In this document: piece after piece, positions 1 to 64,000 of the stretch | Position numbering within the stretch: the first letter of the stretch is position 1 | Layout of the letters: every line of letters starts with the position of its first letter | Source of the DNA: Flavobacterium cyclinae | GTDB taxonomy: Bacteria; Bacteroidota; Bacteroidia; Flavobacteriales; Flavobacteriaceae | Assembly (NCBI RefSeq): GCF_021172145.1 | Contig: NZ_CP089095.1 | Span: forward strand, 62,001 to 126,000 | Direction of reading: 5' to 3' | Length of the DNA: 64,000 nucleotides | Position numbers and translations under genes: made by a program | Notes under the pieces: model-generated | The model's database searches: none | The model's input: the letters and a program-made list of their open reading frames with translations, nothing else | Told to the model about the DNA's origin: nothing

Positions 1-1
1 G

Positions 2-349
2 GATATTATTGTAACGGTTAAAAAAGGAAAAAGGAAGAATATAATTGATATTTCAAATTTCAAATTAGTTTTCCCAGAAGAAGGTTTATTTATTGCTTAT
101 GAAGTTTTAAAAATTGAAAGCAATAAATATGAATTTAAATATACTGAAAACAAAAGTAAAAAATTAATCAAAAAAATATATTATGCACCTGATTTTGAAT
201 GCAATTTAGTTGAAGAACAAAACACATATCATAATAGATTTGGAAAATGGATTAAGTTACAAAGATGGCATAACAATGAAATAGGCTCAAAAGAAAAATA
301 CAATAATAAAGTTTTTGAACCGGCAATAAATCTTATACTAACAAATTAA
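2..349 (+). CDS. 3' part of a secreted carboxypeptidase-regulatory-like paralogue
   Basis: The reading frame is open from the window edge to a TAA that overlaps the ATG of the next gene (TAATG). Only the C-terminal 115 or so residues are present. They match the same part of the two following genes: a V-x-x-KKGK segment, then FPEEG-FIAYE, and an ending of NLILTN identical to the third copy. The start, the signal peptide and the N-terminal domain lie outside the window. It is therefore the first visible copy of a tandem family of at least three. Function is unknown; the family is inferred from the intact neighbours. Confidence 0.85.
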   Translation, partial: DIIVTVKKGKRKNIIDISNFKLVFPEEGLFIAYEVLKIESNKYEFKYTENKSKKLIKKIYYAPDFECNLVEEQNTYHNRFGKWIKLQRWHNNEIGSKEKYNNKVFEPAINLILTN

Positions 350-1248
350 TGAAATCATTACTCTTTTTCTTTTTAACAATATCCCTTTCCGCACAAATTC
401 GCGGCGTAGTAAAAGACAGTATTTCTAGCGAACCCATTCCGTTTGTGAATATTTGGGTGGAGAATGAAACGATTGGCACTACTTCTGAACCCAACGGTAG
501 TTTTTCATTAGATATAAAAGAAGAAAAAGTCTTAGTTTTTTCGGCATTGGGGTATGAAGTAAAAAAAGCATCTTCAAGGACAGATATAATTTTATTGAAA
601 CCAAAAGTTTTTGAGTTGAAGGAAGTGGTTATTGAACAACCAAAATTTAAGAATGAAATTGAAGTAGGTAACTATGAAACAAGCGGTTTTAGAATTGGAT
701 TAGGAAATATAAATTCTGCGGTTTATTTTAAACCTTATGATGAAATGATAACACATCCATTTTTAAAAGAAATAAAATTTTTAACCAAATCAGATATTGA
801 TAATGCAAAAATTAGAATAAAAATTTTAAGTGTAAATACTGATAATTCTCCTGGAGAAAGCTTAATAGACGAAGAAATTATTGTCTCTGTAAAAAAAGGC
901 AAAAGTAAAAATAAAGTTGATTTAACAGAGTACAGACTTAAGATTCCTTTAGTTGGGTTTTTTATTTCTTTTGAAAAATTACTTATCGAAGATAATAAGC
1001 ATTATAGTGAATATACTTATAAAGATAATCAAGGGAATAAAGTAACACGTAAATCAATGTCAATTGAACCTGAATTATGTTTTATTCCTATTGAACATGA
1101 TATTATTTGGCAATCAACAATAAACGGAAATTGGACAAAATCTAAAAAACACATTTTAAAAAATCCAAAGAGTTATGAAAATTTATTAATGAGAAAATAT
1201 CATGATAAATATTTAGCTCCTTCTATGACTATAACTCTAACCAACTAA
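349..1248 (+). CDS. secreted protein with carboxypeptidase-regulatory-like domain, tandem copy 2
   Basis: The 299-residue product starts with a Sec-type signal peptide of about 15 residues ending in LSAQ. A carboxypeptidase-regulatory-like beta-sandwich follows at about residues 17-85 (IRGVVKD, PFVNIWVENETIGT, then a G-F-SL strand and LGYE), the fold found at the N-terminus of TonB-dependent receptors. Here no plug or barrel follows. The C-terminal 200 residues are a poorly characterised domain shared with the genes on both sides. Start and stop codons overlap those of the neighbours by one base, so the array is probably one translationally coupled operon. A role at the cell surface or in the periplasm is inferred; no enzyme motif is visible. 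Confidence 0.8.
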   Translation: MKSLLFFFLTISLSAQIRGVVKDSISSEPIPFVNIWVENETIGTTSEPNGSFSLDIKEEKVLVFSALGYEVKKASSRTDIILLKPKVFELKEVVIEQPKFKNEIEVGNYETSGFRIGLGNINSAVYFKPYDEMITHPFLKEIKFLTKSDIDNAKIRIKILSVNTDNSPGESLIDEEIIVSVKKGKSKNKVDLTEYRLKIPLVGFFISFEKLLIEDNKHYSEYTYKDNQGNKVTRKSMSIEPELCFIPIEHDIIWQSTINGNWTKSKKHILKNPKSYENLLMRKYHDKYLAPSMTITLTN

Positions 1249-2063
1249 TGAAATATCTCTTCTTTTTTTACTTACTATCTATTTCTCTTACAGCCCAAAT
1301 CCGTGGCGTAGTTAAAGACAGTATTTCTGGCGAACCCATTCCGTTTGTGAATATTTGGGTGGAAAATGAAACGATTGGCACTATGTCAGATGCAGATGGA
1401 ACGTTTTATTTAGAAGCTTCAAACCAAAAAAACATTGTAATTTCAGTATTAGGTTATGAAAGAAAAGTGCTTAAAGGAACCGAAGTATCGGAAGTGTTGT
1501 TAAGACCAATGACGTACGATTTAAGAGAAGTGGTTATATTGAATAAAAAACAGTCGAAACAAATTGAAATTGGTGAAATCAAAGATGCTATTTTTCAATC
1601 TTTTGATAACGGACCTAAAATCGAAGCAAAGTTTTTTCCTTATAAAGCTTCTTATAATAAAACAAAATTTTTAAAAGAAGTAACCATTTTTACAGATAGT
1701 AGAATTGAGGATGCCACTATAAAATTACATTTTTATAGCGTAGACGAAAACGGATTTCCTGGTGAAGAATTACTAACAAAAGACTTTGTTGTAACGCTAA
1801 AAAAAGGAGTTCTCAAACACCGTTATTCTATTTCGCAATTTGATTTGGTTTTTCCCGAAAACGGTATGTTTGTTGCATATGAGAAATTGTTGATAGAAAG
1901 CAATAAAACAGGCAACAAATATCAACCATATGTGCTTTATAATTATGTAGATAGAGATTTCTTTTATACGTATGCTTACGGAAAATGGAGCAAGCAATCA
2001 AGTGAAAATTCAGAAAAAATCAGCGTATATGAACCCTCAATAAACCTGATTTTAACGAACTAA
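1248..2063 (+). CDS. secreted protein with carboxypeptidase-regulatory-like domain, tandem copy 3
   Basis: This 271-residue paralogue of the gene before has the same layout: a signal peptide ending near LTAQ, a regulatory-like beta-sandwich up to about residue 85, and a shared C-terminal domain ending in NLILTN. DNA for the first domain is nearly identical to copy 2 (positions 403-481 against 1305-1383, three mismatches), while the C-terminal half has diverged strongly. This pattern suggests recent duplication or gene conversion of the 5' part. It is the last member of the array and a new promoter follows. Function is unknown. Confidence 0.8.
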   Translation: MKYLFFFYLLSISLTAQIRGVVKDSISGEPIPFVNIWVENETIGTMSDADGTFYLEASNQKNIVISVLGYERKVLKGTEVSEVLLRPMTYDLREVVILNKKQSKQIEIGEIKDAIFQSFDNGPKIEAKFFPYKASYNKTKFLKEVTIFTDSRIEDATIKLHFYSVDENGFPGEELLTKDFVVTLKKGVLKHRYSISQFDLVFPENGMFVAYEKLLIESNKTGNKYQPYVLYNYVDRDFFYTYAYGKWSKQSSENSEKISVYEPSINLILTN

Positions 2064-2085
2064 AATAAAAAACACTACATTTGTA

Positions 2086-2093
2086 GGTTAGAA
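2086..2093 (+). promoter_or_regulatory. -7 box of Bacteroidetes-type promoter for the 2107 gene
   Basis: TACATTTG matches the TAnnTTTG consensus and lies 13 bases before the ATG. No clear TTG is present at -33. The predicted transcript start is only a few bases before the start codon. Confidence 0.5.
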
Positions 2094-2106
2094 AATAAAA
2101 AAATTA

Positions 2107-3798
2107 ATGAAAGACATTAAAAACATTTCGCGTTCTAGAGCGCAAGAGTCCTCAGCAGCTATTGAGCGACTGTACATTACCATGAGACATTTATTCAACA
2201 GAGGTTTCTATAAGCCAATGGGTGTTTCAGGGGAAACCTTAAGAGAAGCATTATTATCGCTTCGACCAGAAATTTACGGTTCTATAGCCGAAGAAAAAGT
2301 AGAACTAAACGGACTTTTATACGTAATTGAACGTTTACCAATTGGAATTGAAGAATGCCGTTACATCAATTTAACTTCAGATGAAGGCTATTCGAATTCG
2401 CATTTTAAAGCAATTGTTCCTCCAAAAAGAAGAAGAAATTGTTACCGTATAGATGACGAACAAATGAATGTGGAAATCACAAGAGGACGTTCGGATATTT
2501 ATGATATTTTGACACATTTAACGTTCATCTTTATCGAATCGCACAAAATTAAAGACCGTGTTTTAATCGATGACGAAGGTTCAGTTTCAAGAGATTGGCA
2601 AAAATTAGAAATAGCGGTAAAACAAACTAAAAAATTAAGTCTAATTGACCGTGAAAAAGCAATTTCTCATGCGGCTAATGTCTTAGGAAGAACGTTTGCA
2701 GAAGTACAAGATATTTACGATGATTTTGCTACTGCCGAAGCTCCAGATCGATTCTTACACGTTGTGTATTGGTTAGGAAAATTAGCTATAGAAGAAGTTG
2801 TTGATAACAATAAAAGAACCATTACTTTTAGTCCCATTTTAAGAGAACGATTAGGTCATCACATTTATGGTGACATTTGGGCAACCACAATTAAAGAAGT
2901 ATTACTTCAAAACGATTTAATTGATAGACCAATTCATATCATTAGTGCCAATATGCACAGTGTGATGAACTCATTATTTGCAGAACCAGTTTTAGGAAAA
3001 AAATACAAAAACACACCTGAATTTCAGATATTTGAGGATTTAAGTAGTTCGGCAAACAAAGAGTTACGCAAGAAAGTGGAAGATTTTGCGTTATCACAAG
3101 GAATGATTTCGTTGCCAGATGCATCAGGAACCAATATCGACGTTCAAATTTTTGATACTGCTAAAATTGATTTCAAGAAAACCATTTTTGCAGATGCAAA
3201 ATTAGCCAAAGAAAAACCGGTTATTATTGTAATGGATTATGCCTTTGGAGAACAAGCTTTTGAGACAATTGATGAGTTATTGAAACCGTATAAAACAGAA
3301 AAGAAAAACAAAATATTCTTGAATCTTGAATCAGTTTCTATTATGGGTAAAGCTGGAATTTTAGAAGGAGGAAAAGGCGATATTATGATTCCGTGCGCAC
3401 ATGTAAACGAAGGAACAGCGGATAATTATCCTTTTGAAAATGAATTAACCAAAGAGATGTTTGAGGGGAACGGAATTCCTGTTTTTGCAGGTCCAATGAT
3501 AACGGTTTTAGGTACATCGCTTCAAAACAGAGATTTATTGAAGTTTTTCCATGAATCAACTTGGCAAGCGATTGGTTTAGAAATGGAAGGCGCGTATTAT
3601 CAAAAAGCGATTCAATCGGCTTCTAAAATTAGAAAAAGTATTAATCCAGATGTAAAAGTAAGATACGCTTATTATGCATCGGATAATCCATTAGAAACAG
3701 GAAGCACTCTAGCATCGGGAGGATTAGGAACAACCGGTGTAAAACCTACGTATTTGATTACGATTAAAATATTAGAACAAATCTTTAACGTAAAATAG
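2107..3798 (+). CDS. DUF6909-like protein with nucleoside phosphorylase/AMP nucleosidase-like C-terminal domain
   Basis: The protein has 563 residues, no signal peptide and no membrane segment, so it is probably cytoplasmic. The first 290 residues are alpha-helical and match nothing I know well. From about residue 370 the chain resembles the PNP/UDP family, and AMP nucleosidase in particular: a Rossmann-like VIIVMDYAFGEQAF start, a PCAHVNEGTADNYPF stretch, the LEMEGAYYQ motif that binds the ribose in this family, and a YYASDNPL segment. From memory this is a Bacteroidota-specific family catalogued as DUF6909; that label is not verified. A nucleoside or nucleotide hydrolase role is inferred only from the C-terminal domain. 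It sits just before the O-antigen locus but has its own promoter. Confidence 0.65.
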   Translation: MKDIKNISRSRAQESSAAIERLYITMRHLFNRGFYKPMGVSGETLREALLSLRPEIYGSIAEEKVELNGLLYVIERLPIGIEECRYINLTSDEGYSNSHFKAIVPPKRRRNCYRIDDEQMNVEITRGRSDIYDILTHLTFIFIESHKIKDRVLIDDEGSVSRDWQKLEIAVKQTKKLSLIDREKAISHAANVLGRTFAEVQDIYDDFATAEAPDRFLHVVYWLGKLAIEEVVDNNKRTITFSPILRERLGHHIYGDIWATTIKEVLLQNDLIDRPIHIISANMHSVMNSLFAEPVLGKKYKNTPEFQIFEDLSSSANKELRKKVEDFALSQGMISLPDASGTNIDVQIFDTAKIDFKKTIFADAKLAKEKPVIIVMDYAFGEQAFETIDELLKPYKTEKKNKIFLNLESVSIMGKAGILEGGKGDIMIPCAHVNEGTADNYPFENELTKEMFEGNGIPVFAGPMITVLGTSLQNRDLLKFFHESTWQAIGLEMEGAYYQKAIQSASKIRKSINPDVKVRYAYYASDNPLETGSTLASGGLGTTGVKPTYLITIKILEQIFNVK

Positions 3799-3804
3799 GC
3801 ATTA

Positions 3805-4758
3805 ATGAGCACAAATTCTCAAGATCAAGAAATCGATTTAGGCCAAATCGGAACTGGAATTAAGAACTTTTTTAATAATAGTTTAAATACCATTTTTGAT
3901 TTTATTTTCTTCATTAAAAAGAAAATCATAATCATAATTATATTGTTTATAGCTGGTGTTGCTGCCGGTGTTGTTCTAGATAGCAGACATAGTTATATTC
4001 AAAAATTGGTTCTAATTCCAAATTTTGGAAGTAATGAATATCTATACAATAAGATAAGTTTATTGGAGTCTAAATTAAAAGAGAAAGATGTTGCTTTTTT
4101 TAAACAAATTGGTATAAAGGATATCGATGAAATTGGTAAAATTGAAATTAAGCCAATCAACGGAATTTATAGTTTTATTAATTCAAAAGACAATGCTTTA
4201 AATTTTGAGTTTATCAAATTAATGGCAGAAGACGGCAATATTGAGAAAATAATTAAGGAGGATATAACGAGTAAAAATTATTATCAACATCAATTAGTAA
4301 TAAATACTTCTAAACCATTTAAAAGAAACGAACTTATTGATCCAATATTAAACTTCCTTCAAGATTCAGAGCATTTTAATAAATTAAAAACTATTTATCA
4401 AAATAACGTAAAAACGAAAATTGAAATTAACAATCAATTAATAAATCAAATTGATGGATTGATACTTTCGTTTTCTGAAAACAAGCCATCGGGTAGTGTT
4501 ACTATTTCTGAAAATAGCGGAATAAACGACATTATTAATAAGAAAGACGAATTAATAAAAGAAAATCAATACAAACTTTTAAATAGTGTTGAATACGATA
4601 AGATTGTAAAAGATCAAAGTATTGTTGCCAACCAAATTAATACTTCAGGATTAAGTAATAAAATGAAATTTATTGTACCTATTTTGTTTGTATTCTTATA
4701 TTTAATAGGGTATTGGTTTATAAAATTATATAAAAATCAAGTAGCAAGAATTAACTAA
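3805..4758 (+). CDS. Wzz-like chain-length determinant / polysaccharide co-polymerase
   Basis: The 317-residue protein has the layout of Wzz-type co-polymerases: a short cytoplasmic N-terminus, one membrane segment at about residues 41-61, a long helical periplasmic part, and a second membrane segment at about residues 287-307 with a short basic tail. Wzz proteins set the chain length of Wzy-made O-antigen. It is the first gene of the polysaccharide locus, six bases after the preceding gene, and overlaps rfbB by one base (TAATG). Sequence similarity to classical Wzz is weak, so the call rests mainly on topology and context. Confidence 0.7.
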   Translation: MSTNSQDQEIDLGQIGTGIKNFFNNSLNTIFDFIFFIKKKIIIIIILFIAGVAAGVVLDSRHSYIQKLVLIPNFGSNEYLYNKISLLESKLKEKDVAFFKQIGIKDIDEIGKIEIKPINGIYSFINSKDNALNFEFIKLMAEDGNIEKIIKEDITSKNYYQHQLVINTSKPFKRNELIDPILNFLQDSEHFNKLKTIYQNNVKTKIEINNQLINQIDGLILSFSENKPSGSVTISENSGINDIINKKDELIKENQYKLLNSVEYDKIVKDQSIVANQINTSGLSNKMKFIVPILFVFLYLIGYWFIKLYKNQVARIN

Positions 4759-5780
4759 TGAAATATATTTTAGTAACTGGCGGTGCCGGATTTATTGGAG
4801 CAAATTTTGTTCCGTATTTTATAGAGAACAATTCAGATTATCATTTAGTAAACTTAGATTTGCTTACCTATGCTGGTAATTTAGAAAATGTATCAGAAGT
4901 AGAAAATCATGCTCGATATACATTTGTTCAAGGTGATATTTGCGATCGAAATTTTGTAGAAGAATTATTTCAAAAATATCAGTTTCACGATGTAATTCAT
5001 TTTGCAGCAGAAAGTCATGTTGATAATTCGATTTCAGGTCCAGAAGCGTTCATTAAAACCAATGTGTTAGGAACGTTTAATTTGTTAGATACAGCAAGAA
5101 AACTTTGGATGTCGGCTCCTAATCAATACAACATTGGATTTGAAAATTCACGCTTTCACCATGTTTCTACTGATGAGGTATATGGAACTTTAGGCGAAAC
5201 GGGTTTGTTTGAAGAAACAACACCATATGCGCCAAATAGCCCATATTCGGCTTCAAAAGCGGGTTCTGATATGATTGTGAGAAGTTATTTTCATACCTAT
5301 GGAATGAACGTTGTAACCACAAATTGCTCTAACAATTATGGTCCAAAACAACATAATGAAAAGTTGATTCCTACTATTATTCGTAAAGCGGTAACTGGAG
5401 AGAATATTCCGATTTATGGCGATGGAAAAAACGTGCGCGATTGGTTATATGTTTTAGATCACTGTAAAGGAATTGAATTGGCTTTCAAAAAAGGAAAAGC
5501 TGGTGAAACGTATAATATTGGTGGCAGAAATGAGAGAAACAATTTATATATTGTTGATAAAGTTTGTTCAATTTTAGACGAAATGAAGCCAAAAGCATCA
5601 GGAAGTTATAAAGAACAAATCACTTTTGTAAAAGACAGACCAGGACACGATTTAAGATACGCCATCGATGCTACAAAAATCGAAACCGAATTAGGTTGGA
5701 AAGCCGATGAAAACTTTGAAACCGGAATTGTAAAAACAATAGAATGGTATTTAAAAAAGTTTAGTGTTAACGAGTTATAG
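4758..5780 (+). CDS. rfbB: dTDP-glucose 4,6-dehydratase
   Basis: This enzyme converts dTDP-D-glucose to dTDP-4-keto-6-deoxy-D-glucose, the shared precursor of dTDP-L-rhamnose and dTDP-Fuc4NAc, both apparently made from this locus. The 340-residue protein is a full-length extended SDR. It has the NAD-binding TGGAGFIG motif at residues 7-14, the STDEVYG segment with the catalytic Asp-Glu pair, and the active-site YSASK. NNYGPKQ and the RDWLYVLDH motif are also typical. The start overlaps the wzz-like stop codon. It is followed by rfbA, rfbC and rfbD in the order BACD. Confidence 0.96.
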   Translation: MKYILVTGGAGFIGANFVPYFIENNSDYHLVNLDLLTYAGNLENVSEVENHARYTFVQGDICDRNFVEELFQKYQFHDVIHFAAESHVDNSISGPEAFIKTNVLGTFNLLDTARKLWMSAPNQYNIGFENSRFHHVSTDEVYGTLGETGLFEETTPYAPNSPYSASKAGSDMIVRSYFHTYGMNVVTTNCSNNYGPKQHNEKLIPTIIRKAVTGENIPIYGDGKNVRDWLYVLDHCKGIELAFKKGKAGETYNIGGRNERNNLYIVDKVCSILDEMKPKASGSYKEQITFVKDRPGHDLRYAIDATKIETELGWKADENFETGIVKTIEWYLKKFSVNEL

Positions 5781-5799
5781 TTTTTTTTCGAAACTATAA
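5777..5799. repeat. inverted repeat in the rfbB-rfbA gap
   Basis: TATAGTTT and AAACTATA form an 8-bp inverted repeat around a 7-base spacer, starting at the rfbB stop codon. AAACTATAAAC occurs again at 5813-5823. This could form a weak hairpin between two operon genes, but no T-tract follows that would make it a convincing terminator. Confidence 0.45.
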
Positions 5800-5831
5800 A
5801 CAATCAACCACAAACTATAAACGCATTAAAA

Positions 5832-6689
5832 ATGAAAGGAATTATATTAGCAGGAGGCTCAGGAACCCGTTTACATCCGTTAACATTAGCGGTGAGCAAA
5901 CAATTGATGCCTATTTATGATAAACCCATGATTTACTATCCATTATCAACTTTGATGTGGGCAGGAATAAACGAAATTTTAATTATTTCTACACCTCACG
6001 ATTTACCATTATTTCGTCAATTGTTAGGCGATGGAAGTAAATTAGGTTGCCGATTTGAATACGCTGTTCAAGAACATCCAAACGGATTAGCTGAAGCTTT
6101 TATCATTGGTAAAGAGTTTGTAGGGAACGACAAAGTAGCTTTGATTCTAGGAGATAATATTTTCTACGGAACTGGTTTAGCAGAATTACTTCAAGCGAAT
6201 AACAATCCAAATGGAGGAATTATTTACGCGTATCATGTACACGATCCAGAGCGTTATGGTGTGGTAGATTTTGATAAGGATGGAAAAGTTTTATCTATAG
6301 AAGAAAAACCAGCCCAACCAAAATCAAACTATGCTGTTCCTGGAATTTATTTCTATGATAATGATGTTTTAGAAATTGCGGCAAACATAAAACCAAGCCA
6401 CAGAGGCGAATTAGAAATTACCGATGTAAATAAAGAATATTTAAATCGAGGCAAATTACAAGTAAGTATTTTAGATAGAGGAACCGCTTGGCTAGACACA
6501 GGAACATTCCAGTCCTTAATGCAAGCTGGTCAATTTGTTGAGGTTATTGAAGAACGTCAAGGATTGAAAATTGGAGCAATTGAAGAAGCCGCTTATAAAA
6601 TGGGCTTCATTGATGCAAATCAGTTAAAAGCATTAGCAGAGCCATTATTAAAAAGTGGCTACGGAAAACATTTGATGAGCCTTATTTAA
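5832..6689 (+). CDS. rfbA: glucose-1-phosphate thymidylyltransferase
   Basis: RfbA joins dTTP and glucose-1-phosphate to give dTDP-glucose, the first step of the dTDP-rhamnose pathway. The 285-residue product is full length. It shows the nucleotide-binding [13 protein letters not shown] loop at residues 6-18, the [18 protein letters not shown] segment, [10 protein letters not shown] with the metal-binding Asp, EEKP, and the WLDTGT motif. All are characteristic of the RmlA short form. It follows rfbB after 51 bases that hold a small inverted repeat. Confidence 0.96.
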
Positions 6690-6772
6690 TTAGTCAGTTT
6701 GTCAATGTGACAATATGCCAATGAAAAAAATAGACTCATTAACATATTGAAAATTGGCACATTATGTAGAAT
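6690..6772. repeat. degenerate TGACA/GGCACATT-type intergenic repeat
   Basis: The gap between rfbA and rfbC holds GTCAATGTGACAATATGCCA and, further on, ATTGGCACATTA. They are short words related by inversion. The same word family (TTGACACATT, GGCACATT) fills the gap between the two CoA-transferase genes at 63210-63330, which suggests a dispersed low-complexity element rather than a local feature. Confidence 0.5.
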
Positions 6773-7324
6773 ATGAGATTTATAGAAACCCAACTAAAAG
6801 GATGTTTTATCCTAGAACCTAAAATAATCAATGACGAAAGAGGTTACTTCATGGAAAGTTTTAATGCAAAAACATTTCAAGAAGGAATTGGACAAAATGT
6901 AACGTTTGTTCAAGATAACCAATCTTTCTCTACTCGAGGTGTTTTAAGAGGATTACATTATCAATGTGGCGAACACGCCCAAGCCAAGTTAGTTCGTGTT
7001 TTACAAGGTGAAGTTTTAGATGTTGCCGTTGATTTACGTCCTGAATCAGAAACATTTGGTCAATATGAAGCCGTTTTACTTTCGAGTGAAAATCAAAAAC
7101 AGTTTTTTGTACCTAGAGGTTTTGCACACGGATTTTTAGTGCTATCAGAAACGGCAACCTTCTTTTATAAATGTGATAATTTTTACAACAAAGAAAGTGA
7201 AGGAGGATTAATTTATAATGACGAAACCCTGAAAATCAATTGGGATTTTCCTTCTCAAGACTTGATTATTTCAGAAAAAGACCAAGTATTACCTAATCTA
7301 CAAAATGCTAAGAAAGTATGGTAG
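6773..7324 (+). CDS. rfbC: dTDP-4-dehydrorhamnose 3,5-epimerase
   Basis: RfbC epimerises dTDP-4-keto-6-deoxyglucose at C3 and C5. The 183-residue protein is of normal length for this cupin-fold family. The QDNQSFSTRGVLRGLHYQ segment carries the active-site His and the phosphate-binding Arg. LDVAVDLRPESETFG and VPRGFAHGFLVLSE are further signatures. It overlaps the start of rfbD by 7 bases, so the two are probably translated together. Confidence 0.96.
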   Translation: MRFIETQLKGCFILEPKIINDERGYFMESFNAKTFQEGIGQNVTFVQDNQSFSTRGVLRGLHYQCGEHAQAKLVRVLQGEVLDVAVDLRPESETFGQYEAVLLSSENQKQFFVPRGFAHGFLVLSETATFFYKCDNFYNKESEGGLIYNDETLKINWDFPSQDLIISEKDQVLPNLQNAKKVW

Positions 7325-8211
7325 TATTAGTTACAGGAGCCAACGGTCAATTAGGACAATCCATTCAATTTATTGCTCATAAATATCCAAATATTCAGTT
7401 TGTTTATACTGATTATCAAGAAATGGATATTACTAATTTTGAAAATTGCCAATCTGTTTTTGCAGTTCATAAACCACAATTTTGTATTAATACCGCTGCT
7501 TATACCGCAGTTGATAAAGCAGAAAGTGAAGTTGAAAAAGCGCATTTAATTAATGCTGTTGGTCCAGAAAATTTAGCTAAAGTTTGTAAAGAATTCGACA
7601 CTGTTTTACTTCATATTTCTACCGATTTTATTTTTGATGGTACTTCGACTTCGCTCAGTATGACAAATGGGTACAAAGAAACCGACATCCCAAATCCGCA
7701 AAGCGTTTACGGACAAACGAAGTTGGATGGCGAATTAGCAATTCAGAATAATTGGGAAAAATATTTCATCGTAAGAACTTCTTGGGTGTATTCGCAATTT
7801 GCAAATAATTTCATGAAAACCATGTTACGATTAGCTTCGGAGCGTGATACTTTGTCTGTTGTACATGATCAGATTGGAACGCCAACAAATGCAGTAGATT
7901 TAGCTGAGGTTTTGTTGAAAATCATACAGTCTTGTCATGCTGAACTCGTTTCAGTATCACCCAACAACTTCGGAGTTTACAATTTCAGTAACGAAGGGAT
8001 TTGCTCTTGGTATGATTTTGCAAAAGAAATATTTCAACAAAACGCTATTTCAATTAACCTAAATCCTATTCCAACAGAAGCTTATCCAACACCTGCTTCA
8101 AGACCTGCATATAGTGTTTTAGATAAAACAAAAATTAAAAAGGTATTTCACATTGAAATTAAGGAATGGAAGGATAGTTTAAAAGAATGTTTAACACAAC
8201 TGAAAAGATGA
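7318..8211 (+). CDS. rfbD: dTDP-4-dehydrorhamnose reductase
   Basis: RfbD reduces dTDP-4-keto-L-rhamnose to dTDP-L-rhamnose. The 297-residue SDR protein has VTGANGQLG at residues 4-12, STDFIFDG, and the catalytic YGQTK. Two stretches look foreign to the family. TSTSLSMTNG follows the FDG motif, and SCHAELVSVSP interrupts the region before the FSNEG segment. Both are encoded by DNA resembling dispersed GTCAT-CTGA repeats (7642-7666 and 7932-7960) and both keep the frame. Both lie in probable surface loops, so the enzyme is likely still active. The stop overlaps the start of the next gene (ATGA). Confidence 0.95.
   Translation: MVVLVTGANGQLGQSIQFIAHKYPNIQFVYTDYQEMDITNFENCQSVFAVHKPQFCINTAAYTAVDKAESEVEKAHLINAVGPENLAKVCKEFDTVLLHISTDFIFDGTSTSLSMTNGYKETDIPNPQSVYGQTKLDGELAIQNNWEKYFIVRTSWVYSQFANNFMKTMLRLASERDTLSVVHDQIGTPTNAVDLAEVLLKIIQSCHAELVSVSPNNFGVYNFSNEGICSWYDFAKEIFQQNAISINLNPIPTEAYPTPASRPAYSVLDKTKIKKVFHIEIKEWKDSLKECLTQLKR
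7642..7666 (-). repeat. REP-like fragment inside rfbD, minus orientation
   Basis: Read on the minus strand this begins TTGTCATACTGAGCGAAG, a word resembling dispersed repeats common in bacterial genomes. It shares TTGTCAT-CTGA with a second element 270 bases on in the opposite orientation. In the gene frame it encodes TSLSMT. Confidence 0.55.
7932..7960 (+). repeat. REP-like fragment inside rfbD, plus orientation
   Basis: The element begins TTGTCATGCTGAACTCG and is translated in frame as CHAELVSVS. That peptide is familiar as translated dispersed-repeat DNA in several bacterial genomes. The surrounding protein would align to other RfbD enzymes without it. Confidence 0.6.
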
Positions 8212-9299
8212 AAAAAGCCCTACTTTTTTTCTGTTTTTCTGTTTCGTTTGTTTTCTCACAAGAAAATAATCCAGCCTATATTGATGTTCAACTTTTCAGA
8301 GGTAATATCATCAAACATACTGATGATATTGGACATTTAATTACAGGCCATCCCGATGGTTTTATGTTAAGTTACAATTGGAAAACATTTGGTAAAAAAG
8401 AATGGGAACAAGTTTATAATTATCCAGATTATGGTATTTCATTCCATTATTTAGACTTCCAAAATCAATATTTAGGCTATAATATTGCCCTAGGATTACA
8501 TTACAATTTTTACTTTTTGAATCGAAATTTAATGTTTCGAATTTCACAAGGTATTGGTGTTACTTCAAATCCATACGATAAGGAATCCAATAATAAGAAC
8601 AATGCTTTTGGAACAAGACTAATGGATAATAATTATGTACTGTTGCAATATAAAAAGGAAAATATTTTTAATAGGTTTGGTTTTCAAGCGGGTTTTATGT
8701 TAACTCATTTTTCTAATGGAAGACTTAAAGCACCAAATAGCGGAATTAATACTTTTGCATTAAATGTTGGGTTAAATTATAACCTAACAAGCAAAAAACA
8801 AGAATTTATTGTTGATTCATTACCATCAAAAGCTTCTTACAGAGAGAGAATCAAATATAATATAGCATTTAGAACAGGAATTTCAGAAGGACCTGTTCCT
8901 CATTTAGGTCAACGTCAGTTTTATCATTTTGGTTTTTATGCAGATAAAAGAATTGGAAGAAAAAGTGCAATACAAATTGGAACCGATATTTTCTTTTCAA
9001 GATATTTAATTGATTACATCGAGTTTACATCGGTAGCTTTTCCTGAAAAAAATAGTGATCCTAATACTGATTATAAAAGAATAGGACTTGTTTTAGGACA
9101 TGAATTGTTTATAAATAAACTATCAATAGAAACACAATTAGGGTATTATGTTTATAAGCCATTTGATTATGAAACAAACCTTTATCAAAGACTCGGAGTA
9201 AAATATTATATTTACAAAAATATTTTTACGGGTGTAGGTTTAAAAGCGCATGGAGGAAGAGCAGAGGCAGGGGAATTTTCAATAGGAATAAGATTGTAA
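8208..9299 (+). CDS. PagL-like acyloxyacyl hydrolase (lipid A 3-O-deacylase family)
   Basis: A 363-residue outer-membrane protein with a signal peptide of about 16 residues ending in VFSQ. Alternating aromatic strands indicate a beta-barrel. The THFSNGRLKAPNSGIN stretch near residue 160 matches the PagL/acyloxyacyl hydrolase active-site motif (His-x-Ser-Asn). PagL removes a 3-O-linked acyl chain from lipid A in the outer leaflet. A second half of about 170 residues makes it longer than PagL itself, as is usual for Bacteroidota members. I chose the ATG at 8208, which overlaps the rfbD stop and directly precedes the signal peptide, over an upstream ATG. Its place directly after rfbD suggests co-expression of lipid A remodelling with O-antigen synthesis. 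Confidence 0.75.
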   Translation: MKKALLFFCFSVSFVFSQENNPAYIDVQLFRGNIIKHTDDIGHLITGHPDGFMLSYNWKTFGKKEWEQVYNYPDYGISFHYLDFQNQYLGYNIALGLHYNFYFLNRNLMFRISQGIGVTSNPYDKESNNKNNAFGTRLMDNNYVLLQYKKENIFNRFGFQAGFMLTHFSNGRLKAPNSGINTFALNVGLNYNLTSKKQEFIVDSLPSKASYRERIKYNIAFRTGISEGPVPHLGQRQFYHFGFYADKRIGRKSAIQIGTDIFFSRYLIDYIEFTSVAFPEKNSDPNTDYKRIGLVLGHELFINKLSIETQLGYYVYKPFDYETNLYQRLGVKYYIYKNIFTGVGLKAHGGRAEAGEFSIGIRL

Positions 9300-9355
9300 A
9301 TCACAGAAAATCGCTTAAAACTAGATTAGGTTATTATAAAAATTAAATAAAACAG

Positions 9356-10114
9356 ATGAAAAAATACTTCATATATCTTCTATTACTTATAATGGCAAGC
9401 TGCGGTATTTCTGAAGATTGTTTTAAAGGGAATGGCAATCAAATTACCAAAACATATCCATTAGAAGGATTTACAAAAATCAAAGTATATAGTGGTGTAG
9501 GATTAGTGGTTAAAGAAGGTATTAATTATGAAGTTAAAATTAATACATCCGATAATATTATTGATGATATAGATGTACGATTAAATGGCGATATGTTAGT
9601 CATAAAAGACAATTCAACTTGTAATATTGCTAGAGATTACGGGCAAACAAAAGTAGTTGTTACTATTCCAGATGGAACGGTTTTTCCTGCTATTGTCGAG
9701 TTAGAATTGCACAGTAAAACGGAACAAAAAATAGAATCGGATGGTGTATTACATTCTAGAGTAGTTCGATTGTTTTCGTTAGGTGATGATGGAGATGAAG
9801 CAGGAACAGGAGATTTTAATGTTCAGGTCAATAATGAGCAATTAGTAGTAGAGAGTAATACGGTTTCCAATTATTATGTTAATGGAAATACAAATCAAAT
9901 GTTGTTAAATTTTTATTTTGGAAACGGTCGTTTTTACGGTGACGCATTTTATGCCCAAACTATTAAAGTTTTTCATAGAGGTTCTAACGACATGTTTGTT
10001 TATCCCGTTAATCAAATAGAAGGAACTATTTTCGCAACCGGAAATGTGGTATTGAAAAATGTACCTCCAATTGTGGATGTAGAAGAAGTGTTTAGAGGTA
10101 GAGTAATATATTAG
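9356..10114 (+). CDS. lipoprotein with GIN/DUF2807 (head adhesin-like) domain
   Basis: The 252-residue product has a lipoprotein signal peptide with the lipobox MASC, so the mature chain starts at Cys-16. The rest is a right-handed beta-helix-like domain of the putative auto-transporter adhesin head type, recognisable from GFTKIKVYSGVGLVVKEG and the ladder of ND-DMLVIKD, VVTIPD and LELHS strands. Such proteins are common in Bacteroidota and have no proven function. It lies 3 bases before a glycosyltransferase gene within the polysaccharide operon. Confidence 0.75.
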   Translation: MKKYFIYLLLLIMASCGISEDCFKGNGNQITKTYPLEGFTKIKVYSGVGLVVKEGINYEVKINTSDNIIDDIDVRLNGDMLVIKDNSTCNIARDYGQTKVVVTIPDGTVFPAIVELELHSKTEQKIESDGVLHSRVVRLFSLGDDGDEAGTGDFNVQVNNEQLVVESNTVSNYYVNGNTNQMLLNFYFGNGRFYGDAFYAQTIKVFHRGSNDMFVYPVNQIEGTIFATGNVVLKNVPPIVDVEEVFRGRVIY

Positions 10115-10117
10115 TTT

Positions 10118-11035
10118 ATGAAATTATCAGTTGTTTCTCCAGTTTATAGAGCTGAGTTAGTTTTAGAAGAGTTAGTAGAAAGAATTTCAAATAGTATTCC
10201 ATCAGCTTTTAATTCTTTTGAAATTATACTAGTGGATGATTTTAGTCCAGATAAATCATGGCAAAAAATTGAAGAGATTTCAAAAAGAAACAACAATGTA
10301 AGAGGTTTTAAATTAAGTAGAAATTTTGGTCAACATTATGCAATTACAGCGGGTTTAAATCAAGTAAAAGGAGATTATATTGTAGTTTTAGATTGCGATT
10401 TACAAGATCAACCTGAAGAAATTAATAAATTATTTGTTGAATCTCAGAAAGGATACGATATTGTTTTAGCCAGAAGATATGAAAGAAAAGATTCTCTTTA
10501 CAAAAAAACAGTTTCAAAATTATTTTACAAAACTCTATCCTATTTAACAGGAACAAAACAAGATGCAACAGTTGCAAATTTTGGAATTTATTCTAAACAA
10601 GTTATAGATGAGGTTGTAAAATTAGAAGAGAAAATCAAATACTTTCCCACTATGGTGAAATGGGTTGGGTTTTCAACAAGTTTTGTAAATGTTGAACACG
10701 CATCAAGATCAGAAGGAAAATCAAATTATAATTTAAAAAAATTACTCAATTTAGCCTTAGATATTATTTTAGCCTATTCAGACAAGCCTTTGCGATTAAT
10801 AATTAAATTTGGATTATCCATTGCATTGATATCTTTTATAATGGTTATTTATGTTTTATTTGAAAAGATGACAGGAAAAGTTTCAGTTAGTGGGTATGCA
10901 AGTTTAATTATTAGTATTTGGTTTTTGAGCGGGTGTTTATTAACCACACTTGGAGTAGTAGGTTTATACATAGGTAAAATCTTTGAAGGTGTTAAAAACA
11001 GACCAAGTTATATTATAGAAAAATCAACAGAATGA
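10118..11035 (+). CDS. GtrB/DPM1-type family 2 glycosyltransferase
   Basis: The 305-residue protein has a GT2 domain over residues 1-220 with VSPVYRAE, VDDFSPDKSW, the FKLSRNFGQHYAITAGL segment and the DLQDQPEE motif. All are typical of GtrB and dolichol-phosphate-sugar synthases. Two membrane segments follow at about residues 225-247 and 260-283. This class moves a sugar from a nucleotide donor to undecaprenyl phosphate on the cytoplasmic side. The next two genes make dTDP-Fuc4NAc, so that sugar is a possible donor; this is inference. It overlaps the next gene by 4 bases. Confidence 0.85.
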   Translation: MKLSVVSPVYRAELVLEELVERISNSIPSAFNSFEIILVDDFSPDKSWQKIEEISKRNNNVRGFKLSRNFGQHYAITAGLNQVKGDYIVVLDCDLQDQPEEINKLFVESQKGYDIVLARRYERKDSLYKKTVSKLFYKTLSYLTGTKQDATVANFGIYSKQVIDEVVKLEEKIKYFPTMVKWVGFSTSFVNVEHASRSEGKSNYNLKKLLNLALDIILAYSDKPLRLIIKFGLSIALISFIMVIYVLFEKMTGKVSVSGYASLIISIWFLSGCLLTTLGVVGLYIGKIFEGVKNRPSYIIEKSTE

Positions 11036-11718
11036 TAAATCAACTTGATTGGGATTCAAATTTTTTTGAATTGCAAATAGCAGAATGTTTTATAGATAAT
11101 CAATCCGTTATTAATGTTGAAAAAACGTATGATTTGATTTATGTTTTTTGTAATTCTGATAAAGATATTAATCTACCTGGATATAGTGAATCATATAAAG
11201 AAAATAAGATTGTCTATATTAAAGATTTAGTTAAAAATCAATTAGATTCTGAGAATATTTTAAGTTTTTCTAGTAAAAATTTTTCAAGAGAGCAATTATA
11301 TGAATTGTCTTTTGAAAGTGGAAAATATAGTCGTTTTAAAAAAGATAAAAAATTTTCAATTCAACAGTTTGAAAATCTTTATAAAAGATGGATAGATAAT
11401 TCTCTTGATTTTGGTTTTTCAGATGATATTTTAGTCTATGTTGAAGAAAAAAAAATAATTGGCTTTATAAGTTACAAAATTAAAAAAAACGAAGCAACAA
11501 TTGGTTTAGTTGCAGTTCTACCTAATCATCAAGGAAAAGGAATAGGAAAAAAATTATTACAAGTTGTTGAAAATGAATTAATTAAAAACGATATAAAAAT
11601 TCTTAATATTCCTACACAAAAAGAGAATTTTGAGGCGTGTTCATTTTATGAAAAACAAGGTTATAAAGTTAAGCAAAGTATAATTATTAAACATTTTTGG
11701 AGAAATGATTCCATTTAA
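11032..11718 (+). CDS. GNAT N-acetyltransferase, RffC/WecD-like
   Basis: The 228-residue protein starts with LDWDSNFFELQIA, the N-terminal signature of dTDP-4-amino-sugar acetyltransferases of the RffC (WecD) type. It ends in a GNAT domain with the acetyl-CoA loop VLPNHQGKGIGKKLL at about residues 162-176 and ACSFYEKQGYK. RffC acetylates dTDP-4-amino-4,6-dideoxygalactose to dTDP-Fuc4NAc. It lies directly before and overlaps the matching aminotransferase by 14 bases, which supports the assignment. Acceptor specificity cannot be read from the sequence alone. Confidence 0.8.
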   Translation: MINQLDWDSNFFELQIAECFIDNQSVINVEKTYDLIYVFCNSDKDINLPGYSESYKENKIVYIKDLVKNQLDSENILSFSSKNFSREQLYELSFESGKYSRFKKDKKFSIQQFENLYKRWIDNSLDFGFSDDILVYVEEKKIIGFISYKIKKNEATIGLVAVLPNHQGKGIGKKLLQVVENELIKNDIKILNIPTQKENFEACSFYEKQGYKVKQSIIIKHFWRNDSI

Positions 11719-12829
11719 TAAACCCTATTTAACAGGTAAAGAAACCCAATATATAGAAGAAGCAGTGAAATCAGGTAAAATTTCAGGTAATGGAATTTTT
11801 ACTCAAAAGTGCCAACAATTTTTTGAATCTAATTATGGTTTCAAAAAATCGTTGTTAACCACTTCTTGTACTGATGCTTTAGAAATGGCTGCTATTTTAA
11901 TAAATATTAAAGAGGGTGATGAAGTAATTATACCATCTTATACTTTTGTTTCAACAGCAAATGCATTTGTTTTAAGAGGAGCAAAAATTGTGTTTGCTGA
12001 TAGTATGCCAAACCATCCAAATATCGATGCTTCTAAAATAGAATCTTTAATTACTTCTAAAACAAAAGCTATTGTTCCAGTTCATTATGCAGGTGTAGCA
12101 TGTGATATGGATACGATTATGGATCTAGCAAAAAAGTATAAATTATTTGTGGTGGAAGATGCCGCTCAAGCTATAGATAGTTATTATACAGGAAAAGATG
12201 GAATTAAAAAAGCATTAGGATCTATTGGTCATTTAGCTGCTTTTTCATTCCATGAAACCAAGAATATTATTTCTGGAGAAGGCGGAATGTTAGCCATTAA
12301 CGATGAACAATTTATCAATCGAGCTGAAATAATATGGGAAAAAGGTACAAATCGTTCTTCATTTTTCAGAGGAGAAGTAGATAAATATGGTTGGGTTGAT
12401 GTGGGAAGTTCATTTTTACCTTCTGAAATTGTTGCAGCTTTTTTATGGGCACAATTAGAAAATCTTGAAAATATTCAAAATACAAGAAAGGCACATTGGG
12501 AAAATTATAATTTGGAATTAAATGAATGGGCAAAAAAACATGAAATTAGTTTACCTGAATTACCTAGTTATGCCAAAAATAATGCTCATATGTTTTATTT
12601 AGTGTGTAAAAATTTAGAACAAAGAACCGCTTTAATTCAACATTTAAAACAAAATGGAATAATGGCAGTTTTTCATTATATTAGTTTGCATAAAAGCCCA
12701 TTTTATGAAAGCAAACACGATGGTAGAATTTTACCTGAAACGGATAATTTTACAGATTGTTTACTTCGTTTACCATTATTTTTAGAATTAGAAACAGATT
12801 TGGTAATTAATTGTTTAAAAAAATATTAA
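11705..12829 (+). CDS. rffA: dTDP-4-amino-4,6-dideoxygalactose transaminase
   Basis: A PLP-dependent DegT/DnrJ/EryC1/StrS aminotransferase of 374 residues, the normal length for RffA (WecE). It uses glutamate to aminate dTDP-4-keto-6-deoxyglucose, the RfbB product. The opening IPFNKPYLTGKE, the VVEDAAQAI segment with the cofactor-binding Asp, and FHETKNIISGEGG with the Schiff-base Lys-186 are specific to the WecE branch. With the gene before and rfbA/rfbB it completes a route to dTDP-Fuc4NAc. A strong hairpin terminator follows. Confidence 0.92.
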   Translation: MIPFNKPYLTGKETQYIEEAVKSGKISGNGIFTQKCQQFFESNYGFKKSLLTTSCTDALEMAAILINIKEGDEVIIPSYTFVSTANAFVLRGAKIVFADSMPNHPNIDASKIESLITSKTKAIVPVHYAGVACDMDTIMDLAKKYKLFVVEDAAQAIDSYYTGKDGIKKALGSIGHLAAFSFHETKNIISGEGGMLAINDEQFINRAEIIWEKGTNRSSFFRGEVDKYGWVDVGSSFLPSEIVAAFLWAQLENLENIQNTRKAHWENYNLELNEWAKKHEISLPELPSYAKNNAHMFYLVCKNLEQRTALIQHLKQNGIMAVFHYISLHKSPFYESKHDGRILPETDNFTDCLLRLPLFLELETDLVINCLKKY

Positions 12830-12870
12830 AAAAAGGCTGGTTTTAATTTATTAAAACCAGCCTTTTTTAT
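12828..12870. terminator. bidirectional rho-independent terminator
   Basis: The arms AAGGCTGGTTTTAAT and ATTAAAACCAGCCTT pair almost without a loop, with an A-run on the left and a T-run on the right. It lies between the convergent genes ending at 12829 and 12890 and can serve both. Confidence 0.9.
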
Positions 12871-12889
12871 TTTGAGTAAATTTTGTCTT

Positions 12890-14386
12890 TTATTCAAAAT
12901 AAAGTTTAGCTCCTTTTTTATCTCCAAGTTTTACAATTACTACACCGTTAATCATTTTTATAGATTCTTCATTTGGCCATACTGCCATATTACTTATTGA
13001 ATCTTTAACAGAATCGTATTGTTCTTTATTTATCATATTAAAATCGCCAATATTTGAAAGTTTAAAGAAATTATTTACTCTGTAATTATCTGCTTCTCCC
13101 CAGTGGAATATTGAACCACCAAAAATTTCACTTTTATCCAATCTGAATTTTTGATGATATTCAAAATCGAAGAAACCATAAAAATATACAACTTTTTCAG
13201 TAGTTTCAAAATTAGGATATTTCTTCAAAATTAAATCATACATCTTTTCAGAGTTACGTTTATCGTAAAGATAAATTTTGTTACAAGTATAAAACAGATT
13301 GGTAATAAAATAAATATTACAGATAATAATTAAGGATATAAATGTTGAAGTAATGTAATTGTATTTATTAATATTAAAAGATTTAATAAAAAACACAATT
13401 AAAAATGCAAAGATAATACCCGTAGTAACATAAATTCTAGGTGGATGATAACCATTAGAGATAAATAATGAAACTAAAAATGGACTTAATATTAAAAAGA
13501 ATAGAACTAATAATTTTAAAATAAAATATTTTTTTTCAATAAAAAAGCGAATAAGAAGAATAACTGAAATTAGGGGAACAATTATAAATAATTTTTCACC
13601 ATAGTAAAAACTACCTTTTAGATTATTAATCCAAATATCAAAAAACATTGAAATCATGTTGTTTGAGTTTCCAGAAGTAAAGGATAATAAATACCCGCTA
13701 TCTTTAATAGGTGGACAAATAATTTTAACGGATATAGAATAAAGAACAATAGAAAACAAAATTAATCCTGCAAAAACAAATAAATTTTTTATTTCTTTTT
13801 TTTGATTAAAGTCTTCATTGTGTAATTTTTGAAAAAAGTGAATTACATAAATAGTCACAGGAAATAATATTAGAATTTGATACATTGAAGTAGCAAACAT
13901 TATTATTAAACTAGCAAGTAACAAATAAAAAAACAATTTGATTTTTGAACTATTTTCAATGTTTTTTATAAAAATTTCAACACTAATTACAGATAAAAGA
14001 ACACCTAAACCAGCAATATCTGACATCATATAAAATACAACCTGATATGATATTTGAGGAATAGTGATAAATAGACCACAAAAGAAATAGGCATAAATAT
14101 TTTCAAACTTAAAAAGTTTAGAAAGTCTAACAGCAGAAACACTAAAGAAAAATAACCCCAGAATTAAAGTAAAATATTGTAAATGACCATTAAAGAGGTG
14201 ATATCTAATTAAATTTTGACCCCATCTCCCCATATCTAATGCAAAATCAGATAAAATAGGAATTTCATTATCTACACTTAATGTATAATTTGAAAGTGCA
14301 AAACCATAAGCGACTAGTGATAAAAAAAATGTAAAAAAATACATTTTTATATCTTTTTCAAACCCTTTGTTTAATAAATTATTCAT
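12890..14386 (-). CDS. GtrII-like polytopic glucosyltransferase-domain protein
   Basis: The 498-residue protein has about 10-11 membrane segments over residues 15-365 and a C-terminal domain of about 130 residues. The early extracytoplasmic loop LSVDNEIPI, followed by LDMGRWG, resembles the Glucos_trans_II (GtrII) family. Those proteins transfer a sugar from an undecaprenyl-phosphate carrier onto O-antigen in the periplasm. It is the only reverse-strand gene within the polysaccharide locus and faces the GtrB-like and Fuc4NAc genes. A GtrB plus GtrII pair is the minimal O-antigen side-chain modification set. No GtrA flippase is visible nearby. Confidence 0.65.
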   Translation of the reverse strand: MNNLLNKGFEKDIKMYFFTFFLSLVAYGFALSNYTLSVDNEIPILSDFALDMGRWGQNLIRYHLFNGHLQYFTLILGLFFFSVSAVRLSKLFKFENIYAYFFCGLFITIPQISYQVVFYMMSDIAGLGVLLSVISVEIFIKNIENSSKIKLFFYLLLASLIIMFATSMYQILILFPVTIYVIHFFQKLHNEDFNQKKEIKNLFVFAGLILFSIVLYSISVKIICPPIKDSGYLLSFTSGNSNNMISMFFDIWINNLKGSFYYGEKLFIIVPLISVILLIRFFIEKKYFILKLLVLFFLILSPFLVSLFISNGYHPPRIYVTTGIIFAFLIVFFIKSFNINKYNYITSTFISLIIICNIYFITNLFYTCNKIYLYDKRNSEKMYDLILKKYPNFETTEKVVYFYGFFDFEYHQKFRLDKSEIFGGSIFHWGEADNYRVNNFFKLSNIGDFNMINKEQYDSVKDSISNMAVWPNEESIKMINGVVIVKLGDKKGAKLYFE

Positions 14387-14487
14387 GTGAAAAATGATGT
14401 TTTTAAATTTCAGTAAAAATAAATAAATTAACTTGCACGATAATAAGATAATTCTTTAATTTGTCAAAAAAATTAAACCTTAAAAAG

Positions 14488-15033
14488 ATGAAAAATTATT
14501 ATTTTTCTTTATTGATAGTTTGTTTGTTTTCTTTTGTAGGATGCAAAAATGAAAACACAGATGCTACTACTCCTGCAACTGAAGTTGAAGAGACGGTTAA
14601 ACAATTTAAAGTTACAGTAAATTTTATAGCAGCTAAAAAAGACGATTTTTGTCTATTATACACAGAAGACAACACAGTTAATTTTGGTGAAAATGGAGTT
14701 TGGAAATCAATTGAAGGAAGCGAAAATGAACAACAAGTAGAGTTTCAATTACCAGCAGATGTATTTCCAACACACCTTAGATTGGATTTAGGTATTAAAC
14801 CAGATCAGTCTGATGTTACATTAAAATCTGTTATTTTAGAATATAACGGTAATAAAAAAGAAATTGTAGGTCAAGAACTTGGAATGTATTTTAGAGCTGA
14901 TGAAAACACTTGTACTTTTGATCCATCAACAGGAGTGGTGAAATCAAATATTGAAAACGGTGTTAGACAAAACCCATCATTGTACCCTCAAGAGCCTACA
15001 TTAAAGCAAGAAATTGAAAAATTAGCAAAATAA
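14488..15033 (+). CDS. lipoprotein, paralogue of the 15125 gene
   Basis: The 181-residue product has a lipoprotein signal peptide with lipobox FVGC and a low-complexity Thr/Glu linker after the Cys. A beta-rich domain follows with VNFGENGVWKSIEG, LPADVFPTHLRLDLG and NPSLYPQEPTLKQEI. The next gene repeats this domain. An upstream TTG start (14461) would add nine residues before the signal peptide and was not chosen. A small beta-sandwich, perhaps carbohydrate-binding, is my inference from the strand pattern. It is bounded downstream by its own hairpin terminator. Confidence 0.7.
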   Translation: MKNYYFSLLIVCLFSFVGCKNENTDATTPATEVEETVKQFKVTVNFIAAKKDDFCLLYTEDNTVNFGENGVWKSIEGSENEQQVEFQLPADVFPTHLRLDLGIKPDQSDVTLKSVILEYNGNKKEIVGQELGMYFRADENTCTFDPSTGVVKSNIENGVRQNPSLYPQEPTLKQEIEKLAK

Positions 15034-15054
15034 AAATATTTTTATAGTATATTT

Positions 15055-15085
15055 AAAAAAGTGAACTGCGGTTCACTTTTTTTTA
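15055..15085 (+). terminator. rho-independent terminator after the 14488 lipoprotein gene
   Basis: GTGAAC and GTTCAC, extended by six A-T pairs, enclose the loop TGCG and are followed by a run of eight T. Confidence 0.88.
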
Positions 15086-15124
15086 TTTAATAAATCAGTT
15101 ATATTTACTTTAAATTAGTTTAAA

Positions 15125-15634
15125 ATGGTAAAGAATTTATTTCTTATTTGTTTATCAATTTTCATTTTCAGTTGTGAAAATGAATCTGCATCTAATTCTT
15201 TAAAAATGTCGCTAGATGCTGTTATTCAAAAATCGGATTCAATAGCTGTATATTATACAACGAGTAATTCAGTTGCATTTCATAAAGAAGCATCCTATTG
15301 GATAAAAGTAAAAGGAAGTAAAAAAAATCAAACCATTAATTTTACATTTCCAGATACCATTCAACCGAAACAAATTAGAATAGATTTTGGTCGTAATAAA
15401 AAACAACCCGAAATCATATTAAATGAAATAGCCTTTTATTATAAAAAAGAAAAAATTACAGCTAAAGGAGAAGAAGTATATTTTTTATTTAGGGTAGATG
15501 AATCAAATACAGTAATTGATAAATTAGTTGGAAGTTTAAAAAGAAAAGAACCTAATCAAGCAACAGGTCCATCACTATATCCTAAAGGCGATAAATTATA
15601 TAACAAATTAAGCCAATTGTATACTGAAAAGTAA
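15125..15634 (+). CDS. lipoprotein, paralogue of the 14488 gene
   Basis: The 169-residue product has a signal peptide with lipobox IFSC. Its mature domain aligns with the previous lipoprotein: VKGSKKNQTINFTFPD, a KQIRIDFG strand, and PSLYPKGDKLYNKL near the C-terminus. Identity is low, so the duplication is old. The stop codon directly abuts the ATG of the flippase gene, so this copy belongs to the downstream operon while the other has its own terminator. Function is unknown. Confidence 0.7.
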   Translation: MVKNLFLICLSIFIFSCENESASNSLKMSLDAVIQKSDSIAVYYTTSNSVAFHKEASYWIKVKGSKKNQTINFTFPDTIQPKQIRIDFGRNKKQPEIILNEIAFYYKKEKITAKGEEVYFLFRVDESNTVIDKLVGSLKRKEPNQATGPSLYPKGDKLYNKLSQLYTEK

Positions 15635-16894
15635 ATGCTAAAAATCTTTAATAAAATACTATTTCATCCTCAATTTCATAAACTTAGTATTTATGGTTTT
15701 GGTCAACTTTTCAATTTGGTTACACCCCTGTTGGTTGTTCCCTATATTGTATCAGTTTGTGGTGAAGAAAATTTTGGGAAAACAGCTGTGGGAATGGCGA
15801 TTGCTTTTTTCTTAATTGTATTTATCGATTTTGGTTCAGATATTATTGGAGTCAGAGAAGTTTCAGTTAACAGAGATAATCCAGAAGTATTAAATAAAAT
15901 TTTTACAACAACATATGCTGTAAAAGGAATTATTTTGTTGATTGTTTTAACTTTTGCATCTTTTATTTTCTTTACTTTTCCTTTTTTCAAATCCGAAAAA
16001 ATAATGTTTACCTTAGGGCTTTCGGTATTAATAGGGCAATTTCTTAATCCCACATGGTTCTTACAAGGAATTGAAAATGTAAAATGGATTACATTAGTTA
16101 ACATTATATCAAAAGGTATATATCTATTAGGGATATTCTTTACTATAAAAAAAGAAACAGATTATATATACGTCAATTTATGGTGGGGTTTAGGAATGAT
16201 TTTCTCAAACTTTTTGATTCTTATATGGATTATTAAAAAACATCGATTCTCTTTTTTAATGGTAAATAAAGAAGAAGTTTTTAAACATATTAAAAATGAC
16301 TTCTCTATGTTTTCATCTCAAATTTTTGTTTCATTACAATTATACGCACCGGTTGTTTTAATTAGTTATTTTGGAAATAATTTAATGGCAGGTCAATATC
16401 GAATAGTAGAACAAATTATTGTAATATTCAAAACATATATCTTTCTATTTTTTAATTATGTTTTCCCAAGAGTTTGTTATTTAATTGAAACAGATTTTAA
16501 AAGAGGATTAAAAAATTGGATAATTTATAACGGGTTTAATTTTGTTTTTGTATTAATAAGCATGGCACTTTTTCATCTTTTCTCATACGAAATTGTAGCT
16601 TATTTTAATCCAACTAACAGATATGTTTTAAGTAATTTGCTAGAGGTAGCTGTATTTATTCCCTTAATATTAGCTATTTCGGTTCCTTTAAAACAATTAA
16701 TACTAGCTTTAAATTATAAAAAATTTTATGTTCGATTGACGTCAATTATGGTGCTAATTAACTTATTGGCTATCGTATTTTTACTTCCTTTATTTAAAGT
16801 TTATGGTGTTTTTTATTCTTTAATTGCAACAGATTTAATAGTTATAATTTTTTATATTTACCAATTAAAGAAAAACAACAAATTTCATGATTAA
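15635..16894 (+). CDS. Wzx-type O-antigen flippase
   Basis: The 419-residue polytopic membrane protein has about 12 predicted membrane segments spread over its length. It begins with HKLSIYGFGQLFNLVTPLL, typical of the polysaccharide transport (PST/MATE) family. Wzx moves undecaprenyl-diphosphate-linked repeat units across the inner membrane. The PWF-type motif NPTWFLQGIE at about residues 131-140 is a common Wzx signature. It overlaps the next gene by 8 bases. With the polymerase and Wzz-like genes it indicates a Wzx/Wzy-dependent pathway. Confidence 0.87.
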   Translation: MLKIFNKILFHPQFHKLSIYGFGQLFNLVTPLLVVPYIVSVCGEENFGKTAVGMAIAFFLIVFIDFGSDIIGVREVSVNRDNPEVLNKIFTTTYAVKGIILLIVLTFASFIFFTFPFFKSEKIMFTLGLSVLIGQFLNPTWFLQGIENVKWITLVNIISKGIYLLGIFFTIKKETDYIYVNLWWGLGMIFSNFLILIWIIKKHRFSFLMVNKEEVFKHIKNDFSMFSSQIFVSLQLYAPVVLISYFGNNLMAGQYRIVEQIIVIFKTYIFLFFNYVFPRVCYLIETDFKRGLKNWIIYNGFNFVFVLISMALFHLFSYEIVAYFNPTNRYVLSNLLEVAVFIPLILAISVPLKQLILALNYKKFYVRLTSIMVLINLLAIVFLLPLFKVYGVFYSLIATDLIVIIFYIYQLKKNNKFHD

Positions 16895-17567
16895 GTTAAT
16901 ATTTCAAAAATTACTTAATAGAGCAGGAAAAAACTATAAAATCGATCCCAATATCCCATCTAGTTTATTCATATCAAGCATGTTTTCTAGATTCATAATG
17001 GTGTGTAGAGGATATTTTTGGTTGTATAAGAAGATTTTTTTAGGAAAAAATTGTAAAATTTCGAATAAACGTAATATTATTTTTGGAAGCAATATTACAA
17101 TAGAAAACAACGTTAGTATTGATGGATATTCCAAAAATAAATTATCATTTGGCAATAACGTTAAAATAGGTGCATATTCGTGGATATCTTGCACCAGTCA
17201 TTTTTCCAAATATGGTGAAGGAATTACTATTGGGAACAATTCCGCTTTTGGAAAGTTTACCGAGTTTGGTGCGGCAGGAGGTATCCAAATTGGAAGTGAT
17301 GTTATTGCAGGATCATATATTAGTTTTCATTCAGAAAATCATGTTTTTCAGGACCCTTCCAGATTAATAAGAGAGCAAGGCGTTACATCAAAAGGTATCT
17401 TGATTGGAAACAATGTTTGGATTGGCGCCAAAGTTACTTTTTTAGATGGCTCAAAAATTGGAAATAATTGTGTGATTGCCGCTGGAGCTGTAGTAAATGG
17501 CGAGTTTCCTGATAACACAGTAATTGGTGGTGTACCAGCAAAAATTTTAAAAACAATAACTCAATGA
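16887..17567 (+). CDS. left-handed beta-helix (hexapeptide) acyltransferase
   Basis: The 226-residue protein has hexapeptide-repeat sequence from about residue 60 to the end (ITIENNVSIDGYS, VKIGAYSWI, IQIGSDVIAGSYI, ILIGNNVWIGAKVTFLDGS, IGNNCVIAAGAVV). It finishes with IGGVPAKIL, the usual end of the NodL/LacA/WbbJ group. The FHSENHVFQDP segment supplies the likely catalytic His. It probably O-acetylates a sugar of the polysaccharide in the cytoplasm. The acceptor cannot be determined. It overlaps both neighbouring genes and is part of the same operon. Confidence 0.85.
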   Translation: MIKLIFQKLLNRAGKNYKIDPNIPSSLFISSMFSRFIMVCRGYFWLYKKIFLGKNCKISNKRNIIFGSNITIENNVSIDGYSKNKLSFGNNVKIGAYSWISCTSHFSKYGEGITIGNNSAFGKFTEFGAAGGIQIGSDVIAGSYISFHSENHVFQDPSRLIREQGVTSKGILIGNNVWIGAKVTFLDGSKIGNNCVIAAGAVVNGEFPDNTVIGGVPAKILKTITQ

Positions 17568-18790
17568 AATTATCTTTAAATAAAGAGTTTTTTTATCAAT
17601 TGTTCTTTACTTTTTGCGTAGTTATTCCTTTTTTTAATAATTACGAATTATCATTTATTTCTTGGTTATTAGCTTTAGTATTAACATTTAAAAAATCATA
17701 TTCTACCTCCTTTTTACGATATGTATCGTATTTCATTTTTATTTTCATATTAGCTTTTATAGTTGGGGTTTTTTATCAATACCGATTATATTTTGTTATT
17801 AGAGATATAACCTATTTATTAAAACCAATTTTAGGGCTTTTTATTGGGTATCAATTTTTTAATAGTACAATTAAAAATCCTTTTAAGTTTTTATTATACT
17901 CAGGGCTGGCAATGGCAATAATTCATTTAGCCTTAGTGGGTTATGGAATTGTTTTTCAAGGAGCAAAAAGTGTGGCAAGCATTAGAGAATATGGTGGCTA
18001 TTTTAATGATTACGAAATTTATACTTTTATTATTTTATTATTTCATAAGAAGTTTCAAGTTGATTTGTCTACTAAAAGATACAGATTGTTTTTTATCATT
18101 ATGGGGCTTTCAACCTTTTTTTATTTAGCACGAACAAATTTTATTCAGCTGGTAATACTATTCATGGCGATGAAAGGTTGGTTGATACTTGATAAAAAAT
18201 CATTAACCATCATTGGAACTCTTATAATAGCATCAGTATTATCTTATACAGCTATTTATTTGTATAACCCTAAGCGAAATGGAGATAGCGTTAATGAATT
18301 TCTATACAAAATAAAATTAATTCCCTTAGAAGCTTTTGCAACTAAAATTAACAGAAATGATTGGAAAGATTTTCATGACCATTATCGTTCGTATGAAAAT
18401 GTTAGAACTATAGAACAATTAACTTATAATGATTCTTATATTTTAGGTGAAGGAATTGGTTCACAAGTTGATTTAAAACAAAAAGTTAGATTAGGTGATA
18501 TGGATTTAAGACATATTTCTATATTACATAATGGTTATATGACGGTTTATTTAAAAGCCGGAATCCCAGGATTATTATTACTTTTTGGCTCTATTTTTTA
18601 TTTTTTTAGAAAACAATCAAGTGTAAACGATTTAGATCATAACATAAACTTATTATTTATTGGGACAGGTTTATTTCTCATTATTTCTTATTGGGTTTTT
18701 ATGGGTTTTTACAACTTATTAGATTCTAAATCATTATTAATTGGATTTTTATTTTCTTATAAAAACCATTTGAGAAAAATTACTTATTAA
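17564..18790 (+). CDS. O-antigen polymerase-like membrane protein (Wzy candidate)
   Basis: The 408-residue protein has about 11-12 membrane segments. The large hydrophilic loop at about residues 230-325 contains RNDWKDFHDHYRSYE and a late LHNGYM motif, where an H-N(G) before a C-terminal membrane pair is typical of the Wzy/WaaL superfamily. Its place between flippase, acetyltransferase and glycosyltransferase genes favours the polymerase role. A second protein of this superfamily lies at 21061, so the assignment of polymerase versus ligase is inferred from order only. Confidence 0.75.
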   Translation: MKLSLNKEFFYQLFFTFCVVIPFFNNYELSFISWLLALVLTFKKSYSTSFLRYVSYFIFIFILAFIVGVFYQYRLYFVIRDITYLLKPILGLFIGYQFFNSTIKNPFKFLLYSGLAMAIIHLALVGYGIVFQGAKSVASIREYGGYFNDYEIYTFIILLFHKKFQVDLSTKRYRLFFIIMGLSTFFYLARTNFIQLVILFMAMKGWLILDKKSLTIIGTLIIASVLSYTAIYLYNPKRNGDSVNEFLYKIKLIPLEAFATKINRNDWKDFHDHYRSYENVRTIEQLTYNDSYILGEGIGSQVDLKQKVRLGDMDLRHISILHNGYMTVYLKAGIPGLLLLFGSIFYFFRKQSSVNDLDHNINLLFIGTGLFLIISYWVFMGFYNLLDSKSLLIGFLFSYKNHLRKITY

Positions 18791-19953
18791 TGAAAAAAAT
18801 TCTTTTTATTCATCAATCGGCAGAACTTTATGGTTCAGACAAAACATTATTATTGTTGTTAAAAAATTTAGACAAAACTAAATTTAAGCCTATTGTAATT
18901 TTACCTTTTGATGGTCCTTTAAAAGAGGCATTGGAATCCGAAAAAATTGAAGTAGTAATTGCTCCGGTATTAAAATTATATAGAAAATTATTTACACCTA
19001 AAAACATTTTAGGTTTTTTTGGCGATATTAAAAAAGCGTTTAAAATAATAAATGAGCTACATAAAAAACATCAATTTGAGCTTATTTATTCTAATACACT
19101 TGCTGTTTTATTGGGTATTATGTATGCTTGGAAAAACAACATCCAACATTTATGGCATGTACATGAAATTATTGAGAAACCCACTTTGTTTAAAAAAGGT
19201 TTCATGGCTTTATTAATTTTAAAGTGCAATAATTTTATTGTGTATAATTCAAAAGCAACTCAGACATTTTGGGAAGCTAATGAAAAGATTTCCAAAAAAG
19301 GAATAGTAATTTGGAACGGAATAGAAACGAATTCTATCGAAATTAATCACAATGATGTTTTAGATATACGGACCAATAAATTCAAGCTAAATTCCGATGA
19401 AATTGTAATTGCTTTAGTAGGAAGAATAAGTAGATGGAAAGGCCAAATGATTTTGTTAGAAGCTTTTCAAAAATTAATTCAAAGCAGAACAGACATTAAG
19501 TTAGTATTCGTTGGTGCACCACCACCAAATCAAGAAAACTTTCAAGAAGATTTAGAAAAAAAAATAGCGGAATATCAATTAGAAAATAATGTAATGATTT
19601 TGCCTTTTCAAAATGAAATTCAAAAGATATGGCAATCAATTGATATTGCTGTTGTTCCTTCAACAGAACCAGAGCCTTTTGGCATGGTAGCCATTGAAGC
19701 TATGTTAGCTCAAAAACCTGTTGTTGCATCGAATCATGGAGGATTATCTGAAATAGTTGAAGACAATAAAACAGGCTTTTTAGTTCAACCAAATGACCAA
19801 CAAGAATTGGTTTTCGCTCTTGAAAAATTACTACAAAATCAAGAATTGAGAACACAAATGGGTAAAAATGGTTTTCATAGAGTGATCCATCAGTTTTCGG
19901 TTGAACAGTATGTACAATCTTTTGAAAAATTATTTGAAAACATTGTTGTTTAA
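18790..19953 (+). CDS. family 4 glycosyltransferase
   Basis: The 387-residue protein is a GT-B fold enzyme. The N-terminal domain begins with KKILFIHQSAELYGSDKTLL, a donor-to-acceptor layout seen in polysaccharide GT4 enzymes. The C-terminal domain has ALVGRISRWKGQ and the E-x7-E-type motif EPEPFGMVAIEAMLAQKPV, followed by GGLSEIVEDNKTGFL. It retains the anomeric configuration and transfers a sugar to the growing lipid-linked unit at the inner membrane. It overlaps the Wzy candidate by one base. Donor and acceptor are unknown. Confidence 0.88.
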   Translation: MKKILFIHQSAELYGSDKTLLLLLKNLDKTKFKPIVILPFDGPLKEALESEKIEVVIAPVLKLYRKLFTPKNILGFFGDIKKAFKIINELHKKHQFELIYSNTLAVLLGIMYAWKNNIQHLWHVHEIIEKPTLFKKGFMALLILKCNNFIVYNSKATQTFWEANEKISKKGIVIWNGIETNSIEINHNDVLDIRTNKFKLNSDEIVIALVGRISRWKGQMILLEAFQKLIQSRTDIKLVFVGAPPPNQENFQEDLEKKIAEYQLENNVMILPFQNEIQKIWQSIDIAVVPSTEPEPFGMVAIEAMLAQKPVVASNHGGLSEIVEDNKTGFLVQPNDQQELVFALEKLLQNQELRTQMGKNGFHRVIHQFSVEQYVQSFEKLFENIVV

Positions 19954-19982
19954 CTTTCTTTTAATAATAATTCTAAAATAGT

Positions 19983-19990
19983 TACATTTG
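19983..19990 (+). promoter_or_regulatory. -7 box of Bacteroidetes-type promoter for the 20010 gene
   Basis: TACATTTG matches TAnnTTTG and lies 19 bases before the start codon in a 56-base gap. No clear -33 TTG was found at the usual distance. It suggests a second promoter within the locus. Confidence 0.45.
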
Positions 19991-20009
19991 AAAAAATATT
20001 ATTTTTTTA

Positions 20010-21119
20010 ATGAAGATTGCTATTTTAGGAACGCGTGGTGTTCCCAATTATTACGGAGGATTTGAACAATTTGCAGAATTTTTTTCTGTGTATTTAGCAA
20101 ATAAAGGTCACGAAGTTTATTGTTATAATTCACATAATCACCCATTTCAAGAAAAAACCTTTAATGGTGTTCATATAATACATCAACATGATCCAGAGTA
20201 CAAGTATGGTACTTTTGGGCAATTCATTTATGATTATAATTGTATAATAGATGCGCGTAAACGAAATTTTGATATCATCTTACAATTAGGGTACACTAGT
20301 AATTCTATTTGGTTCTTTTTAATGCCAAAAAAAGCTATTAACATAATTAACATGGATGGTTTAGAGTGGAAACGTTCTAAATATTCTTGGCCTGTGCAAC
20401 AATTTTTGAAAGTTGCAGAATGGTTAGCAGCAAAATCAGGGGATTATCTGGTGGCAGATTCGTTAGGAATTCAATCATTTTTAAAGAAGAAATATAAAAA
20501 AGAGTCTACTTATATAGCTTATGGCGCCCATTTATTTGATTCACCAAATGATGATGTTTTAAAGCAATACCAAGTCGAACCAGGTAACTACAACATGATT
20601 ATGGCGCGATTTGAACCCGAAAACAACTTAGATATGGTGTTAGAAGGGGTTGCTTTAAACAATGAAGACCAAACTCCAATTTTAGTTATTGGAAAACACG
20701 AAACAAAATACGGCGCTTATCTAAAAGATAAATTTAAAAATAATTCTAATATTCGATTTATCGGCGGTGTTTACAATTTAGAACATTTAAATAATTTAAG
20801 ATATTATAGTAATCTTTATTTTCACGGACATAGTGTAGGGGGAACCAACCCATCACTTTTAGAGGCAATGGCATCACAAGCATTGATAATTGCTCATAAC
20901 AACGATTTTAATAAAGGGGTTCTTAAAGAAAATGCATATTATTTTTCAAATCCTTCCGAAGTTAAAAAAATCTTAAATACTATTAAAAAAAGTGATAACT
21001 TGCACTTTATAAAAAACAATTATCAGGCAATAGCAAACGATTTTAATTGGGAAAAAATAAATGGCGATTATTTACAACTTTTTGAAAAATGTATGGAACA
21101 ATCTTCTAAACGAAAGTAA
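20010..21119 (+). CDS. DUF1972-type family 4 glycosyltransferase, rhamnosyltransferase-like
   Basis: The 369-residue enzyme begins with KIAILGTRGVPNYYGGFEQF, the signature of the DUF1972 N-terminal domain found in rhamnosyltransferases and related GT4 proteins. NMDGLEWKRSKYS is a further family motif. The C-terminal domain has MARFEPENNLDMVLEG and HGHSVGGTNPSLLEAMA. The family annotation often given is rhamnosyltransferase, and the locus makes dTDP-rhamnose, so that donor is plausible. It follows a promoter-like motif and overlaps the next gene by 59 bases. Confidence 0.85.
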   Translation: MKIAILGTRGVPNYYGGFEQFAEFFSVYLANKGHEVYCYNSHNHPFQEKTFNGVHIIHQHDPEYKYGTFGQFIYDYNCIIDARKRNFDIILQLGYTSNSIWFFLMPKKAINIINMDGLEWKRSKYSWPVQQFLKVAEWLAAKSGDYLVADSLGIQSFLKKKYKKESTYIAYGAHLFDSPNDDVLKQYQVEPGNYNMIMARFEPENNLDMVLEGVALNNEDQTPILVIGKHETKYGAYLKDKFKNNSNIRFIGGVYNLEHLNNLRYYSNLYFHGHSVGGTNPSLLEAMASQALIIAHNNDFNKGVLKENAYYFSNPSEVKKILNTIKKSDNLHFIKNNYQAIANDFNWEKINGDYLQLFEKCMEQSSKRK

Positions 21120-22407
21120 AACGAACATTTCTTTTTTACCATTCGTTTTATTAATGGTAACTATTCCTTTGCCATTAGGAATAAATAATTTCTTTTTAGC
21201 ATTATTTGTTCTATCAGTACTTTTCAATAAAAACAAATCCAAAATTTATTTTTCATTAGCATTAAGCTTGCCCATTATCCTCTTTATGTGGATGGGTTTT
21301 TCTTATTTTTGGTCAATTGATAGCGCAAGAACACTTAAGGCAATTCCAAGAGAAATAGGTTTTTTGATTTTACCTATTGTTTTTTTGTTTGTCCCTTTTA
21401 CACTCCAACAGAAACTTAAGGCTATCAGTATTTACAGTTATTCTATAACTTTATTAGTCGCTTATTATTTAGTTAGAGCTATAATTAGATATGCTATTAC
21501 TCAAGATGCTCAAGTATTTTTTTATCACGGCGAATATGATAATGATTATGGGTTAGTGCCCAAACTATTAAATGCTATCCATTTTTCAGTATTTGTTGCG
21601 ATTGCATTTTTTTATTTTTTAACTCAAGAAGTAAAAACTAAAGTTACGTTATTTATCTCTGTATTGTTATTTAGTTTTATCATTTTATTATCATCAAAAA
21701 ACATCATTTTAGTTGTAATAACCTTAATTGTCATTTACTTCCTTTTTTATTCAAAAATTGCAAATAAGATGCGATTAAGAAACCTGATTGTAATGATAGT
21801 CATATTGGGTTTAATGTTTTCTTTTGGAAAAATAAAGGAACGATTTCAAATCGAGTTTCAATCAAATACGAATAAAAGTTTAAGCAGTAATGTAATAAAA
21901 GGAATTCCACAAGGGGTTCACAATATTAGTATTTATGAAGCTTGGTTTAATGAAAAATTTACACCAAACGATTTTTTTCCAGGAACAGCATTCAGAGTAT
22001 ATCAAGCTCGAATATTTTTAGAATTTCTTCAAGAAGAGCCTATTTTTTGGAAAGGATTTGGATTAAATGCCGCTTTAAAGAAAACAGAAGAAAAAGGAAA
22101 AAAATATAATGTTTTTCTAGGTGATGAAATTACCGAAGGCTACCAAAAAAAGAATTTCCACAACCAATACATTCAAAATTTTGTTGATTTAGGTATTGTG
22201 GGATTTTTATTGTTGTTTGCAATGATAGTTTTAAATATAAAAAACGCATTAAAAAGTAAAGATTTTATTCATATTGCTTTTTCAATTCTAATGATAAGCT
22301 TATTTTTGACAGAATCTTTTTTATGGAGACAAAGAGGTGTTATCTTTTTTATGGTATTTTATTGCCTTTTTAACATTTCAGCACAATTTAAAATTGAGAG
22401 AAAATAA
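21061..22407 (+). CDS. O-antigen ligase/polymerase superfamily protein
   Basis: The 448-residue protein has about 11-12 membrane segments and a large loop at about residues 265-375. FHNQYIQNFVDLGIVG matches the Wzy_C domain motif of O-antigen ligases (H-N-x-Y-x-x-x-x-x-x-x-G). It ends with a basic tail. The ATG at 21061 lies within the preceding gene; the next in-frame Met lies inside the first membrane segment, so I keep the overlap. Being the second superfamily member in the locus, it could be the WaaL-type ligase, with the 17564 gene as polymerase. The opposite assignment cannot be excluded. Confidence 0.8.
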   Translation: MAIIYNFLKNVWNNLLNESKTNISFLPFVLLMVTIPLPLGINNFFLALFVLSVLFNKNKSKIYFSLALSLPIILFMWMGFSYFWSIDSARTLKAIPREIGFLILPIVFLFVPFTLQQKLKAISIYSYSITLLVAYYLVRAIIRYAITQDAQVFFYHGEYDNDYGLVPKLLNAIHFSVFVAIAFFYFLTQEVKTKVTLFISVLLFSFIILLSSKNIILVVITLIVIYFLFYSKIANKMRLRNLIVMIVILGLMFSFGKIKERFQIEFQSNTNKSLSSNVIKGIPQGVHNISIYEAWFNEKFTPNDFFPGTAFRVYQARIFLEFLQEEPIFWKGFGLNAALKKTEEKGKKYNVFLGDEITEGYQKKNFHNQYIQNFVDLGIVGFLLLFAMIVLNIKNALKSKDFIHIAFSILMISLFLTESFLWRQRGVIFFMVFYCLFNISAQFKIERK

Positions 22408-23391
22408 ATGAAAAGAATATTAATAACAGGTGCAGCAGGTTTTTTAGGTTCGCACCTTTGCGATAGATTTATTAAAGAAGGTTATTTTGTTATTGGAATG
22501 GATAACCTAATTACTGGGGATTTAAAAAACATTGAACACTTATTCAAAGATAAAAATTTTGAGTTTTATCATCATGATATCACCAAGTTTGTTCATGTGC
22601 CCGGAAAACTTGATTATATTTTACACTTTGCTTCACCTGCAAGTCCTATTGATTACTTAAAAATTCCAATCCAAACTTTAAAGGTAGGATCTTTAGGAAC
22701 TCATAATTTATTAGGCTTAGCTCGAGTAAAAAAAGCAAGAATACTTATCGCATCTACTTCAGAAGTATATGGAGATCCATTAGTTCATCCACAAACTGAA
22801 GAATATTATGGAAATGTAAACACCATTGGTCCAAGAGGGGTTTATGACGAAGCTAAACGTTTTCAAGAATCTATTACAATGGCATATCACACTTTTCATG
22901 GTGTAGAAACTAGAATCGTTAGAATATTTAATACTTACGGACCTCGAATGCGATTAAATGACGGTCGAGTTATTCCAGCATTTATTGGACAAGCATTAAG
23001 AGGTGAAGATTTAACTATTTTTGGTGATGGTAGCCAAACACGTTCGTTTTGTTATGTAGATGATCAAGTGGAGGGTATTTTTAGATTGCTTCATTCTGAT
23101 TATCATCTTCCAGTAAATATTGGTAATCCTGATGAAATTACAATTAAAGAGTTCGCAGAAGAAATCATTAAATTAACTGGAACTAATCAAAAAGTGGTGT
23201 ATCATCCATTACCAATTAATGATCCTATGCAAAGACAACCTGATACAACAAAAGCTAGAGAAATATTAGGTTGGGAAGCAAAAGTATCAAGAGCTGAAGG
23301 AATGAAAATTACATACGAATATTTTAAAACGCTTTCATCAGAAGAGTTGTTAAAAGAGGAGCATAAAGATTTTTCTAAATATATCTACTAA
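22408..23391 (+). CDS. UDP-glucuronate decarboxylase (UDP-xylose synthase)
   Basis: This extended SDR of 327 residues has the NAD motif [14 protein letters not shown] at the N-terminus, [19 protein letters not shown], and the catalytic [21 protein letters not shown] and [12 protein letters not shown] follow. This combination is specific to the UXS branch, which converts UDP-glucuronate to UDP-xylose with loss of CO2. It predicts a pentose, or a sugar derived from it, in the polysaccharide. The ATG directly follows the preceding stop codon. No UDP-glucose dehydrogenase gene is in the window. Confidence 0.9.
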
Positions 23392-23394
23392 TTT

Positions 23395-24753
23395 ATGCAA
23401 AAAGGACGATATTCCAAATACATCCGACCATTAAGTATTTTAATAGATTTAATTTTAGTACTTGGTTTATTGCCTTTGTTTTTTAAAGGCCTGGATATTA
23501 ATTTTACAATTTTTGGAATTTATCTTGCGATAACATGGGTTATTGTTGCCTTTTTTTCATCTTTTTATAATGTTTACCGATTTACAACTCCAGTTGAAAT
23601 CCTTAGTAAAATAGCCAAACAGAGTGTTTTTTTTATTTTACTAATTATTGCTTTTTTTCCATTTAATAAAGAAACAATTTTTAGTGGTAAAGCAATAGCT
23701 TTGTACTCCATTACCTTGTTTTCAATTATTATTGTTATAAAAAGTTTACTTTTTTATTATTTAAAAAAATACAGAATTGTAACTGGAAATAACTTTAGAA
23801 ATGCAATTATTATAGGATATACAACAGAAGCTATTGATTTAAAAAAAATATTTGAAGAAAGACCAGATTATGGATATCGATTCAAAGGATATTTCTCTGA
23901 TAAAAAAACAAATGAAAATATCATTGGAAAGGTAGATCTTATCAAATCGTATTGTTTGGAAAATAAGATAGATGAGATTTATTGTTCTTTAAATGAACTT
24001 TCTAATGAAAAACTAAAAGATTTAGTTGAATTTGGAGATGAAAACAACATTGTCGTTAAGTTTATTCCAGATTCAAAAGCTATTTTTTCCAAAAATTTAA
24101 AAATTGACTATTACGAACTTTTTCCTGTTTTATCACTTCAAAAAACAGCACTTCACGATCCGTTAATTAAAAATTTTAAAAGAGCTTTTGATTTTGTTTT
24201 TTCTTTATTAGTTGTCATTTTTATTCTTTCTTGGTTAACCCCATTAATGGCATTATTAATCAAAATCGAATCGAGAGGTCCTGTATTTTTTAAACAAAGT
24301 AGACCAGGTTTAGACGAAAAAGAATTTTTATGTTATAAGTTTAGATCAATGAAGTTAAATGTAACTACTGAAAAAGAAGCTTCTAGAAATGATCCAAGAG
24401 TTACAAAAATCGGTCGATTTATAAGAAAAACCAGTATTGATGAATTGCCACAATTTTTCAATGTTTTATTAGGTGATATGTCGGTTGTAGGTCCAAGACC
24501 TCATTTATGGTCACAAAATAAAACCTATGGAAATAAAGTAAAGAAATACATGGTGCGTCATTATGTAAAACCTGGAATCACAGGATTAGCACAGGTTAAA
24601 GGGTATAGAGGTGAAATTGAAACTGAAAATGACATGGTAAACCGTATTAAATTTGATGTATATTATATTGAAAATTGGTCATTATTAATGGATATTAAAA
24701 TCATTATTCAAACGGTAGTCAATATTTTTAAAGGAGAAGAAAAAGCTTATTAA
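23395..24753 (+). CDS. undecaprenyl-phosphate glucose phosphotransferase (WcaJ-like initiating transferase)
   Basis: The 452-residue protein has four N-terminal membrane segments, a central CoA-binding-like Rossmann domain at about residues 135-245, and a C-terminal sugar-transferase domain. The last domain begins with the KRAFDFVFSL membrane hairpin, then FFKQSRPGLDEKEF, YKFRSMK, DPRVTKIGRFIRKTSIDELPQ, GDMSVVGPRPH and KPGITGLAQVKGYRGE. These are hallmarks of the polyisoprenyl-phosphate hexose-1-phosphate transferase family. It starts the lipid-linked repeat unit by moving a sugar-1-phosphate onto undecaprenyl phosphate. It overlaps the next gene by one base. Confidence 0.92.
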   Translation: MQKGRYSKYIRPLSILIDLILVLGLLPLFFKGLDINFTIFGIYLAITWVIVAFFSSFYNVYRFTTPVEILSKIAKQSVFFILLIIAFFPFNKETIFSGKAIALYSITLFSIIIVIKSLLFYYLKKYRIVTGNNFRNAIIIGYTTEAIDLKKIFEERPDYGYRFKGYFSDKKTNENIIGKVDLIKSYCLENKIDEIYCSLNELSNEKLKDLVEFGDENNIVVKFIPDSKAIFSKNLKIDYYELFPVLSLQKTALHDPLIKNFKRAFDFVFSLLVVIFILSWLTPLMALLIKIESRGPVFFKQSRPGLDEKEFLCYKFRSMKLNVTTEKEASRNDPRVTKIGRFIRKTSIDELPQFFNVLLGDMSVVGPRPHLWSQNKTYGNKVKKYMVRHYVKPGITGLAQVKGYRGEIETENDMVNRIKFDVYYIENWSLLMDIKIIIQTVVNIFKGEEKAY

Positions 24754-25505
24754 TGAACGCTTTAGTTTCAATAATTACACCAACTTATAATTCTGCAAAA
24801 TTTGTTGCCGAAACCATACAATCCGTACAAAATCAAACGTATCAAAACTGGGAAATGATTATTGTGGATGATGGTTCTTCTGATGAAACGGAAAGTGTAG
24901 TTTTATCCATAATCCAAAACGACAACCGTATCCAATTTCACAAATTAAGTCAAAATTCAGGTCCAGCTGTAGCTCGAAATACCGGAATTGAAAAGGCATC
25001 AGGAGCTTACATGACGTTTATTGATGCCGATGATATTTGGTTCCCAACTTTCATCGAAAACAACATAAAAACGATTCAAGAAACCGGAATTCCATTCGTA
25101 TTTTCATCTTATAGAAGAGCCAATGAACAATTAGAATTTATCTATTCTGATTTTATTGTTCCGCATAAAGTTTCGTATACCGATATTTTAAAATCCAATT
25201 CGATTAGCTGTTTAACTGCTTTTCTAGATATTAATAAACTAGGCAAAAAATATATGCCATTAATCCGAAAACGTCAAGACATGGGATTGTGGTTGAACTA
25301 TTTAAAAGTAATTCCTTTCGCTTACGGCATTCAAGAAACGCAAGCGATTTACCGAATCAGAGAAAATTCACTTTCCAGAAAAAAATCAGATTTAATTAAA
25401 TACCAATGGCAATTTTATAGAGAAGTTGAAAAGTTGAATGTTTTTCAAGCCACTTATTATATGTTGCATTGGATGTTTCGTGGTTTTATGAAGTATAGAA
25501 ATTAA
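24753..25505 (+). CDS. family 2 glycosyltransferase
   Basis: The 250-residue GT-A enzyme has SIITPTYNSAKFVAETI, WEMIIVDDGSSDET, the SGPAVARNTGIEKASG segment and FIDADDIW with the metal-binding DxD-like motif. No membrane segment is present. It resembles the WaaV/TuaG group of short inverting transferases. It probably adds one sugar to the lipid-linked intermediate made by the overlapping upstream gene. It is the last plus-strand gene of the polysaccharide locus. Confidence 0.88.
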   Translation: MNALVSIITPTYNSAKFVAETIQSVQNQTYQNWEMIIVDDGSSDETESVVLSIIQNDNRIQFHKLSQNSGPAVARNTGIEKASGAYMTFIDADDIWFPTFIENNIKTIQETGIPFVFSSYRRANEQLEFIYSDFIVPHKVSYTDILKSNSISCLTAFLDINKLGKKYMPLIRKRQDMGLWLNYLKVIPFAYGIQETQAIYRIRENSLSRKKSDLIKYQWQFYREVEKLNVFQATYYMLHWMFRGFMKYRN

Positions 25506-25633
25506 TTCCTATTTTACCACAAAGAACACAAGGAAGGCTCAAGGAACACAAGGTTTTTAACCGCAAATTCTCAAATTTTAAAAATACTTTGTGGAACTTT
25601 GTGCTTGACTTTGTGAAACTCTGTGTAATTGAT
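25506..25633. repeat. CACAAAG/CTTTGTG intergenic hairpin element
   Basis: The left half carries CACAAAGAACACAAGG and GGAACACAAGG. The right half carries CTTTGTGGAACTTTGTGC and CTTTGTGAAACTCTGTG. The halves are imperfect inverted copies, with each half itself made of short repeated words. From memory, similar degenerate elements lie between genes in many Flavobacterium genomes. Here it separates convergent genes and could also end transcription. Confidence 0.65.
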
Positions 25634-26968
25634 TCAAAGCATCGACTGAAATTGCTTCAATTTTCCTCTTTTTGTTCTTTCCAAAACTGCTTTTCGGTTG
25701 TAAGTAAAATGCAAACCAGGTTCTAAATATTTTGCAATTGCTTTTTCTATTTCCAGAATTTGTTCCAAAGTTAATTCCTCCGAACTCACGTAATCAATTT
25801 CAAAACTATCCAATTTTGTCTGTCGAACAATAAATTCTTTCACGTTTCCATCGTCTTCAATGATACTTTTAGTCACATAGTAAAAAGTCAATCCGGGCGA
25901 TTTTTTTCCACTTGGTAAAATGGCAATATCACTTGTTCTTCCAATTAATTTTTTTAGAATGGGTTTTTTCAATGTGCTTTTTTCATCCAATATTCCAACA
26001 TCGCCAATTTCATAACGAATAAACGGATGTGCTTTGTTGTATAACGAAGTGATTACCACTTTTCCTTCTTTTCCATACGGAACCGGTTGGTTATTTTCAT
26101 CTAAAATTTCCACAAACAAAGTTTCAGAATTTACTTGCCATTCGTAATTTGTCCCGTCACTTCGGGATTGAAAAGCAATCAAATCTAATTCCGAAGCACC
26201 ATATTCATTCACAACAGGAATTCCTAAATGTTTTTCCAGCAAGATTTTATCTTCCTCAAACAACATTTCCGAAGTCACCATGCAAACTTTCAAGGTTGGA
26301 CAAACATCGGTTAAAATGATATTTCGCGCTTGTAAATATTTTCCAAAAAGCACAATCGAACTTGTGTAACCATTTATGTAATCGAACTTTTTGGTTTTAA
26401 AATGTTCCAAAACACCATCTAAAACTTTGTCGGATAAATCAAAAATCGGAAAACGATATCGTTTGCTTAAAAAATCTTTTAAACGTTCTTTTCGATATCC
26501 AATAAAATCTAATGGAATACCATAAAATCGCGCTTGATAGGATGAATTAAAATCAACATCATACCAACCAAAACGATGTATTATAGAAGCCCAAGTTATA
26601 GCATGTGCTTCTTTATCTTTCGCAAAAACAAAAGGATCACCACTCGAACCTGAAGTTTTATTCACAAAAACAGTTTTTTCAGAATAACCATTGGAAAGTC
26701 TATCTTTTAAAGGTTTTTGCAAGTCTTTTTTGGTTAGAACGGGTAAATCGTTCCATCCCGAATTTTCGGGATCGAAAGTTTCTTTTCCAACTAAATTTTG
26801 ATAAAAAGTATTGTTTTTTAAATGAAATTCCACAATTTCTCTCTTTTTAGTTTCGAGATAATCGGGATAATCTGCCTCTGAAATTTGTAGAATTTTCTCA
26901 AAATCAGCCTGAGCTTTCGCAATAGGAAAACCGCTTAATTGTAAAGAAAGATGAAACAAGTTGAACAT
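25634..26968 (-). CDS. PaaK/CapK-like adenylate-forming enzyme
   Basis: The 444-residue protein belongs to the phenylacetate-CoA ligase-like branch of the ANL superfamily. It has the nucleotide-binding loop VNKTSGSSGDPFVFAKD, an NEYGASELDLIAF motif, a HPFIRYEIGDVGIL motif and the C-terminal KRGKLKQFQ lysine region. Such proteins (CapK) are often found in polysaccharide loci and do not take part in phenylacetate breakdown. The substrate is unknown. I chose the ATG at 26968 over an upstream TTG at 26986. Two small perfect hairpin words in the coding sequence (near 26157 and 26753) encode the likely added segments SRSDGT and PENSG. Confidence 0.8.
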   Translation of the reverse strand: MFNLFHLSLQLSGFPIAKAQADFEKILQISEADYPDYLETKKREIVEFHLKNNTFYQNLVGKETFDPENSGWNDLPVLTKKDLQKPLKDRLSNGYSEKTVFVNKTSGSSGDPFVFAKDKEAHAITWASIIHRFGWYDVDFNSSYQARFYGIPLDFIGYRKERLKDFLSKRYRFPIFDLSDKVLDGVLEHFKTKKFDYINGYTSSIVLFGKYLQARNIILTDVCPTLKVCMVTSEMLFEEDKILLEKHLGIPVVNEYGASELDLIAFQSRSDGTNYEWQVNSETLFVEILDENNQPVPYGKEGKVVITSLYNKAHPFIRYEIGDVGILDEKSTLKKPILKKLIGRTSDIAILPSGKKSPGLTFYYVTKSIIEDDGNVKEFIVRQTKLDSFEIDYVSSEELTLEQILEIEKAIAKYLEPGLHFTYNRKAVLERTKRGKLKQFQSML

Positions 26969-27048
26969 TCGTGGGAATTTATTCAAAAGTAATAAATCTG
27001 AAAATAATCTTTCTTCTTTTTTCTTTTTTCTTTCTTCTTAAGAAATAG

Positions 27049-27056
27049 TACTTTTG
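27049..27056 (+). promoter_or_regulatory. -7 box of Bacteroidetes-type promoter for purD
   Basis: TACTTTTG matches TAnnTTTG, 24 bases before the purD ATG. It overlaps a possible upstream TTG start, which argues for the ATG at 27081. Confidence 0.5.
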
Positions 27057-27080
27057 CCAAACAACATAACAACACTCAAA

Positions 27081-28352
27081 ATGACTATTTTACTTCTTGG
27101 TTCTGGCGGTCGCGAACACGCACTGGCTTGGAAAATGTTACAAAGTTCAAAATGTACTTCTCTTTTTGTTGCTCCTGGAAATGCCGGAACTGCAGAAATA
27201 GCTAAAAATATAGCGTTAAATCCAAATGATTTTGCAGCTGTTAAAACTTTTGTTTTAGAAGAAAAAGTGGAAATGGTTGTCGTAGGTCCAGAAGATCCAT
27301 TAGTTTTAGGAATTTATGATTTCTTCAAGAATGACGCTGAAATTAACCATATTCCAGTAATTGGTCCATCAAAAGTGGGAGCGCAATTAGAAGGTAGTAA
27401 AGAATTTGCAAAAGAATTTTTGGTAAAACACAATATTCCAACTGCTCGCTATGAAAGTTTTACAAAAGAAACAGTTGAACAAGGTTGTCAATTTTTAGAA
27501 ACTTTAGAAGCTCCATACGTTTTAAAAGCTGACGGATTAGCCGCTGGAAAAGGCGTTTTAATCTTATCGGATTTAGAAGAAGCGAAAACCGAATTACGAA
27601 ACATGTTAGTGGGAGCTAAATTTGGGCAAGCAAGTTCAAAAGTAGTGATTGAAGAATTTTTAGATGGAATCGAATTAAGTTGTTTCGTTTTAACGGATGG
27701 AAAGTCGTATAAAATATTACCAACAGCAAAAGATTACAAACGTATTGGTGAAGGTGATACAGGTTTAAATACTGGTGGAATGGGAGCAGTATCACCAGTG
27801 CCATTTGCAGATGCTGTTTTATTAGAAAAAATTGAAACTCGAATTGTAAAACCTACTATTTCAGGTTTACAAAAAGACGGAATTGAATACAAAGGATTTG
27901 TTTTCATCGGATTAATCAACGTGAAAGGCGAACCAATGGTTATCGAATACAATGTTCGTATGGGCGACCCTGAAACTGAAGTAGTAATGCCAAGATTAAA
28001 AAGTGATTTAGTTGAAATTTTTGAAGCCATTTCGAATCAAGAATTAGATAAAATTACTTTGGAAATCGATGAAAGAGCAGCTACAACTATTATGGTGGTT
28101 TCGGGCGGATATCCAGAAGATTATGAAAAAGGAAAAGAGATTTTTGGTTTAGAAAACATTACAGATTCTATTCCATTTCATGCCGGAACAAAATTAGAAA
28201 ATGGAAAAGTTGTTACAAATGGAGGTCGCGTTATTGCGGTAACTTCTTACGGAAACGACTTTCAAGAAGCCATAAAAAAATCTTATCAAAGTATAGCAAA
28301 ACTACAATTTGATAAGATGTATTTTAGAACTGATATTGGTAAGGATTTGTAA
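27081..28352 (+). CDS. purD: phosphoribosylamine-glycine ligase (GAR synthetase)
   Basis: PurD joins 5-phosphoribosylamine and glycine using ATP, the second step of purine synthesis. The 423-residue protein has the N-domain [14 protein letters not shown], the [11 protein letters not shown] segment, the ATP-grasp loop [40 protein letters not shown], and [14 protein letters not shown] with metal ligands. Length and order of motifs are normal. The ATG at 27081 is chosen because an upstream TTG lies in the promoter box. A hairpin spans the stop codon. Confidence 0.96.
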
Positions 28353-28365
28353 AGTCCTTACCAAT
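28335..28365 (+). terminator. hairpin spanning the purD stop codon
   Basis: ATTGGTAAGGA and TCCTTACCAAT form a perfect 11-bp stem; the TAA stop codon lies in the 9-base loop. A short T-run follows after AAAAG. It probably acts as terminator or 3'-end stabiliser. Confidence 0.65.
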
Positions 28366-28377
28366 AAAAGTTTTTAA

Positions 28378-28608
28378 TTATTTTAAAAATGAGTGTGCAG
28401 TTGTATCTTGGTCATCTTCATTGTTTGCTTTGAAGATGTTCAATTGTTTAATCCAATACGTCATAGCAACACAACAAATAATAATAAAAATCCAATTTAA
28501 GATATTTGCAGTCCACCAATTAGTTAACTCTAATGCTCTTAACCAATCAAGCGGTTTGAATAAAAAATCTACAAAAAGTGATTGTATTCCTTCAAAAAAT
28601 GATTTCAT
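28378..28608 (-). CDS. small single-pass membrane protein, DUF6341-like
   Basis: The 76-residue protein has one strong membrane segment at about residues 35-54 (ILNWIFIIICCVAMTYWI), preceded by an amphipathic FVDFLFKPLDWLRALE stretch. The C-terminal tail is acidic (NNEDDQD). I recall this small protein as conserved next to upp in Flavobacteria under the name DUF6341; the label is from memory. It shares a 46-base divergent promoter region with the next gene. No function is known. Confidence 0.65.
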   Translation of the reverse strand: MKSFFEGIQSLFVDFLFKPLDWLRALELTNWWTANILNWIFIIICCVAMTYWIKQLNIFKANNEDDQDTTAHSFLK

Positions 28609-28654
28609 TTTGATAAAGTATTATATTTACACCACAAAAATATAAAATATTCTA

Positions 28655-29584
28655 ATGTTAGCAAGCATTTTTAGTAAAACAAGACCATTTAATTACTTAT
28701 TAGTTGGAGTTTTATCGCTTTTTTTCTTTTCAGCGAGGATTTTTGCTTTAGCACAACCTAATACTTCTTGGTTTTATTACATAGAAGAGTTAGGTTTATA
28801 TTTACTACTTTTTGCTTCTTTATTCATCTTAAATTTCATTACGCTTAAGAATGGATTAACGAAAGGGAATAATTATGCTTTATTGTTGTTTTTCATTTTT
28901 TTACTATTTTTTTCCTCCATTTTCCAAAATAAAAACATTATTATTTCTAATTTTTTATTGCTTTTAGCTTTAAGAAGATTGGTTTCATTAAAATCGTTAT
29001 TACTTACAAAAGAGAAAATTTTTGATGCTTCTTTTTGGATATTTCTTGCTGCTTTGTTTCACTTTTGGAGTATTTTTTATATTGTTTTGGTATTCATTGC
29101 CATTATTTTACACGTTTCAAAAGATTATCGAAATTGGATAATACCATTCATTGCTTTGTTTGCTGTAACTATTTTGTTTTTCCTTGCGAATAGTATTTTA
29201 GACAATACATTAATGAGTACATTATTGGACAAGACCTATATAAGTTTTGATTTTTATTACTTTGATAATATTTACCAAAGAATTGCTTTGGCTTTATTTA
29301 CATCAATAAGTTTATTCTTTTTTGTATCTCATTTGTTTGATTTACCAAATAAAGCATTGAATATGCAATCGTCACACAAAACAATAATCTTCTCATTTAT
29401 ATTAGGTGTTGGCATTTATGTACTTTCGGCAAATAAAAACAACGGAAGTTTGGCATTTTGTTTTGGACCATTAGCTATTATTGGAGCTAATTTTATCGAG
29501 AAAATCGAAAATAATTGGTTAAAAGAAATTGTAGTTTATGCTCTTTTGGCGTTGGGAATTTTCTTCTTTGTAATGCAATTATAA
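28655..29584 (+). CDS. polytopic membrane protein, DUF6427-like
   Basis: The 309-residue protein has about 9 membrane segments over its whole length, including LLVGVLSLFFFSARIFALAQ near the N-terminus. A SKTRPFNYLLVG start and an IFASFWIF-like repeat pattern recall the DUF6427 family found next to upp in Flavobacteria; the label is from memory. It overlaps the convergent upp gene by 6 bases at the 3' end. No catalytic motif is evident and transport or polymer-synthesis roles are both possible. Confidence 0.65.
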   Translation: MLASIFSKTRPFNYLLVGVLSLFFFSARIFALAQPNTSWFYYIEELGLYLLLFASLFILNFITLKNGLTKGNNYALLLFFIFLLFFSSIFQNKNIIISNFLLLLALRRLVSLKSLLLTKEKIFDASFWIFLAALFHFWSIFYIVLVFIAIILHVSKDYRNWIIPFIALFAVTILFFLANSILDNTLMSTLLDKTYISFDFYYFDNIYQRIALALFTSISLFFFVSHLFDLPNKALNMQSSHKTIIFSFILGVGIYVLSANKNNGSLAFCFGPLAIIGANFIEKIENNWLKEIVVYALLALGIFFFVMQL

Positions 29585-30232
29585 TTTAATTCCGTAAGCC
29601 AAATCACCTGCATCGCCTAATCCAGGAACAATGTAGTTGTGTTCGTTTAACTTATCATCTAAAGCTGCTACCCATAAATGACAATTTGAAGGAACATTTT
29701 CTTCCAAATATTGAATTCCTTCTGGAGTTGCAATTACGACAGCTATATGAATTTCTTTTGGTTTTTGTTCTAAATGTAATTTCTGTAAAACAGCCACTAA
29801 TGATTGTCCGGTTGCTAACATAGGGTCAATTAAAATTAAATTTTTTCCTTCAAAAGAGGGCGCTGCTTGATATTCTACTAAAATTTCAAATTTATCATCG
29901 TTGTTATAATGATGACGATAAGCCGAAACAAATCCGTTTTCTGCATTATCAAAAAAACTCATAAAACCCTGATGCAAAGCCAATCCTGCGCGTAAAATAG
30001 AACATAACACCACAGGTTCTGCAATAGTTGTAGTGTGTTTGATACCAAGAGGTGTTTGGACATCGATATTTTTGTAATCCAATGTTTTACTTAATTCATA
30101 TGCCATTATTTCTCCAATACGTTCAATATTTTTTCTAAAACGCATACTGTCTTTTTGGATATGGATATCACGAATTTGGGCTAAGAAATGATTTAAAATA
30201 CTGTTCTGTTCCGAGATATAATGAATGTGCAT
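29579..30232 (-). CDS. upp: uracil phosphoribosyltransferase
   Basis: Upp salvages uracil by joining it to PRPP to give UMP. The 217-residue protein has the PRPP-binding motif LILIDPMLATGQSLVAVLQ (Asp-x4-Thr-Gly) and the uracil-binding VPGLGDAGDLAYG near the C-terminus. Length is normal. It is transcribed away from the DUF4254 gene, and the 3' end overlaps the convergent membrane-protein gene by 6 bases. Confidence 0.95.
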   Translation of the reverse strand: MHIHYISEQNSILNHFLAQIRDIHIQKDSMRFRKNIERIGEIMAYELSKTLDYKNIDVQTPLGIKHTTTIAEPVVLCSILRAGLALHQGFMSFFDNAENGFVSAYRHHYNNDDKFEILVEYQAAPSFEGKNLILIDPMLATGQSLVAVLQKLHLEQKPKEIHIAVVIATPEGIQYLEENVPSNCHLWVAALDDKLNEHNYIVPGLGDAGDLAYGIKL

Positions 30233-30275
30233 TGGATTTTCTTTTAAATTTCAGGATAAAAGTACAAAAAAACCT

Positions 30276-30283
30276 TATTTTTG
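30276..30283 (+). promoter_or_regulatory. -7 box of Bacteroidetes-type promoter for the 30306 gene
   Basis: TATTTTTG matches TAnnTTTG and lies 22 bases before the ATG at 30306. It supports that start over an upstream in-frame ATG at 30225, which would lie within upp. Confidence 0.5.
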
Positions 30284-30305
30284 TAATCACTTAAAAACGA
30301 TTATT

Positions 30306-30911
30306 ATGTTTGCTGAATTTGCATTTCCAATTTTTGAACAAAGTATCAAAACGTACCACATTATTGATGATGTGTATCAACCTGTTGTAAATCCTTATGA
30401 AAAAGGAACTATTGAATATTTGTTGTTTGCAAAAAATTGGGTAGACACAGTGCAATGGCATTACGAAGACATCGTTCGTGACCCAAATATTGACCCTGTT
30501 GCAGCTTTAGATTTGAAACGTAAAATTGATGCTTCTAACCAAGTTCGTACGGATATGGTGGAATATATCGATAGTTATTTCTTAAACAAATATAAAGATG
30601 TTCAAGTAAAACCAAATGCAAAAATTAATACAGAAAGTCCGGCTTGGGCAATTGATCGTTTGTCAATTTTAGCTTTGAAAATTTATCACATGAACGAAGA
30701 AGCAACTCGTGTAGAAGCAACGGCTGAACATAGAGCAAAATGTCAAGAAAAGTTAAATGTATTATTAGACCAAAAAAATGACATGTTTACTTCAATTAGT
30801 CAACTAATTGAAGATATTGAAGCGGGTGACAAATACATGAAAGTGTACAAACAAATGAAAATGTACAACGATGAGGAGTTAAACCCGGTGTTGTATCAAA
30901 ATAAAAAATAG
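30306..30911 (+). CDS. DUF4254 family protein
   Basis: The 201-residue, mostly helical cytoplasmic protein matches the Bacteroidota DUF4254 family as I remember it. Typical features are the GTIEYLLFAKNWVDTVQWHYED segment, split here as GTIEYLLFAKNW and DTVQWHYEDI, followed by DPNIDP, then AWAIDRLSILALKIYHM. The start was set at 30306, after the promoter box. Its partner, a glycosyltransferase family 9 gene, follows after 10 bases, and this pairing recurs in Bacteroidota. A helper role in glycan or LPS-core synthesis is inferred from context; no biochemical function is known to me. Confidence 0.75.
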   Translation: MFAEFAFPIFEQSIKTYHIIDDVYQPVVNPYEKGTIEYLLFAKNWVDTVQWHYEDIVRDPNIDPVAALDLKRKIDASNQVRTDMVEYIDSYFLNKYKDVQVKPNAKINTESPAWAIDRLSILALKIYHMNEEATRVEATAEHRAKCQEKLNVLLDQKNDMFTSISQLIEDIEAGDKYMKVYKQMKMYNDEELNPVLYQNKK

Positions 30912-30921
30912 TCATCATTTG

Positions 30922-31962
30922 ATGTCTAAACCAAAACACATATTGGTAATAAGGCTCTCAGCCATGGGTGATGTTGCAATGACAGTTCCTGTGTTGAGAG
31001 CCTTAGTTTTGCAATATCCAGAAGTAAAAATTACGGTAGTTTCTCGACCTTTTTTTCAACCTTTTTTTGATGGAATTCCGAATGTGAATTTCTTTGGTGT
31101 TGATTTGAAAGAACGCCACAAAGGTTTCTTAGGTTTACTTCGTTTGTTTTCCGATTTACGAAAGTTGAAAATAGATGTGGTTGCCGATTTACACAATGTT
31201 CTTCGCTCTAAAGTTGTTCGAACTTTATTCTTGTTAAGCGGAAAAAAAGTCGCTGCAACGGATAAAGGTAGAGCCGAAAAGAAAGCATTAACAAGTTTAA
31301 CCAATAAAGTTTTTGCTCTGGTTAAACCAATGGTAGAAAGACATGTTGAAACCCTGAAACAACTTGGTTTTTCAGTTGACTTAATGAATCCTCAGTTTCC
31401 AGATAAAGCAATTTTATCAGATGAAATTCTTTCTATAACAGGAATAAAAAACCAGAAATGGATAGGAATTGCACCTTTTGCGCAGTACGAAAGTAAAGTC
31501 TATCCCATTGATTTAATGCAACAAGTTATTGATGGTTTGGCCAAAAATAAAAACCAAAAAATATTTTTATTTGGTGGAGGCGAGAAAGAAATTCTGATGC
31601 TAAATCAATTACAAAACCAACACGAAAATGTAATTGTATTGGCTGGTAAACTAAGATTTAATGAAGAATTAAAGGTGATTTCTAATTTAGATGTTATGCT
31701 TTCAATGGATTCAGGAAATTCTCATATAGCAGCAATGTTCGGTGTTAAAGTGATAACACTTTGGGGAGCAACACATCCTTTTGCAGGTTTTAAACCATTT
31801 AATCAACCCGATGATTTTTGCGTAACAGCTGATAGAAGTAAATATCCGTTACTACCAACTTCCATTTATGGAAACAAGAAGGTTGAGGGCTATGAGGATG
31901 TAATGCGAACTATTTTACCTAAAGAAATTATTGATAAAATTGAAAAGTCGCAACAAAATTAA
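30922..31962 (+). CDS. family 9 glycosyltransferase (heptosyltransferase family)
   Basis: The 346-residue GT-B enzyme starts with HILVIRLSAMGDVAMTVPVL, the GT9 opening with the conserved Gly-Asp. The C-terminal domain has IGIAPFAQYESKVYP, LFGGGEKE and SMDSGNSHIAAMFGVKVITLWG, the ADP-heptose-type donor-binding motif. GT9 enzymes add heptose or similar sugars to the LPS core on the cytoplasmic side of the inner membrane. The donor here is not certain. The ATG at 30922 is preferred over the TTG three bases earlier. Confidence 0.87.
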   Translation: MSKPKHILVIRLSAMGDVAMTVPVLRALVLQYPEVKITVVSRPFFQPFFDGIPNVNFFGVDLKERHKGFLGLLRLFSDLRKLKIDVVADLHNVLRSKVVRTLFLLSGKKVAATDKGRAEKKALTSLTNKVFALVKPMVERHVETLKQLGFSVDLMNPQFPDKAILSDEILSITGIKNQKWIGIAPFAQYESKVYPIDLMQQVIDGLAKNKNQKIFLFGGGEKEILMLNQLQNQHENVIVLAGKLRFNEELKVISNLDVMLSMDSGNSHIAAMFGVKVITLWGATHPFAGFKPFNQPDDFCVTADRSKYPLLPTSIYGNKKVEGYEDVMRTILPKEIIDKIEKSQQN

Positions 31963-31995
31963 TTGTCACGACTTTACTAAAAATCAAACTATAAA

Positions 31996-33696
31996 CTATT
32001 TTTTTAATTCTTTGATCAATAATTTTAATTCATCAATTTCTTTTTTCAACTCTTCAATTTGTGCTTGTTGTTCTTGAATTGCTTTTACAGTAACTGGAAT
32101 AATATCACTGTAATTAACACCTAAATGTTCGTTTTTAACCTCTTTGTAATCTCCATTTTCGTTAACAGGAACCCAACTATGAGTTTGAACTACTTCTGGT
32201 AAGATTTCCAATAATTGTTGAGCTGAAAATCCAATTTTCTTTTCTTGTTTCTCTAGGGGGATTGTGGTTTTTCCTAATTTATAGTTTTTCCAATTATATG
32301 TTATTGTATTTAATTTTAATAATTCTTTTAAACCGTATGTTAAGGGTTGTACATTTGTTTTCAAATTCATATCAGAAGTTGTAATAACACCATTTGTTGC
32401 ATATACTGCACCCCATCTTCTGTTTGTTTTTCCTAATGTGTTTCCAAATGAGCTTGTTTCATCTGTCATTGGATTAAAACCAGAACCTTCAAAAAATAGT
32501 TCATTGGTTCCATCAACAAAATATTCAATAGATCCTATAGCAACTGCAGAACCTCCCGAATTTGAATTACTAAATCCTGCAACGAAATCTTTTGTAAATG
32601 TTGTACTACCTGTATCATTAAATGTAGTTCCATCATCTGAATCTAAAAATGCATCATCTCCAAAATGAATATAGTTGTCGTCAAATCGAGTATCCATTAT
32701 TTTTCTATCGGTACCTTGAATAATCATTTCGCCTGGAAATGCTGCCGATGTACTACTACTAAAAGTTAAATCATTTGTATCTAAATTTAAAGTAGTTCCT
32801 TGTGTTAAAGTACCTCCTAATCTTACAGTTGAACTTGTTAATGTTAAACCGTTTGTAAAAGTGTAACTTCCACTTCCACCAGAAGGCAAGGTAACTGTAT
32901 TTCCATTTGAAATAGTTAAGTCGTTCCCCACAATGCTTAATGTTTGGCTATCTGTACCAGATCCACCGCCTGTTGGAGTTTGCCAATATCCATTTCCATC
33001 CGCATCAGAAGTTAATACTTTGCCCACACCTTGCGTTCCATCTTCAAGTCTAAAACTATAGGTGCCAGGAGAAGCTGTAGCCGTTTCGGTTACCAATACA
33101 TTATCTACAGAAGCACCATAATCGTAATTTCCTTGATATTCAAATCTTAAAGAATAACTATTACCTGGAACAACTGTAGCAGTTCCAGAATAAGTAGTAT
33201 TTGCATCTGCAGTTAAATTAAAAAAGTTTGCTCCAACTTGTGAAGAAGTAGTATTGTTATATAAATACGCTCTAAAAGAATCAGGTGCAGCTCCAAAGTT
33301 GTTATATCGGTAAGCAAAACTAATTGAGATGCTTGTAGTTGTAGGTGCAGTTGTAAAATTCATAATTGCAGTTGAATTAAGCCCACAGTTTAAGGCATCT
33401 GAACTAATAAACAACCAAGTTCCAGTACATGAAGTACAATTAACATTTGTGTTTCCAGTACCGGTTACCCATCCTTGAGTAGCATTTCCTGTACAATCAC
33501 TGTCTGTAGTGTGATTTTGAGTTACAGTATAACTGCTAAAATCTTCATTGATTAAGTTTACTGTACCACCGCTACTTCCTGGAGTAGTTGAACCAAAAAT
33601 ATGTAATGTAGCTGTTGGATTAGTAGTGTTAATTCCTACTTGGGAAAAACTAATCATTGTTGATACTAAACAAGTAAACAATAAAATCTTTTTCAT
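31996..33696 (-). CDS. secreted tail-fibre-like protein with C-terminal S74 chaperone domain
   Basis: The 566-residue protein has a Sec signal peptide ending near SFSQ, then VGINTTNPTATLHI, the usual start of Bacteroidota cell-surface fibre proteins. A beta-rich Cys-containing region covers residues 45-210 and a repetitive SG/TL-rich stalk follows. The C-terminus (450-566) holds the peptidase S74 intramolecular chaperone: MNLKTNVQPLTYGLKELL, KIGFSAQQLLEILPEVV and GVNYSDIIPV, then a coiled coil. In phage proteins this domain trimerises the fibre and cuts itself off. It diverges from an AraC-type regulator gene, suggesting local control. Confidence 0.85.
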   Translation of the reverse strand: MKKILLFTCLVSTMISFSQVGINTTNPTATLHIFGSTTPGSSGGTVNLINEDFSSYTVTQNHTTDSDCTGNATQGWVTGTGNTNVNCTSCTGTWLFISSDALNCGLNSTAIMNFTTAPTTTSISISFAYRYNNFGAAPDSFRAYLYNNTTSSQVGANFFNLTADANTTYSGTATVVPGNSYSLRFEYQGNYDYGASVDNVLVTETATASPGTYSFRLEDGTQGVGKVLTSDADGNGYWQTPTGGGSGTDSQTLSIVGNDLTISNGNTVTLPSGGSGSYTFTNGLTLTSSTVRLGGTLTQGTTLNLDTNDLTFSSSTSAAFPGEMIIQGTDRKIMDTRFDDNYIHFGDDAFLDSDDGTTFNDTGSTTFTKDFVAGFSNSNSGGSAVAIGSIEYFVDGTNELFFEGSGFNPMTDETSSFGNTLGKTNRRWGAVYATNGVITTSDMNLKTNVQPLTYGLKELLKLNTITYNWKNYKLGKTTIPLEKQEKKIGFSAQQLLEILPEVVQTHSWVPVNENGDYKEVKNEHLGVNYSDIIPVTVKAIQEQQAQIEELKKEIDELKLLIKELKK

Positions 33697-33727
33697 AATA
33701 ATAGATTTAGGTTATCTTAACGTGGTG

Positions 33728-33735
33728 CAAATGTA
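33728..33735 (-). promoter_or_regulatory. -7 box of promoter for the S74 protein gene
   Basis: On the minus strand this reads TACATTTG, a TAnnTTTG match, 31 bases before the ATG at 33696. It sits in the 131-base divergent region shared with the AraC-type regulator. Confidence 0.5.
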
Positions 33736-33799
33736 TTTTTATTATATAGTATAATATAAAAAACGATGTACAGAATTACGGAAAACGTACAAATTTCAG

Positions 33800-33807
33800 T
33801 ATCTTTG
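33800..33807 (+). promoter_or_regulatory. -7 box of promoter for the 33828 regulator
   Basis: TATCTTTG matches TAnnTTTG, 20 bases before the ATG. It lies 64 bases from the opposing box for the divergent S74 gene. Confidence 0.5.
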
Positions 33808-33827
33808 GAAGATATTTTCTGAAGATT

Positions 33828-34871
33828 ATGGATTTTGTAGTAGGCTTATCAATTACATCATTTTTATCATTTTTGATAACATTTTACTTTTTTGTAGTTA
33901 AAAAAGTACAATCTATGGTGTTTGCATTTTATTTAATTTGGTTTTTGGTTTTTATAAGTTTTTTTATTTCGACTACGCCATCGTTAAGCCTAAGTGAATC
34001 ATTAATTAGTACTTTTGCTTTATTGTTTTTTGTATGGCTTATATTATTACCGCCTTTATTATTTGGTGTAATACTTCAAATTAAAAAGAAAAGTCAATTA
34101 CCATTTACTCATTTTTATCTTCCAGTTGCTGTTTTTATAATAAACATTTTTTCTATTGTATTTTTTAGTTTAAATCCTAAAAAAGATTCTTCATTTACCT
34201 ATGAAGTAGTAGAAAATGTAATGACTTATGTAAACTATATCGTAATTCTTTTTTTGTTTCCAATTGTAACGGTTTATTACAGTTATTTGAGTTATAAATT
34301 ATTGTTTCAATTAAACGAATTAAAAGGTTTGAAAAACGCTTTCCAATCTAATTTATTTCTATTTACTTTATTTTATAATTTATTTATTTTTTTATGGTTT
34401 TTAAATTATCTTTTTGATTCTTACACTATTAAATTTTTAATAAAAACTTATTTTTATGTTTACTTCCCTATTAGCATGTTTGTTCTTCAAAAAAATAGAT
34501 TTAATCCAATTGAAGAAGTAAATCTATACGAGAAAATAAATGCTCTTTTTTTAGAAAAATTACAAGAAGAAAAGTTGTTTTTAGATAATTCACTCACTAT
34601 TAGAAAAGCAGCAAAAATGATTGGAACAAATGAGAAATATCTTTCCAATGCGATAAATAAAATTCAAAACGAATCTTTTTCTACTTTGATAAATAAATTT
34701 AGAGTTGATCATGCACAAGAGTTATTATTAAATGTAGCGTATGAAAATTATACCATTGAAAGTATTGGAAATATTTCAGGTTTTAATTCTAAATCAAACT
34801 TTAATAGTGTTTTTAAGAAAGAGACTGGTTTAACACCTTCAGAGTTTAAGATGAGCAAAGGAGCAAAATAG
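33828..34871 (+). CDS. membrane-bound AraC-family transcriptional regulator
   Basis: The 347-residue protein combines six or seven N-terminal membrane segments (residues 5-215) with a C-terminal AraC DNA-binding domain (about 245-345). The two helix-turn-helix units are visible as IRKAAKMIGTNEKYLSNAI and IESIGNISGFNSKSNFN, ending with ETGLTPSEFK. It has no periplasmic sensor domain, so a signal within or at the membrane is inferred. It is divergent from the secreted S74 protein gene, and a paralogue lies 2.1 kb downstream in the same arrangement. Confidence 0.88.
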   Translation: MDFVVGLSITSFLSFLITFYFFVVKKVQSMVFAFYLIWFLVFISFFISTTPSLSLSESLISTFALLFFVWLILLPPLLFGVILQIKKKSQLPFTHFYLPVAVFIINIFSIVFFSLNPKKDSSFTYEVVENVMTYVNYIVILFLFPIVTVYYSYLSYKLLFQLNELKGLKNAFQSNLFLFTLFYNLFIFLWFLNYLFDSYTIKFLIKTYFYVYFPISMFVLQKNRFNPIEEVNLYEKINALFLEKLQEEKLFLDNSLTIRKAAKMIGTNEKYLSNAINKIQNESFSTLINKFRVDHAQELLLNVAYENYTIESIGNISGFNSKSNFNSVFKKETGLTPSEFKMSKGAK

Positions 34872-34905
34872 CTCCTTCTCACCATTAGTAATTAGCATTT
34901 TTGCA

Positions 34906-36861
34906 TCAAAATCCTAAATGAACTAAAATATAATTTTTTAATAGATTATGGAAAAATTTTTCTTGATCAGTATTTATGGTTATGGTTGTAAAATTTGTTG
35001 TATTTCTTAAAAACCCATCATCACATATAAAAATAGCTCTGTTTCCTTCTCCACAGGTCCAAATGGCGGGTTTTCCATTAGTGAATCTAGCGAGAACTTG
35101 TGCGCCAATTGGCAATGTATAAGCTGTACCACTAAATTCAGCACTTACTCCTGTTCCTTCTATTGCCACTCCCGCATTTGCAGTGCCCCAATAACTGCTA
35201 CTTAAAGCAATAGTTGAGTTTACGGTTGTTGGATTTGATCCTGCTACAAAAGTTCCTGTACCACCAAAAACGGCATGGTAATTATTTGAAGTTGTAATCG
35301 CATTTGCATTATTAGCATCTAATGTAATAATTGCAATACCTCCTAATGCAACATAATCTCTTATTCTTTGACAGTCTGATAATGATCTTGAACCTACAGT
35401 TTTATTAGGACCACATGCGATTATTTCTCTAGTGTTTCTCATGGTAAGAGGAGAAACTCCTGAATTAAAACTTGAAGTGTAATCATCATGCAGAATTCCA
35501 CCAATGGTATTAAAAATTCCAGAAGGACCATAATTTTGAGGAACTGTTTGTTGTCCAAATTGTGAAGTAGAGAAAAAAGCACTTCCATCTAAATATGCAA
35601 TTGAAATTACGCGTCCGTTAACAGGAATTGAAAACACACAAGTTTGTCCTCCAAAATTTACTTCAAAACTTGCTAAACCAGAAGAGTTAGGTATACCCGA
35701 TATCGAATATGTTAATATTCCACCACTCCCAGATGTCAAAGTTCCGGCAGATAATGTGGCAATTAATCCGGTAACCCCAGTTGAATTAATAGTATGACTT
35801 GTATATCCAACTCCATTTCCTCCTGTATAAGGCAAAGTCGTTGTTCCTGTATAAGGACTCCCTTGAGTTGCAGATGATGGAGAATGTGTAGCACCACTAC
35901 AGTTTAAACTACTTACGATTGGAGGTCCACTAATAACAATTTGAACATTTGATCCAGAACAATTAAGTCCATTGATAAAGTTACTTAAGTTAAATTGTGC
36001 ATTTCCAGTTGAATTTGGCGTTCCTGTTACAGTAAATACTAATGTGCCTCCAGAAGCATTTACAAAACCTGCAGGTAATGAAGCGGTTAAACCTGTTACT
36101 CCTGTTGAATTTATGTTTTGAGAAGCATATGCTCCTCCATTTGTTAGTATACTCAAAGAATAAGTTACTGTAATAGTTCCATTATAAGGAATTCCATTGC
36201 TACCAGAAGAAGGGTTTTCTACAACAGCAGTAGAACAATTAATGGTTGAACCAATGCGTGCTTTATCTATAGTTACAGAAAAACTACAAATTTTTCCGTC
36301 AAAACTAAAATTAAATATTGCTGATGCAGTATTTGAAATAGATACAAAAGGGTCTGGAGTTCCAGAAATTGTAAAAACGAAGTTTCCAGATCCTGTGGCT
36401 AATGTTCCGGCATTTAATGTAGCAGTTAAACCTGTTACACCTGTTGAAGCAATTGGAGTACCTTCAGAATAAGATGCGCCATTTCCTCCTAAATATGGTA
36501 TTGATACAGTTTTGTTATAAGGTAAACCAGCAACTCCATTTCCAGAAGGTGTTACAGTAAAAGGTGCATTACAAGGAATTGAACTAATTGTAGGTTCTAC
36601 ACTTGTATTACAAAGGGATTGCCATGTTATACCATTAAAAAATTCGAAACAAGAAATGGTGGTGTTGTAAATCATTAATCCATTTGCAGGAGCACTGATA
36701 GCGTTACGTTCTATAGTCGTAAGTCTTGGAACTAATAGTCCTTGTGTTGCACTATTAATGTCTAAAATAGAACTTGGATGCGGATTTGTAGTTCCAATAC
36801 CCACTTGAGAATAAGATTGCAAAATGCAAAATGTGATAATTGTTAAAAATATTTTTTTCAT
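34906..36861 (-). CDS. large secreted protein with three beta-sandwich-like repeats
   Basis: The 651-residue protein has a signal peptide ending near QSYSQ and then VGIGTTNPHPSSILDI, a Bacteroidota surface-protein start. Residues of about 90-410 contain three repeats of about 100 residues, each with a Cys near its beginning, PY-GT or PYNKT, NSTGVTGLTA-L-AG and FTISGTP. The last 230 residues form a different domain with IRDYVALGGIAIITLDAN and TCGEGNRAIFICDDGFL, which resembles a ThuA/amidotransferase-like fold; this is inference. The ATG at 36861 lies downstream of the promoter box. An ATG at 36867 is equally possible, while the TTG at 36888 overlaps the box. Confidence 0.75.
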   Translation of the reverse strand: MKKIFLTIITFCILQSYSQVGIGTTNPHPSSILDINSATQGLLVPRLTTIERNAISAPANGLMIYNTTISCFEFFNGITWQSLCNTSVEPTISSIPCNAPFTVTPSGNGVAGLPYNKTVSIPYLGGNGASYSEGTPIASTGVTGLTATLNAGTLATGSGNFVFTISGTPDPFVSISNTASAIFNFSFDGKICSFSVTIDKARIGSTINCSTAVVENPSSGSNGIPYNGTITVTYSLSILTNGGAYASQNINSTGVTGLTASLPAGFVNASGGTLVFTVTGTPNSTGNAQFNLSNFINGLNCSGSNVQIVISGPPIVSSLNCSGATHSPSSATQGSPYTGTTTLPYTGGNGVGYTSHTINSTGVTGLIATLSAGTLTSGSGGILTYSISGIPNSSGLASFEVNFGGQTCVFSIPVNGRVISIAYLDGSAFFSTSQFGQQTVPQNYGPSGIFNTIGGILHDDYTSSFNSGVSPLTMRNTREIIACGPNKTVGSRSLSDCQRIRDYVALGGIAIITLDANNANAITTSNNYHAVFGGTGTFVAGSNPTTVNSTIALSSSYWGTANAGVAIEGTGVSAEFSGTAYTLPIGAQVLARFTNGKPAIWTCGEGNRAIFICDDGFLRNTTNFTTITINTDQEKFFHNLLKNYILVHLGF

Positions 36862-36885
36862 ATTCATTTGTGTTTTGATGCAGGT

Positions 36886-36893
36886 CAAAACTA
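36886..36893 (-). promoter_or_regulatory. -7 box of promoter for the 34906-36861 gene
   Basis: On the minus strand TAGTTTTG matches TAnnTTTG, 24 bases before the chosen ATG. This excludes an upstream TTG as start. Confidence 0.5.
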
Positions 36894-36922
36894 CTTCTGT
36901 TGAACATGATAATAAAATACTA

Positions 36923-36930
36923 TATGTTTG
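36923..36930 (+). promoter_or_regulatory. -7 box of promoter for the 36984 regulator
   Basis: TATGTTTG matches TAnnTTTG, 53 bases before the ATG and 29 bases from the opposing box. Two ATTTAAACAAA words (near 36951 and 36970) lie downstream in the leader and could be a binding site. Confidence 0.45.
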
Positions 36931-36983
36931 TATTCCCTGTATTTAAACAAATTCCTTATATTTAAACAAAAAAATATAGATTA

Positions 36984-38066
36984 ATGACTTTATTAATTCC
37001 AATATTAACGGCTTTTGTTTTGGGCTTGCTTTTATTATTAAAGGGAAATAAATTGGCCAATAAAGCTGTTCGTTTTTTAGGATTGTATTTGTTGCTTTGG
37101 GCATTTGCTATATTGTTTTTTTTATTATCGACCGAAAAAATTTCATGGCTTTCAGAACAAGTATCGAATATTATAATGTTGCTTTTCTTTGTTTTTTTAT
37201 TAGCAATACCTCCTACCTTTTATTTATATAGTGCTTTTTTAATTGGAATTAAAAAAAATAAATTACTATCACACTACTATATTGTATTTTTACTATTATT
37301 TATCAATATATTTTCATTGTTATATATGGATTCAAATAAGAATCCTTTTATGAGAGAATTAAGTGAAAAATTAGTTACATATTCTAATTATCTGGCTTTA
37401 CTTTTTGTTTTTCCATTATTAAGTATTTATTATTTGTTTTTATCTATATCTGTTTTTAGAATTTACAAAAGGGACAAACAAATGGATGCAACTTTACCAG
37501 GGATTCATCCACAAAAATTACTACATTTTATTTTTGGGTACATTATTTTTATGATTTTGTTACTGATAAGTTTAACAGGTATTGTTCCTAGATTTTTTAA
37601 ATTATCATTTGAATTATATTCTGCTATTTATTTTATATATGTTGGTTATATTAGTTGGAAACAAGATCAACTTGATTTTGTAGCACAGCAAGAACAATTA
37701 GAAGCTAAAGAATCTGAAAAATATGCTCCCTTTTTTGAAGGTTTAGAAGAAAAATTAATAGCGATAATGAATACTGAAAAGCCATTTTTAGATGCTAAAC
37801 TTACATTAAATCAATTGGCTAAGAAAATAGGAAGTAATGAAAAATATTTGTCACTTTTCTTAAATTCTAAGTACGAAATGAATTTTGCCACTTACATCAA
37901 CTCTTTTCGAATTGAAGAAGCAAAACAACTTTTAGTACAAAAAGAAACCGCCAATTTCACAATTGAAACAATAGCAAATATGGCGGGATTTCATTCTAAA
38001 TCTTCTTTTAATACTGCCTTTAAGAAAGCAACAGGAAAAACTCCATCAGAGTTTAAAAACAATTAA
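36984..38066 (+). CDS. membrane-bound AraC-family transcriptional regulator, second copy
   Basis: The 360-residue paralogue of the 33828 regulator has seven N-terminal membrane segments (residues 3-220), a short charged linker (AQQEQLEAKESEKYAPF), and a C-terminal AraC domain. The helix-turn-helix units are LNQLAKKIGSNEKYLSLFL and IETIANMAGFHSKSSFN, ending in ATGKTPSEFK. Like the first copy it is divergent from a secreted protein gene. The stop codon overlaps that of the convergent reductase gene. Confidence 0.88.
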   Translation: MTLLIPILTAFVLGLLLLLKGNKLANKAVRFLGLYLLLWAFAILFFLLSTEKISWLSEQVSNIIMLLFFVFLLAIPPTFYLYSAFLIGIKKNKLLSHYYIVFLLLFINIFSLLYMDSNKNPFMRELSEKLVTYSNYLALLFVFPLLSIYYLFLSISVFRIYKRDKQMDATLPGIHPQKLLHFIFGYIIFMILLLISLTGIVPRFFKLSFELYSAIYFIYVGYISWKQDQLDFVAQQEQLEAKESEKYAPFFEGLEEKLIAIMNTEKPFLDAKLTLNQLAKKIGSNEKYLSLFLNSKYEMNFATYINSFRIEEAKQLLVQKETANFTIETIANMAGFHSKSSFNTAFKKATGKTPSEFKNN

Positions 38067-39115
38067 ACATCATCAAAATCAATTTTAATAGTAGCGGTTG
38101 TTGGATGTGCTTGACAAGCCAATGTTAATCCTTCTGCTAATTCTGCATCGGATAAAATTTGGTTCTTTTTCAAGACCGCTTCACCTTCTGTAATTCTACA
38201 AATACAACTGCTGCAAATTCCACCTTGACAAGAATATGGAACATCTAAACCTTGTTTCAACGCCGCTTCTAATAAAGTTTGCTTTTGACTCATTTCGAAA
38301 GTCGTTTCTTCATCATCAACTAAAATCGAAATTTTAGTGTGACCATCAGCGCTAGCAACGGTTTCTCCTTCGCTTGATGAAGTAGAAAACAATTCGAATT
38401 TAATATCAGAACTTGAAACGTTATTTTCTTTCAATGTATCCGAAACCAAATTAATCATCTCTTCTGGGCCACATAAATAGAATTTTGAAAACTCCATTTC
38501 AGCATGTTTGTTTTTCAAGATGAAATTTACGGTTGATTTATCAATTCTACCAAACAAAGCATTATCAGCAGTAGATTGACTGTAAACATATTGCACAAAC
38601 AAACGACCCACATATTGCAATTGTAAATCGTGTATTTGATTGTGGAAAATGGTGTCTTTTTCTGTTTTGTTTCCGTAAACTAATACAAAAGTACTATTTG
38701 GCTCTTCTTCTAAAACCGATTTTAAAATCGAATAAACAGGCGTAATTCCGCTTCCCGCTACAAATGCAGCATAATTTTTCTGACGTTCTGCTTTAGGTTC
38801 GAAAGTGAATTTTCCTTCTGGAGTTCCTACTTCAATAACGTTTCCAACCGCCAATTTATCATTAGCAAATTTAGAAAAGAAGCCGTTTTTTATTGCTTTA
38901 ACGGCTATTCGTAATTCGCCACTTTTTGGAGCAGAACAAATAGAATAGGCTCTTCTAATTTCTTGTCCGTCTAATGTTATTTTTAAGTTTACATATTGAC
39001 CAGCTACGAATTGATAATGTGATTTTAATTCTTCTGGTACATTAAATAGAATCGAAACCGCATCGGCCGTTTCTTTAATGATTTCTTTAATGCTTAATTT
39101 ATAAAATGATGACAT
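38063..39115 (-). CDS. PaaE-like flavin and 2Fe-2S reductase
   Basis: The 350-residue protein has a ferredoxin-NADP reductase module: FAD-binding RAYSICSAP, then FVAGSGITPVYSILKSV and YLCGPEEMI for the nicotinamide nucleotide. A C-terminal plant-type ferredoxin domain has four ligand cysteines in YSCQGGICSSCICR and LACQAHP. This is the layout of PaaE, which feeds electrons to phenylacetyl-CoA epoxidase. No paaABCD genes are nearby, so the partner oxygenase is unknown. It converges on an AraC-type regulator gene with overlapping stop codons. Confidence 0.85.
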   Translation of the reverse strand: MSSFYKLSIKEIIKETADAVSILFNVPEELKSHYQFVAGQYVNLKITLDGQEIRRAYSICSAPKSGELRIAVKAIKNGFFSKFANDKLAVGNVIEVGTPEGKFTFEPKAERQKNYAAFVAGSGITPVYSILKSVLEEEPNSTFVLVYGNKTEKDTIFHNQIHDLQLQYVGRLFVQYVYSQSTADNALFGRIDKSTVNFILKNKHAEMEFSKFYLCGPEEMINLVSDTLKENNVSSSDIKFELFSTSSSEGETVASADGHTKISILVDDEETTFEMSQKQTLLEAALKQGLDVPYSCQGGICSSCICRITEGEAVLKKNQILSDAELAEGLTLACQAHPTTATIKIDFDDV

Positions 39116-39205
39116 GTGATTTTATTTTTTACAAAAATACTATTTATCAAGAAAATAGAAGATAGATTATAGAAAATAGAGGTCAAAAAAATATACTTAA
39201 GAATG

Positions 39206-39229
39206 TTATGCATAAGAAAATTATGCATA
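39206..39229. promoter_or_regulatory. likely PadR operator: two ATGCAT palindromes
   Basis: TTATGCATAA (39206-39215) and TTATGCATA (39221-39229) hold two identical ATGCAT palindromes with centres 15 bases apart. They lie within an outer ATGT ... ACAT pair (39203 and 39229), the spacing style of known PadR operators. The second copy overlaps the -7 box, so a bound repressor would block transcription. Confidence 0.65.
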
Positions 39230-39235
39230 CATTTG
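39228..39235 (+). promoter_or_regulatory. -7 box of promoter for the PadR operon
   Basis: TACATTTG matches TAnnTTTG, 18 bases before the ATG at 39254, overlapping the second ATGCAT palindrome. Confidence 0.6.
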
Positions 39236-39253
39236 TTTTGAAAATATAATTTT

Positions 39254-39589
39254 ATGAAAAACTCTCAATTATACAAAGGCAGTTTAAACACCATTATAAT
39301 GAAGCTTTTAGAAGAGCAAGGCAGAATGTATGGCTATGAAATTACACAGAAAGTAAAAGAAATTACCAAAGGCGAATTGAATATTACCGAAGGCGCCTTG
39401 TATCCTGCTTTGCATAAATTAGAAGCCGATGGTTTATTAGATGTTGAGGTGGAAAAAGTAGATAATCGCTTAAGAAAGTACTACAAACTTACCGAAAAAG
39501 GCACCACAGAAACCGTAAACCGTTTAGCCGAATTAGAAGAATTCATCAAAAACATGCAAACGATTGTAAATCCTAAATTGAGTTATTAA
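39254..39589 (+). CDS. PadR-family transcriptional regulator
   Basis: The 111-residue protein is a short PadR-s winged-helix regulator. It starts with QLYKGSLNTIIMKLLEEQGRMYGYEI, followed by ITEGALYPALHKLEADGLL and RKYYKLTEKG, all family signatures, and a short dimerisation helix. It is the first gene of a five-gene operon with membrane proteins carrying HAAS-like N-termini, a partnership known from Gram-positive and Bacteroidota genomes. Two palindromes overlapping its promoter suggest autorepression. Confidence 0.92.
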   Translation: MKNSQLYKGSLNTIIMKLLEEQGRMYGYEITQKVKEITKGELNITEGALYPALHKLEADGLLDVEVEKVDNRLRKYYKLTEKGTTETVNRLAELEEFIKNMQTIVNPKLSY

Positions 39590-39590
39590 G

Positions 39591-40265
39591 ATGAAGTTGA
39601 CAGCAAAACAAATCTCCTACATTGAAAACTACATCAAAAGTTTCGACATCAAGTATTATGAAGTCTATATGGAAATACTTGACCACATGATTTTAAGTGT
39701 AGAAGCTATTTTGGAAGAAAATAATGAAATTTCTTTTGAAGATGCGGTTTTGAAAGCAAAAGTTGAAGGCTTTGGCAAAAAAGGTTTTAAAGGGATGATG
39801 AATGAAAAACAAAAACAAGCTCAAATTCAAGCCAGAAAGCTAAACAACAAAATGATTAAGGAATATTTTACATTTCCTAAAATTGTGATGACTTTGTCTG
39901 TTTTTGTTGGTTATTTATTGTTTTTGGAGTGTTTTGAAGACCCAAGGAAAGTTCATGCAATTATTTCTACAGCTCTTATGTTTTTTGGGTTTTCCCAGTA
40001 TTTATACTTCAAAAAATTTCAAAAAATCAAAAATTTTTACATTTTAAAAACTCACATGTTGAATTTTGCTTCAATGCTGTTATTTCCTATTTATCAATTA
40101 TCTAATACAATTTTAATTTTCGGGAAAGAGTCAATAGACTTTGATCATATTTTAACACGATTATTTATGACAATTGTTTTCACTTTTTTATGGATTTCGC
40201 TATTCGTTTACATTGAAATTAGAAAGAGAACAATAGAGGAATTAAAAACTCAAATTTTTGTTTAA
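39591..40265 (+). CDS. HAAS-like membrane protein, tandem copy 1
   Basis: The 224-residue protein has an N-terminal helical domain of about 85 residues (MKLTAKQISYIENYI, YYEVYMEILDHM, FEDAVLKAKVEGFG) like the HAAS signalling domain that accompanies PadR regulators. Four membrane segments follow at about residues 97-215. The gene starts one base after padR. The next two genes repeat this layout. A role in transmitting a membrane or envelope signal to PadR is inferred from context. Confidence 0.7.
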   Translation: MKLTAKQISYIENYIKSFDIKYYEVYMEILDHMILSVEAILEENNEISFEDAVLKAKVEGFGKKGFKGMMNEKQKQAQIQARKLNNKMIKEYFTFPKIVMTLSVFVGYLLFLECFEDPRKVHAIISTALMFFGFSQYLYFKKFQKIKNFYILKTHMLNFASMLLFPIYQLSNTILIFGKESIDFDHILTRLFMTIVFTFLWISLFVYIEIRKRTIEELKTQIFV

Positions 40266-40266
40266 G

Positions 40267-40887
40267 ATGAAGTTGACAGCAGAAAATATAAAATTCATAG
40301 ACAATTACCTTAAAAACAGCGAAGTCATTTATTACGACATTCGCATGGAAATGCTTGACCATGTTGCAACCGCTGTGGAACAAAAAATGGAAGCTGAAAA
40401 TATAGATTTTTACGATGCTTTCAAAAGTTATATGGTGGTGAATAAAAGAGAAATTTTAAAAGGGAATAAAGAGGAAGGGTTGTATTTTAAAGAACCATTA
40501 AAGAAGTTTGGCTTATTTGTAATTCAACCATTTCAATTGTTTTTGGCAGTTTGTACCTATCTAATGGTGTATTTTTTTACTCAATATTTCGGGATTAATG
40601 ATTTCACAAATTATTTTTATGTAATTGTAATATTTACTTATTTGATCTTGGGAATACTTCATTATTTGATAACTTGGAAGAAGAAGTTTTATTATATAGA
40701 TAAGAACTTCTCCATCATTTTTTTATTATATCAAATAGCAAATCCATTACATATAACAGCAAATGAAAGATTTATATCGTCTGTTATTTTCAATTCCATA
40801 CTCTTGTTTGTCTTCTTTGCTTTTCTCCGATTTTATTATTTAGAAATGAAGTCTTTTAAACAGAAAAACCAATTTTTATTCCAATGA
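40267..40887 (+). CDS. HAAS-like membrane protein, tandem copy 2
   Basis: The 206-residue product has the same N-terminal helical domain (MKLTAENIKFIDNYL, YYDIRMEMLDHVATAVE) and four membrane segments. The first 18 bases around its start (AAGATGAAGTTGACAGCA) are identical to those of copy 1. I chose the ATG at 40267, which gives the same MKLT start as the paralogues, over a TTG at 40258. It overlaps copy 3 by 4 bases. Function is unknown. Confidence 0.7.
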   Translation: MKLTAENIKFIDNYLKNSEVIYYDIRMEMLDHVATAVEQKMEAENIDFYDAFKSYMVVNKREILKGNKEEGLYFKEPLKKFGLFVIQPFQLFLAVCTYLMVYFFTQYFGINDFTNYFYVIVIFTYLILGILHYLITWKKKFYYIDKNFSIIFLLYQIANPLHITANERFISSVIFNSILLFVFFAFLRFYYLEMKSFKQKNQFLFQ

Positions 40888-41588
40888 AACTCACACCAGA
40901 ACAAATAGACCGTCTTTACAAATTCACCCGCCAACATTACGTAGAATGGTACGATTTGCAAACCGAGTTAGTAGATCATTTAGCCAATTCAATTGAAGTG
41001 CAATGGCAAGAAAACCCAAAAGTTTCTTTTGAAGATGCGTTGCAAATGGAGTTTAAAAAGTTTGGCATTTTTGGGTTCATGGATGTAGTAGAAAAACGGC
41101 AAGAAGCTTTAAATAAAAGATATAACAAAATTGTTTGGCAGCATTTTAAAGCCTTTTTTACGATTCCTAAGATTGTTATAACCCTTTTTTCATTTTTCTT
41201 GATGTTTTTCGTTTTTAGAAATTATGCTAATTCTGAAAATCTAATCTTAATTTTGTTTTTTGGAATATTAACTTTGTTTTGGATAAGCCTATTTTTACAA
41301 TCTAGAAAAAACAAAAAGCAATACCAAAAAACAGGAAAAAAATGGTTGCTTAAAGAAATTATTTTCGGTCATAGTTCTTTTGCAGGATTAAGTTATCTAC
41401 CAGTTCAAATTTTAATTAACACTGATTTTACTGATAATATTGGAATACTAAAAGCTACATTATTTAGTTTACTTTTTGTTTCCATGGCATTATGCGAATA
41501 TATTATTTTGGTAATCATCCCATCCAAAGCAGAAGACTATTTAAAAGAAACGTATCCCGAATATGCTTTAGAAAATGAAAGTATATAA
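40884..41588 (+). CDS. HAAS-like membrane protein, tandem copy 3
   Basis: The 234-residue protein has the N-terminal domain MKLTPEQIDRLYKFT, WYDLQTELVDHLANSIE and FEDALQMEFKKFG, then four or five membrane segments and a short acidic tail. The E-L-V/L-D-H motif is shared by all three copies. It overlaps copy 2 by 4 bases and the next gene by 14, so tight co-expression is expected. It is the most divergent copy. Confidence 0.7.
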   Translation: MKLTPEQIDRLYKFTRQHYVEWYDLQTELVDHLANSIEVQWQENPKVSFEDALQMEFKKFGIFGFMDVVEKRQEALNKRYNKIVWQHFKAFFTIPKIVITLFSFFLMFFVFRNYANSENLILILFFGILTLFWISLFLQSRKNKKQYQKTGKKWLLKEIIFGHSSFAGLSYLPVQILINTDFTDNIGILKATLFSLLFVSMALCEYIILVIIPSKAEDYLKETYPEYALENESI

Positions 41589-42759
41589 AATTGATAAAGT
41601 TTGGAGAATCATTACATGTGTATTAACTCCAGTAGCAATGATTCCGTTTGGGGTTTTATTACTATTCCCAATTATTCCAGATTTTAATTTTGATATTAAT
41701 AAAGATGTTTATTATTGGTTTCTTCTGCCTTTATCAGTCACTATGTTATTTGTGATAATCGTTGCTTTTGTAAACACTATTATTGGAAAATTTGTTATTG
41801 ATAAAAATAAAATTTACACAACAGGATTGTTTAATAACAAACAAATTTATTTTAATGATATAAAAGGTTATCGAATTACCGAACATTTCACTTTCATAGA
41901 ATCAATAAGTAATAAAACAAGAATAAAACTTAGTAATTATTATGAAAACAGAAATGAGCTTCATGATTGGCTTATTTGGAATTATAAAAATCTCAATGAG
42001 CTTGAAATAATACAAGAGAAACAGGAGATTTTAAGTAAACAAGATCTTGGATGGACCATTGAGGAAAGAGAATCTAAATTTTTGAAATATAAAAGATTAG
42101 CTAAAATTTTGAATTGGTCGGGAGGTATTATAGCCATTGGAACTACTCTACTTTTAAAGACATCAGATTACATAATTTTGCTGTGTATTGTTTATCCAAT
42201 TTTTTGCTTGTTAGCAATTTTATTCTCAAAAGGATTGTTAACATTAGATGAAAGGAATGAAGCAGTTTATCCAAGCGTTTTTTGGGCATTTTTTGCCCCA
42301 ACTTCAGTTATTTTTTTGAGAGCTTTAATGTATTTCAAAATTTATAATTACGACAATGTTTGGCTTTTAACCGCTGTAATTGCTTTTAGCTTTTTTTTCA
42401 CATTAATAATTAATAACCGAGGGTTTGTATTTAATAAATTTGAAAGAACATCAACCATTTTAATATTTTCTGTTTTTATTGTTTTTGGCTACAGTTTTGG
42501 TACTGTGATAAATTTAAATTATGCTTTAGATGATTCTCAACCTAAGAAATTTAAAACAATTGTGTTGGATAAAAGAATTACGAAAGGAAAATCTACAAAT
42601 TATTATCTTACAGTATCACCATGGAATAATCAAAAAGAGCCAAAAGAAGAAAACACGAACGAATCGGATTATGAAATAATAAAAAAAGGAGATACAATCA
42701 CTATAAATTTTTATGAAGGAAAGTTGAATATTCCTTGGTATGAAATAAAATTAGAATAA
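41575..42759 (+). CDS. polytopic membrane protein with PH-like segment
   Basis: The 394-residue protein has two membrane segments near the N-terminus (about residues 12-33 and 45-68). A PH-like beta region follows (FVIDKNKIYTTGLFNNKQIYFNDIKG is its core, residues 75-100 or so). More membrane segments lie at about 175-210, 225-275 and 295-315, with a soluble beta-rich C-terminus. It is the last gene of the PadR operon and is followed by a strong terminator. I do not recognise a named family. A membrane-associated envelope role is inferred from the company it keeps. Confidence 0.6.
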   Translation: MKVYKIDKVWRIITCVLTPVAMIPFGVLLLFPIIPDFNFDINKDVYYWFLLPLSVTMLFVIIVAFVNTIIGKFVIDKNKIYTTGLFNNKQIYFNDIKGYRITEHFTFIESISNKTRIKLSNYYENRNELHDWLIWNYKNLNELEIIQEKQEILSKQDLGWTIEERESKFLKYKRLAKILNWSGGIIAIGTTLLLKTSDYIILLCIVYPIFCLLAILFSKGLLTLDERNEAVYPSVFWAFFAPTSVIFLRALMYFKIYNYDNVWLLTAVIAFSFFFTLIINNRGFVFNKFERTSTILIFSVFIVFGYSFGTVINLNYALDDSQPKKFKTIVLDKRITKGKSTNYYLTVSPWNNQKEPKEENTNESDYEIIKKGDTITINFYEGKLNIPWYEIKLE

Positions 42760-42760
42760 T

Positions 42761-42790
42761 AAAAAAGCCTACTTTATGAGTAGGCTTTCG
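42761..42790. terminator. hairpin terminator between convergent genes
   Basis: AAAGCCTACT and AGTAGGCTTT pair perfectly around the loop TTATG. A-rich flank on the left; the right flank is weakly T-rich (CGTTTG). It ends the PadR operon and may serve the opposite thioesterase gene. Confidence 0.85.
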
Positions 42791-42794
42791 TTTG

Positions 42795-43307
42795 TTACTC
42801 CATAAACAACGCTTTTAATTCCGTTGCTTCGCTTGGTTTCATTTTTCCAGCTAAGACTAAGCTTAGTTGTTTTCTTCTTAATGCTGCGGCATAGCGTTCT
42901 TTTTCTAAATCTGTTTCTGGAACAATTGGTGGAACTGGAATTGGTCTTCCGGTTTCATCAACGGCAACAAAAGTATAAATCGCTTCGTTTGCTTTATTTT
43001 TAATTCCCGATTCACGGTCTTCAATCCAAACATCAATAAAAATTTCCATTGACGAGTTGAAAGTTCTGGAAACCTTAGATTCTACAGTCACCACACTTCC
43101 TAACGGAATAGCTCTGTTAAACGCCACGTGATTCACAGATGCCGTTACACAAATTCTACGGGAATGTCTTCTAGCGGTAATACTCGCTGCTCGGTCCATT
43201 CGCGCTAGCAATTCACCACCAAATAAGTTGTTCAATGGATTCGTTTCACCTGGTAAAACTAAGTCGGTTAAAGTCGTTATCGACTCTGAAGGAAATTTTG
43301 GTTGCAT
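42795..43307 (-). CDS. acyl-CoA thioesterase, hotdog fold (YciA/BACH-like)
   Basis: The 170-residue hotdog-fold protein has the acyl-CoA hydrolase motif TNPLNNLFGGELLARMDRAASI, seen here as NPLNNLFGGELLARMD, then TASVNHVAFNRAIPLG and a FVAVDETGRPIPVP stretch. It hydrolyses acyl-CoA thioesters in the cytoplasm; chain-length preference cannot be told. The start at 43307 (MQPKFPSES) is chosen because the promoter box at 43319-43326 lies between it and an upstream ATG. It converges on the PadR operon. Confidence 0.9.
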   Translation of the reverse strand: MQPKFPSESITTLTDLVLPGETNPLNNLFGGELLARMDRAASITARRHSRRICVTASVNHVAFNRAIPLGSVVTVESKVSRTFNSSMEIFIDVWIEDRESGIKNKANEAIYTFVAVDETGRPIPVPPIVPETDLEKERYAAALRRKQLSLVLAGKMKPSEATELKALFME

Positions 43308-43318
43308 TGTTTTTTTTG

Positions 43319-43326
43319 CAAAGATA
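43319..43326 (-). promoter_or_regulatory. -7 box of promoter for the thioesterase gene
   Basis: On the minus strand TATCTTTG matches TAnnTTTG, 11 bases before the ATG at 43307. It fixes the start codon. Confidence 0.55.
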
Positions 43327-43405
43327 ATGAGGAATTTTAAAATTAAATTCATAAAAAAATCCCAAAAAAGGGATTTTAATAATTATTACGCAAAGTGTTA
43401 AATAG

Positions 43406-44347
43406 TTATTCAATTAACAACCAAGCCTCAGCATTATGTGTTTTTTGAATTGTTTTTCTTTCAGATTGAGCTTCATCTAAAGTTTTAAAACTTGAATAAA
43501 CTACAGGATATAAGTTGTGTTTATTTAATGGAAGCATTTTTGCATTCTCAAAACCATCCGCTTTTAATTCGGCAACAGCTTTGTTGGCATTTTCTTCACT
43601 TCTATAAGCACCAGCCACTAAATGATAGGGCATTTTTTCTTCAACAGTTGGAGCTACATTTAATTCAACAGCTTCAACCGGAGCGCTAATTACAAAAGTT
43701 GCTTCTTGAATTTGTTGTTGTACTTTCTCTTGTACGTTTTTCTGAACCGCTAAAGTTTTGGTTTCAATTTGTTGATCATAATATGTTTTATATCCAAAAC
43801 CACCAACGCCCAACATTACCACAAAAATAGCAGCATATTTCAAATACGAGTAATCTCTTTTTCTTTCAGGAGTAAAAATAATAGGTGCTTTTTCTTCTAA
43901 AGTTGCTACCTCTTGTTTTAAAACTTCTCTTGTAATTTCTGGAGAAACAAATGGAGATAAACCAAAAGATTCTGTTAAATAATTTACGGTATTCGCTGGT
44001 TCAAAAACCCAATTCATTTCGTTATTAACCGAAATTTCGCCAATGTTTTTCAACACTACACGATTACGGTTTTGCAACAAATACGTCCATTCGTTCACCA
44101 CATCACCAATCTTGATTACCGCTAATTCGTAGGACATTTTTTCTTGTAATGCCACATGATTCGCTAATAAACCATCATTGTTTTTTACATTCGCATTAAA
44201 CGAAACCACTTTTTTAGGTGGAAAAAACGAACTTGCGCTTCCAGTAACATGAGCGGATACAGTTTCAGTTAAAAACGCACCAAAACCAGGAACAGTAACG
44301 CACTGATAACGATATAATAAGTCGGATATGTGTTTTTCTATCTGCAT
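43406..44347 (-). CDS. HU-CCDC81-type and SPOR-domain cell-envelope protein
   Basis: The 313-residue protein begins with two HU-like helical domains (residues 1-130, MQIEKHISDLLYRY, VPGFGAFLTE) of the type shared with CCDC81. One membrane segment lies at about 172-190, then a Gln-rich periplasmic linker and a C-terminal SPOR domain (YHLVAGAYRSEENANKAV, VVYSSFKTLDEA). SPOR domains bind denuded septal peptidoglycan. The protein may thus link nucleoid or cytoplasmic partners to the division site; this is inference. The predicted transcript start nearly coincides with the ATG. Confidence 0.88.
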   Translation of the reverse strand: MQIEKHISDLLYRYQCVTVPGFGAFLTETVSAHVTGSASSFFPPKKVVSFNANVKNNDGLLANHVALQEKMSYELAVIKIGDVVNEWTYLLQNRNRVVLKNIGEISVNNEMNWVFEPANTVNYLTESFGLSPFVSPEITREVLKQEVATLEEKAPIIFTPERKRDYSYLKYAAIFVVMLGVGGFGYKTYYDQQIETKTLAVQKNVQEKVQQQIQEATFVISAPVEAVELNVAPTVEEKMPYHLVAGAYRSEENANKAVAELKADGFENAKMLPLNKHNLYPVVYSSFKTLDEAQSERKTIQKTHNAEAWLLIE

Positions 44348-44352
44348 AACAA

Positions 44353-44381
44353 CAAAGTTAGATAATCAATAGCAATATCAA
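44353..44381 (-). promoter_or_regulatory. full Bacteroidetes promoter for the HU/SPOR gene
   Basis: On the minus strand TTG (44381-44379), an 18-base spacer and TAACTTTG (44360-44353) match both consensus elements. The box ends only 5 bases before the ATG, so the mRNA may be leaderless. Confidence 0.7.
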
Positions 44382-44400
44382 AATTTTATCAACAAAAATT

Positions 44401-44560
44401 ATTAACAATTGCGATTTTTACTGTAAATAATTGGAAGCGAATGGCTTGGGATTTCTTGGTTTCCATGTTCCTGCTTTACGTTGCAATCTTTTATTTGTTG
44501 CCTTCGAGAACCTCAGGCAACAAATAAAAAAGGATTTCCACTGCAATCAGGGCTAATTAG
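44401..44560. repeat. intergenic hairpin element of dispersed-repeat type
   Basis: A perfect 14-bp stem, TTTTATTTGTTGCC (44489-44502) with GGCAACAAATAAAA (44516-44529), encloses a 13-base loop. The flanks carry TTGCAATC and CTGCAATC on the two sides, the latter in GGATTTCCACTGCAATC. The GC content is higher than in nearby gaps. The composite structure looks like a dispersed element. No convincing gene lies here; a short overlapping reading frame has no support. Confidence 0.6.
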
Positions 44561-44576
44561 CTTTCCATTTTCTTTT

Positions 44577-44606
44577 TTGGATTATTCCTAAAAAGAACTA
44601 TTTTTG
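44577..44606 (+). promoter_or_regulatory. full Bacteroidetes promoter for dprA
   Basis: TTG (44577-44579), a 19-base spacer and TATTTTTG (44599-44606) match both elements; the ATG of dprA is 37 bases on. Confidence 0.65.
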
Positions 44607-44643
44607 TTTTTCAATTATACACCAAATAAATTTTATACACGCC

Positions 44644-45747
44644 ATGACACAATCAGAATTATACCACACGCTTGCGTTGATGCAAGTGGAAGGAGTAGGA
44701 GATGTAATCGCCAAAAAACTCATCCAAAATTGCGGAAACGCAACAGAAGTCTTCGCTTCAAAAAAATCCCAACTTCAAAAAATTGACGGCATTGGTTCGG
44801 TTGTAATTAAAAATTTACAAGATAAATCCGTTTTCAAAAAAGCGGAAGCTGAACTCCAATTCATCGCACAAGAAAATATTTCCACTACTTATTTTCAAGA
44901 AGAAAACTATCCCGAACGATTAAAAAATTGCTACGACAGCCCTGTACTTTTGTTCCAAGCGGGAAATATCGATTCACAAAACCAAAGAATCATTAGTATC
45001 GTCGGCACACGCCAAATCACGACATATGGTATGGAATTTACTAAGAAATTGATTGAAGAAATTTCACCATTAAATCCAATAATTGTTAGCGGTTTTGCTT
45101 ATGGAGTTGATATTTATGCGCATCAAATGGCAATGGAATTCGGATTGCAAACGATAGGTGTTTTAGCACATGGATTAAATCAAATTTATCCCAAAGTTCA
45201 CAAAAAATACATGGCTAAAATAGAACAAAACGGCGGTTTTTTGACGGAATTTTGGAGCACCAGCAATCCCGATAAAGAAAATTTCATCAAGCGAAATCGT
45301 ATTGTGGCTGGGATAAGCGAAGCTACTATCGTAATTGAAAGTGCTGAAAGAGGTGGTTCATTAGTCACCGCTAATTTGGCTAACGATTACAACCGAGATG
45401 TTTTCGCAGTTCCAGGAAGAACAACTGATAAATACAGTCAAGGGTGTAATAATTTGATAAAAACACAACGGGCAAATTTACTTTCTTCGGCGGCAGATTT
45501 GGTTTATATTTTGAATTGGGAATTGAAACGTGAATCTCAAAAAGCAGTGCAAAAACAATTGTTCGTAACCTTAACCGATGAGGAGCAAATCATCTATGAT
45601 TACCTTCAAAAAAACGGAAAAGAAATGATGGATATCATCGCTTTAGAATGCGATTTTCCAATTTATCGAATTTCATCAATTTTGTTAAATATGGAACTTA
45701 AAGGCGTAATCCGACCTTTGCCGGGTAAAATGTTTGAGGTGGTTTAA
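44644..45747 (+). CDS. dprA: DNA-processing protein A (natural transformation)
   Basis: DprA binds incoming single-stranded DNA and loads RecA on it. The 367-residue protein has an N-terminal helix-hairpin-helix region (VEGVGDVIAKKLI, IDGIGSVVIKNL). A central Rossmann domain follows with IVGTRQITTYG, VSGFAYGVDIYAHQMA, LTEF, ERGGSLVTANLAND and VPGRTTDKYSQGCNNLI. A C-terminal winged-helix domain ends the chain. All are family hallmarks at normal length. It has its own well-formed promoter. Confidence 0.95.
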   Translation: MTQSELYHTLALMQVEGVGDVIAKKLIQNCGNATEVFASKKSQLQKIDGIGSVVIKNLQDKSVFKKAEAELQFIAQENISTTYFQEENYPERLKNCYDSPVLLFQAGNIDSQNQRIISIVGTRQITTYGMEFTKKLIEEISPLNPIIVSGFAYGVDIYAHQMAMEFGLQTIGVLAHGLNQIYPKVHKKYMAKIEQNGGFLTEFWSTSNPDKENFIKRNRIVAGISEATIVIESAERGGSLVTANLANDYNRDVFAVPGRTTDKYSQGCNNLIKTQRANLLSSAADLVYILNWELKRESQKAVQKQLFVTLTDEEQIIYDYLQKNGKEMMDIIALECDFPIYRISSILLNMELKGVIRPLPGKMFEVV

Positions 45748-45782
45748 TTTAAATCTCGTAAATTAGTACAAATTTAAATTCC

Positions 45783-48356
45783 ATGTACACACTTCCAAAA
45801 ATTGAAAGATTTGAGCAAAATGTTGCTTCAAAATACAACATATATAATAGTGTTTTTATTACTTTACCCTTTGATGAAATAAACAACACAGGGGTATTAT
45901 TGCCTTTATTTGCTGAGGTTTGCGAAAATGGATTTAAAAATCACAATAGCCCAACTGAAATTTTTGACACTTTTGTTTCTAAATATTTAGACCATCCAAC
46001 TCAGCATGAAAAGGAAACGTTGATGTTTCGTTTTATTCAATATATTGAAAGACAAGTTGTGCTTTTTGACGCAATTGAAGATGCTGCATTTCCGGTTGTG
46101 AATAATTTGGAAGGAAGAGGTTCGCTTCGTGATATGAAAGAAAATGCCGAACAAAAAAACAAACATGAAGAACTTAAAGAGTTTTTAAATAGTTTCAAAA
46201 TTCGAACGGTTTTAACAGCGCATCCTACCCAATTTTATCCGGGTTCTGTTTTGGGAATTATTACCGATTTAACAGAAGCTATTCGGTTAAACGATTTGAA
46301 TACAATTAAACAATTATTGGCGCAATTAGGAAAAACTCCTTTTATTAAAAAAGAAAAACCAACCCCTTTTGACGAGGCAGTAAGTTTAATTTGGTACTTG
46401 GAAAATGTATTTTATGAAACCGCTGGTGCGATGATGCAATATATCCAAAAGAATATTTTAAATGGCGAATTTCCTAAAAACGACATTTTAAATCTTGGTT
46501 TTTGGCCTGGTGGAGATAGAGATGGGAATCCATTTGTTACCACTGAAATCACCTTAAAAGTTGCTGACCGTTTACGAACTTCTATCTTAAAAAGTTACTA
46601 TACTGATATTAGAAAATTAAAACGAAAACTTACTTTCTTAGGAGTTGATACCATCATCGCGGAAATTGAAAACAAGTTGTATCGTTCGGTTTTTTATTCT
46701 CAAGGTGAATTATTTATTTCATTAGAAGAATTGAACCAAAAGTTATTAGAAGTAAAGCAATTGGTAACCGAGAAACATCAATCGTTATATATTGATGAAA
46801 TCGATTTGTTATTGAACAAATTAAATTTATTTGGATTCCATTTTGCAACATTAGATATTCGTCAAAACAGTAAAATTCATAAAAAAGTTTTTGATGCTAT
46901 AATTACTAACAAAAAATCAAATTTCCCTGAAAATTATAAGAGTTTAACTGAAAACGAAAAAATACAATTTTTATCAGGAGTTTCATCTAATTTAGAAGTA
47001 AATGACTTTGATGACGAAATAGTAAAATCAACAATTGGCTCAATTCGAGCAATGAAAACCATACAGGAAAACAATGGAGAAAGAGCTTGTAATCGATACA
47101 TCATTAGTAATAACGAAAGTGCTTTACATGTTTTCGAAACTCTGAGTATGTTCCATTTATGTGGCTGGCAAAATCCTACAGTTGATATTGTGCCACTTTT
47201 TGAATCGGTAGACGATTTAGAAAAGGCCGATCAAGTAATGGAAAAATTATATATCAATCCCACTTATGCCAAACACTTACAACTACGCGGAAATGAACAA
47301 ACCATAATGCTTGGTTTTTCTGACGGAACAAAAGATGGCGGCTATTTAATGGCCAATTGGGGTATATACAAAGCAAAAGAAGCACTAACGGCAATTTCAA
47401 GAAAATACGATATTAAAGTGGTGTTTTTTGATGGTCGTGGTGGACCTCCAGCGCGTGGTGGTGGTAAAACCAATAAGTTTTATGCGTCTTTAGGTCCAAC
47501 AATTGAAAACCAACAAATTCAACTTACGGTTCAAGGGCAAACCATAAGTTCTAATTTTGGAACCTTAGATTCTTGTCGTTATAATTTAGAGAATTTATTA
47601 AGTGCAGGAGCAAGTAATCAGGTATTTACTAAAACCGAAAACGAGTTAACGGCTGAAGAAAAAGCGGTTTTACAAAACTTATCAGAAATCAGCTATCAGA
47701 AATATGTTGATTTTAAAAATCACGAAATGTTTGTGCCTTATTTGGAACGAATGAGTACATTAAATTATTATGCTAAAACCAATATAGGAAGTCGCCCTTC
47801 AAAAAGAAATGCTTCTGACAAATTGAATTTTGCCGATTTAAGAGCGATTCCTTTTGTGGGTTCGTGGAGTCAATTGAAGCAAAATGTTCCTGGTTTTTAT
47901 GGCGTAGGAACAGCTTTAAAAACGTATGAAGAAAACAACGAATGGCAAAAAGTTTCCGATTTATATAACAATTCGTTATTCTTTAAAACCCTTATCGAAA
48001 ACAGTATGATGGCATTGAGCAAATCGTTTTTCCCGTTAACTGCTTATATGAAAAATGACAAAGAGTTTGGCGAATTTTGGCAATTGATTTACACCGAATT
48101 TTTAGAAACCAAACGTTTGTTATTGAAACTTTCGGGATATAAAGAGTTAATGGAAAACTATCCTGACGGGAAAGCTTCCGTTGAACTTCGTGAGAAAATC
48201 GTGTTACCACTTTTAACTATTCAGCAATATGCATTATTAAAAATTAAAGAATTAAAAGAGAGTGAAAACCCAGATGAAAAGCAAATTGAGGTGTACGAAA
48301 AAATAGTAACGCGTTCGTTGTTTGGAAATATTAATGCGAGTAGAAATTCGGCTTAG
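45783..48356 (+). CDS. ppc: phosphoenolpyruvate carboxylase
   Basis: PEPC carboxylates phosphoenolpyruvate to oxaloacetate to refill the TCA cycle. The 857-residue protein has the catalytic His motif LTAHPTQFYPGSVLG near residue 148, FWPGGDRDGNPFVT, LDIRQNS, MLGFSDGTKDGGYLMANW, the FDGRGGPPARGGG loop, and SRPSKR near the C-terminus. Length is a little under that of the proteobacterial enzyme. The last residues are NSA rather than the usual NTG, so the conserved C-terminal end is altered, as in other Bacteroidota members. Confidence 0.95.
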   Translation: MYTLPKIERFEQNVASKYNIYNSVFITLPFDEINNTGVLLPLFAEVCENGFKNHNSPTEIFDTFVSKYLDHPTQHEKETLMFRFIQYIERQVVLFDAIEDAAFPVVNNLEGRGSLRDMKENAEQKNKHEELKEFLNSFKIRTVLTAHPTQFYPGSVLGIITDLTEAIRLNDLNTIKQLLAQLGKTPFIKKEKPTPFDEAVSLIWYLENVFYETAGAMMQYIQKNILNGEFPKNDILNLGFWPGGDRDGNPFVTTEITLKVADRLRTSILKSYYTDIRKLKRKLTFLGVDTIIAEIENKLYRSVFYSQGELFISLEELNQKLLEVKQLVTEKHQSLYIDEIDLLLNKLNLFGFHFATLDIRQNSKIHKKVFDAIITNKKSNFPENYKSLTENEKIQFLSGVSSNLEVNDFDDEIVKSTIGSIRAMKTIQENNGERACNRYIISNNESALHVFETLSMFHLCGWQNPTVDIVPLFESVDDLEKADQVMEKLYINPTYAKHLQLRGNEQTIMLGFSDGTKDGGYLMANWGIYKAKEALTAISRKYDIKVVFFDGRGGPPARGGGKTNKFYASLGPTIENQQIQLTVQGQTISSNFGTLDSCRYNLENLLSAGASNQVFTKTENELTAEEKAVLQNLSEISYQKYVDFKNHEMFVPYLERMSTLNYYAKTNIGSRPSKRNASDKLNFADLRAIPFVGSWSQLKQNVPGFYGVGTALKTYEENNEWQKVSDLYNNSLFFKTLIENSMMALSKSFFPLTAYMKNDKEFGEFWQLIYTEFLETKRLLLKLSGYKELMENYPDGKASVELREKIVLPLLTIQQYALLKIKELKESENPDEKQIEVYEKIVTRSLFGNINASRNSA

Positions 48357-48386
48357 TTTTTGTTGTTGATTTATAAATTCAGGTTT

Positions 48387-49007
48387 ATGCAAAAACTAAT
48401 CTTACTTACATTTTTTTCTTTCTTTATACTTTCTTGCACTGAGAAAGAAAAAACCTATGAAGAATTAGAAGCGGAAGTTTTGTGTGATGTGTTGCCGGAG
48501 GTTATATATCCATTTATTAAAATTAATTTGCCGCCCCCACCTCCTCCAAGTTCGGATTCATTAGAAATTAATTTAAATATTGATTCTATTACTAAGGATA
48601 TAAAGAGACAAACGGATGAAATCAAAAAATTAGCTCTAGACAAACATAAATTACATATTGGTTTAAATTCTCTTATGTTTTCTATCAACAAATCAGAATT
48701 TAATACTATCAATATAAATAATATTTTTATTGATAGTTTAATGGAAAGAAAATTTCGACCAAATGAATTATTAGACTCAACACTCAAAGTTAAATTTTTT
48801 GAAAATGACACTATTGCTATCTGGGGTGAATTTATAAAGGATCATGAAGTTAAAGCGTTATCAAGCGTTACTCGAGTTTTGTTTGATGATAAAAATACAA
48901 AAGCTTTTTTTAAACTTTATCCTTTTGGTTGTTTGCCTTATTCAATTGAAATAGTTTCAGAGAAAGTGAATAATAAATGGGTAGTTAAAGAAATCATTAA
49001 AGAATAA
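48387..49007 (+). CDS. lipoprotein, near-duplicate of the 49012 gene
   Basis: The 206-residue product has a lipoprotein signal peptide with lipobox ILSC and then TEKEKTYEELEAEVLCDVLP, which is the same in the next gene. A Pro-rich segment (LPPPPPPSS) follows, then a helical and beta-strand region ending in VVKEIIKE. The ATG at 48387 precedes the signal peptide; an upstream TTG would add nine residues. DNA of 48431-48498 matches 49050-49117 except for one base, although the remaining protein differs greatly. Function is unknown. Confidence 0.7.
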   Translation: MQKLILLTFFSFFILSCTEKEKTYEELEAEVLCDVLPEVIYPFIKINLPPPPPPSSDSLEINLNIDSITKDIKRQTDEIKKLALDKHKLHIGLNSLMFSINKSEFNTININNIFIDSLMERKFRPNELLDSTLKVKFFENDTIAIWGEFIKDHEVKALSSVTRVLFDDKNTKAFFKLYPFGCLPYSIEIVSEKVNNKWVVKEIIKE

Positions 49008-49011
49008 TTTT

Positions 49012-49647
49012 ATGAGATATATCTTTTTATTAATTTCTTTAATGTTGTTTTCTTGCACTGAGAAAGAAAAAACCTATGAAGAATTAGAAGCGGAAGTTTT
49101 GTGCGATGTGTTGCCGGGAATTGCAAAATATGAATTAAATCAAAGTCAAAACAATTTTCTTCCTCCACCTTTAGAAACTGATAGTTTAAAATTTTCTAAA
49201 GAAGAAATTCAACAATTGAATAAGAAACGTGATGAAGATTGGATGACTTTTAAGTTAGAACTAAACCAAAGCATTGAAATTGCAATCAAAAATATAGATC
49301 AATTCAAAAAATATAAATACGCAGTTATTGACACTTTACTTTCAGTAAATAAACCAATTAGTGAATATTTAAAGTATGAATTTGATTCATTACCAGCGCG
49401 AAAATTAAATGTAAAGGAATTTGAAAAATCAAATGTAGATGTTGTTTTAGTATCTTACAAAAACACTTTTGAAGGTGGCGTTAGAAATGATGAACATCTT
49501 CCACTTTCTGGGTTGAGTAGAGTTTTAATTCACAAAAACGGAAAAGCTTATTTCCAATGTAATAAAATGTATTATCACTATAACGTATTTTGTAATTTCT
49601 CACAAAAGCAGAAAAAATGGAAAATCGAAAAAATCATTAAAGAATAA
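49012..49647 (+). CDS. lipoprotein, near-duplicate of the 48387 gene
   Basis: The 211-residue lipoprotein has lipobox LFSC and the same TEKEKTYEELEAEVLCDVLP opening as its neighbour, four bases upstream of which that gene ends. The remainder is alpha-helical, with a Cys-containing beta region near the end (YFQCNKMYYHYNVFC) and an ending of IEKIIKE. The pair forms a short operon closed by a long hairpin. No known domain is recognised. Confidence 0.7.
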   Translation: MRYIFLLISLMLFSCTEKEKTYEELEAEVLCDVLPGIAKYELNQSQNNFLPPPLETDSLKFSKEEIQQLNKKRDEDWMTFKLELNQSIEIAIKNIDQFKKYKYAVIDTLLSVNKPISEYLKYEFDSLPARKLNVKEFEKSNVDVVLVSYKNTFEGGVRNDEHLPLSGLSRVLIHKNGKAYFQCNKMYYHYNVFCNFSQKQKKWKIEKIIKE

Positions 49648-49690
49648 AAAAACCTCAAAGTTTAGAAATCTAAATTTTGAGGTTTTTAAT
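49648..49690. terminator. long hairpin between convergent genes
   Basis: CCTCAAA (49653-49659) pairs with TTTGAGG (49676-49682), and inside it TTTAGA pairs with TCTAAA. A-run on the left and T-run on the right make it bidirectional, serving the lipoprotein pair and trpS. Confidence 0.85.
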
Positions 49691-49706
49691 TTATAGGAAT
49701 TAGTTC

Positions 49707-50675
49707 TTAATATCCCAACTTCTTTCTAACTCTTTTCAAAACGCCATTTGCAACAGCACTTGCTTTTGCAGCACCTTCTAACAACAAACGATCTACTTCT
49801 TCTAGGTTATTGATGTAGTAATTGTATTTTTCTCTTTCAGTTTTGAATTTCTCAACGATTAATTCGAATAATTCCTGTTTCGCGTGACCGTAGCCGTAAT
49901 TTCCACCTAAATAGTTGGCTTTCATTACTTCCGTTTGTTCTGGTGTTGCTAACAATTTGTATAAAGCAAAACAATTACAAGTATCTGGGTTTTTTGGATC
50001 TTCTAAAGGTGTACTATCGGTTTGAATTCCCATAATTTGTTTGCGAAGCGCTTTGTCATCCACAAAAATATTAATGAAATTGTTTCTCGATTTACTCATT
50101 TTTTGTCCGTCTGTTCCCGGAACATACATGGTTTCTTCACTTGTTTTTCCTTCAGGTAAAACAAAGGTTTCTCCCATTTGATGATTAAATCTTGAAGCAA
50201 CGTCTCTTGTAATTTCTATATGTTGTAATTGGTCTTTTCCAACTGGAACTATATTGGCGTCGTACAATAAAATATCCGCAGCCATTAGCATTGGATAGGT
50301 GAACAATCCAGCATTTACATCTTCTAGTCTATCTGCTTTATCTTTGAACGAATGCGCTAATGTTAAACGTTGGAACGGAAAAAAACAGCTTAAATACCAA
50401 GACAATTCTGCTGTTTGAGGCACATCTGATTGACGATAGAAAATTACTTTATCAGTATTTAATCCACAAGCTAGCCAAGTTGCCGCCGTACTGTAGGTGT
50501 TTTGTCTTAATTCTGCACCATTTTTGATTTGCGTAATCGAATGCAAATCGGCAATAAAAAGAAATGATTGATTATCAGGATTTTCAGCCATTTTAATTGC
50601 TGGTAAAATTGCTCCCAATAAATTACCTAAGTGAGGCGTTCCTGTACTTTGAACTCCGGTTAAAATTTTTGCCAT
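49707..50675 (-). CDS. trpS: tryptophan-tRNA ligase
   Basis: The 322-residue class I aminoacyl-tRNA synthetase has the HIGH-like TGTPHLGNLLGA motif at residues 11-22, LFIADLHSIT, DILLYDANIVPVGKDQLQHIE for tryptophan and adenylate binding, and the KMSKSRNN signature loop. It charges tRNA-Trp in the cytoplasm. Length is normal for a bacterial TrpRS. It has a clear promoter and shares an intergenic region with plsC. Confidence 0.96.
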   Translation of the reverse strand: MAKILTGVQSTGTPHLGNLLGAILPAIKMAENPDNQSFLFIADLHSITQIKNGAELRQNTYSTAATWLACGLNTDKVIFYRQSDVPQTAELSWYLSCFFPFQRLTLAHSFKDKADRLEDVNAGLFTYPMLMAADILLYDANIVPVGKDQLQHIEITRDVASRFNHQMGETFVLPEGKTSEETMYVPGTDGQKMSKSRNNFINIFVDDKALRKQIMGIQTDSTPLEDPKNPDTCNCFALYKLLATPEQTEVMKANYLGGNYGYGHAKQELFELIVEKFKTEREKYNYYINNLEEVDRLLLEGAAKASAVANGVLKRVRKKLGY

Positions 50676-50691
50676 TTTCTACTGTTTTTTG

Positions 50692-50720
50692 CAAAGGTAA
50701 AGGATAATGTAAAAAGGCAA
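50692..50720 (-). promoter_or_regulatory. full Bacteroidetes promoter for trpS
   Basis: On the minus strand TTG (50720-50718), an 18-base spacer and TACCTTTG (50699-50692) match both elements; the ATG is 17 bases on. I see no T-box or leader peptide. Confidence 0.7.
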
Positions 50721-50751
50721 AACTAAAAAGTAGAAGTTTTACGAAAATCAT

Positions 50752-50759
50752 TACTTTTG
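50752..50759 (+). promoter_or_regulatory. -7 box of promoter for plsC
   Basis: TACTTTTG matches TAnnTTTG, 22 bases before the ATG at 50782. No clear -33 TTG. Confidence 0.5.
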
Positions 50760-50781
50760 GGAATATTATTTGCTGAAGAAA

Positions 50782-51522
50782 ATGAAATTTTTAAAATATC
50801 CGCTTACCCTTTTATATCGTATTTGGTTTTACATCTTGGTTTTAGTTCCCATTATTGTACTATTTCCTTTCATTTTTGCTACGATTTTAAGTGAAAAAAC
50901 CTATCCGCTATTTTTTAAAATTGCTCGTATTTGGGCCAAATTCATTTTAATTGGAATGGGATTCCATTACAAAATTGAAGGTGATGAAGTTTTTGAAGAT
51001 GGAAAAAGTTATATGTTAGTAGCCAATCATACTTCGATGACGGATATTATGTTGATGTTGATAGCGGTTAAAAATCATCCTTTTGTATTTGTAGGAAAAA
51101 AAGAATTGGCGAAGATTCCAATTTTTGGATTTATCTATAAACGTGTTTGTATTTTAGTAGATAGAAGTAATAGCAAAAGCCGATATGCAGTTTTTGAAAG
51201 AGCTCAAAAAAGAATTCATCAAGGGTTGAGTATTTGTATTTTTCCAGAAGGAGGCGTTCCAGAAGAACATATTGTGTTAGATGAATTTAAAGATGGCGCT
51301 TTTAGAATTGCTATTGAGCATGGTTTAGCCATTGTTCCTATGGTGTTTTTCGATAATAAAAAACGTTTTTCCTATACATTCTTTAGTGGAAGTCCAGGAA
51401 AAATGAGAGCTAAAATTTTTCCAATTATTGAAACAAAAGGGAAAACATTAGAAGACAAAAATGAATTAAAACAACAAGTAAGAGAAATAATAGTACAACC
51501 GTTACTTGAGGATTTAAAATAA
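50782..51522 (+). CDS. plsC: 1-acyl-sn-glycerol-3-phosphate acyltransferase
   Basis: The enzyme acylates lysophosphatidic acid to phosphatidic acid at the inner membrane. The 246-residue protein has an N-terminal membrane segment (about residues 10-34), the catalytic VANHTSMTDIM (H-x4-D), the FVGKKELAKIPIFG substrate motif, and IFPEGGVPEEH. It belongs to the PlsC/LPLAT family. The ATG at 50782 is chosen over a TTG four codons earlier. A strong hairpin follows the stop. Confidence 0.9.
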   Translation: MKFLKYPLTLLYRIWFYILVLVPIIVLFPFIFATILSEKTYPLFFKIARIWAKFILIGMGFHYKIEGDEVFEDGKSYMLVANHTSMTDIMLMLIAVKNHPFVFVGKKELAKIPIFGFIYKRVCILVDRSNSKSRYAVFERAQKRIHQGLSICIFPEGGVPEEHIVLDEFKDGAFRIAIEHGLAIVPMVFFDNKKRFSYTFFSGSPGKMRAKIFPIIETKGKTLEDKNELKQQVREIIVQPLLEDLK

Positions 51523-51550
51523 AAAAGTCCAAACGCATTTGGACTTTTTC
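51522..51550 (+). terminator. rho-independent terminator after plsC
   Basis: AAAAAGTCCAAA and TTTGGACTTTTT pair perfectly around the loop CGCA, overlapping the stop codon by one base. Confidence 0.92.
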
Positions 51551-51611
51551 AGTTTCATTTAAGCAAATAATGAAACTACTTAACTAAAAATTTAAGCTTA
51601 ACCAACAAAGC

Positions 51612-53288
51612 TTAAAAACTAAAACTAATTCCAGAGTATAAACCAATGAAATAAGGTTTGAAATTTCCAGAATTCTGATTAAAGGTATTGATCTGGTATT
51701 TAAACATAGGTTGGAAATTGGCATTAAAGCTTTTCCAGAACGAGTATTTAAAACCCAAACCGACGTTACTACTAAAATGTATATTGTTTAAATTATTAGC
51801 ACTACCAACTTCCATTTCTAAGCCATTTGTAACTAAAGAAATGTTGTTTTGATTTAAAAATAAAGTACTCATACCTCCGATGATTTCTACTCCAAATTTT
51901 TTGTCAATTAATTTATAACTCAGTTCTAGAGGAACTTCAATATATGAGATGTTTTGTTTTAATGAACCAATGTTATTGTCAATGATAACGTTTTCAACAT
52001 CACCTGATATTTCATTTATAGTACCATTTTTTGAACTAAAAACCATATTAGATGCATTTGCATTTCTTGATATTGTTGGAATATTGTTATCAACTTCTCT
52101 CATTCTAGATTCAAAAAGAACATCGTTAGTGTTGTAACTAAGATTAATACTGTTAACTCCTGTTTTTAAACTTAATTTATCATTAATAGCATAACTACCT
52201 GCTATTCCATAACTTAATGTTGTAGTATAATTTTTGCTATTTGAATTGAATTGATCATCAATTGAAGATCCTTCTGCTAAGGAATTGAAATAAACAGGCG
52301 ACGCGTTTGTGCTAATCGCCCATTTACTTCTTTTTTCTTCTTTTTCATCTTCATTTTTCCCATCCTCTTTTTCTTTTAGCAATTCCTCAAGCGGATTTGG
52401 TTCAACTGCAACCTCAGCCACTAAAGTACTATCTTGAGTAATGATTTCATTTTCAACAACTCCATTTGAAAGAATTGTTTTATTAGCAATAGAATCATTA
52501 TGGTTATTGTTTACAATGGTAGAATTAGATAATTCTTTTTCAAAGAAAGCATCAATGTTTTCTTTATTTACAGAAGTTTTTCCCTTCTTATCATCATTAA
52601 CAATTAAATTGTTTTCCAATAAGATTTCATTTTCTGTAACAGAAGAATTTTTCTTATTCGTTTTATATTTTGATTTTCTTTTTGAATTATTTTTTTGAGC
52701 GATATCAACTACTCCATCATTAGAATTCTTAAATACGTTAAGTTGGTTATTGTAATTTTTGTTAGATTTTCTTTTAGAAACAACTTTTGGGTCAGTATAT
52801 TTTTGAATCGTGTTATTGTTCACAACAGCATTTGTTTTACTAGATTTTTTTTGGATTTTTGAATCAATAGAATTCTTGTAAAAGGTTGATGCGTTTTCTA
52901 GTTGGTTTTCGTTTTTAGTTGAATTTTCTAAGTTAGCATCCGATTTCTGTTGGTTCAATTTTGCATCATAAACTACAGCATTATCAATTGAAGAATTTGC
53001 ATCTTTTTTATTAATAATGTTTCCATCCTTATCTACAATAGTGTTTTCAGGATTTGTTAAATGTTCGTTTGGATTATTAGTAAAGCTATAATTCCAAATT
53101 AATGTTCCAATTAAGAACAAAGAAGCAGCTATTCCTGAATAACGGAACCATATAGGAATGACACGTTTCTTTTTCTTTTTTTCTTGTAAACGACTAGCAA
53201 TCAAATCCCAAGATTCCTGAGGCGGTATTGCTTCAAAATCTTTGAATTTCTCCTGAAATAATCGTTCTATATTTTTATTTTCTTTCAT
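51612..53288 (-). CDS. membrane-anchored anti-sigma-like protein with C-terminal beta-barrel-like domain
   Basis: The 558-residue protein begins with a charged cytoplasmic part (residues 1-43; LFQEKFKDFEAIPPQESWD, KKKKKRV) and one membrane segment at about 46-66. A long Asn/Lys/Ser-rich linker covers residues 70-300. The last 230 residues resemble a PorT/OmpW-type outer-membrane beta-barrel and end in an aromatic residue (GISFSF). It follows an ECF sigma factor gene with an ATGA overlap, the usual position of an anti-sigma factor. Inner-membrane anchor plus barrel suggests a protein that spans the periplasm; this is inference. No signal peptide is cleaved. Confidence 0.7.
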   Translation of the reverse strand: MKENKNIERLFQEKFKDFEAIPPQESWDLIASRLQEKKKKKRVIPIWFRYSGIAASLFLIGTLIWNYSFTNNPNEHLTNPENTIVDKDGNIINKKDANSSIDNAVVYDAKLNQQKSDANLENSTKNENQLENASTFYKNSIDSKIQKKSSKTNAVVNNNTIQKYTDPKVVSKRKSNKNYNNQLNVFKNSNDGVVDIAQKNNSKRKSKYKTNKKNSSVTENEILLENNLIVNDDKKGKTSVNKENIDAFFEKELSNSTIVNNNHNDSIANKTILSNGVVENEIITQDSTLVAEVAVEPNPLEELLKEKEDGKNEDEKEEKRSKWAISTNASPVYFNSLAEGSSIDDQFNSNSKNYTTTLSYGIAGSYAINDKLSLKTGVNSINLSYNTNDVLFESRMREVDNNIPTISRNANASNMVFSSKNGTINEISGDVENVIIDNNIGSLKQNISYIEVPLELSYKLIDKKFGVEIIGGMSTLFLNQNNISLVTNGLEMEVGSANNLNNIHFSSNVGLGFKYSFWKSFNANFQPMFKYQINTFNQNSGNFKPYFIGLYSGISFSF

Positions 53289-53827
53289 TTACTTTTTTTT
53301 ACATCAAAACAAGTATTTGACTCAATTTTATTCTTCAAAATAGCTTTGGCTCTAGCTAAATTTGATTTTGATGTTCCAATATTAATTTCTAGCATTTCAG
53401 AAATTTCTTTATGAGAATATCCATCTAAAACATAAAGATTAAATACCAATCGATACCTGTCGGGTAACTCTTGTATTATTTTGGTTAGAAATTCTAAACT
53501 TATATTCTCATCATCAATTTCAATTTCTTCTTCAGCCGGAATTTTCTCTGAAACAATTTCAAATATATTTTGCTTGCGATATTGTTGTAAAACATAATTG
53601 ATTACAATTCGCTTTGCCCAACCTTCAAATGAACCAGAACTTTTATATTGTTTTATTTTATCAAATATGATTAAAAAACTTTCTTGTAAATTATCTTGAG
53701 CTTCTTCATAATTGCGCGAATACTTTAAACACACAGCAAATAATTTTGGCGCTAATAAGCGATAAACTTGCTCTTGTGCTTTAGTATTGTTATTACCACA
53801 CTCATGTATAAGTTGCTCTATTATCAA
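53285..53827 (-). CDS. ECF-type sigma-70 family RNA polymerase sigma factor
   Basis: The 180-residue protein has sigma region 2 (LKYSRNYEEAQDNLQESFLIIF, seen as YEEAQDNLQESF, with FEGWAKRIVINYVLQQYRK) and region 4 (IIQELPDRYRLVFNLYVLDG, YSHKEISEMLEINIGTSKSNLARAK as its HTH). It directs RNA polymerase to a small gene set. No ATG is available at the expected position, so the TTG at 53827 is used. It overlaps the downstream anti-sigma-like gene by 4 bases. Confidence 0.9.
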   Translation of the reverse strand: MIIEQLIHECGNNNTKAQEQVYRLLAPKLFAVCLKYSRNYEEAQDNLQESFLIIFDKIKQYKSSGSFEGWAKRIVINYVLQQYRKQNIFEIVSEKIPAEEEIEIDDENISLEFLTKIIQELPDRYRLVFNLYVLDGYSHKEISEMLEINIGTSKSNLARAKAILKNKIESNTCFDVKKSK

Positions 53828-53838
53828 TTTGTTTACTA

Positions 53839-54240
53839 TTAATTTACTGGAATATCATAAATTAAAAAAGTATCCTCTCCATTGTCATCAGTACCTGTCC
53901 AAAATTTAAACACATAATTCCCTGTATTGGTTACATGAAAATTAAAAGTTTCTTCAACTAATATATTTTCAAGAGGAAGACAATTTCCCCTTTCTTCAAT
54001 TATATTTTGTACTGCACATCGTCTAACGTTCAAATCTTTTTCATAATAAATGCCATAAGGTGAATGACAACTTGATGGCCTGTAATATTGCATTGAGATT
54101 TGATAAGTACGACCAAGTTCAAATTCCGTAGGTATTTCTACATTATGTACAGGTAAAATTTCAACACGATAGTTAAATTCATCTGATTGACATGAATTAA
54201 ATAAAAAAAGAATACTTACTAATAATATTAATTTTTTCAT
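53839..54240 (-). CDS. small lipoprotein of unknown function
   Basis: The 133-residue product has a lipoprotein signal peptide with lipobox FNSC. The mature part is beta-rich and has three further cysteines, with RPSSCHSPYGIYYEKD, RRCAVQN and RGNCLPLEN, perhaps forming disulphides. VTNTGNYVFKFWTG resembles an immunoglobulin-like strand pair. It lies 11 bases upstream of the sigma factor gene, so the three may be one operon. I do not recognise a family. Confidence 0.7.
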   Translation of the reverse strand: MKKLILLVSILFLFNSCQSDEFNYRVEILPVHNVEIPTEFELGRTYQISMQYYRPSSCHSPYGIYYEKDLNVRRCAVQNIIEERGNCLPLENILVEETFNFHVTNTGNYVFKFWTGTDDNGEDTFLIYDIPVN

Positions 54241-54300
54241 TTGTAATGATTTATTATATTTTGTAGATGTAATTTTAGGTAAAAGGTTGCGTTAAGTTAC

Positions 54301-54330
54301 AAAAAAAAAATCCCGAAAAAATCGGGATAA
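54301..54330 (-). terminator. rho-independent terminator after recA
   Basis: On the minus strand TCCCGA and TCGGGA pair around a T-rich loop and are followed by a run of about ten T. It lies directly after the recA stop codon. Confidence 0.9.
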
Positions 54331-54334
54331 TTTG

Positions 54335-55339
54335 TTAACCATTGTTTTCTTTAATGGTTTCTTTTATTTTTTGTTCTAATTCATCCATTAATTCCGGATT
54401 GTCTTTAATTAAAACTTTAACAGCATCTCTACCTTGACCTAGTTTTGTTTCACCATAACTAAACCAAGAACCACTTTTCTTAATGATTTCAAAATCAACA
54501 GCTAAATCTAAAATTTCTCCTACTTTAGAAATTCCTTCTCCGTACATGACATCAAATTCAGCAGTTCTAAAAGGTGGTGCTACTTTATTCTTAACGATTT
54601 TAACTTTGGTTCTGTTACCAATTACGTTTTCACCATCTTTAATTTGAGTTGATTTACGAATATCAATACGAACCGAAGCATAGAACTTTAATGCATTTCC
54701 TCCTGTAGTAGTTTCAGGATTTCCAAACATTACTCCAATTTTATCACGTAATTGGTTAATGAAAAACACTGTACAATTGGTTTTGTGAATCGTTCCTGTT
54801 AACTTTCTCAACGCTTGCGACATTAAACGAGCATGTAATCCCATTTTAGAGTCTCCCATGTCACCTTCAATTTCGCTTTTTGGTGTTAAAGCGGCAACCG
54901 AGTCAACTACTACAATATCAACAGCTCCAGAACGAATTAAACTTTCGGCAATTTCTAATGCTTGCTCACCATTATCGGGTTGCGAAATAATTAAATTGTC
55001 AATATCAACCCCTAATTTCTCAGCATAAAAACGGTCAAATGCGTGCTCAGCATCAATAAATGCTGCAATTCCACCCGCTTTTTGAGCTTCTGCAATGGCG
55101 TGTAATGTTAACGTGGTTTTACCTGACGATTCTGGTCCGTAGATTTCTATGATTCTTCCTCTTGGGTATCCATTTACTCCAAGAGCTAAATCAACCCCTA
55201 ATGAACCTGACGGAATAGCTTCTACTTCTTCAACAGCGCTATCACCTAATTTCATTACGGTTCCTTTTCCGTACGTCTTGTCAAGTTTGTCTAATGTTAG
55301 TTGTAAGGCTTTTAATTTTGCGTCTTTATCTGAGCTCAT
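54335..55339 (-). CDS. recA: recombinase A
   Basis: RecA forms filaments on single-stranded DNA and drives strand exchange and repair. The 334-residue protein has the Walker A motif [33 protein letters not shown] (Walker B), the L1/L2 loops with [28 protein letters not shown], and the expected C-terminus with an acidic/lysine-rich tail. The start [12 protein letters not shown] at 55339 is chosen over an ATG nine codons earlier. I found no obvious SOS box before it. Confidence 0.96.
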
Positions 55340-55420
55340 AATAAAATATTTTTCGTAAAAATACATCTTTTTTTATTCGATACAAAAATTGTTAATATGT
55401 TTTGATGGGCTATTAAAGAT

Positions 55421-55449
55421 TTGATTTTTAATCTATTTTATTACCTTTG
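55421..55449 (+). promoter_or_regulatory. full Bacteroidetes promoter for the trhO-trhP-ferredoxin operon
   Basis: TTG (55421-55423), an 18-base spacer and TACCTTTG (55442-55449) match both elements. The predicted transcript start falls at about 55455, leaving a leader of about 80 bases. Confidence 0.7.
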
Positions 55450-55454
55450 TGCCC

Positions 55455-55505
55455 GAATTCTTCCATTTAGAATTCTATTTCGTACAGACGTGATTTATAA
55501 CGTCT
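55455..55505 (+). promoter_or_regulatory. two stem-loops in the trhO leader
   Basis: GAATTCT/AGAATTC (55455-55475, 7-base loop) and AGACGT/ACGTCT (55486-55505, 8-base loop) lie in tandem at the 5' end of the predicted mRNA. Neither has a T-run. They may stabilise the transcript or bind a regulator. Confidence 0.5.
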
Positions 55506-55535
55506 CTAATTTTCTAATCTTAAAACGTTTATAGC

Positions 55536-56894
55536 ATGCAACTGTATAACACTTTAAGCGCAGAAGAAAGAAAAGAGCTAATTGATTTAGCCGGTAAGCA
55601 ACGATTAACGTTGTCTTTCTATGCGTATGCCAAAATTGAAGATCCCAAAAAATTTCGTAATGATTTATTTGTAGCTTGGAATGCACTCGATGCACTAGGC
55701 CGAATTTACGTTGCTCACGAAGGAATTAACGCTCAAATGAGTGTGCCAGCAGAAAATTTTGAAGCTTTTCGCGAAACGTTAGAAGTCTATGATTTCATGC
55801 GTGGCATCCGATTGAATGTAGCTGTTGAACAAGATGATCATTCTTTCTTAAAATTAACCATTAAAGTGCGTCATAAAATTGTAGCTGATGGCTTAAATGA
55901 CGAAACTTTTGATGTTACCAATAAAGGGGTTCACTTAAACGCCAAATCTTTCAATGAAATTTTAGAAGACCCAAATACTATCGTAGTGGACTTCAGAAAT
56001 CATTACGAAAGTGAAGTAGGACATTTTAAAGGAGCAATTACACCAGATGTGGAAACTTTTAGAGAGTCTTTACCCATCATCAACGAACAATTAAAAGATT
56101 TTAAAGAAGATAAAAACTTGGTGATGTATTGCACAGGTGGAATTCGTTGCGAGAAAGCATCTGCCTATTTCAAACATCAAGGTTTTAAAAATGTATTTCA
56201 GCTGGAAGGTGGAATCATCAATTACGCCAAACAAATCAAAGAAGAAGGTTTGGAAAGCAAATTCATTGGAAAGAATTTCGTATTTGATAATCGTTTAGGA
56301 GAACGAATCACTGAAGATATTATTTCGCAATGTCACCAATGTGGGAAACCTTGTGACAATCATACCAATTGCGCTAATGATGGTTGTCATTTATTGTTCA
56401 TTCAATGTGACGAATGTAAAGCAGCTATGGAAAATTGCTGTTCAACTGAATGTTTGGAAATCACACATTTACCATTAGCTGAACAAGTAAAATTGAGAAG
56501 TGGTAAACAAGTTGGAAATAAAGTGTTCCGTAAAGGAAAATCAGAAGCTTTGAAGTTTAAAAAATCGGGAGAGTTACCTGATGCACCAATTGCAACTGTA
56601 AATCCGGTTAAAGACATTCGCCAAAAAATCAAAGAGAAAAAAGTGATTTTAGGGAAAGCACAACACTACTATGTAAAAGCTCAAGTAGGTCTATTTGAAA
56701 TTGAAAACAACGAATTGAATTTAGGAGATAAGATTTTAATTTCAGGACCAACCACTGGAAATGAGGAATTGGTTGTAGAAAAAATGTTCGTTAATGGAAC
56801 CGAAGCCAATCAAGCAAAACCCGGCGACAAAGTAACATTTGCCTTGCCATTTAGAGTGCGATTATCAGATAAACTATTTAAAATCTTAAACTAA
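55536..56894 (+). CDS. trhO: oxygen-dependent tRNA uridine(34) hydroxylase TrhO with extra U32 C-terminal domain
   Basis: TrhO (YceA) uses oxygen to hydroxylate U34 of tRNAs to ho5U. The 452-residue protein has the N-terminal acylphosphatase-like domain (residues 1-130, VAHEGINAQMS), a rhodanese domain with the active-site loop MYCTGGIRCEKAS (Cys-199), and a Cys-rich rhodanese C-terminal part (CHQCGKPCDNHTNC, CDECKAAMENCCS). Escherichia coli TrhO is about 350 residues; here about 86 residues are added after residue 366. That tail is homologous to the C-terminal domain of TrhP, the next gene, with about 42 of 86 positions identical by eye. The stop overlaps the trhP ATG (TAATG). Confidence 0.93.
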   Translation: MQLYNTLSAEERKELIDLAGKQRLTLSFYAYAKIEDPKKFRNDLFVAWNALDALGRIYVAHEGINAQMSVPAENFEAFRETLEVYDFMRGIRLNVAVEQDDHSFLKLTIKVRHKIVADGLNDETFDVTNKGVHLNAKSFNEILEDPNTIVVDFRNHYESEVGHFKGAITPDVETFRESLPIINEQLKDFKEDKNLVMYCTGGIRCEKASAYFKHQGFKNVFQLEGGIINYAKQIKEEGLESKFIGKNFVFDNRLGERITEDIISQCHQCGKPCDNHTNCANDGCHLLFIQCDECKAAMENCCSTECLEITHLPLAEQVKLRSGKQVGNKVFRKGKSEALKFKKSGELPDAPIATVNPVKDIRQKIKEKKVILGKAQHYYVKAQVGLFEIENNELNLGDKILISGPTTGNEELVVEKMFVNGTEANQAKPGDKVTFALPFRVRLSDKLFKILN

Positions 56895-58135
56895 TGACAA
56901 CTACAGGAAGAATTGAATTAATGGCGCCTGCCGGTAATTTCGAATCGCTTCAGGCGGCATTAGATAATGGTTGTGATTCTGTTTATTTTGGTGTCGAACA
57001 ATTAAATATGCGCGCTCGAGCAACAGTAAATTTCGTTTTAGATGATTTACCAGAAATTGCGCGTCGTTGTAACGAAAAAAATGTTAGGACGTATCTAACT
57101 TTAAATACGATTATTTACGATCATGATTTATCGATTGTAAAAACACTTTTAACCAAAGCCAAAGAAGCAGGAATTACAGCCGTAATTGCCTCAGACCAAG
57201 CCGTTATTATGACGGCTCGCACTATGGGGATGGAAGTACACATTTCCACTCAATTGAATGTAACGAACATCGAAACTGTAAAATTCTATGCGATGTTTGC
57301 CGATACAATTGTATTATCTCGCGAGTTGAGTTTACGTCAAGTAAAGAAAATCACAGATGATATCGAAAAAGAACAAATCAAAGGGCCAAGCGGCAATTTA
57401 GTTGAGATTGAAATCTTTGGTCACGGCGCTTTGTGTATGGCCGTTTCTGGAAAATGTTATTTGAGTTTGCATTCGCATAATTCATCGGCAAATCGTGGTG
57501 CTTGCAAACAAAATTGTCGTAAAAAATACACGGTAATCGACCAAGAAAGTGGTTTTGAAATCGAAATCGATAACGAATACATGATGTCGCCAAAAGATTT
57601 ATGTACGTTAGATTTTCTGGATCAAGTTATCGATTCTGGAATAAAAGTATTGAAAATTGAAGGTCGAGGAAGAGCCGCTGATTATGTGGCAACCGTTATC
57701 AAAACCTATCGCGAAGCAATTGATTCCTATTACGAAGGAACCTTCACTAAAGAAAAAATTCAAACTTGGATGGAAGCTTTGGCAACGGTTTACAATCGTG
57801 GCTTTTGGAGCGGTTATTATTTGGGACAAAAATTAGGCGAATGGTCTGATAATCCAGGTTCTAATGCGACTCAGAAAAAAGTGTACGTTGGAAAAGGTAT
57901 GCATTATTTCCCAAAATCAAGCATCGCCGAATTCAAAATTGAAGCTTACGATATTAAAAAAGGCGATAAAATTTTAATTACAGGTCCATCAACAGGAGCG
58001 CAAGAATTAATTTTAGAAGATTTCTTTGTGAATGACGTAACTTCTGAAAAAGCAACCAAAGGCGATAGTTGCACTTTGAAAGTGCCGTTCCGCATTCGTT
58101 TGTCAGACAAAATGTATAAAATTGTAGAAAACTAA
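56894..58135 (+). CDS. trhP: prephenate-dependent tRNA uridine(34) hydroxylase TrhP (peptidase U32 family)
   Basis: TrhP (YegQ) is the alternative, oxygen-independent route to ho5U34 in tRNA and depends on prephenate and iron-sulfur metabolism. The 413-residue protein has the U32 start ELMAPAGNFESLQAALDNG, the FGHGALCMAVSGKCYLS and NRGACKQNCRKKY Cys motifs, MSPKDLCTLDFLD and LKIEGRGR. The C-terminal domain (about residues 328-413) is the U32 C-terminal beta domain that also ends TrhO. Despite the family name no peptidase activity is expected. The start overlaps trhO and the stop overlaps the ferredoxin gene, each by one base. Confidence 0.93.
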   Translation: MTTTGRIELMAPAGNFESLQAALDNGCDSVYFGVEQLNMRARATVNFVLDDLPEIARRCNEKNVRTYLTLNTIIYDHDLSIVKTLLTKAKEAGITAVIASDQAVIMTARTMGMEVHISTQLNVTNIETVKFYAMFADTIVLSRELSLRQVKKITDDIEKEQIKGPSGNLVEIEIFGHGALCMAVSGKCYLSLHSHNSSANRGACKQNCRKKYTVIDQESGFEIEIDNEYMMSPKDLCTLDFLDQVIDSGIKVLKIEGRGRAADYVATVIKTYREAIDSYYEGTFTKEKIQTWMEALATVYNRGFWSGYYLGQKLGEWSDNPGSNATQKKVYVGKGMHYFPKSSIAEFKIEAYDIKKGDKILITGPSTGAQELILEDFFVNDVTSEKATKGDSCTLKVPFRIRLSDKMYKIVEN

Positions 58136-58365
58136 TGGTTGTTGTTACGCTTCAAAGAGACAAATGTATTGGTTGTAATTATTGTGTAGAAATGGCACCT
58201 GCTCAATTCCAAATGTCTAAAAAAGACGGAAAATCAGTATTAATTAAATCGGTTGATTCAAAAGGATTTCACTCCTTAAAATCACCTGATCATACCATTG
58301 TTGAAAATTGTGAATTAGCAGCAAAAGCTTGTCCAGTCCATATTATTACTGTAAAGGAAACATAA
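58135..58365 (+). CDS. 4Fe-4S-type ferredoxin
   Basis: The 76-residue protein has a CIGCNYC motif at residues 11-17 and a distal Cys pair in ENCELAAKACPVHI, the pattern of a monocluster bacterial ferredoxin. It is translationally coupled to trhP (TAATG), which suggests that it supplies electrons to, or otherwise serves, the iron-sulfur enzyme TrhP or TrhO; this is inference. A hairpin terminator follows 24 bases later, so it is the last gene of the operon. Confidence 0.88.
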   Translation: MVVVTLQRDKCIGCNYCVEMAPAQFQMSKKDGKSVLIKSVDSKGFHSLKSPDHTIVENCELAAKACPVHIITVKET

Positions 58366-58389
58366 TTTTGTGTTTTACAATACTATATG

Positions 58390-58432
58390 AAAACCTATTT
58401 CGTTTAACTATGAGATGGGTTTTTTCTTTTTG
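58390..58432 (+). terminator. rho-independent terminator of the trhO-trhP-ferredoxin operon
   Basis: AAAACCTATTTC and GAGATGGGTTTT form a 12-bp stem with two G-U pairs and a 10-base loop, followed by a T-rich tract. Confidence 0.75.
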
Positions 58433-58543
58433 GGGAACTTCAAGATTGATTTTTGAAAGTTTCCATAAAAATTCAATATCTTTACGCTCAAAAACATTTT
58501 AGAAACGTAGTCCAAAAACGGACAATCAATATATATTTCAATT

Positions 58544-59707
58544 ATGGCATGTACAAACTGTTCCACGGGTGCTAAAGACGGCACACCAAAAGGATGTAAT
58601 AATAACGGGACTTGCGGCACCGATAGCTGCAACAAACTTTCGGTTTTCGATTGGTTGTCAAATATGACGTTGCCGGGTGGTCAAGAACCATTTGATGCAG
58701 CTGAAATTCGTTTTAAAAACGGAAGAAAAGAATTTTTCAGAAATACTGAAAAGCTAACATTATCTATAGGAGATATTGTGGCTACTGAAGCTTCACCAGG
58801 GCACGATATCGGAATTGTGACTTTGACTGGCGAATTGGTAAAAATTCAAATGAAAAAGAAAGGCGAAAATCCGGATAAGGAATTGGCAAAAATCTACAGA
58901 AAAGCATCACAACGCGACATTGATATTTGGACAGAAGCTCGAAACAAAGAAGAATCGGTACGTATGCGTGCTAGAGAAATTGCAATTGATTTGAAATTGG
59001 AAATGAAAATTTCGGATGTAGAATTTCAAGGTGATGGTTCTAAAGCAACGTTTTATTACACTGCAAATGATCGAGTAGATTTCCGTCAATTGATTAAAGA
59101 ATTTGCTCAAGAATTCAAGATTAGAATTGAAATGAAGCAAGTAGGATTTCGCCAAGAAGCCGCTCGTTTAGGAGGAATTGGTTCTTGTGGAAGAGAATTA
59201 TGTTGTTCTACTTGGTTAACCGATTTTAGAAGTGTAAATACTTCGGCAGCGCGTTACCAACAATTATCATTAAATCCACAAAAACTAGCAGGTCAATGTG
59301 GAAAATTAAAATGCTGTTTAAATTATGAGTTAGATACTTATTTGGATGCTTTAAAAGGATTTCCCGATATGGATACAAAATTGTATACAGAAAAAGGAGA
59401 TGCTTATTGCCAAAAAGTAGATATTTTTAAAGAAATTATGTGGTTTGCGTATGCTAATGCTCCCGCTCAATGGTTAGTATTACCTGTAGCAAAAGTTAAA
59501 GAAATAGTAGCTCTTAATAAAAAGAAAGAAAAAGTAGCAGCTTTAGAAGATTATGTAGTGGAGAGTACGCGCGAAGTTGAGAAAAAATTTGAAAACGTTG
59601 TGGGTCAAGATAGTTTAACACGTTTTGATCAACCTAAAAAGAAATCGAACAATAGAAATAAAAAAAGGAAACCAACAAATTTTAAAAATGCACCTAAAAA
59701 AGATTAA
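58544..59707 (+). CDS. ricT: PSP1-domain iron-sulfur protein RicT (YaaT)
   Basis: The 387-residue protein starts with a Cys-rich N-terminus (ACTNCSTG, CNNNGTCGTDSC). A PSP1 domain follows, with IGDIVATEASPGHDIGIV near residue 75. Conserved Cys motifs are GGIGSCGRELCCSTWL and LAGQCGKLKCCLNYE. The C-terminus is basic and probably disordered. In Bacillus subtilis RicT acts with RicA and RicF in an Fe-S complex that affects RNA processing; those partners are not seen here. In Flavobacterium it lies upstream of gldH, as in this window. It overlaps gldH by 20 bases. Confidence 0.92.
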   Translation: MACTNCSTGAKDGTPKGCNNNGTCGTDSCNKLSVFDWLSNMTLPGGQEPFDAAEIRFKNGRKEFFRNTEKLTLSIGDIVATEASPGHDIGIVTLTGELVKIQMKKKGENPDKELAKIYRKASQRDIDIWTEARNKEESVRMRAREIAIDLKLEMKISDVEFQGDGSKATFYYTANDRVDFRQLIKEFAQEFKIRIEMKQVGFRQEAARLGGIGSCGRELCCSTWLTDFRSVNTSAARYQQLSLNPQKLAGQCGKLKCCLNYELDTYLDALKGFPDMDTKLYTEKGDAYCQKVDIFKEIMWFAYANAPAQWLVLPVAKVKEIVALNKKKEKVAALEDYVVESTREVEKKFENVVGQDSLTRFDQPKKKSNNRNKKRKPTNFKNAPKKD

Positions 59708-60185
59708 TTTTATCATTACACTTTTTGTCATCATGTTTTTTGTTTCTTGTGACAAAAAGCAATTTTTTAGCGAATATAAAGAACTTGATGGTACATGGAA
59801 AAAAGCGGATACATTACGATTTACTTTTGATCAAAATGATACAGTAAATCCATATCATTTGTTTCTAAATGTTAGAAATAATAATGATTATCCTTTTAGC
59901 AATATGTACTTGATTGTAACTATGAAAGAACCGGGGAAAAACCCAACAATTAAAGTAGATACATTAGAATATCTTATGGCAAATCCAGATGGAACTTTGT
60001 TAGGTGAAGGTTTTTCAGACATTAAAGAAAGTAAATTGTGGTATTTAGAAAATTTCAAGTTCAAGAAAGCTGGAAAGTATAATGTGGAAGTAGTTCAGGC
60101 TGTAAGGGAACTAGGAAAAGTAGAGGGTGTAGCAGAATTAAAAGGGATTACAGAATTAGGATTAAGAATCGAAAAAATAAATTAG
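59688..60185 (+). CDS. gldH: gliding motility lipoprotein GldH
   Basis: GldH is a lipoprotein needed for gliding motility in Flavobacterium johnsoniae and is linked to the type IX secretion and SprB adhesin machinery. The 165-residue protein has a signal peptide with lipobox FVSC at Cys-20. The mature chain has SEYKELDGTWKKADTLRFTF and FSNMYLIVTMKEPG, as in GldH. The start was placed at the ATG just before the signal peptide, inside the end of ricT; translational coupling is likely. It supports placing the organism among gliding Bacteroidota. Confidence 0.9.
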   Translation: MHLKKINFIITLFVIMFFVSCDKKQFFSEYKELDGTWKKADTLRFTFDQNDTVNPYHLFLNVRNNNDYPFSNMYLIVTMKEPGKNPTIKVDTLEYLMANPDGTLLGEGFSDIKESKLWYLENFKFKKAGKYNVEVVQAVRELGKVEGVAELKGITELGLRIEKIN

Positions 60186-60186
60186 T

Positions 60187-62481
60187 ATGGCTACTAAAAA
60201 AGCAAATACAGACGATTTTTCTGAGTATAAAAGAAAGTTTTGGCAACTATTTGCCTATGGTTTTTTAGGGATAATTTTATTATTCTTATTTGCTTCATGG
60301 GGATTTTTTGGAAAAATGCCTTCATTTGATGATTTAGAAAATCCAGACTCTAATGTGGCAACTGAAATCATCTCTTCTGACGGAGTTGTTATTGGAAAAT
60401 TTTTCAAAGAAAATAGAACTCCAGTAAAATATGAAGAGTTACCACAACATTTAGTAAAAGCTCTTGTAGCAACTGAAGACGAACGTTTTTACGATCATTC
60501 GGGTATTGATGCAAAAGGTACATTACGTGCAGTAGTAAGACTTGGTAGAGATGGAGGAGCAAGTACATTAACCCAACAATTAGCAAAAAATCTATTTCAT
60601 GGAAGTGATGGGTCAAAATTTATTCTTTTTAGGGTAATTCAAAAAGTAAAGGAATGGATTATTGCAATTCGCTTGGAACGTCAGTATACGAAACAAGAAA
60701 TTATTGCACTTTATTTAAATCAAGTAGATTTTGTAAATGGTGCAGTTGGAATTCGTTCGGCAGCTAAAATCTACATGAATAAAGAACCAAAAGATTTAAC
60801 AATTGAGGAATCGGCTTTGTTTGTAGGAATGTTAAAAAATCCTTCGTTATATAATCCTAATCGTAAAAAACGCGCAGAATTGGTTCTAAATCGTAGAAAT
60901 ACAGTTTTAGGGCAAATGGTAAAAAATGGCGTTATTTCTGAAACAAAAAAAGCAGAATTAAGCAAACTACCTATTAAATTAGATTTTAGACCTGAAAGTC
61001 ACGCACAAGGAAGCGCAACTTACTTTAGAGAATATCTAAGAGATTACATGAAAAAATGGGTAAAAGACCATTTAAAATCTGACGGTACAGAATACGATTT
61101 GTATAGAGATGGTTTAAAAATTTATACTACTATCGATTCTAAGATGCAACAATATGCAGAGGAAGCGGTATACGAACATCTTAAAAATCTTCAAAAAGAA
61201 TTTTTTAAAGGAAAGAAAGATCAAGAAAATGCTCCTTTTGTTGATATTACTCCAGAACAAACCCAAAACATTATGAACCAAGCAATGAAAAACTCAGAGC
61301 GTTGGCGTAAAATGGATTTGAATGGAAAAACAAAAGAAGAAATAATTAAGTCTTTTGATGTGCCTGCAAAAATGAAAATTTTTACATACGATGGTGAAAA
61401 AGATACCATTATGACACCAAAGGATTCCATTATTTACTATAAACATTTTCTACAAACTGGAATGATGGCAATGGAACCTCGTACAGGTCATATTAAGGCA
61501 TGGGTTGGAGGTGTAAATTATAAATACTTCCAGTATGATCACGTAGGACAAGGTGCAAGACAAGTAGGTTCTACATTCAAACCTTTTGTTTATGCTACAG
61601 TAATTGAACAATTACAAATGTCACCATGTGATTCAATTATCGATAGTTATTTTACCATGCCAAAAGGGAGATGGGGAATTGATGCCGATTGGTCACCAAA
61701 AAATTCGGATGGCAATTATAGAGGAACCATTACATTACAAAAAGCATTAGCCAATTCGGTTAATACGGTTTCTGCAAAATTAATAGATCGAGTAGGACCA
61801 CAAGCAGTAGTAGATATGGCAAAAGAATTAGGAATTACTTCAAAAATTCCAGTACAACCATCTATTGCTTTAGGGGCAGTTGATATAACTGTTGAAGAAA
61901 TGGTGGGTGCCATGAGTACATTTGCCAATCAAGGGGTGTATGTTAAGCCTTCATTCATTATTAAAATTGAAGACAAAAATGGTGTAGTTTTAGATCAACC
62001 AATACCGGTTACTAAAGATGTGGTTAACAAAGATGTAGCTTTTGCAGTAGTTAAGTTAATGGAAGGGGTAACCCAATCAGGAACAGGTTCACGATTAAAA
62101 TGGGGAGGAGCAGGATTCCGAAATTATGATTATAGTTTTGGTAATCCAATAGCTGGAAAAACAGGAACTTCTCAAAATAATTCTGATGGATGGTTTATAG
62201 GCATGGTTCCAAATTTAGCCACCGGAATTTGGGTAGGAAATGAAGATAGAGCCGCTCATTTTAAATCTACTCATTATGGACAAGGTGCAACAATGGCACT
62301 ACCAATTTGGGGTATTTTTATGAAAAAATGTTATGCCGATAGTGATTTAGATGTATCAAAAGACCCATTTGAACGACCTGATGATTTAAAAATCAAGGTG
62401 GATTGTTGGACGCCTAAAAAAGTAGTAGATTCTACTGCTGTTCCAACAGATGAACCTGATATGAATGAATTTGGAATATAA
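60187..62481 (+). CDS. penicillin-binding protein 1A, bifunctional transglycosylase/transpeptidase
   Basis: The 764-residue protein has a short cytoplasmic part, one membrane segment at about residues 18-38, a GT51 glycosyltransferase domain (TEDERFYDHSGID with catalytic Glu, GGASTLTQQLAKNLF), and a transpeptidase domain. The latter has GSTFKPF (Ser-x-x-Lys), NSVN, and KTGTSQN. It polymerises and cross-links peptidoglycan at the inner membrane. Length and layout are normal for class A PBPs. It begins 2 bases after gldH and is likely in the ricT-gldH operon. Confidence 0.94.
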   Translation: MATKKANTDDFSEYKRKFWQLFAYGFLGIILLFLFASWGFFGKMPSFDDLENPDSNVATEIISSDGVVIGKFFKENRTPVKYEELPQHLVKALVATEDERFYDHSGIDAKGTLRAVVRLGRDGGASTLTQQLAKNLFHGSDGSKFILFRVIQKVKEWIIAIRLERQYTKQEIIALYLNQVDFVNGAVGIRSAAKIYMNKEPKDLTIEESALFVGMLKNPSLYNPNRKKRAELVLNRRNTVLGQMVKNGVISETKKAELSKLPIKLDFRPESHAQGSATYFREYLRDYMKKWVKDHLKSDGTEYDLYRDGLKIYTTIDSKMQQYAEEAVYEHLKNLQKEFFKGKKDQENAPFVDITPEQTQNIMNQAMKNSERWRKMDLNGKTKEEIIKSFDVPAKMKIFTYDGEKDTIMTPKDSIIYYKHFLQTGMMAMEPRTGHIKAWVGGVNYKYFQYDHVGQGARQVGSTFKPFVYATVIEQLQMSPCDSIIDSYFTMPKGRWGIDADWSPKNSDGNYRGTITLQKALANSVNTVSAKLIDRVGPQAVVDMAKELGITSKIPVQPSIALGAVDITVEEMVGAMSTFANQGVYVKPSFIIKIEDKNGVVLDQPIPVTKDVVNKDVAFAVVKLMEGVTQSGTGSRLKWGGAGFRNYDYSFGNPIAGKTGTSQNNSDGWFIGMVPNLATGIWVGNEDRAAHFKSTHYGQGATMALPIWGIFMKKCYADSDLDVSKDPFERPDDLKIKVDCWTPKKVVDSTAVPTDEPDMNEFGI

Positions 62482-62500
62482 AACAACAACAAACTAATAT

Positions 62501-63199
62501 ATGATTTCTAGAAAAGTTAACAACGTTAAAGAGGCTTTAGAAGGCATTCAAGACGGACAAACCATCATGTTAGGTGGTTTTGGTCTTTGTGGAATTCCCG
62601 AAAACAGTATTGCCGAATTAGTAAATAAAGGAGTTACCAATTTAACTTGTATTTCCAATAATGCAGGTGTTGATGATTTCGGATTGGGATTATTATTACA
62701 AAAACGCCAAATCAAAAAAATGATTTCTTCTTATGTAGGAGAAAATGCTGAATTTGAAAGACAAATGCTTTCAGGTGAATTAGAAGTAGAACTAACACCA
62801 CAAGGAACTTTAGCTGAAAAATGTCGTGCTGCTCAAGCAGGAATTCCAGCATTCTTTACTCCAGCAGGTTACGGAACAGAAGTAGCTGAAGGAAAAGAAG
62901 TTCGTGAATTTAACGGAAAAATGCATGTTTTAGAACATGCTTTCAAAGCCGATTTTTCAATTGTAAAAGCTTGGAAAGGTGACGAAGCAGGAAATTTAAT
63001 CTTCAAAGGAACAGCCCGAAACTTTAATGCACCGATGGCTGGCGCAGCAAAAATCACAATTGCTGAGGTTGAAGAATTGGTACCAGCTGGAACTTTAGAT
63101 CCAAATGAAATTCACATTCCAGGAATTATGATTAATCGTATTTTCCAGGGTGAGAAATTTGAGAAAAGAATTGAGCAAAGAACCGTTAGACAAAAATAA
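62501..63199 (+). CDS. 3-oxoacid CoA-transferase subunit A
   Basis: The 232-residue alpha subunit of a class I CoA-transferase (ScoA/AtoD-like) has the [15 protein letters not shown] segment near residue 22, [13 protein letters not shown], and [15 protein letters not shown] [16 protein letters not shown]. It transfers CoA from succinyl-CoA to acetoacetate or a similar 3-oxoacid, together with the subunit B encoded next. The substrate is inferred from the nearest known family. It ends at a 134-base gap of short repeats. Confidence 0.92.
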
Positions 63200-63209
63200 T
63201 TAGCCAATA

Positions 63210-63330
63210 TGCAAATGAGCCATTTAGACGATGAGCCATTTAGTCAATAAAATTAATTGACACATTGACACATTTTCAAATTGACACATAAAAATAGGCA
63301 CATTGACACATTATCACATTGACACATTAT
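63210..63330. repeat. TTGACACATT short tandem repeat between CoA-transferase genes
   Basis: ATGAGCCATTTAG occurs twice (near 63215 and 63231). Then TTGACACATT or one-base variants occur at 63257, 63265, 63281, 63303, 63311 and 63319. Spacing is irregular and spacers are only 0-14 bases, so this is not a CRISPR. Related words are seen between rfbA and rfbC. Confidence 0.75.
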
Positions 63331-63333
63331 ACT

Positions 63334-63993
63334 ATGGCATTAGATAAAAATCAAATCGCAAAAAGAATAGCACAAGAAGTAAAAGACGGTTACTATGTTA
63401 ATTTAGGAATCGGAATCCCAACTTTAGTTGCCAATTATGTTCGTACCGATATTTCAGTTGAATTTCAATCTGAAAATGGGGTTTTAGGAATGGGACCTTT
63501 CCCTTTTGAAGGAGAAGAAGATGCGGATATCATAAACGCAGGAAAACAAACCATCACCACTTTACCAGGAGCCAGTTTCTTTGACTCAGCATTTAGTTTC
63601 GGAATGATTCGCGCTCAAAAAGTAGATTTAACGATTTTAGGAGCTATGGAAGTTTCTGAAAATGGTGATATTGCCAACTGGAAAATCCCAGGAAAAATGG
63701 TAAAAGGAATGGGTGGTGCTATGGATTTAGTAGCTTCGGCAGAAAATATTATCGTAGCTATGATGCACGTTAATAAAGCAGGAGAATCTAAAATTCTAAA
63801 AAGATGTACACTTCCATTAACAGGTGTTGGTTGTGTGAAAAAAGTAGTTACAGAATTAGCAGTTTTAGAAATTACTCCAAGAGGTTTCAAATTGTTAGAA
63901 ACAGCACCAGGCGTTTCAGTTGAAGATGTTATTAAAGCAACAGAAGCAGAATTAATCATTGAAGGAGATATTCCTGAAATGAAAATCGATTAA
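63334..63993 (+). CDS. 3-oxoacid CoA-transferase subunit B
   Basis: The 219-residue beta subunit has the catalytic Glu in FQSENGVLGMGPFP, NLGIGIPTLVANY near the N-terminus, and GAMDLVASAENIIV, all typical of ScoB/AtoA. It works as a heteromer with subunit A. The ATG at 63334 is chosen; a TTG at 63319 lies inside the tandem repeat and would add MTHYT. The gene is complete and stops 7 bases before the window end. Confidence 0.92.
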   Translation: MALDKNQIAKRIAQEVKDGYYVNLGIGIPTLVANYVRTDISVEFQSENGVLGMGPFPFEGEEDADIINAGKQTITTLPGASFFDSAFSFGMIRAQKVDLTILGAMEVSENGDIANWKIPGKMVKGMGGAMDLVASAENIIVAMMHVNKAGESKILKRCTLPLTGVGCVKKVVTELAVLEITPRGFKLLETAPGVSVEDVIKATEAELIIEGDIPEMKID

Positions 63994-64000
63994 TAATAAA

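Follow-up and report, generated by a model that had tools for sequence, protein, structure and literature searches.

The window, a 64,000-nucleotide stretch of DNA from Flavobacterium cyclinae (positions 62,001 to 126,000 of contig NZ_CP089095.1), lies in a genome that is a single contig of 3.02 Mb and whose TrhO is closest to Flavobacterium proteins. Three consecutive genes in the window encode a TrhO with an additional C-terminal domain, a U32-family protein that ends in a homologous domain, and a small ferredoxin. The features are:

55536..56894, + strand: trhO, 452 aa, with a TrhO core (residues 1 to ~345), a low-confidence linker and a C-terminal U32_C-like domain (NCBIfam TrhO equivalog; E. 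coli TrhO alignment; structure model)
56574..56636, + strand: linker from TrhO core to tail, residues ~347-367 (lengths and alignment; pLDDT <50 at residues 344-346 and 357-366)
56637..56891, + strand: TrhO tail, a U32_C-like beta-barrel, residues 368-452
56894..58135, + strand: gene for a U32-family, TrhP-like protein, 413 aa, with PF01136 and a C-terminal barrel (PF01136 237 bits; NCBIfam TrhP cut-off missed; E/C/C residues present)
57875..58132, + strand: tail of the U32 protein, homologue of the TrhO tail (BLASTP, hhalign; fold match 4he5)
58135..58365, + strand: gene for a small [4Fe-4S] ferredoxin of 76 aa, linked genetically to the U32 gene (Fer4_13 46.8 bits, cut-off 24.5; co-occurrence)

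The trhO/U32 and U32/ferredoxin junctions are each a one-base TAATG overlap. The original prediction had described the genes as coupled in this way, which is correct for both junctions here and general for only one of them. All 16 of the tailed genomes that have both U32 and ferredoxin genes share the one-base overlap between the two, whereas the tight trhO-U32 overlap is found in 4 of the 16 tailed genomes with both of those genes in the locus; the gap is 6 nt in 3 and 58 to 1682 nt in the other 9.

The first protein is a TrhO with an ordinary core. It scored 263.9 bits against the NCBIfam equivalog NF001133 (cut-off 170), and the core and E. coli TrhO share 52% identity over 334 aa, with the alignment stopping at residue 335. 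The CTGGIRC rhodanese-type loop is identical to that of E. coli TrhO, and C199, which we take to be the catalytic-type cysteine in this loop, was invariant among 50 aligned sequences.

The tail of TrhO is homologous to the tail of the adjacent U32 protein. BLASTP gave 95.5 bits and an E-value of 9e-26 (46/110 identical over the alignment), and a profile comparison by hhalign (19 TrhO tails, 22 U32 tails) gave a probability of 100, an E-value of 3.3e-42 and 46% identity over 89 columns. These values bear out the proposal that TrhO and the U32 protein have a C-terminal domain in common, that is, an architecture of two heads and one tail, and they agree with the count of about 42 identical positions that had been made by eye; the possibility of no similarity between the profiles does not hold. 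With the TrhO tail as query (E <= 0.001), the 3.02-Mb genome contained these two copies and no third. The tail had been called PF16325-like. Homology and fold uphold this, and it is on them that the identity of the domain rests, because the TrhO tail scored below the Pfam gathering cut-off for PF16325 (16.5 bits, cut-off 28.2) and the U32 protein's own tail had no match at E <= 0.1.

Both modelled tails have the fold of a solved U32 C-terminal domain. Structure prediction of the two tails had been proposed, and both models matched the same crystal structure, the U32 C-terminal domain 4he5, at 1.2 A over 80 residues (for the U32 tail, TMt 0.87 and rmsd 1.2 A); the fold assignment of the TrhO tail is thus that of a predicted structure. 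Neither the single tails nor the whole U32 protein had a significant match in sequence searches of the PDB. After U32_C, the best fold matches of the tail include the IF2 C-terminal domain and eEF1A. EF-Tu was at the top of the sequence profile search with the tail at an E-value of 0.049, which is not significant, and a precomputed PF03144 assignment was present on 1 of 240 listed TrhO proteins (P0231). The model of the complete TrhO (pLDDT 75.8, pTM 0.59) has a low-confidence, probably flexible linker, and its confidence is too modest to place the tail with respect to the active site.

The tailed TrhO occurs in Flavobacterium and some of its relatives. We mapped its spread across the phylum, as had been suggested, and found TrhO that aligned through the tail in 33 of 395 genomes among the matches listed: 24 of 24 same-genus genomes, 8 of 8 Chryseobacterium-type genomes and 1 of 17 other genomes of the same family. 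Here, Chryseobacterium-type means a second family of the order, in which one protein was nearest to those under the names Chryseobacterium, Elizabethkingia, Kaistella and similar. In 15 other genomes of the family, TrhO is untailed and 342-357 aa long, and one (G296) had no TrhO match beyond tail level among the matches listed. Most of the untailed same-family proteins end near the linker (342-346 aa, a few 354-357 aa), which indicates that the tail was added behind an ordinary C-terminus. The untailed relatives, and E. coli TrhO, which at 350 aa ends before the tail, exclude a tail that is universal in TrhO; its absence from a TrhO of E. coli size is as predicted.

The U32 protein resembles TrhP, and the resemblance is as far as the name can be taken. 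The original prediction had identified it as TrhP outright. We did not keep this name because the protein scored 194.6 bits against the NCBIfam TrhP equivalog NF011996, for which the cut-off is 534, is 27% identical to E. coli TrhP, and belongs to a phylum not named in the reported distribution, and because its conserved residues are not specific. The RlhA-type protein of the same genome scored 174.5 bits against the same model. The U32 protein matches PF01136 with 237 bits and keeps E162, C170 and C177 (E. coli TrhP numbering), which are described as essential in E. coli TrhP in the consulted sections of PMC6599085. E. coli RlhA and UbiU also keep these three residues, so the E/C/C set does not single out TrhP. 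In section 9 of PMC6599085, a study of 2019, trhP is assigned mainly to gamma- and beta-proteobacteria, with some desulfobacteria as well, and trhP1/trhP2 to Firmicutes, Cyanobacteria and part of the Tenericutes; Bacteroidota are not named in that section. A small U32 tree was set aside for subfamily placement because the long E. coli branches meet.

Within the class, the distribution of the U32 gene is complementary to that of trhO. Among 98 genomes of the class, a U32 gene was present in 8 of 8 without TrhO versus 25 of 90 with TrhO, and no genome was without both (Fisher 9e-5, relatedness not corrected). Some genomes outside the class, for example G003, G014 and G018, had neither among the matches listed. 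The complementary distribution indirectly supports the idea that the U32 protein would do the job of TrhO and make ho5U34. The genome has no CmoB above the cut-off, one strong PF01596 O-methyltransferase that could be TrmR, and an RlhA-type U32 protein with DUF3656, and with this gene content mo5U may be the end product, in place of cmo5U.

The ferredoxin is most likely a partner of the U32 protein. It scored above the cut-offs of Fer4_13 (46.8 vs 24.5 bits) and Fer4_15 (46.2 vs 22.4 bits) and contains CxxCxxC...CP. A homologue (E <= 0.001) was present in 15 of 61 genomes searched whole, and these were 15 of the 18 with a U32 gene and none of the 43 without one (Fisher 1.2e-11). With the ferredoxin scored in the loci on the TrhO tree, 11 of 11 independent contrasts agreed (p 0.001). 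We also looked at 78 complete named U32 genes (the best 80 of 585 candidates minus two incomplete ones) and found a ferredoxin ~340 nt or less downstream in 49, with no trhO within the locus in 31 of these 49. The linked loci in this set include Cytophagales, Saprospirales, Sphingobacteriales, Ignavibacteriota and Balneolota, and 1 of 17 Bacteroidales-labelled loci. The linked ferredoxin was missing from 3 of the 18 genomes with a U32 gene and from 29 of the 78 named loci (again from the best 80 of 585). A role as TrhO's donor was rejected, since the ferredoxin is missing from all 43 of the U32-less genomes tested. The proposal that the ferredoxin serves the TrhP-like enzyme rather than TrhO therefore gains support from the gene distribution. 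It would probably do so as an electron donor or as a cluster helper, and we infer electron donation to the U32 enzyme. The E. coli ferredoxin YfhL might help U32 hydroxylases, although this notion is vague and a literature search gave no support for it.

The tail was most likely captured from the neighboring gene in a single event. In a tree of 67 TrhO cores from which the tail columns were excluded, a single branch separated the 33 tailed proteins from all others (SH-aLRT 99, quick method). In a tree of 62 tails, the 33 TrhO tails clustered as one clade (98/89) within the U32 tails, next to the Flavobacterium ones; six long U32 rows (E. coli TrhP, G001, G032, G019, G009 and G132) had been dropped from the original 68. 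With all 68 rows and an E. coli root, the free tree had no branch that separated the TrhO tails from the others, and a tree holding them together was 6.02 log units better (p-AU 0.662). We set the E. coli-rooted tree aside because two of its end branches had a length of 10. Taken together, a single gain from a U32 tail of the Flavobacterium lineage is favored, more weakly when all 68 rows are used. trhO and U32 genes are also adjacent without a tail in 11 of the 18 named loci that hold both (best 80 of 585 U32 candidates), the untailed pairs being from Tenacibaculum, Polaribacter, Winogradskyella, Lutibacter and others. Because the genes are neighbors in untailed relatives, the adjacent U32 gene is most likely the donor. 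Ancestral Flavobacteriaceae would have had an untailed trhO beside a pair of genes for the TrhP-like U32 protein and the ferredoxin, and once, in the Flavobacterium lineage, the last ~86 U32 codons would have been copied and joined behind trhO.

The tailed gene appears to have spread afterwards. In the core tree, the Chryseobacterium-type TrhO proteins lie between the deep and the later same-genus ones, and the Chryseobacterium-type U32 proteins cluster apart from those of Flavobacterium, which indicates that tailed trhO probably moved alone between families; we infer that the direction was to the Chryseobacterium-type bacteria. The same arrangement, together with a genome (G068) in which a deep-branching TrhO is paired with a later Flavobacterium-type U32 protein, and with the finding that the U32 gene was present in 16 of the 33 tailed genomes and not found in 17 (best E-values agree), can also be read in another way: the 3' end of the U32 gene became attached to trhO by an internal deletion that destroyed the U32 gene itself, and genomes that now have both regained a U32 gene later. 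We consider this route possible and rather doubtful, because untailed relatives are without U32 at no lower frequency (11 of 15), so that its absence need not be tied to the fusion. The deletion would be another way to the same protein and is compatible with the tRNA-docking function discussed below. The same counts (17 of 33 tailed versus 11 of 15 untailed same-family genomes) led us to reject the notion that the tail permits loss of the U32 gene.

The tail of TrhO is under purifying selection. Pairwise dN/dS (NG86; core dS 0.1-1.5, tail dS <2) had a median of 0.116 for the tail versus 0.043 for the core over 128 pairs, with a tail maximum of 0.43; the constraint on the tail is weaker than that on the core. 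In the 19 pairs in which both genomes are without a U32 gene, the values were 0.135 for the tail and 0.066 for the core. In both sets of tails (33 TrhO and 21 U32), 20 columns reach 95% fixation or more, with the same residue in 20 of 20, among them H377, R440, R442, K446 and K449, and per-column conservation in the two sets has a Spearman correlation of 0.53. These jointly fixed residues may fit one kept ligand, or just one kept fold. TrhO tails are basic (median pI 9.19); U32 tails have a median pI of 8.15 (range 6.13-9.36). We rejected the idea that the tail is solely a dock for the U32 partner, both because no U32 gene was found in 17 of the 33 tailed genomes and because the constraint stays in pairs of such genomes.

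We regard it as somewhat probable, by analogy with the fold, that the tail is a captured docking barrel that holds the tRNA substrate for TrhO. The tail would fold as the translation-factor-like beta-barrel of the U32 protein and hold the tRNA while the TrhO head hydroxylates U34, so that a chemically unrelated hydroxylase would be using the docking device of another. In translation factors, tRNA is handled by barrels of this fold, and this, together with tRNA being the proposed common substrate, is why we favor docking; likeness to IF2 and eEF1A, the basic pI of the TrhO tails and the shared fixed residues point the same way. We counted against it that the U32 tails, from the supposed donor, are less basic than TrhO tails, that barrels of such kind also mediate protein contacts, and that selection on the tail is weaker than on the core. 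The earlier picture of two catalytic heads sharing one docking part keeps its shared domain and needs one change: the ligand of the tail cannot always be the U32 enzyme, since the tail persists in the many tailed genomes where that enzyme was not found. According to its title, PDB entry 9j5o is B. subtilis TrhO with tRNA-Ala, and this TrhO is too short to have the tail, so the tail is not required for tRNA binding as such and could just add binding or alter the range of tRNAs.

The last option yields a concrete prediction, namely that the U32 tail gave TrhO the wider tRNA range of TrhP-type enzymes, covering the whole U34 family-box set. The consulted sections of PMC6599085 report that E. coli without TrhP has <5% of the wild-type modification on tRNA-Leu3 and tRNA-Pro3, with about half retained on tRNA-Ala1 and tRNA-Val1, and this uneven effect is what makes tRNA range a natural quantity to predict. 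We hold this extension of the docking idea only tentatively and think it rather unlikely; counted against it is the absence of U32 from untailed relatives at the frequency already given (11 of 15). If it is true, the substrate range of a tRNA modification can pass between unrelated enzymes by domain capture.

Two other uses of the tail were weighed against docking. The tail could be a protein-protein module, serving in TrhO dimerization or in recruitment to the ribosome or another partner, with no contact to tRNA. Barrels of translation factors also contact ribosomes and proteins, and the linker is probably flexible, both of which suit such a module, whereas its obvious partner, the U32 protein, is missing from 17 of the 33 tailed genomes, with the tail still constrained in pairs among these 17, and the identity of all 20 jointly fixed residues fits one ligand, although it may reflect the fold alone. 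We think this unlikely. Still more improbable, in our estimate, is that the tail came about as a by-product when genes fused in the operon and is a harmless, folded appendage kept just against aggregation. A single event that probably took place beside the donor gene and a tail more relaxed than the core are what such a by-product would leave, but it does not account for invariant residues in common with the donor tail, for the presence of the tail in every same-genus (24) and Chryseobacterium-type (8) genome among the matches listed, or for a dN/dS below 1 in each of the 128 pairs. Based on these results, we believe that the tail is a real domain transplant between unrelated enzymes of adjacent genes, most likely the result of one acquisition and maintained by selection, and a captured tRNA-docking barrel remains the function that we prefer for it.

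The tailed architecture is new for TrhO and points to a substrate-handling part common to two different enzymes. In the consulted open-licence literature on TrhO/TrhP, U32_C, the ferredoxin and the structures, we found no description of a tailed TrhO or of the U32-ferredoxin link, and neither a function assigned to the U32 C-terminal domain nor an identified redox partner of U32 RNA hydroxylases. A natural transplant of a domain between unrelated enzymes that probably make the same modification would allow a direct test of the role of the domain, and the U32-ferredoxin tie, within and beyond Bacteroidota, names a candidate redox partner.

Compared with known systems, the core of the Flavobacterium protein is like that of TrhO (YceA/YbfQ), the O2-dependent tRNA U34 hydroxylase, including CTGGIRC, and differs from the E. 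coli enzyme in having the tail. The chain in the tRNA-bound B. subtilis structure has 352 residues, of which 317 are modelled, in contrast to the longer Flavobacterium TrhO. The U32 protein is like the prephenate-dependent enzymes TrhP (YegQ) and TrhP1/TrhP2 (YrrO/YrrN) in its U32 domain and C-terminal domain, the sequence compared being that of E. coli TrhP, with which it shares E162, C170 and C177; unlike TrhP, it falls below the cut-off of the TrhP model, is usually linked to a ferredoxin and has a distribution other than that reported for trhP. The U32 C-terminal domain of Geobacillus thermoleovorans (4he5/4he6) has the same fold as both modelled tails at 19-22% identity and sits in a U32 protein, whereas here the domain is also in a rhodanese-type enzyme. 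The beta-barrels of translation factors (the IF2 C-terminal domain and domain 2 of EF-Tu/eEF1A) have 8-22% identity, and the tailed proteins, unlike those factors, are without a GTPase.

The U32-ferredoxin pair (56894-58365) may have a history of its own. Identity to the comparison genome G057 was 98.8% for the U32 core and 97% for the ferredoxin, higher than the 93% found for the TrhO core, and this difference suggests that the pair recombined separately.

The genes flanking trhO, the U32 gene and the ferredoxin gene are:

54335-55366, upstream of trhO and divergent from it, a gene that we take to be recA-like
58544-59707, next gene after the ferredoxin gene, ricT (RicT; NCBIfam RicT_YaaT, 258 bits versus a cut-off of 70)
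59625-60185, further downstream, GldH, a gliding-motility lipoprotein
60187-62481, directly after the GldH gene, a transglycosylase/transpeptidase penicillin-binding protein

The RicT model describes a regulatory iron-sulfur complex subunit. A RicT homologue was found in 28 of the 80 loci compared, mostly downstream of trhO or the ferredoxin gene. Homologues of the upstream gene were present in 14 of the 80, with both tailed and untailed TrhO.

The TrhO homologue P0231 has a precomputed Pfam match to PF03144, presumably EF-Tu domain 2, a hint as to the barrel type of the TrhO tail.

In the genome that contains the window, no CmoB was found above the model cut-off. At another locus of that genome (L230:1492-2163), an O-methyltransferase gene (PF01596) adjoins a gene that we assume to be rlmN-like. 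The methyltransferase is a candidate TrmR, which would convert ho5U34 to mo5U34.
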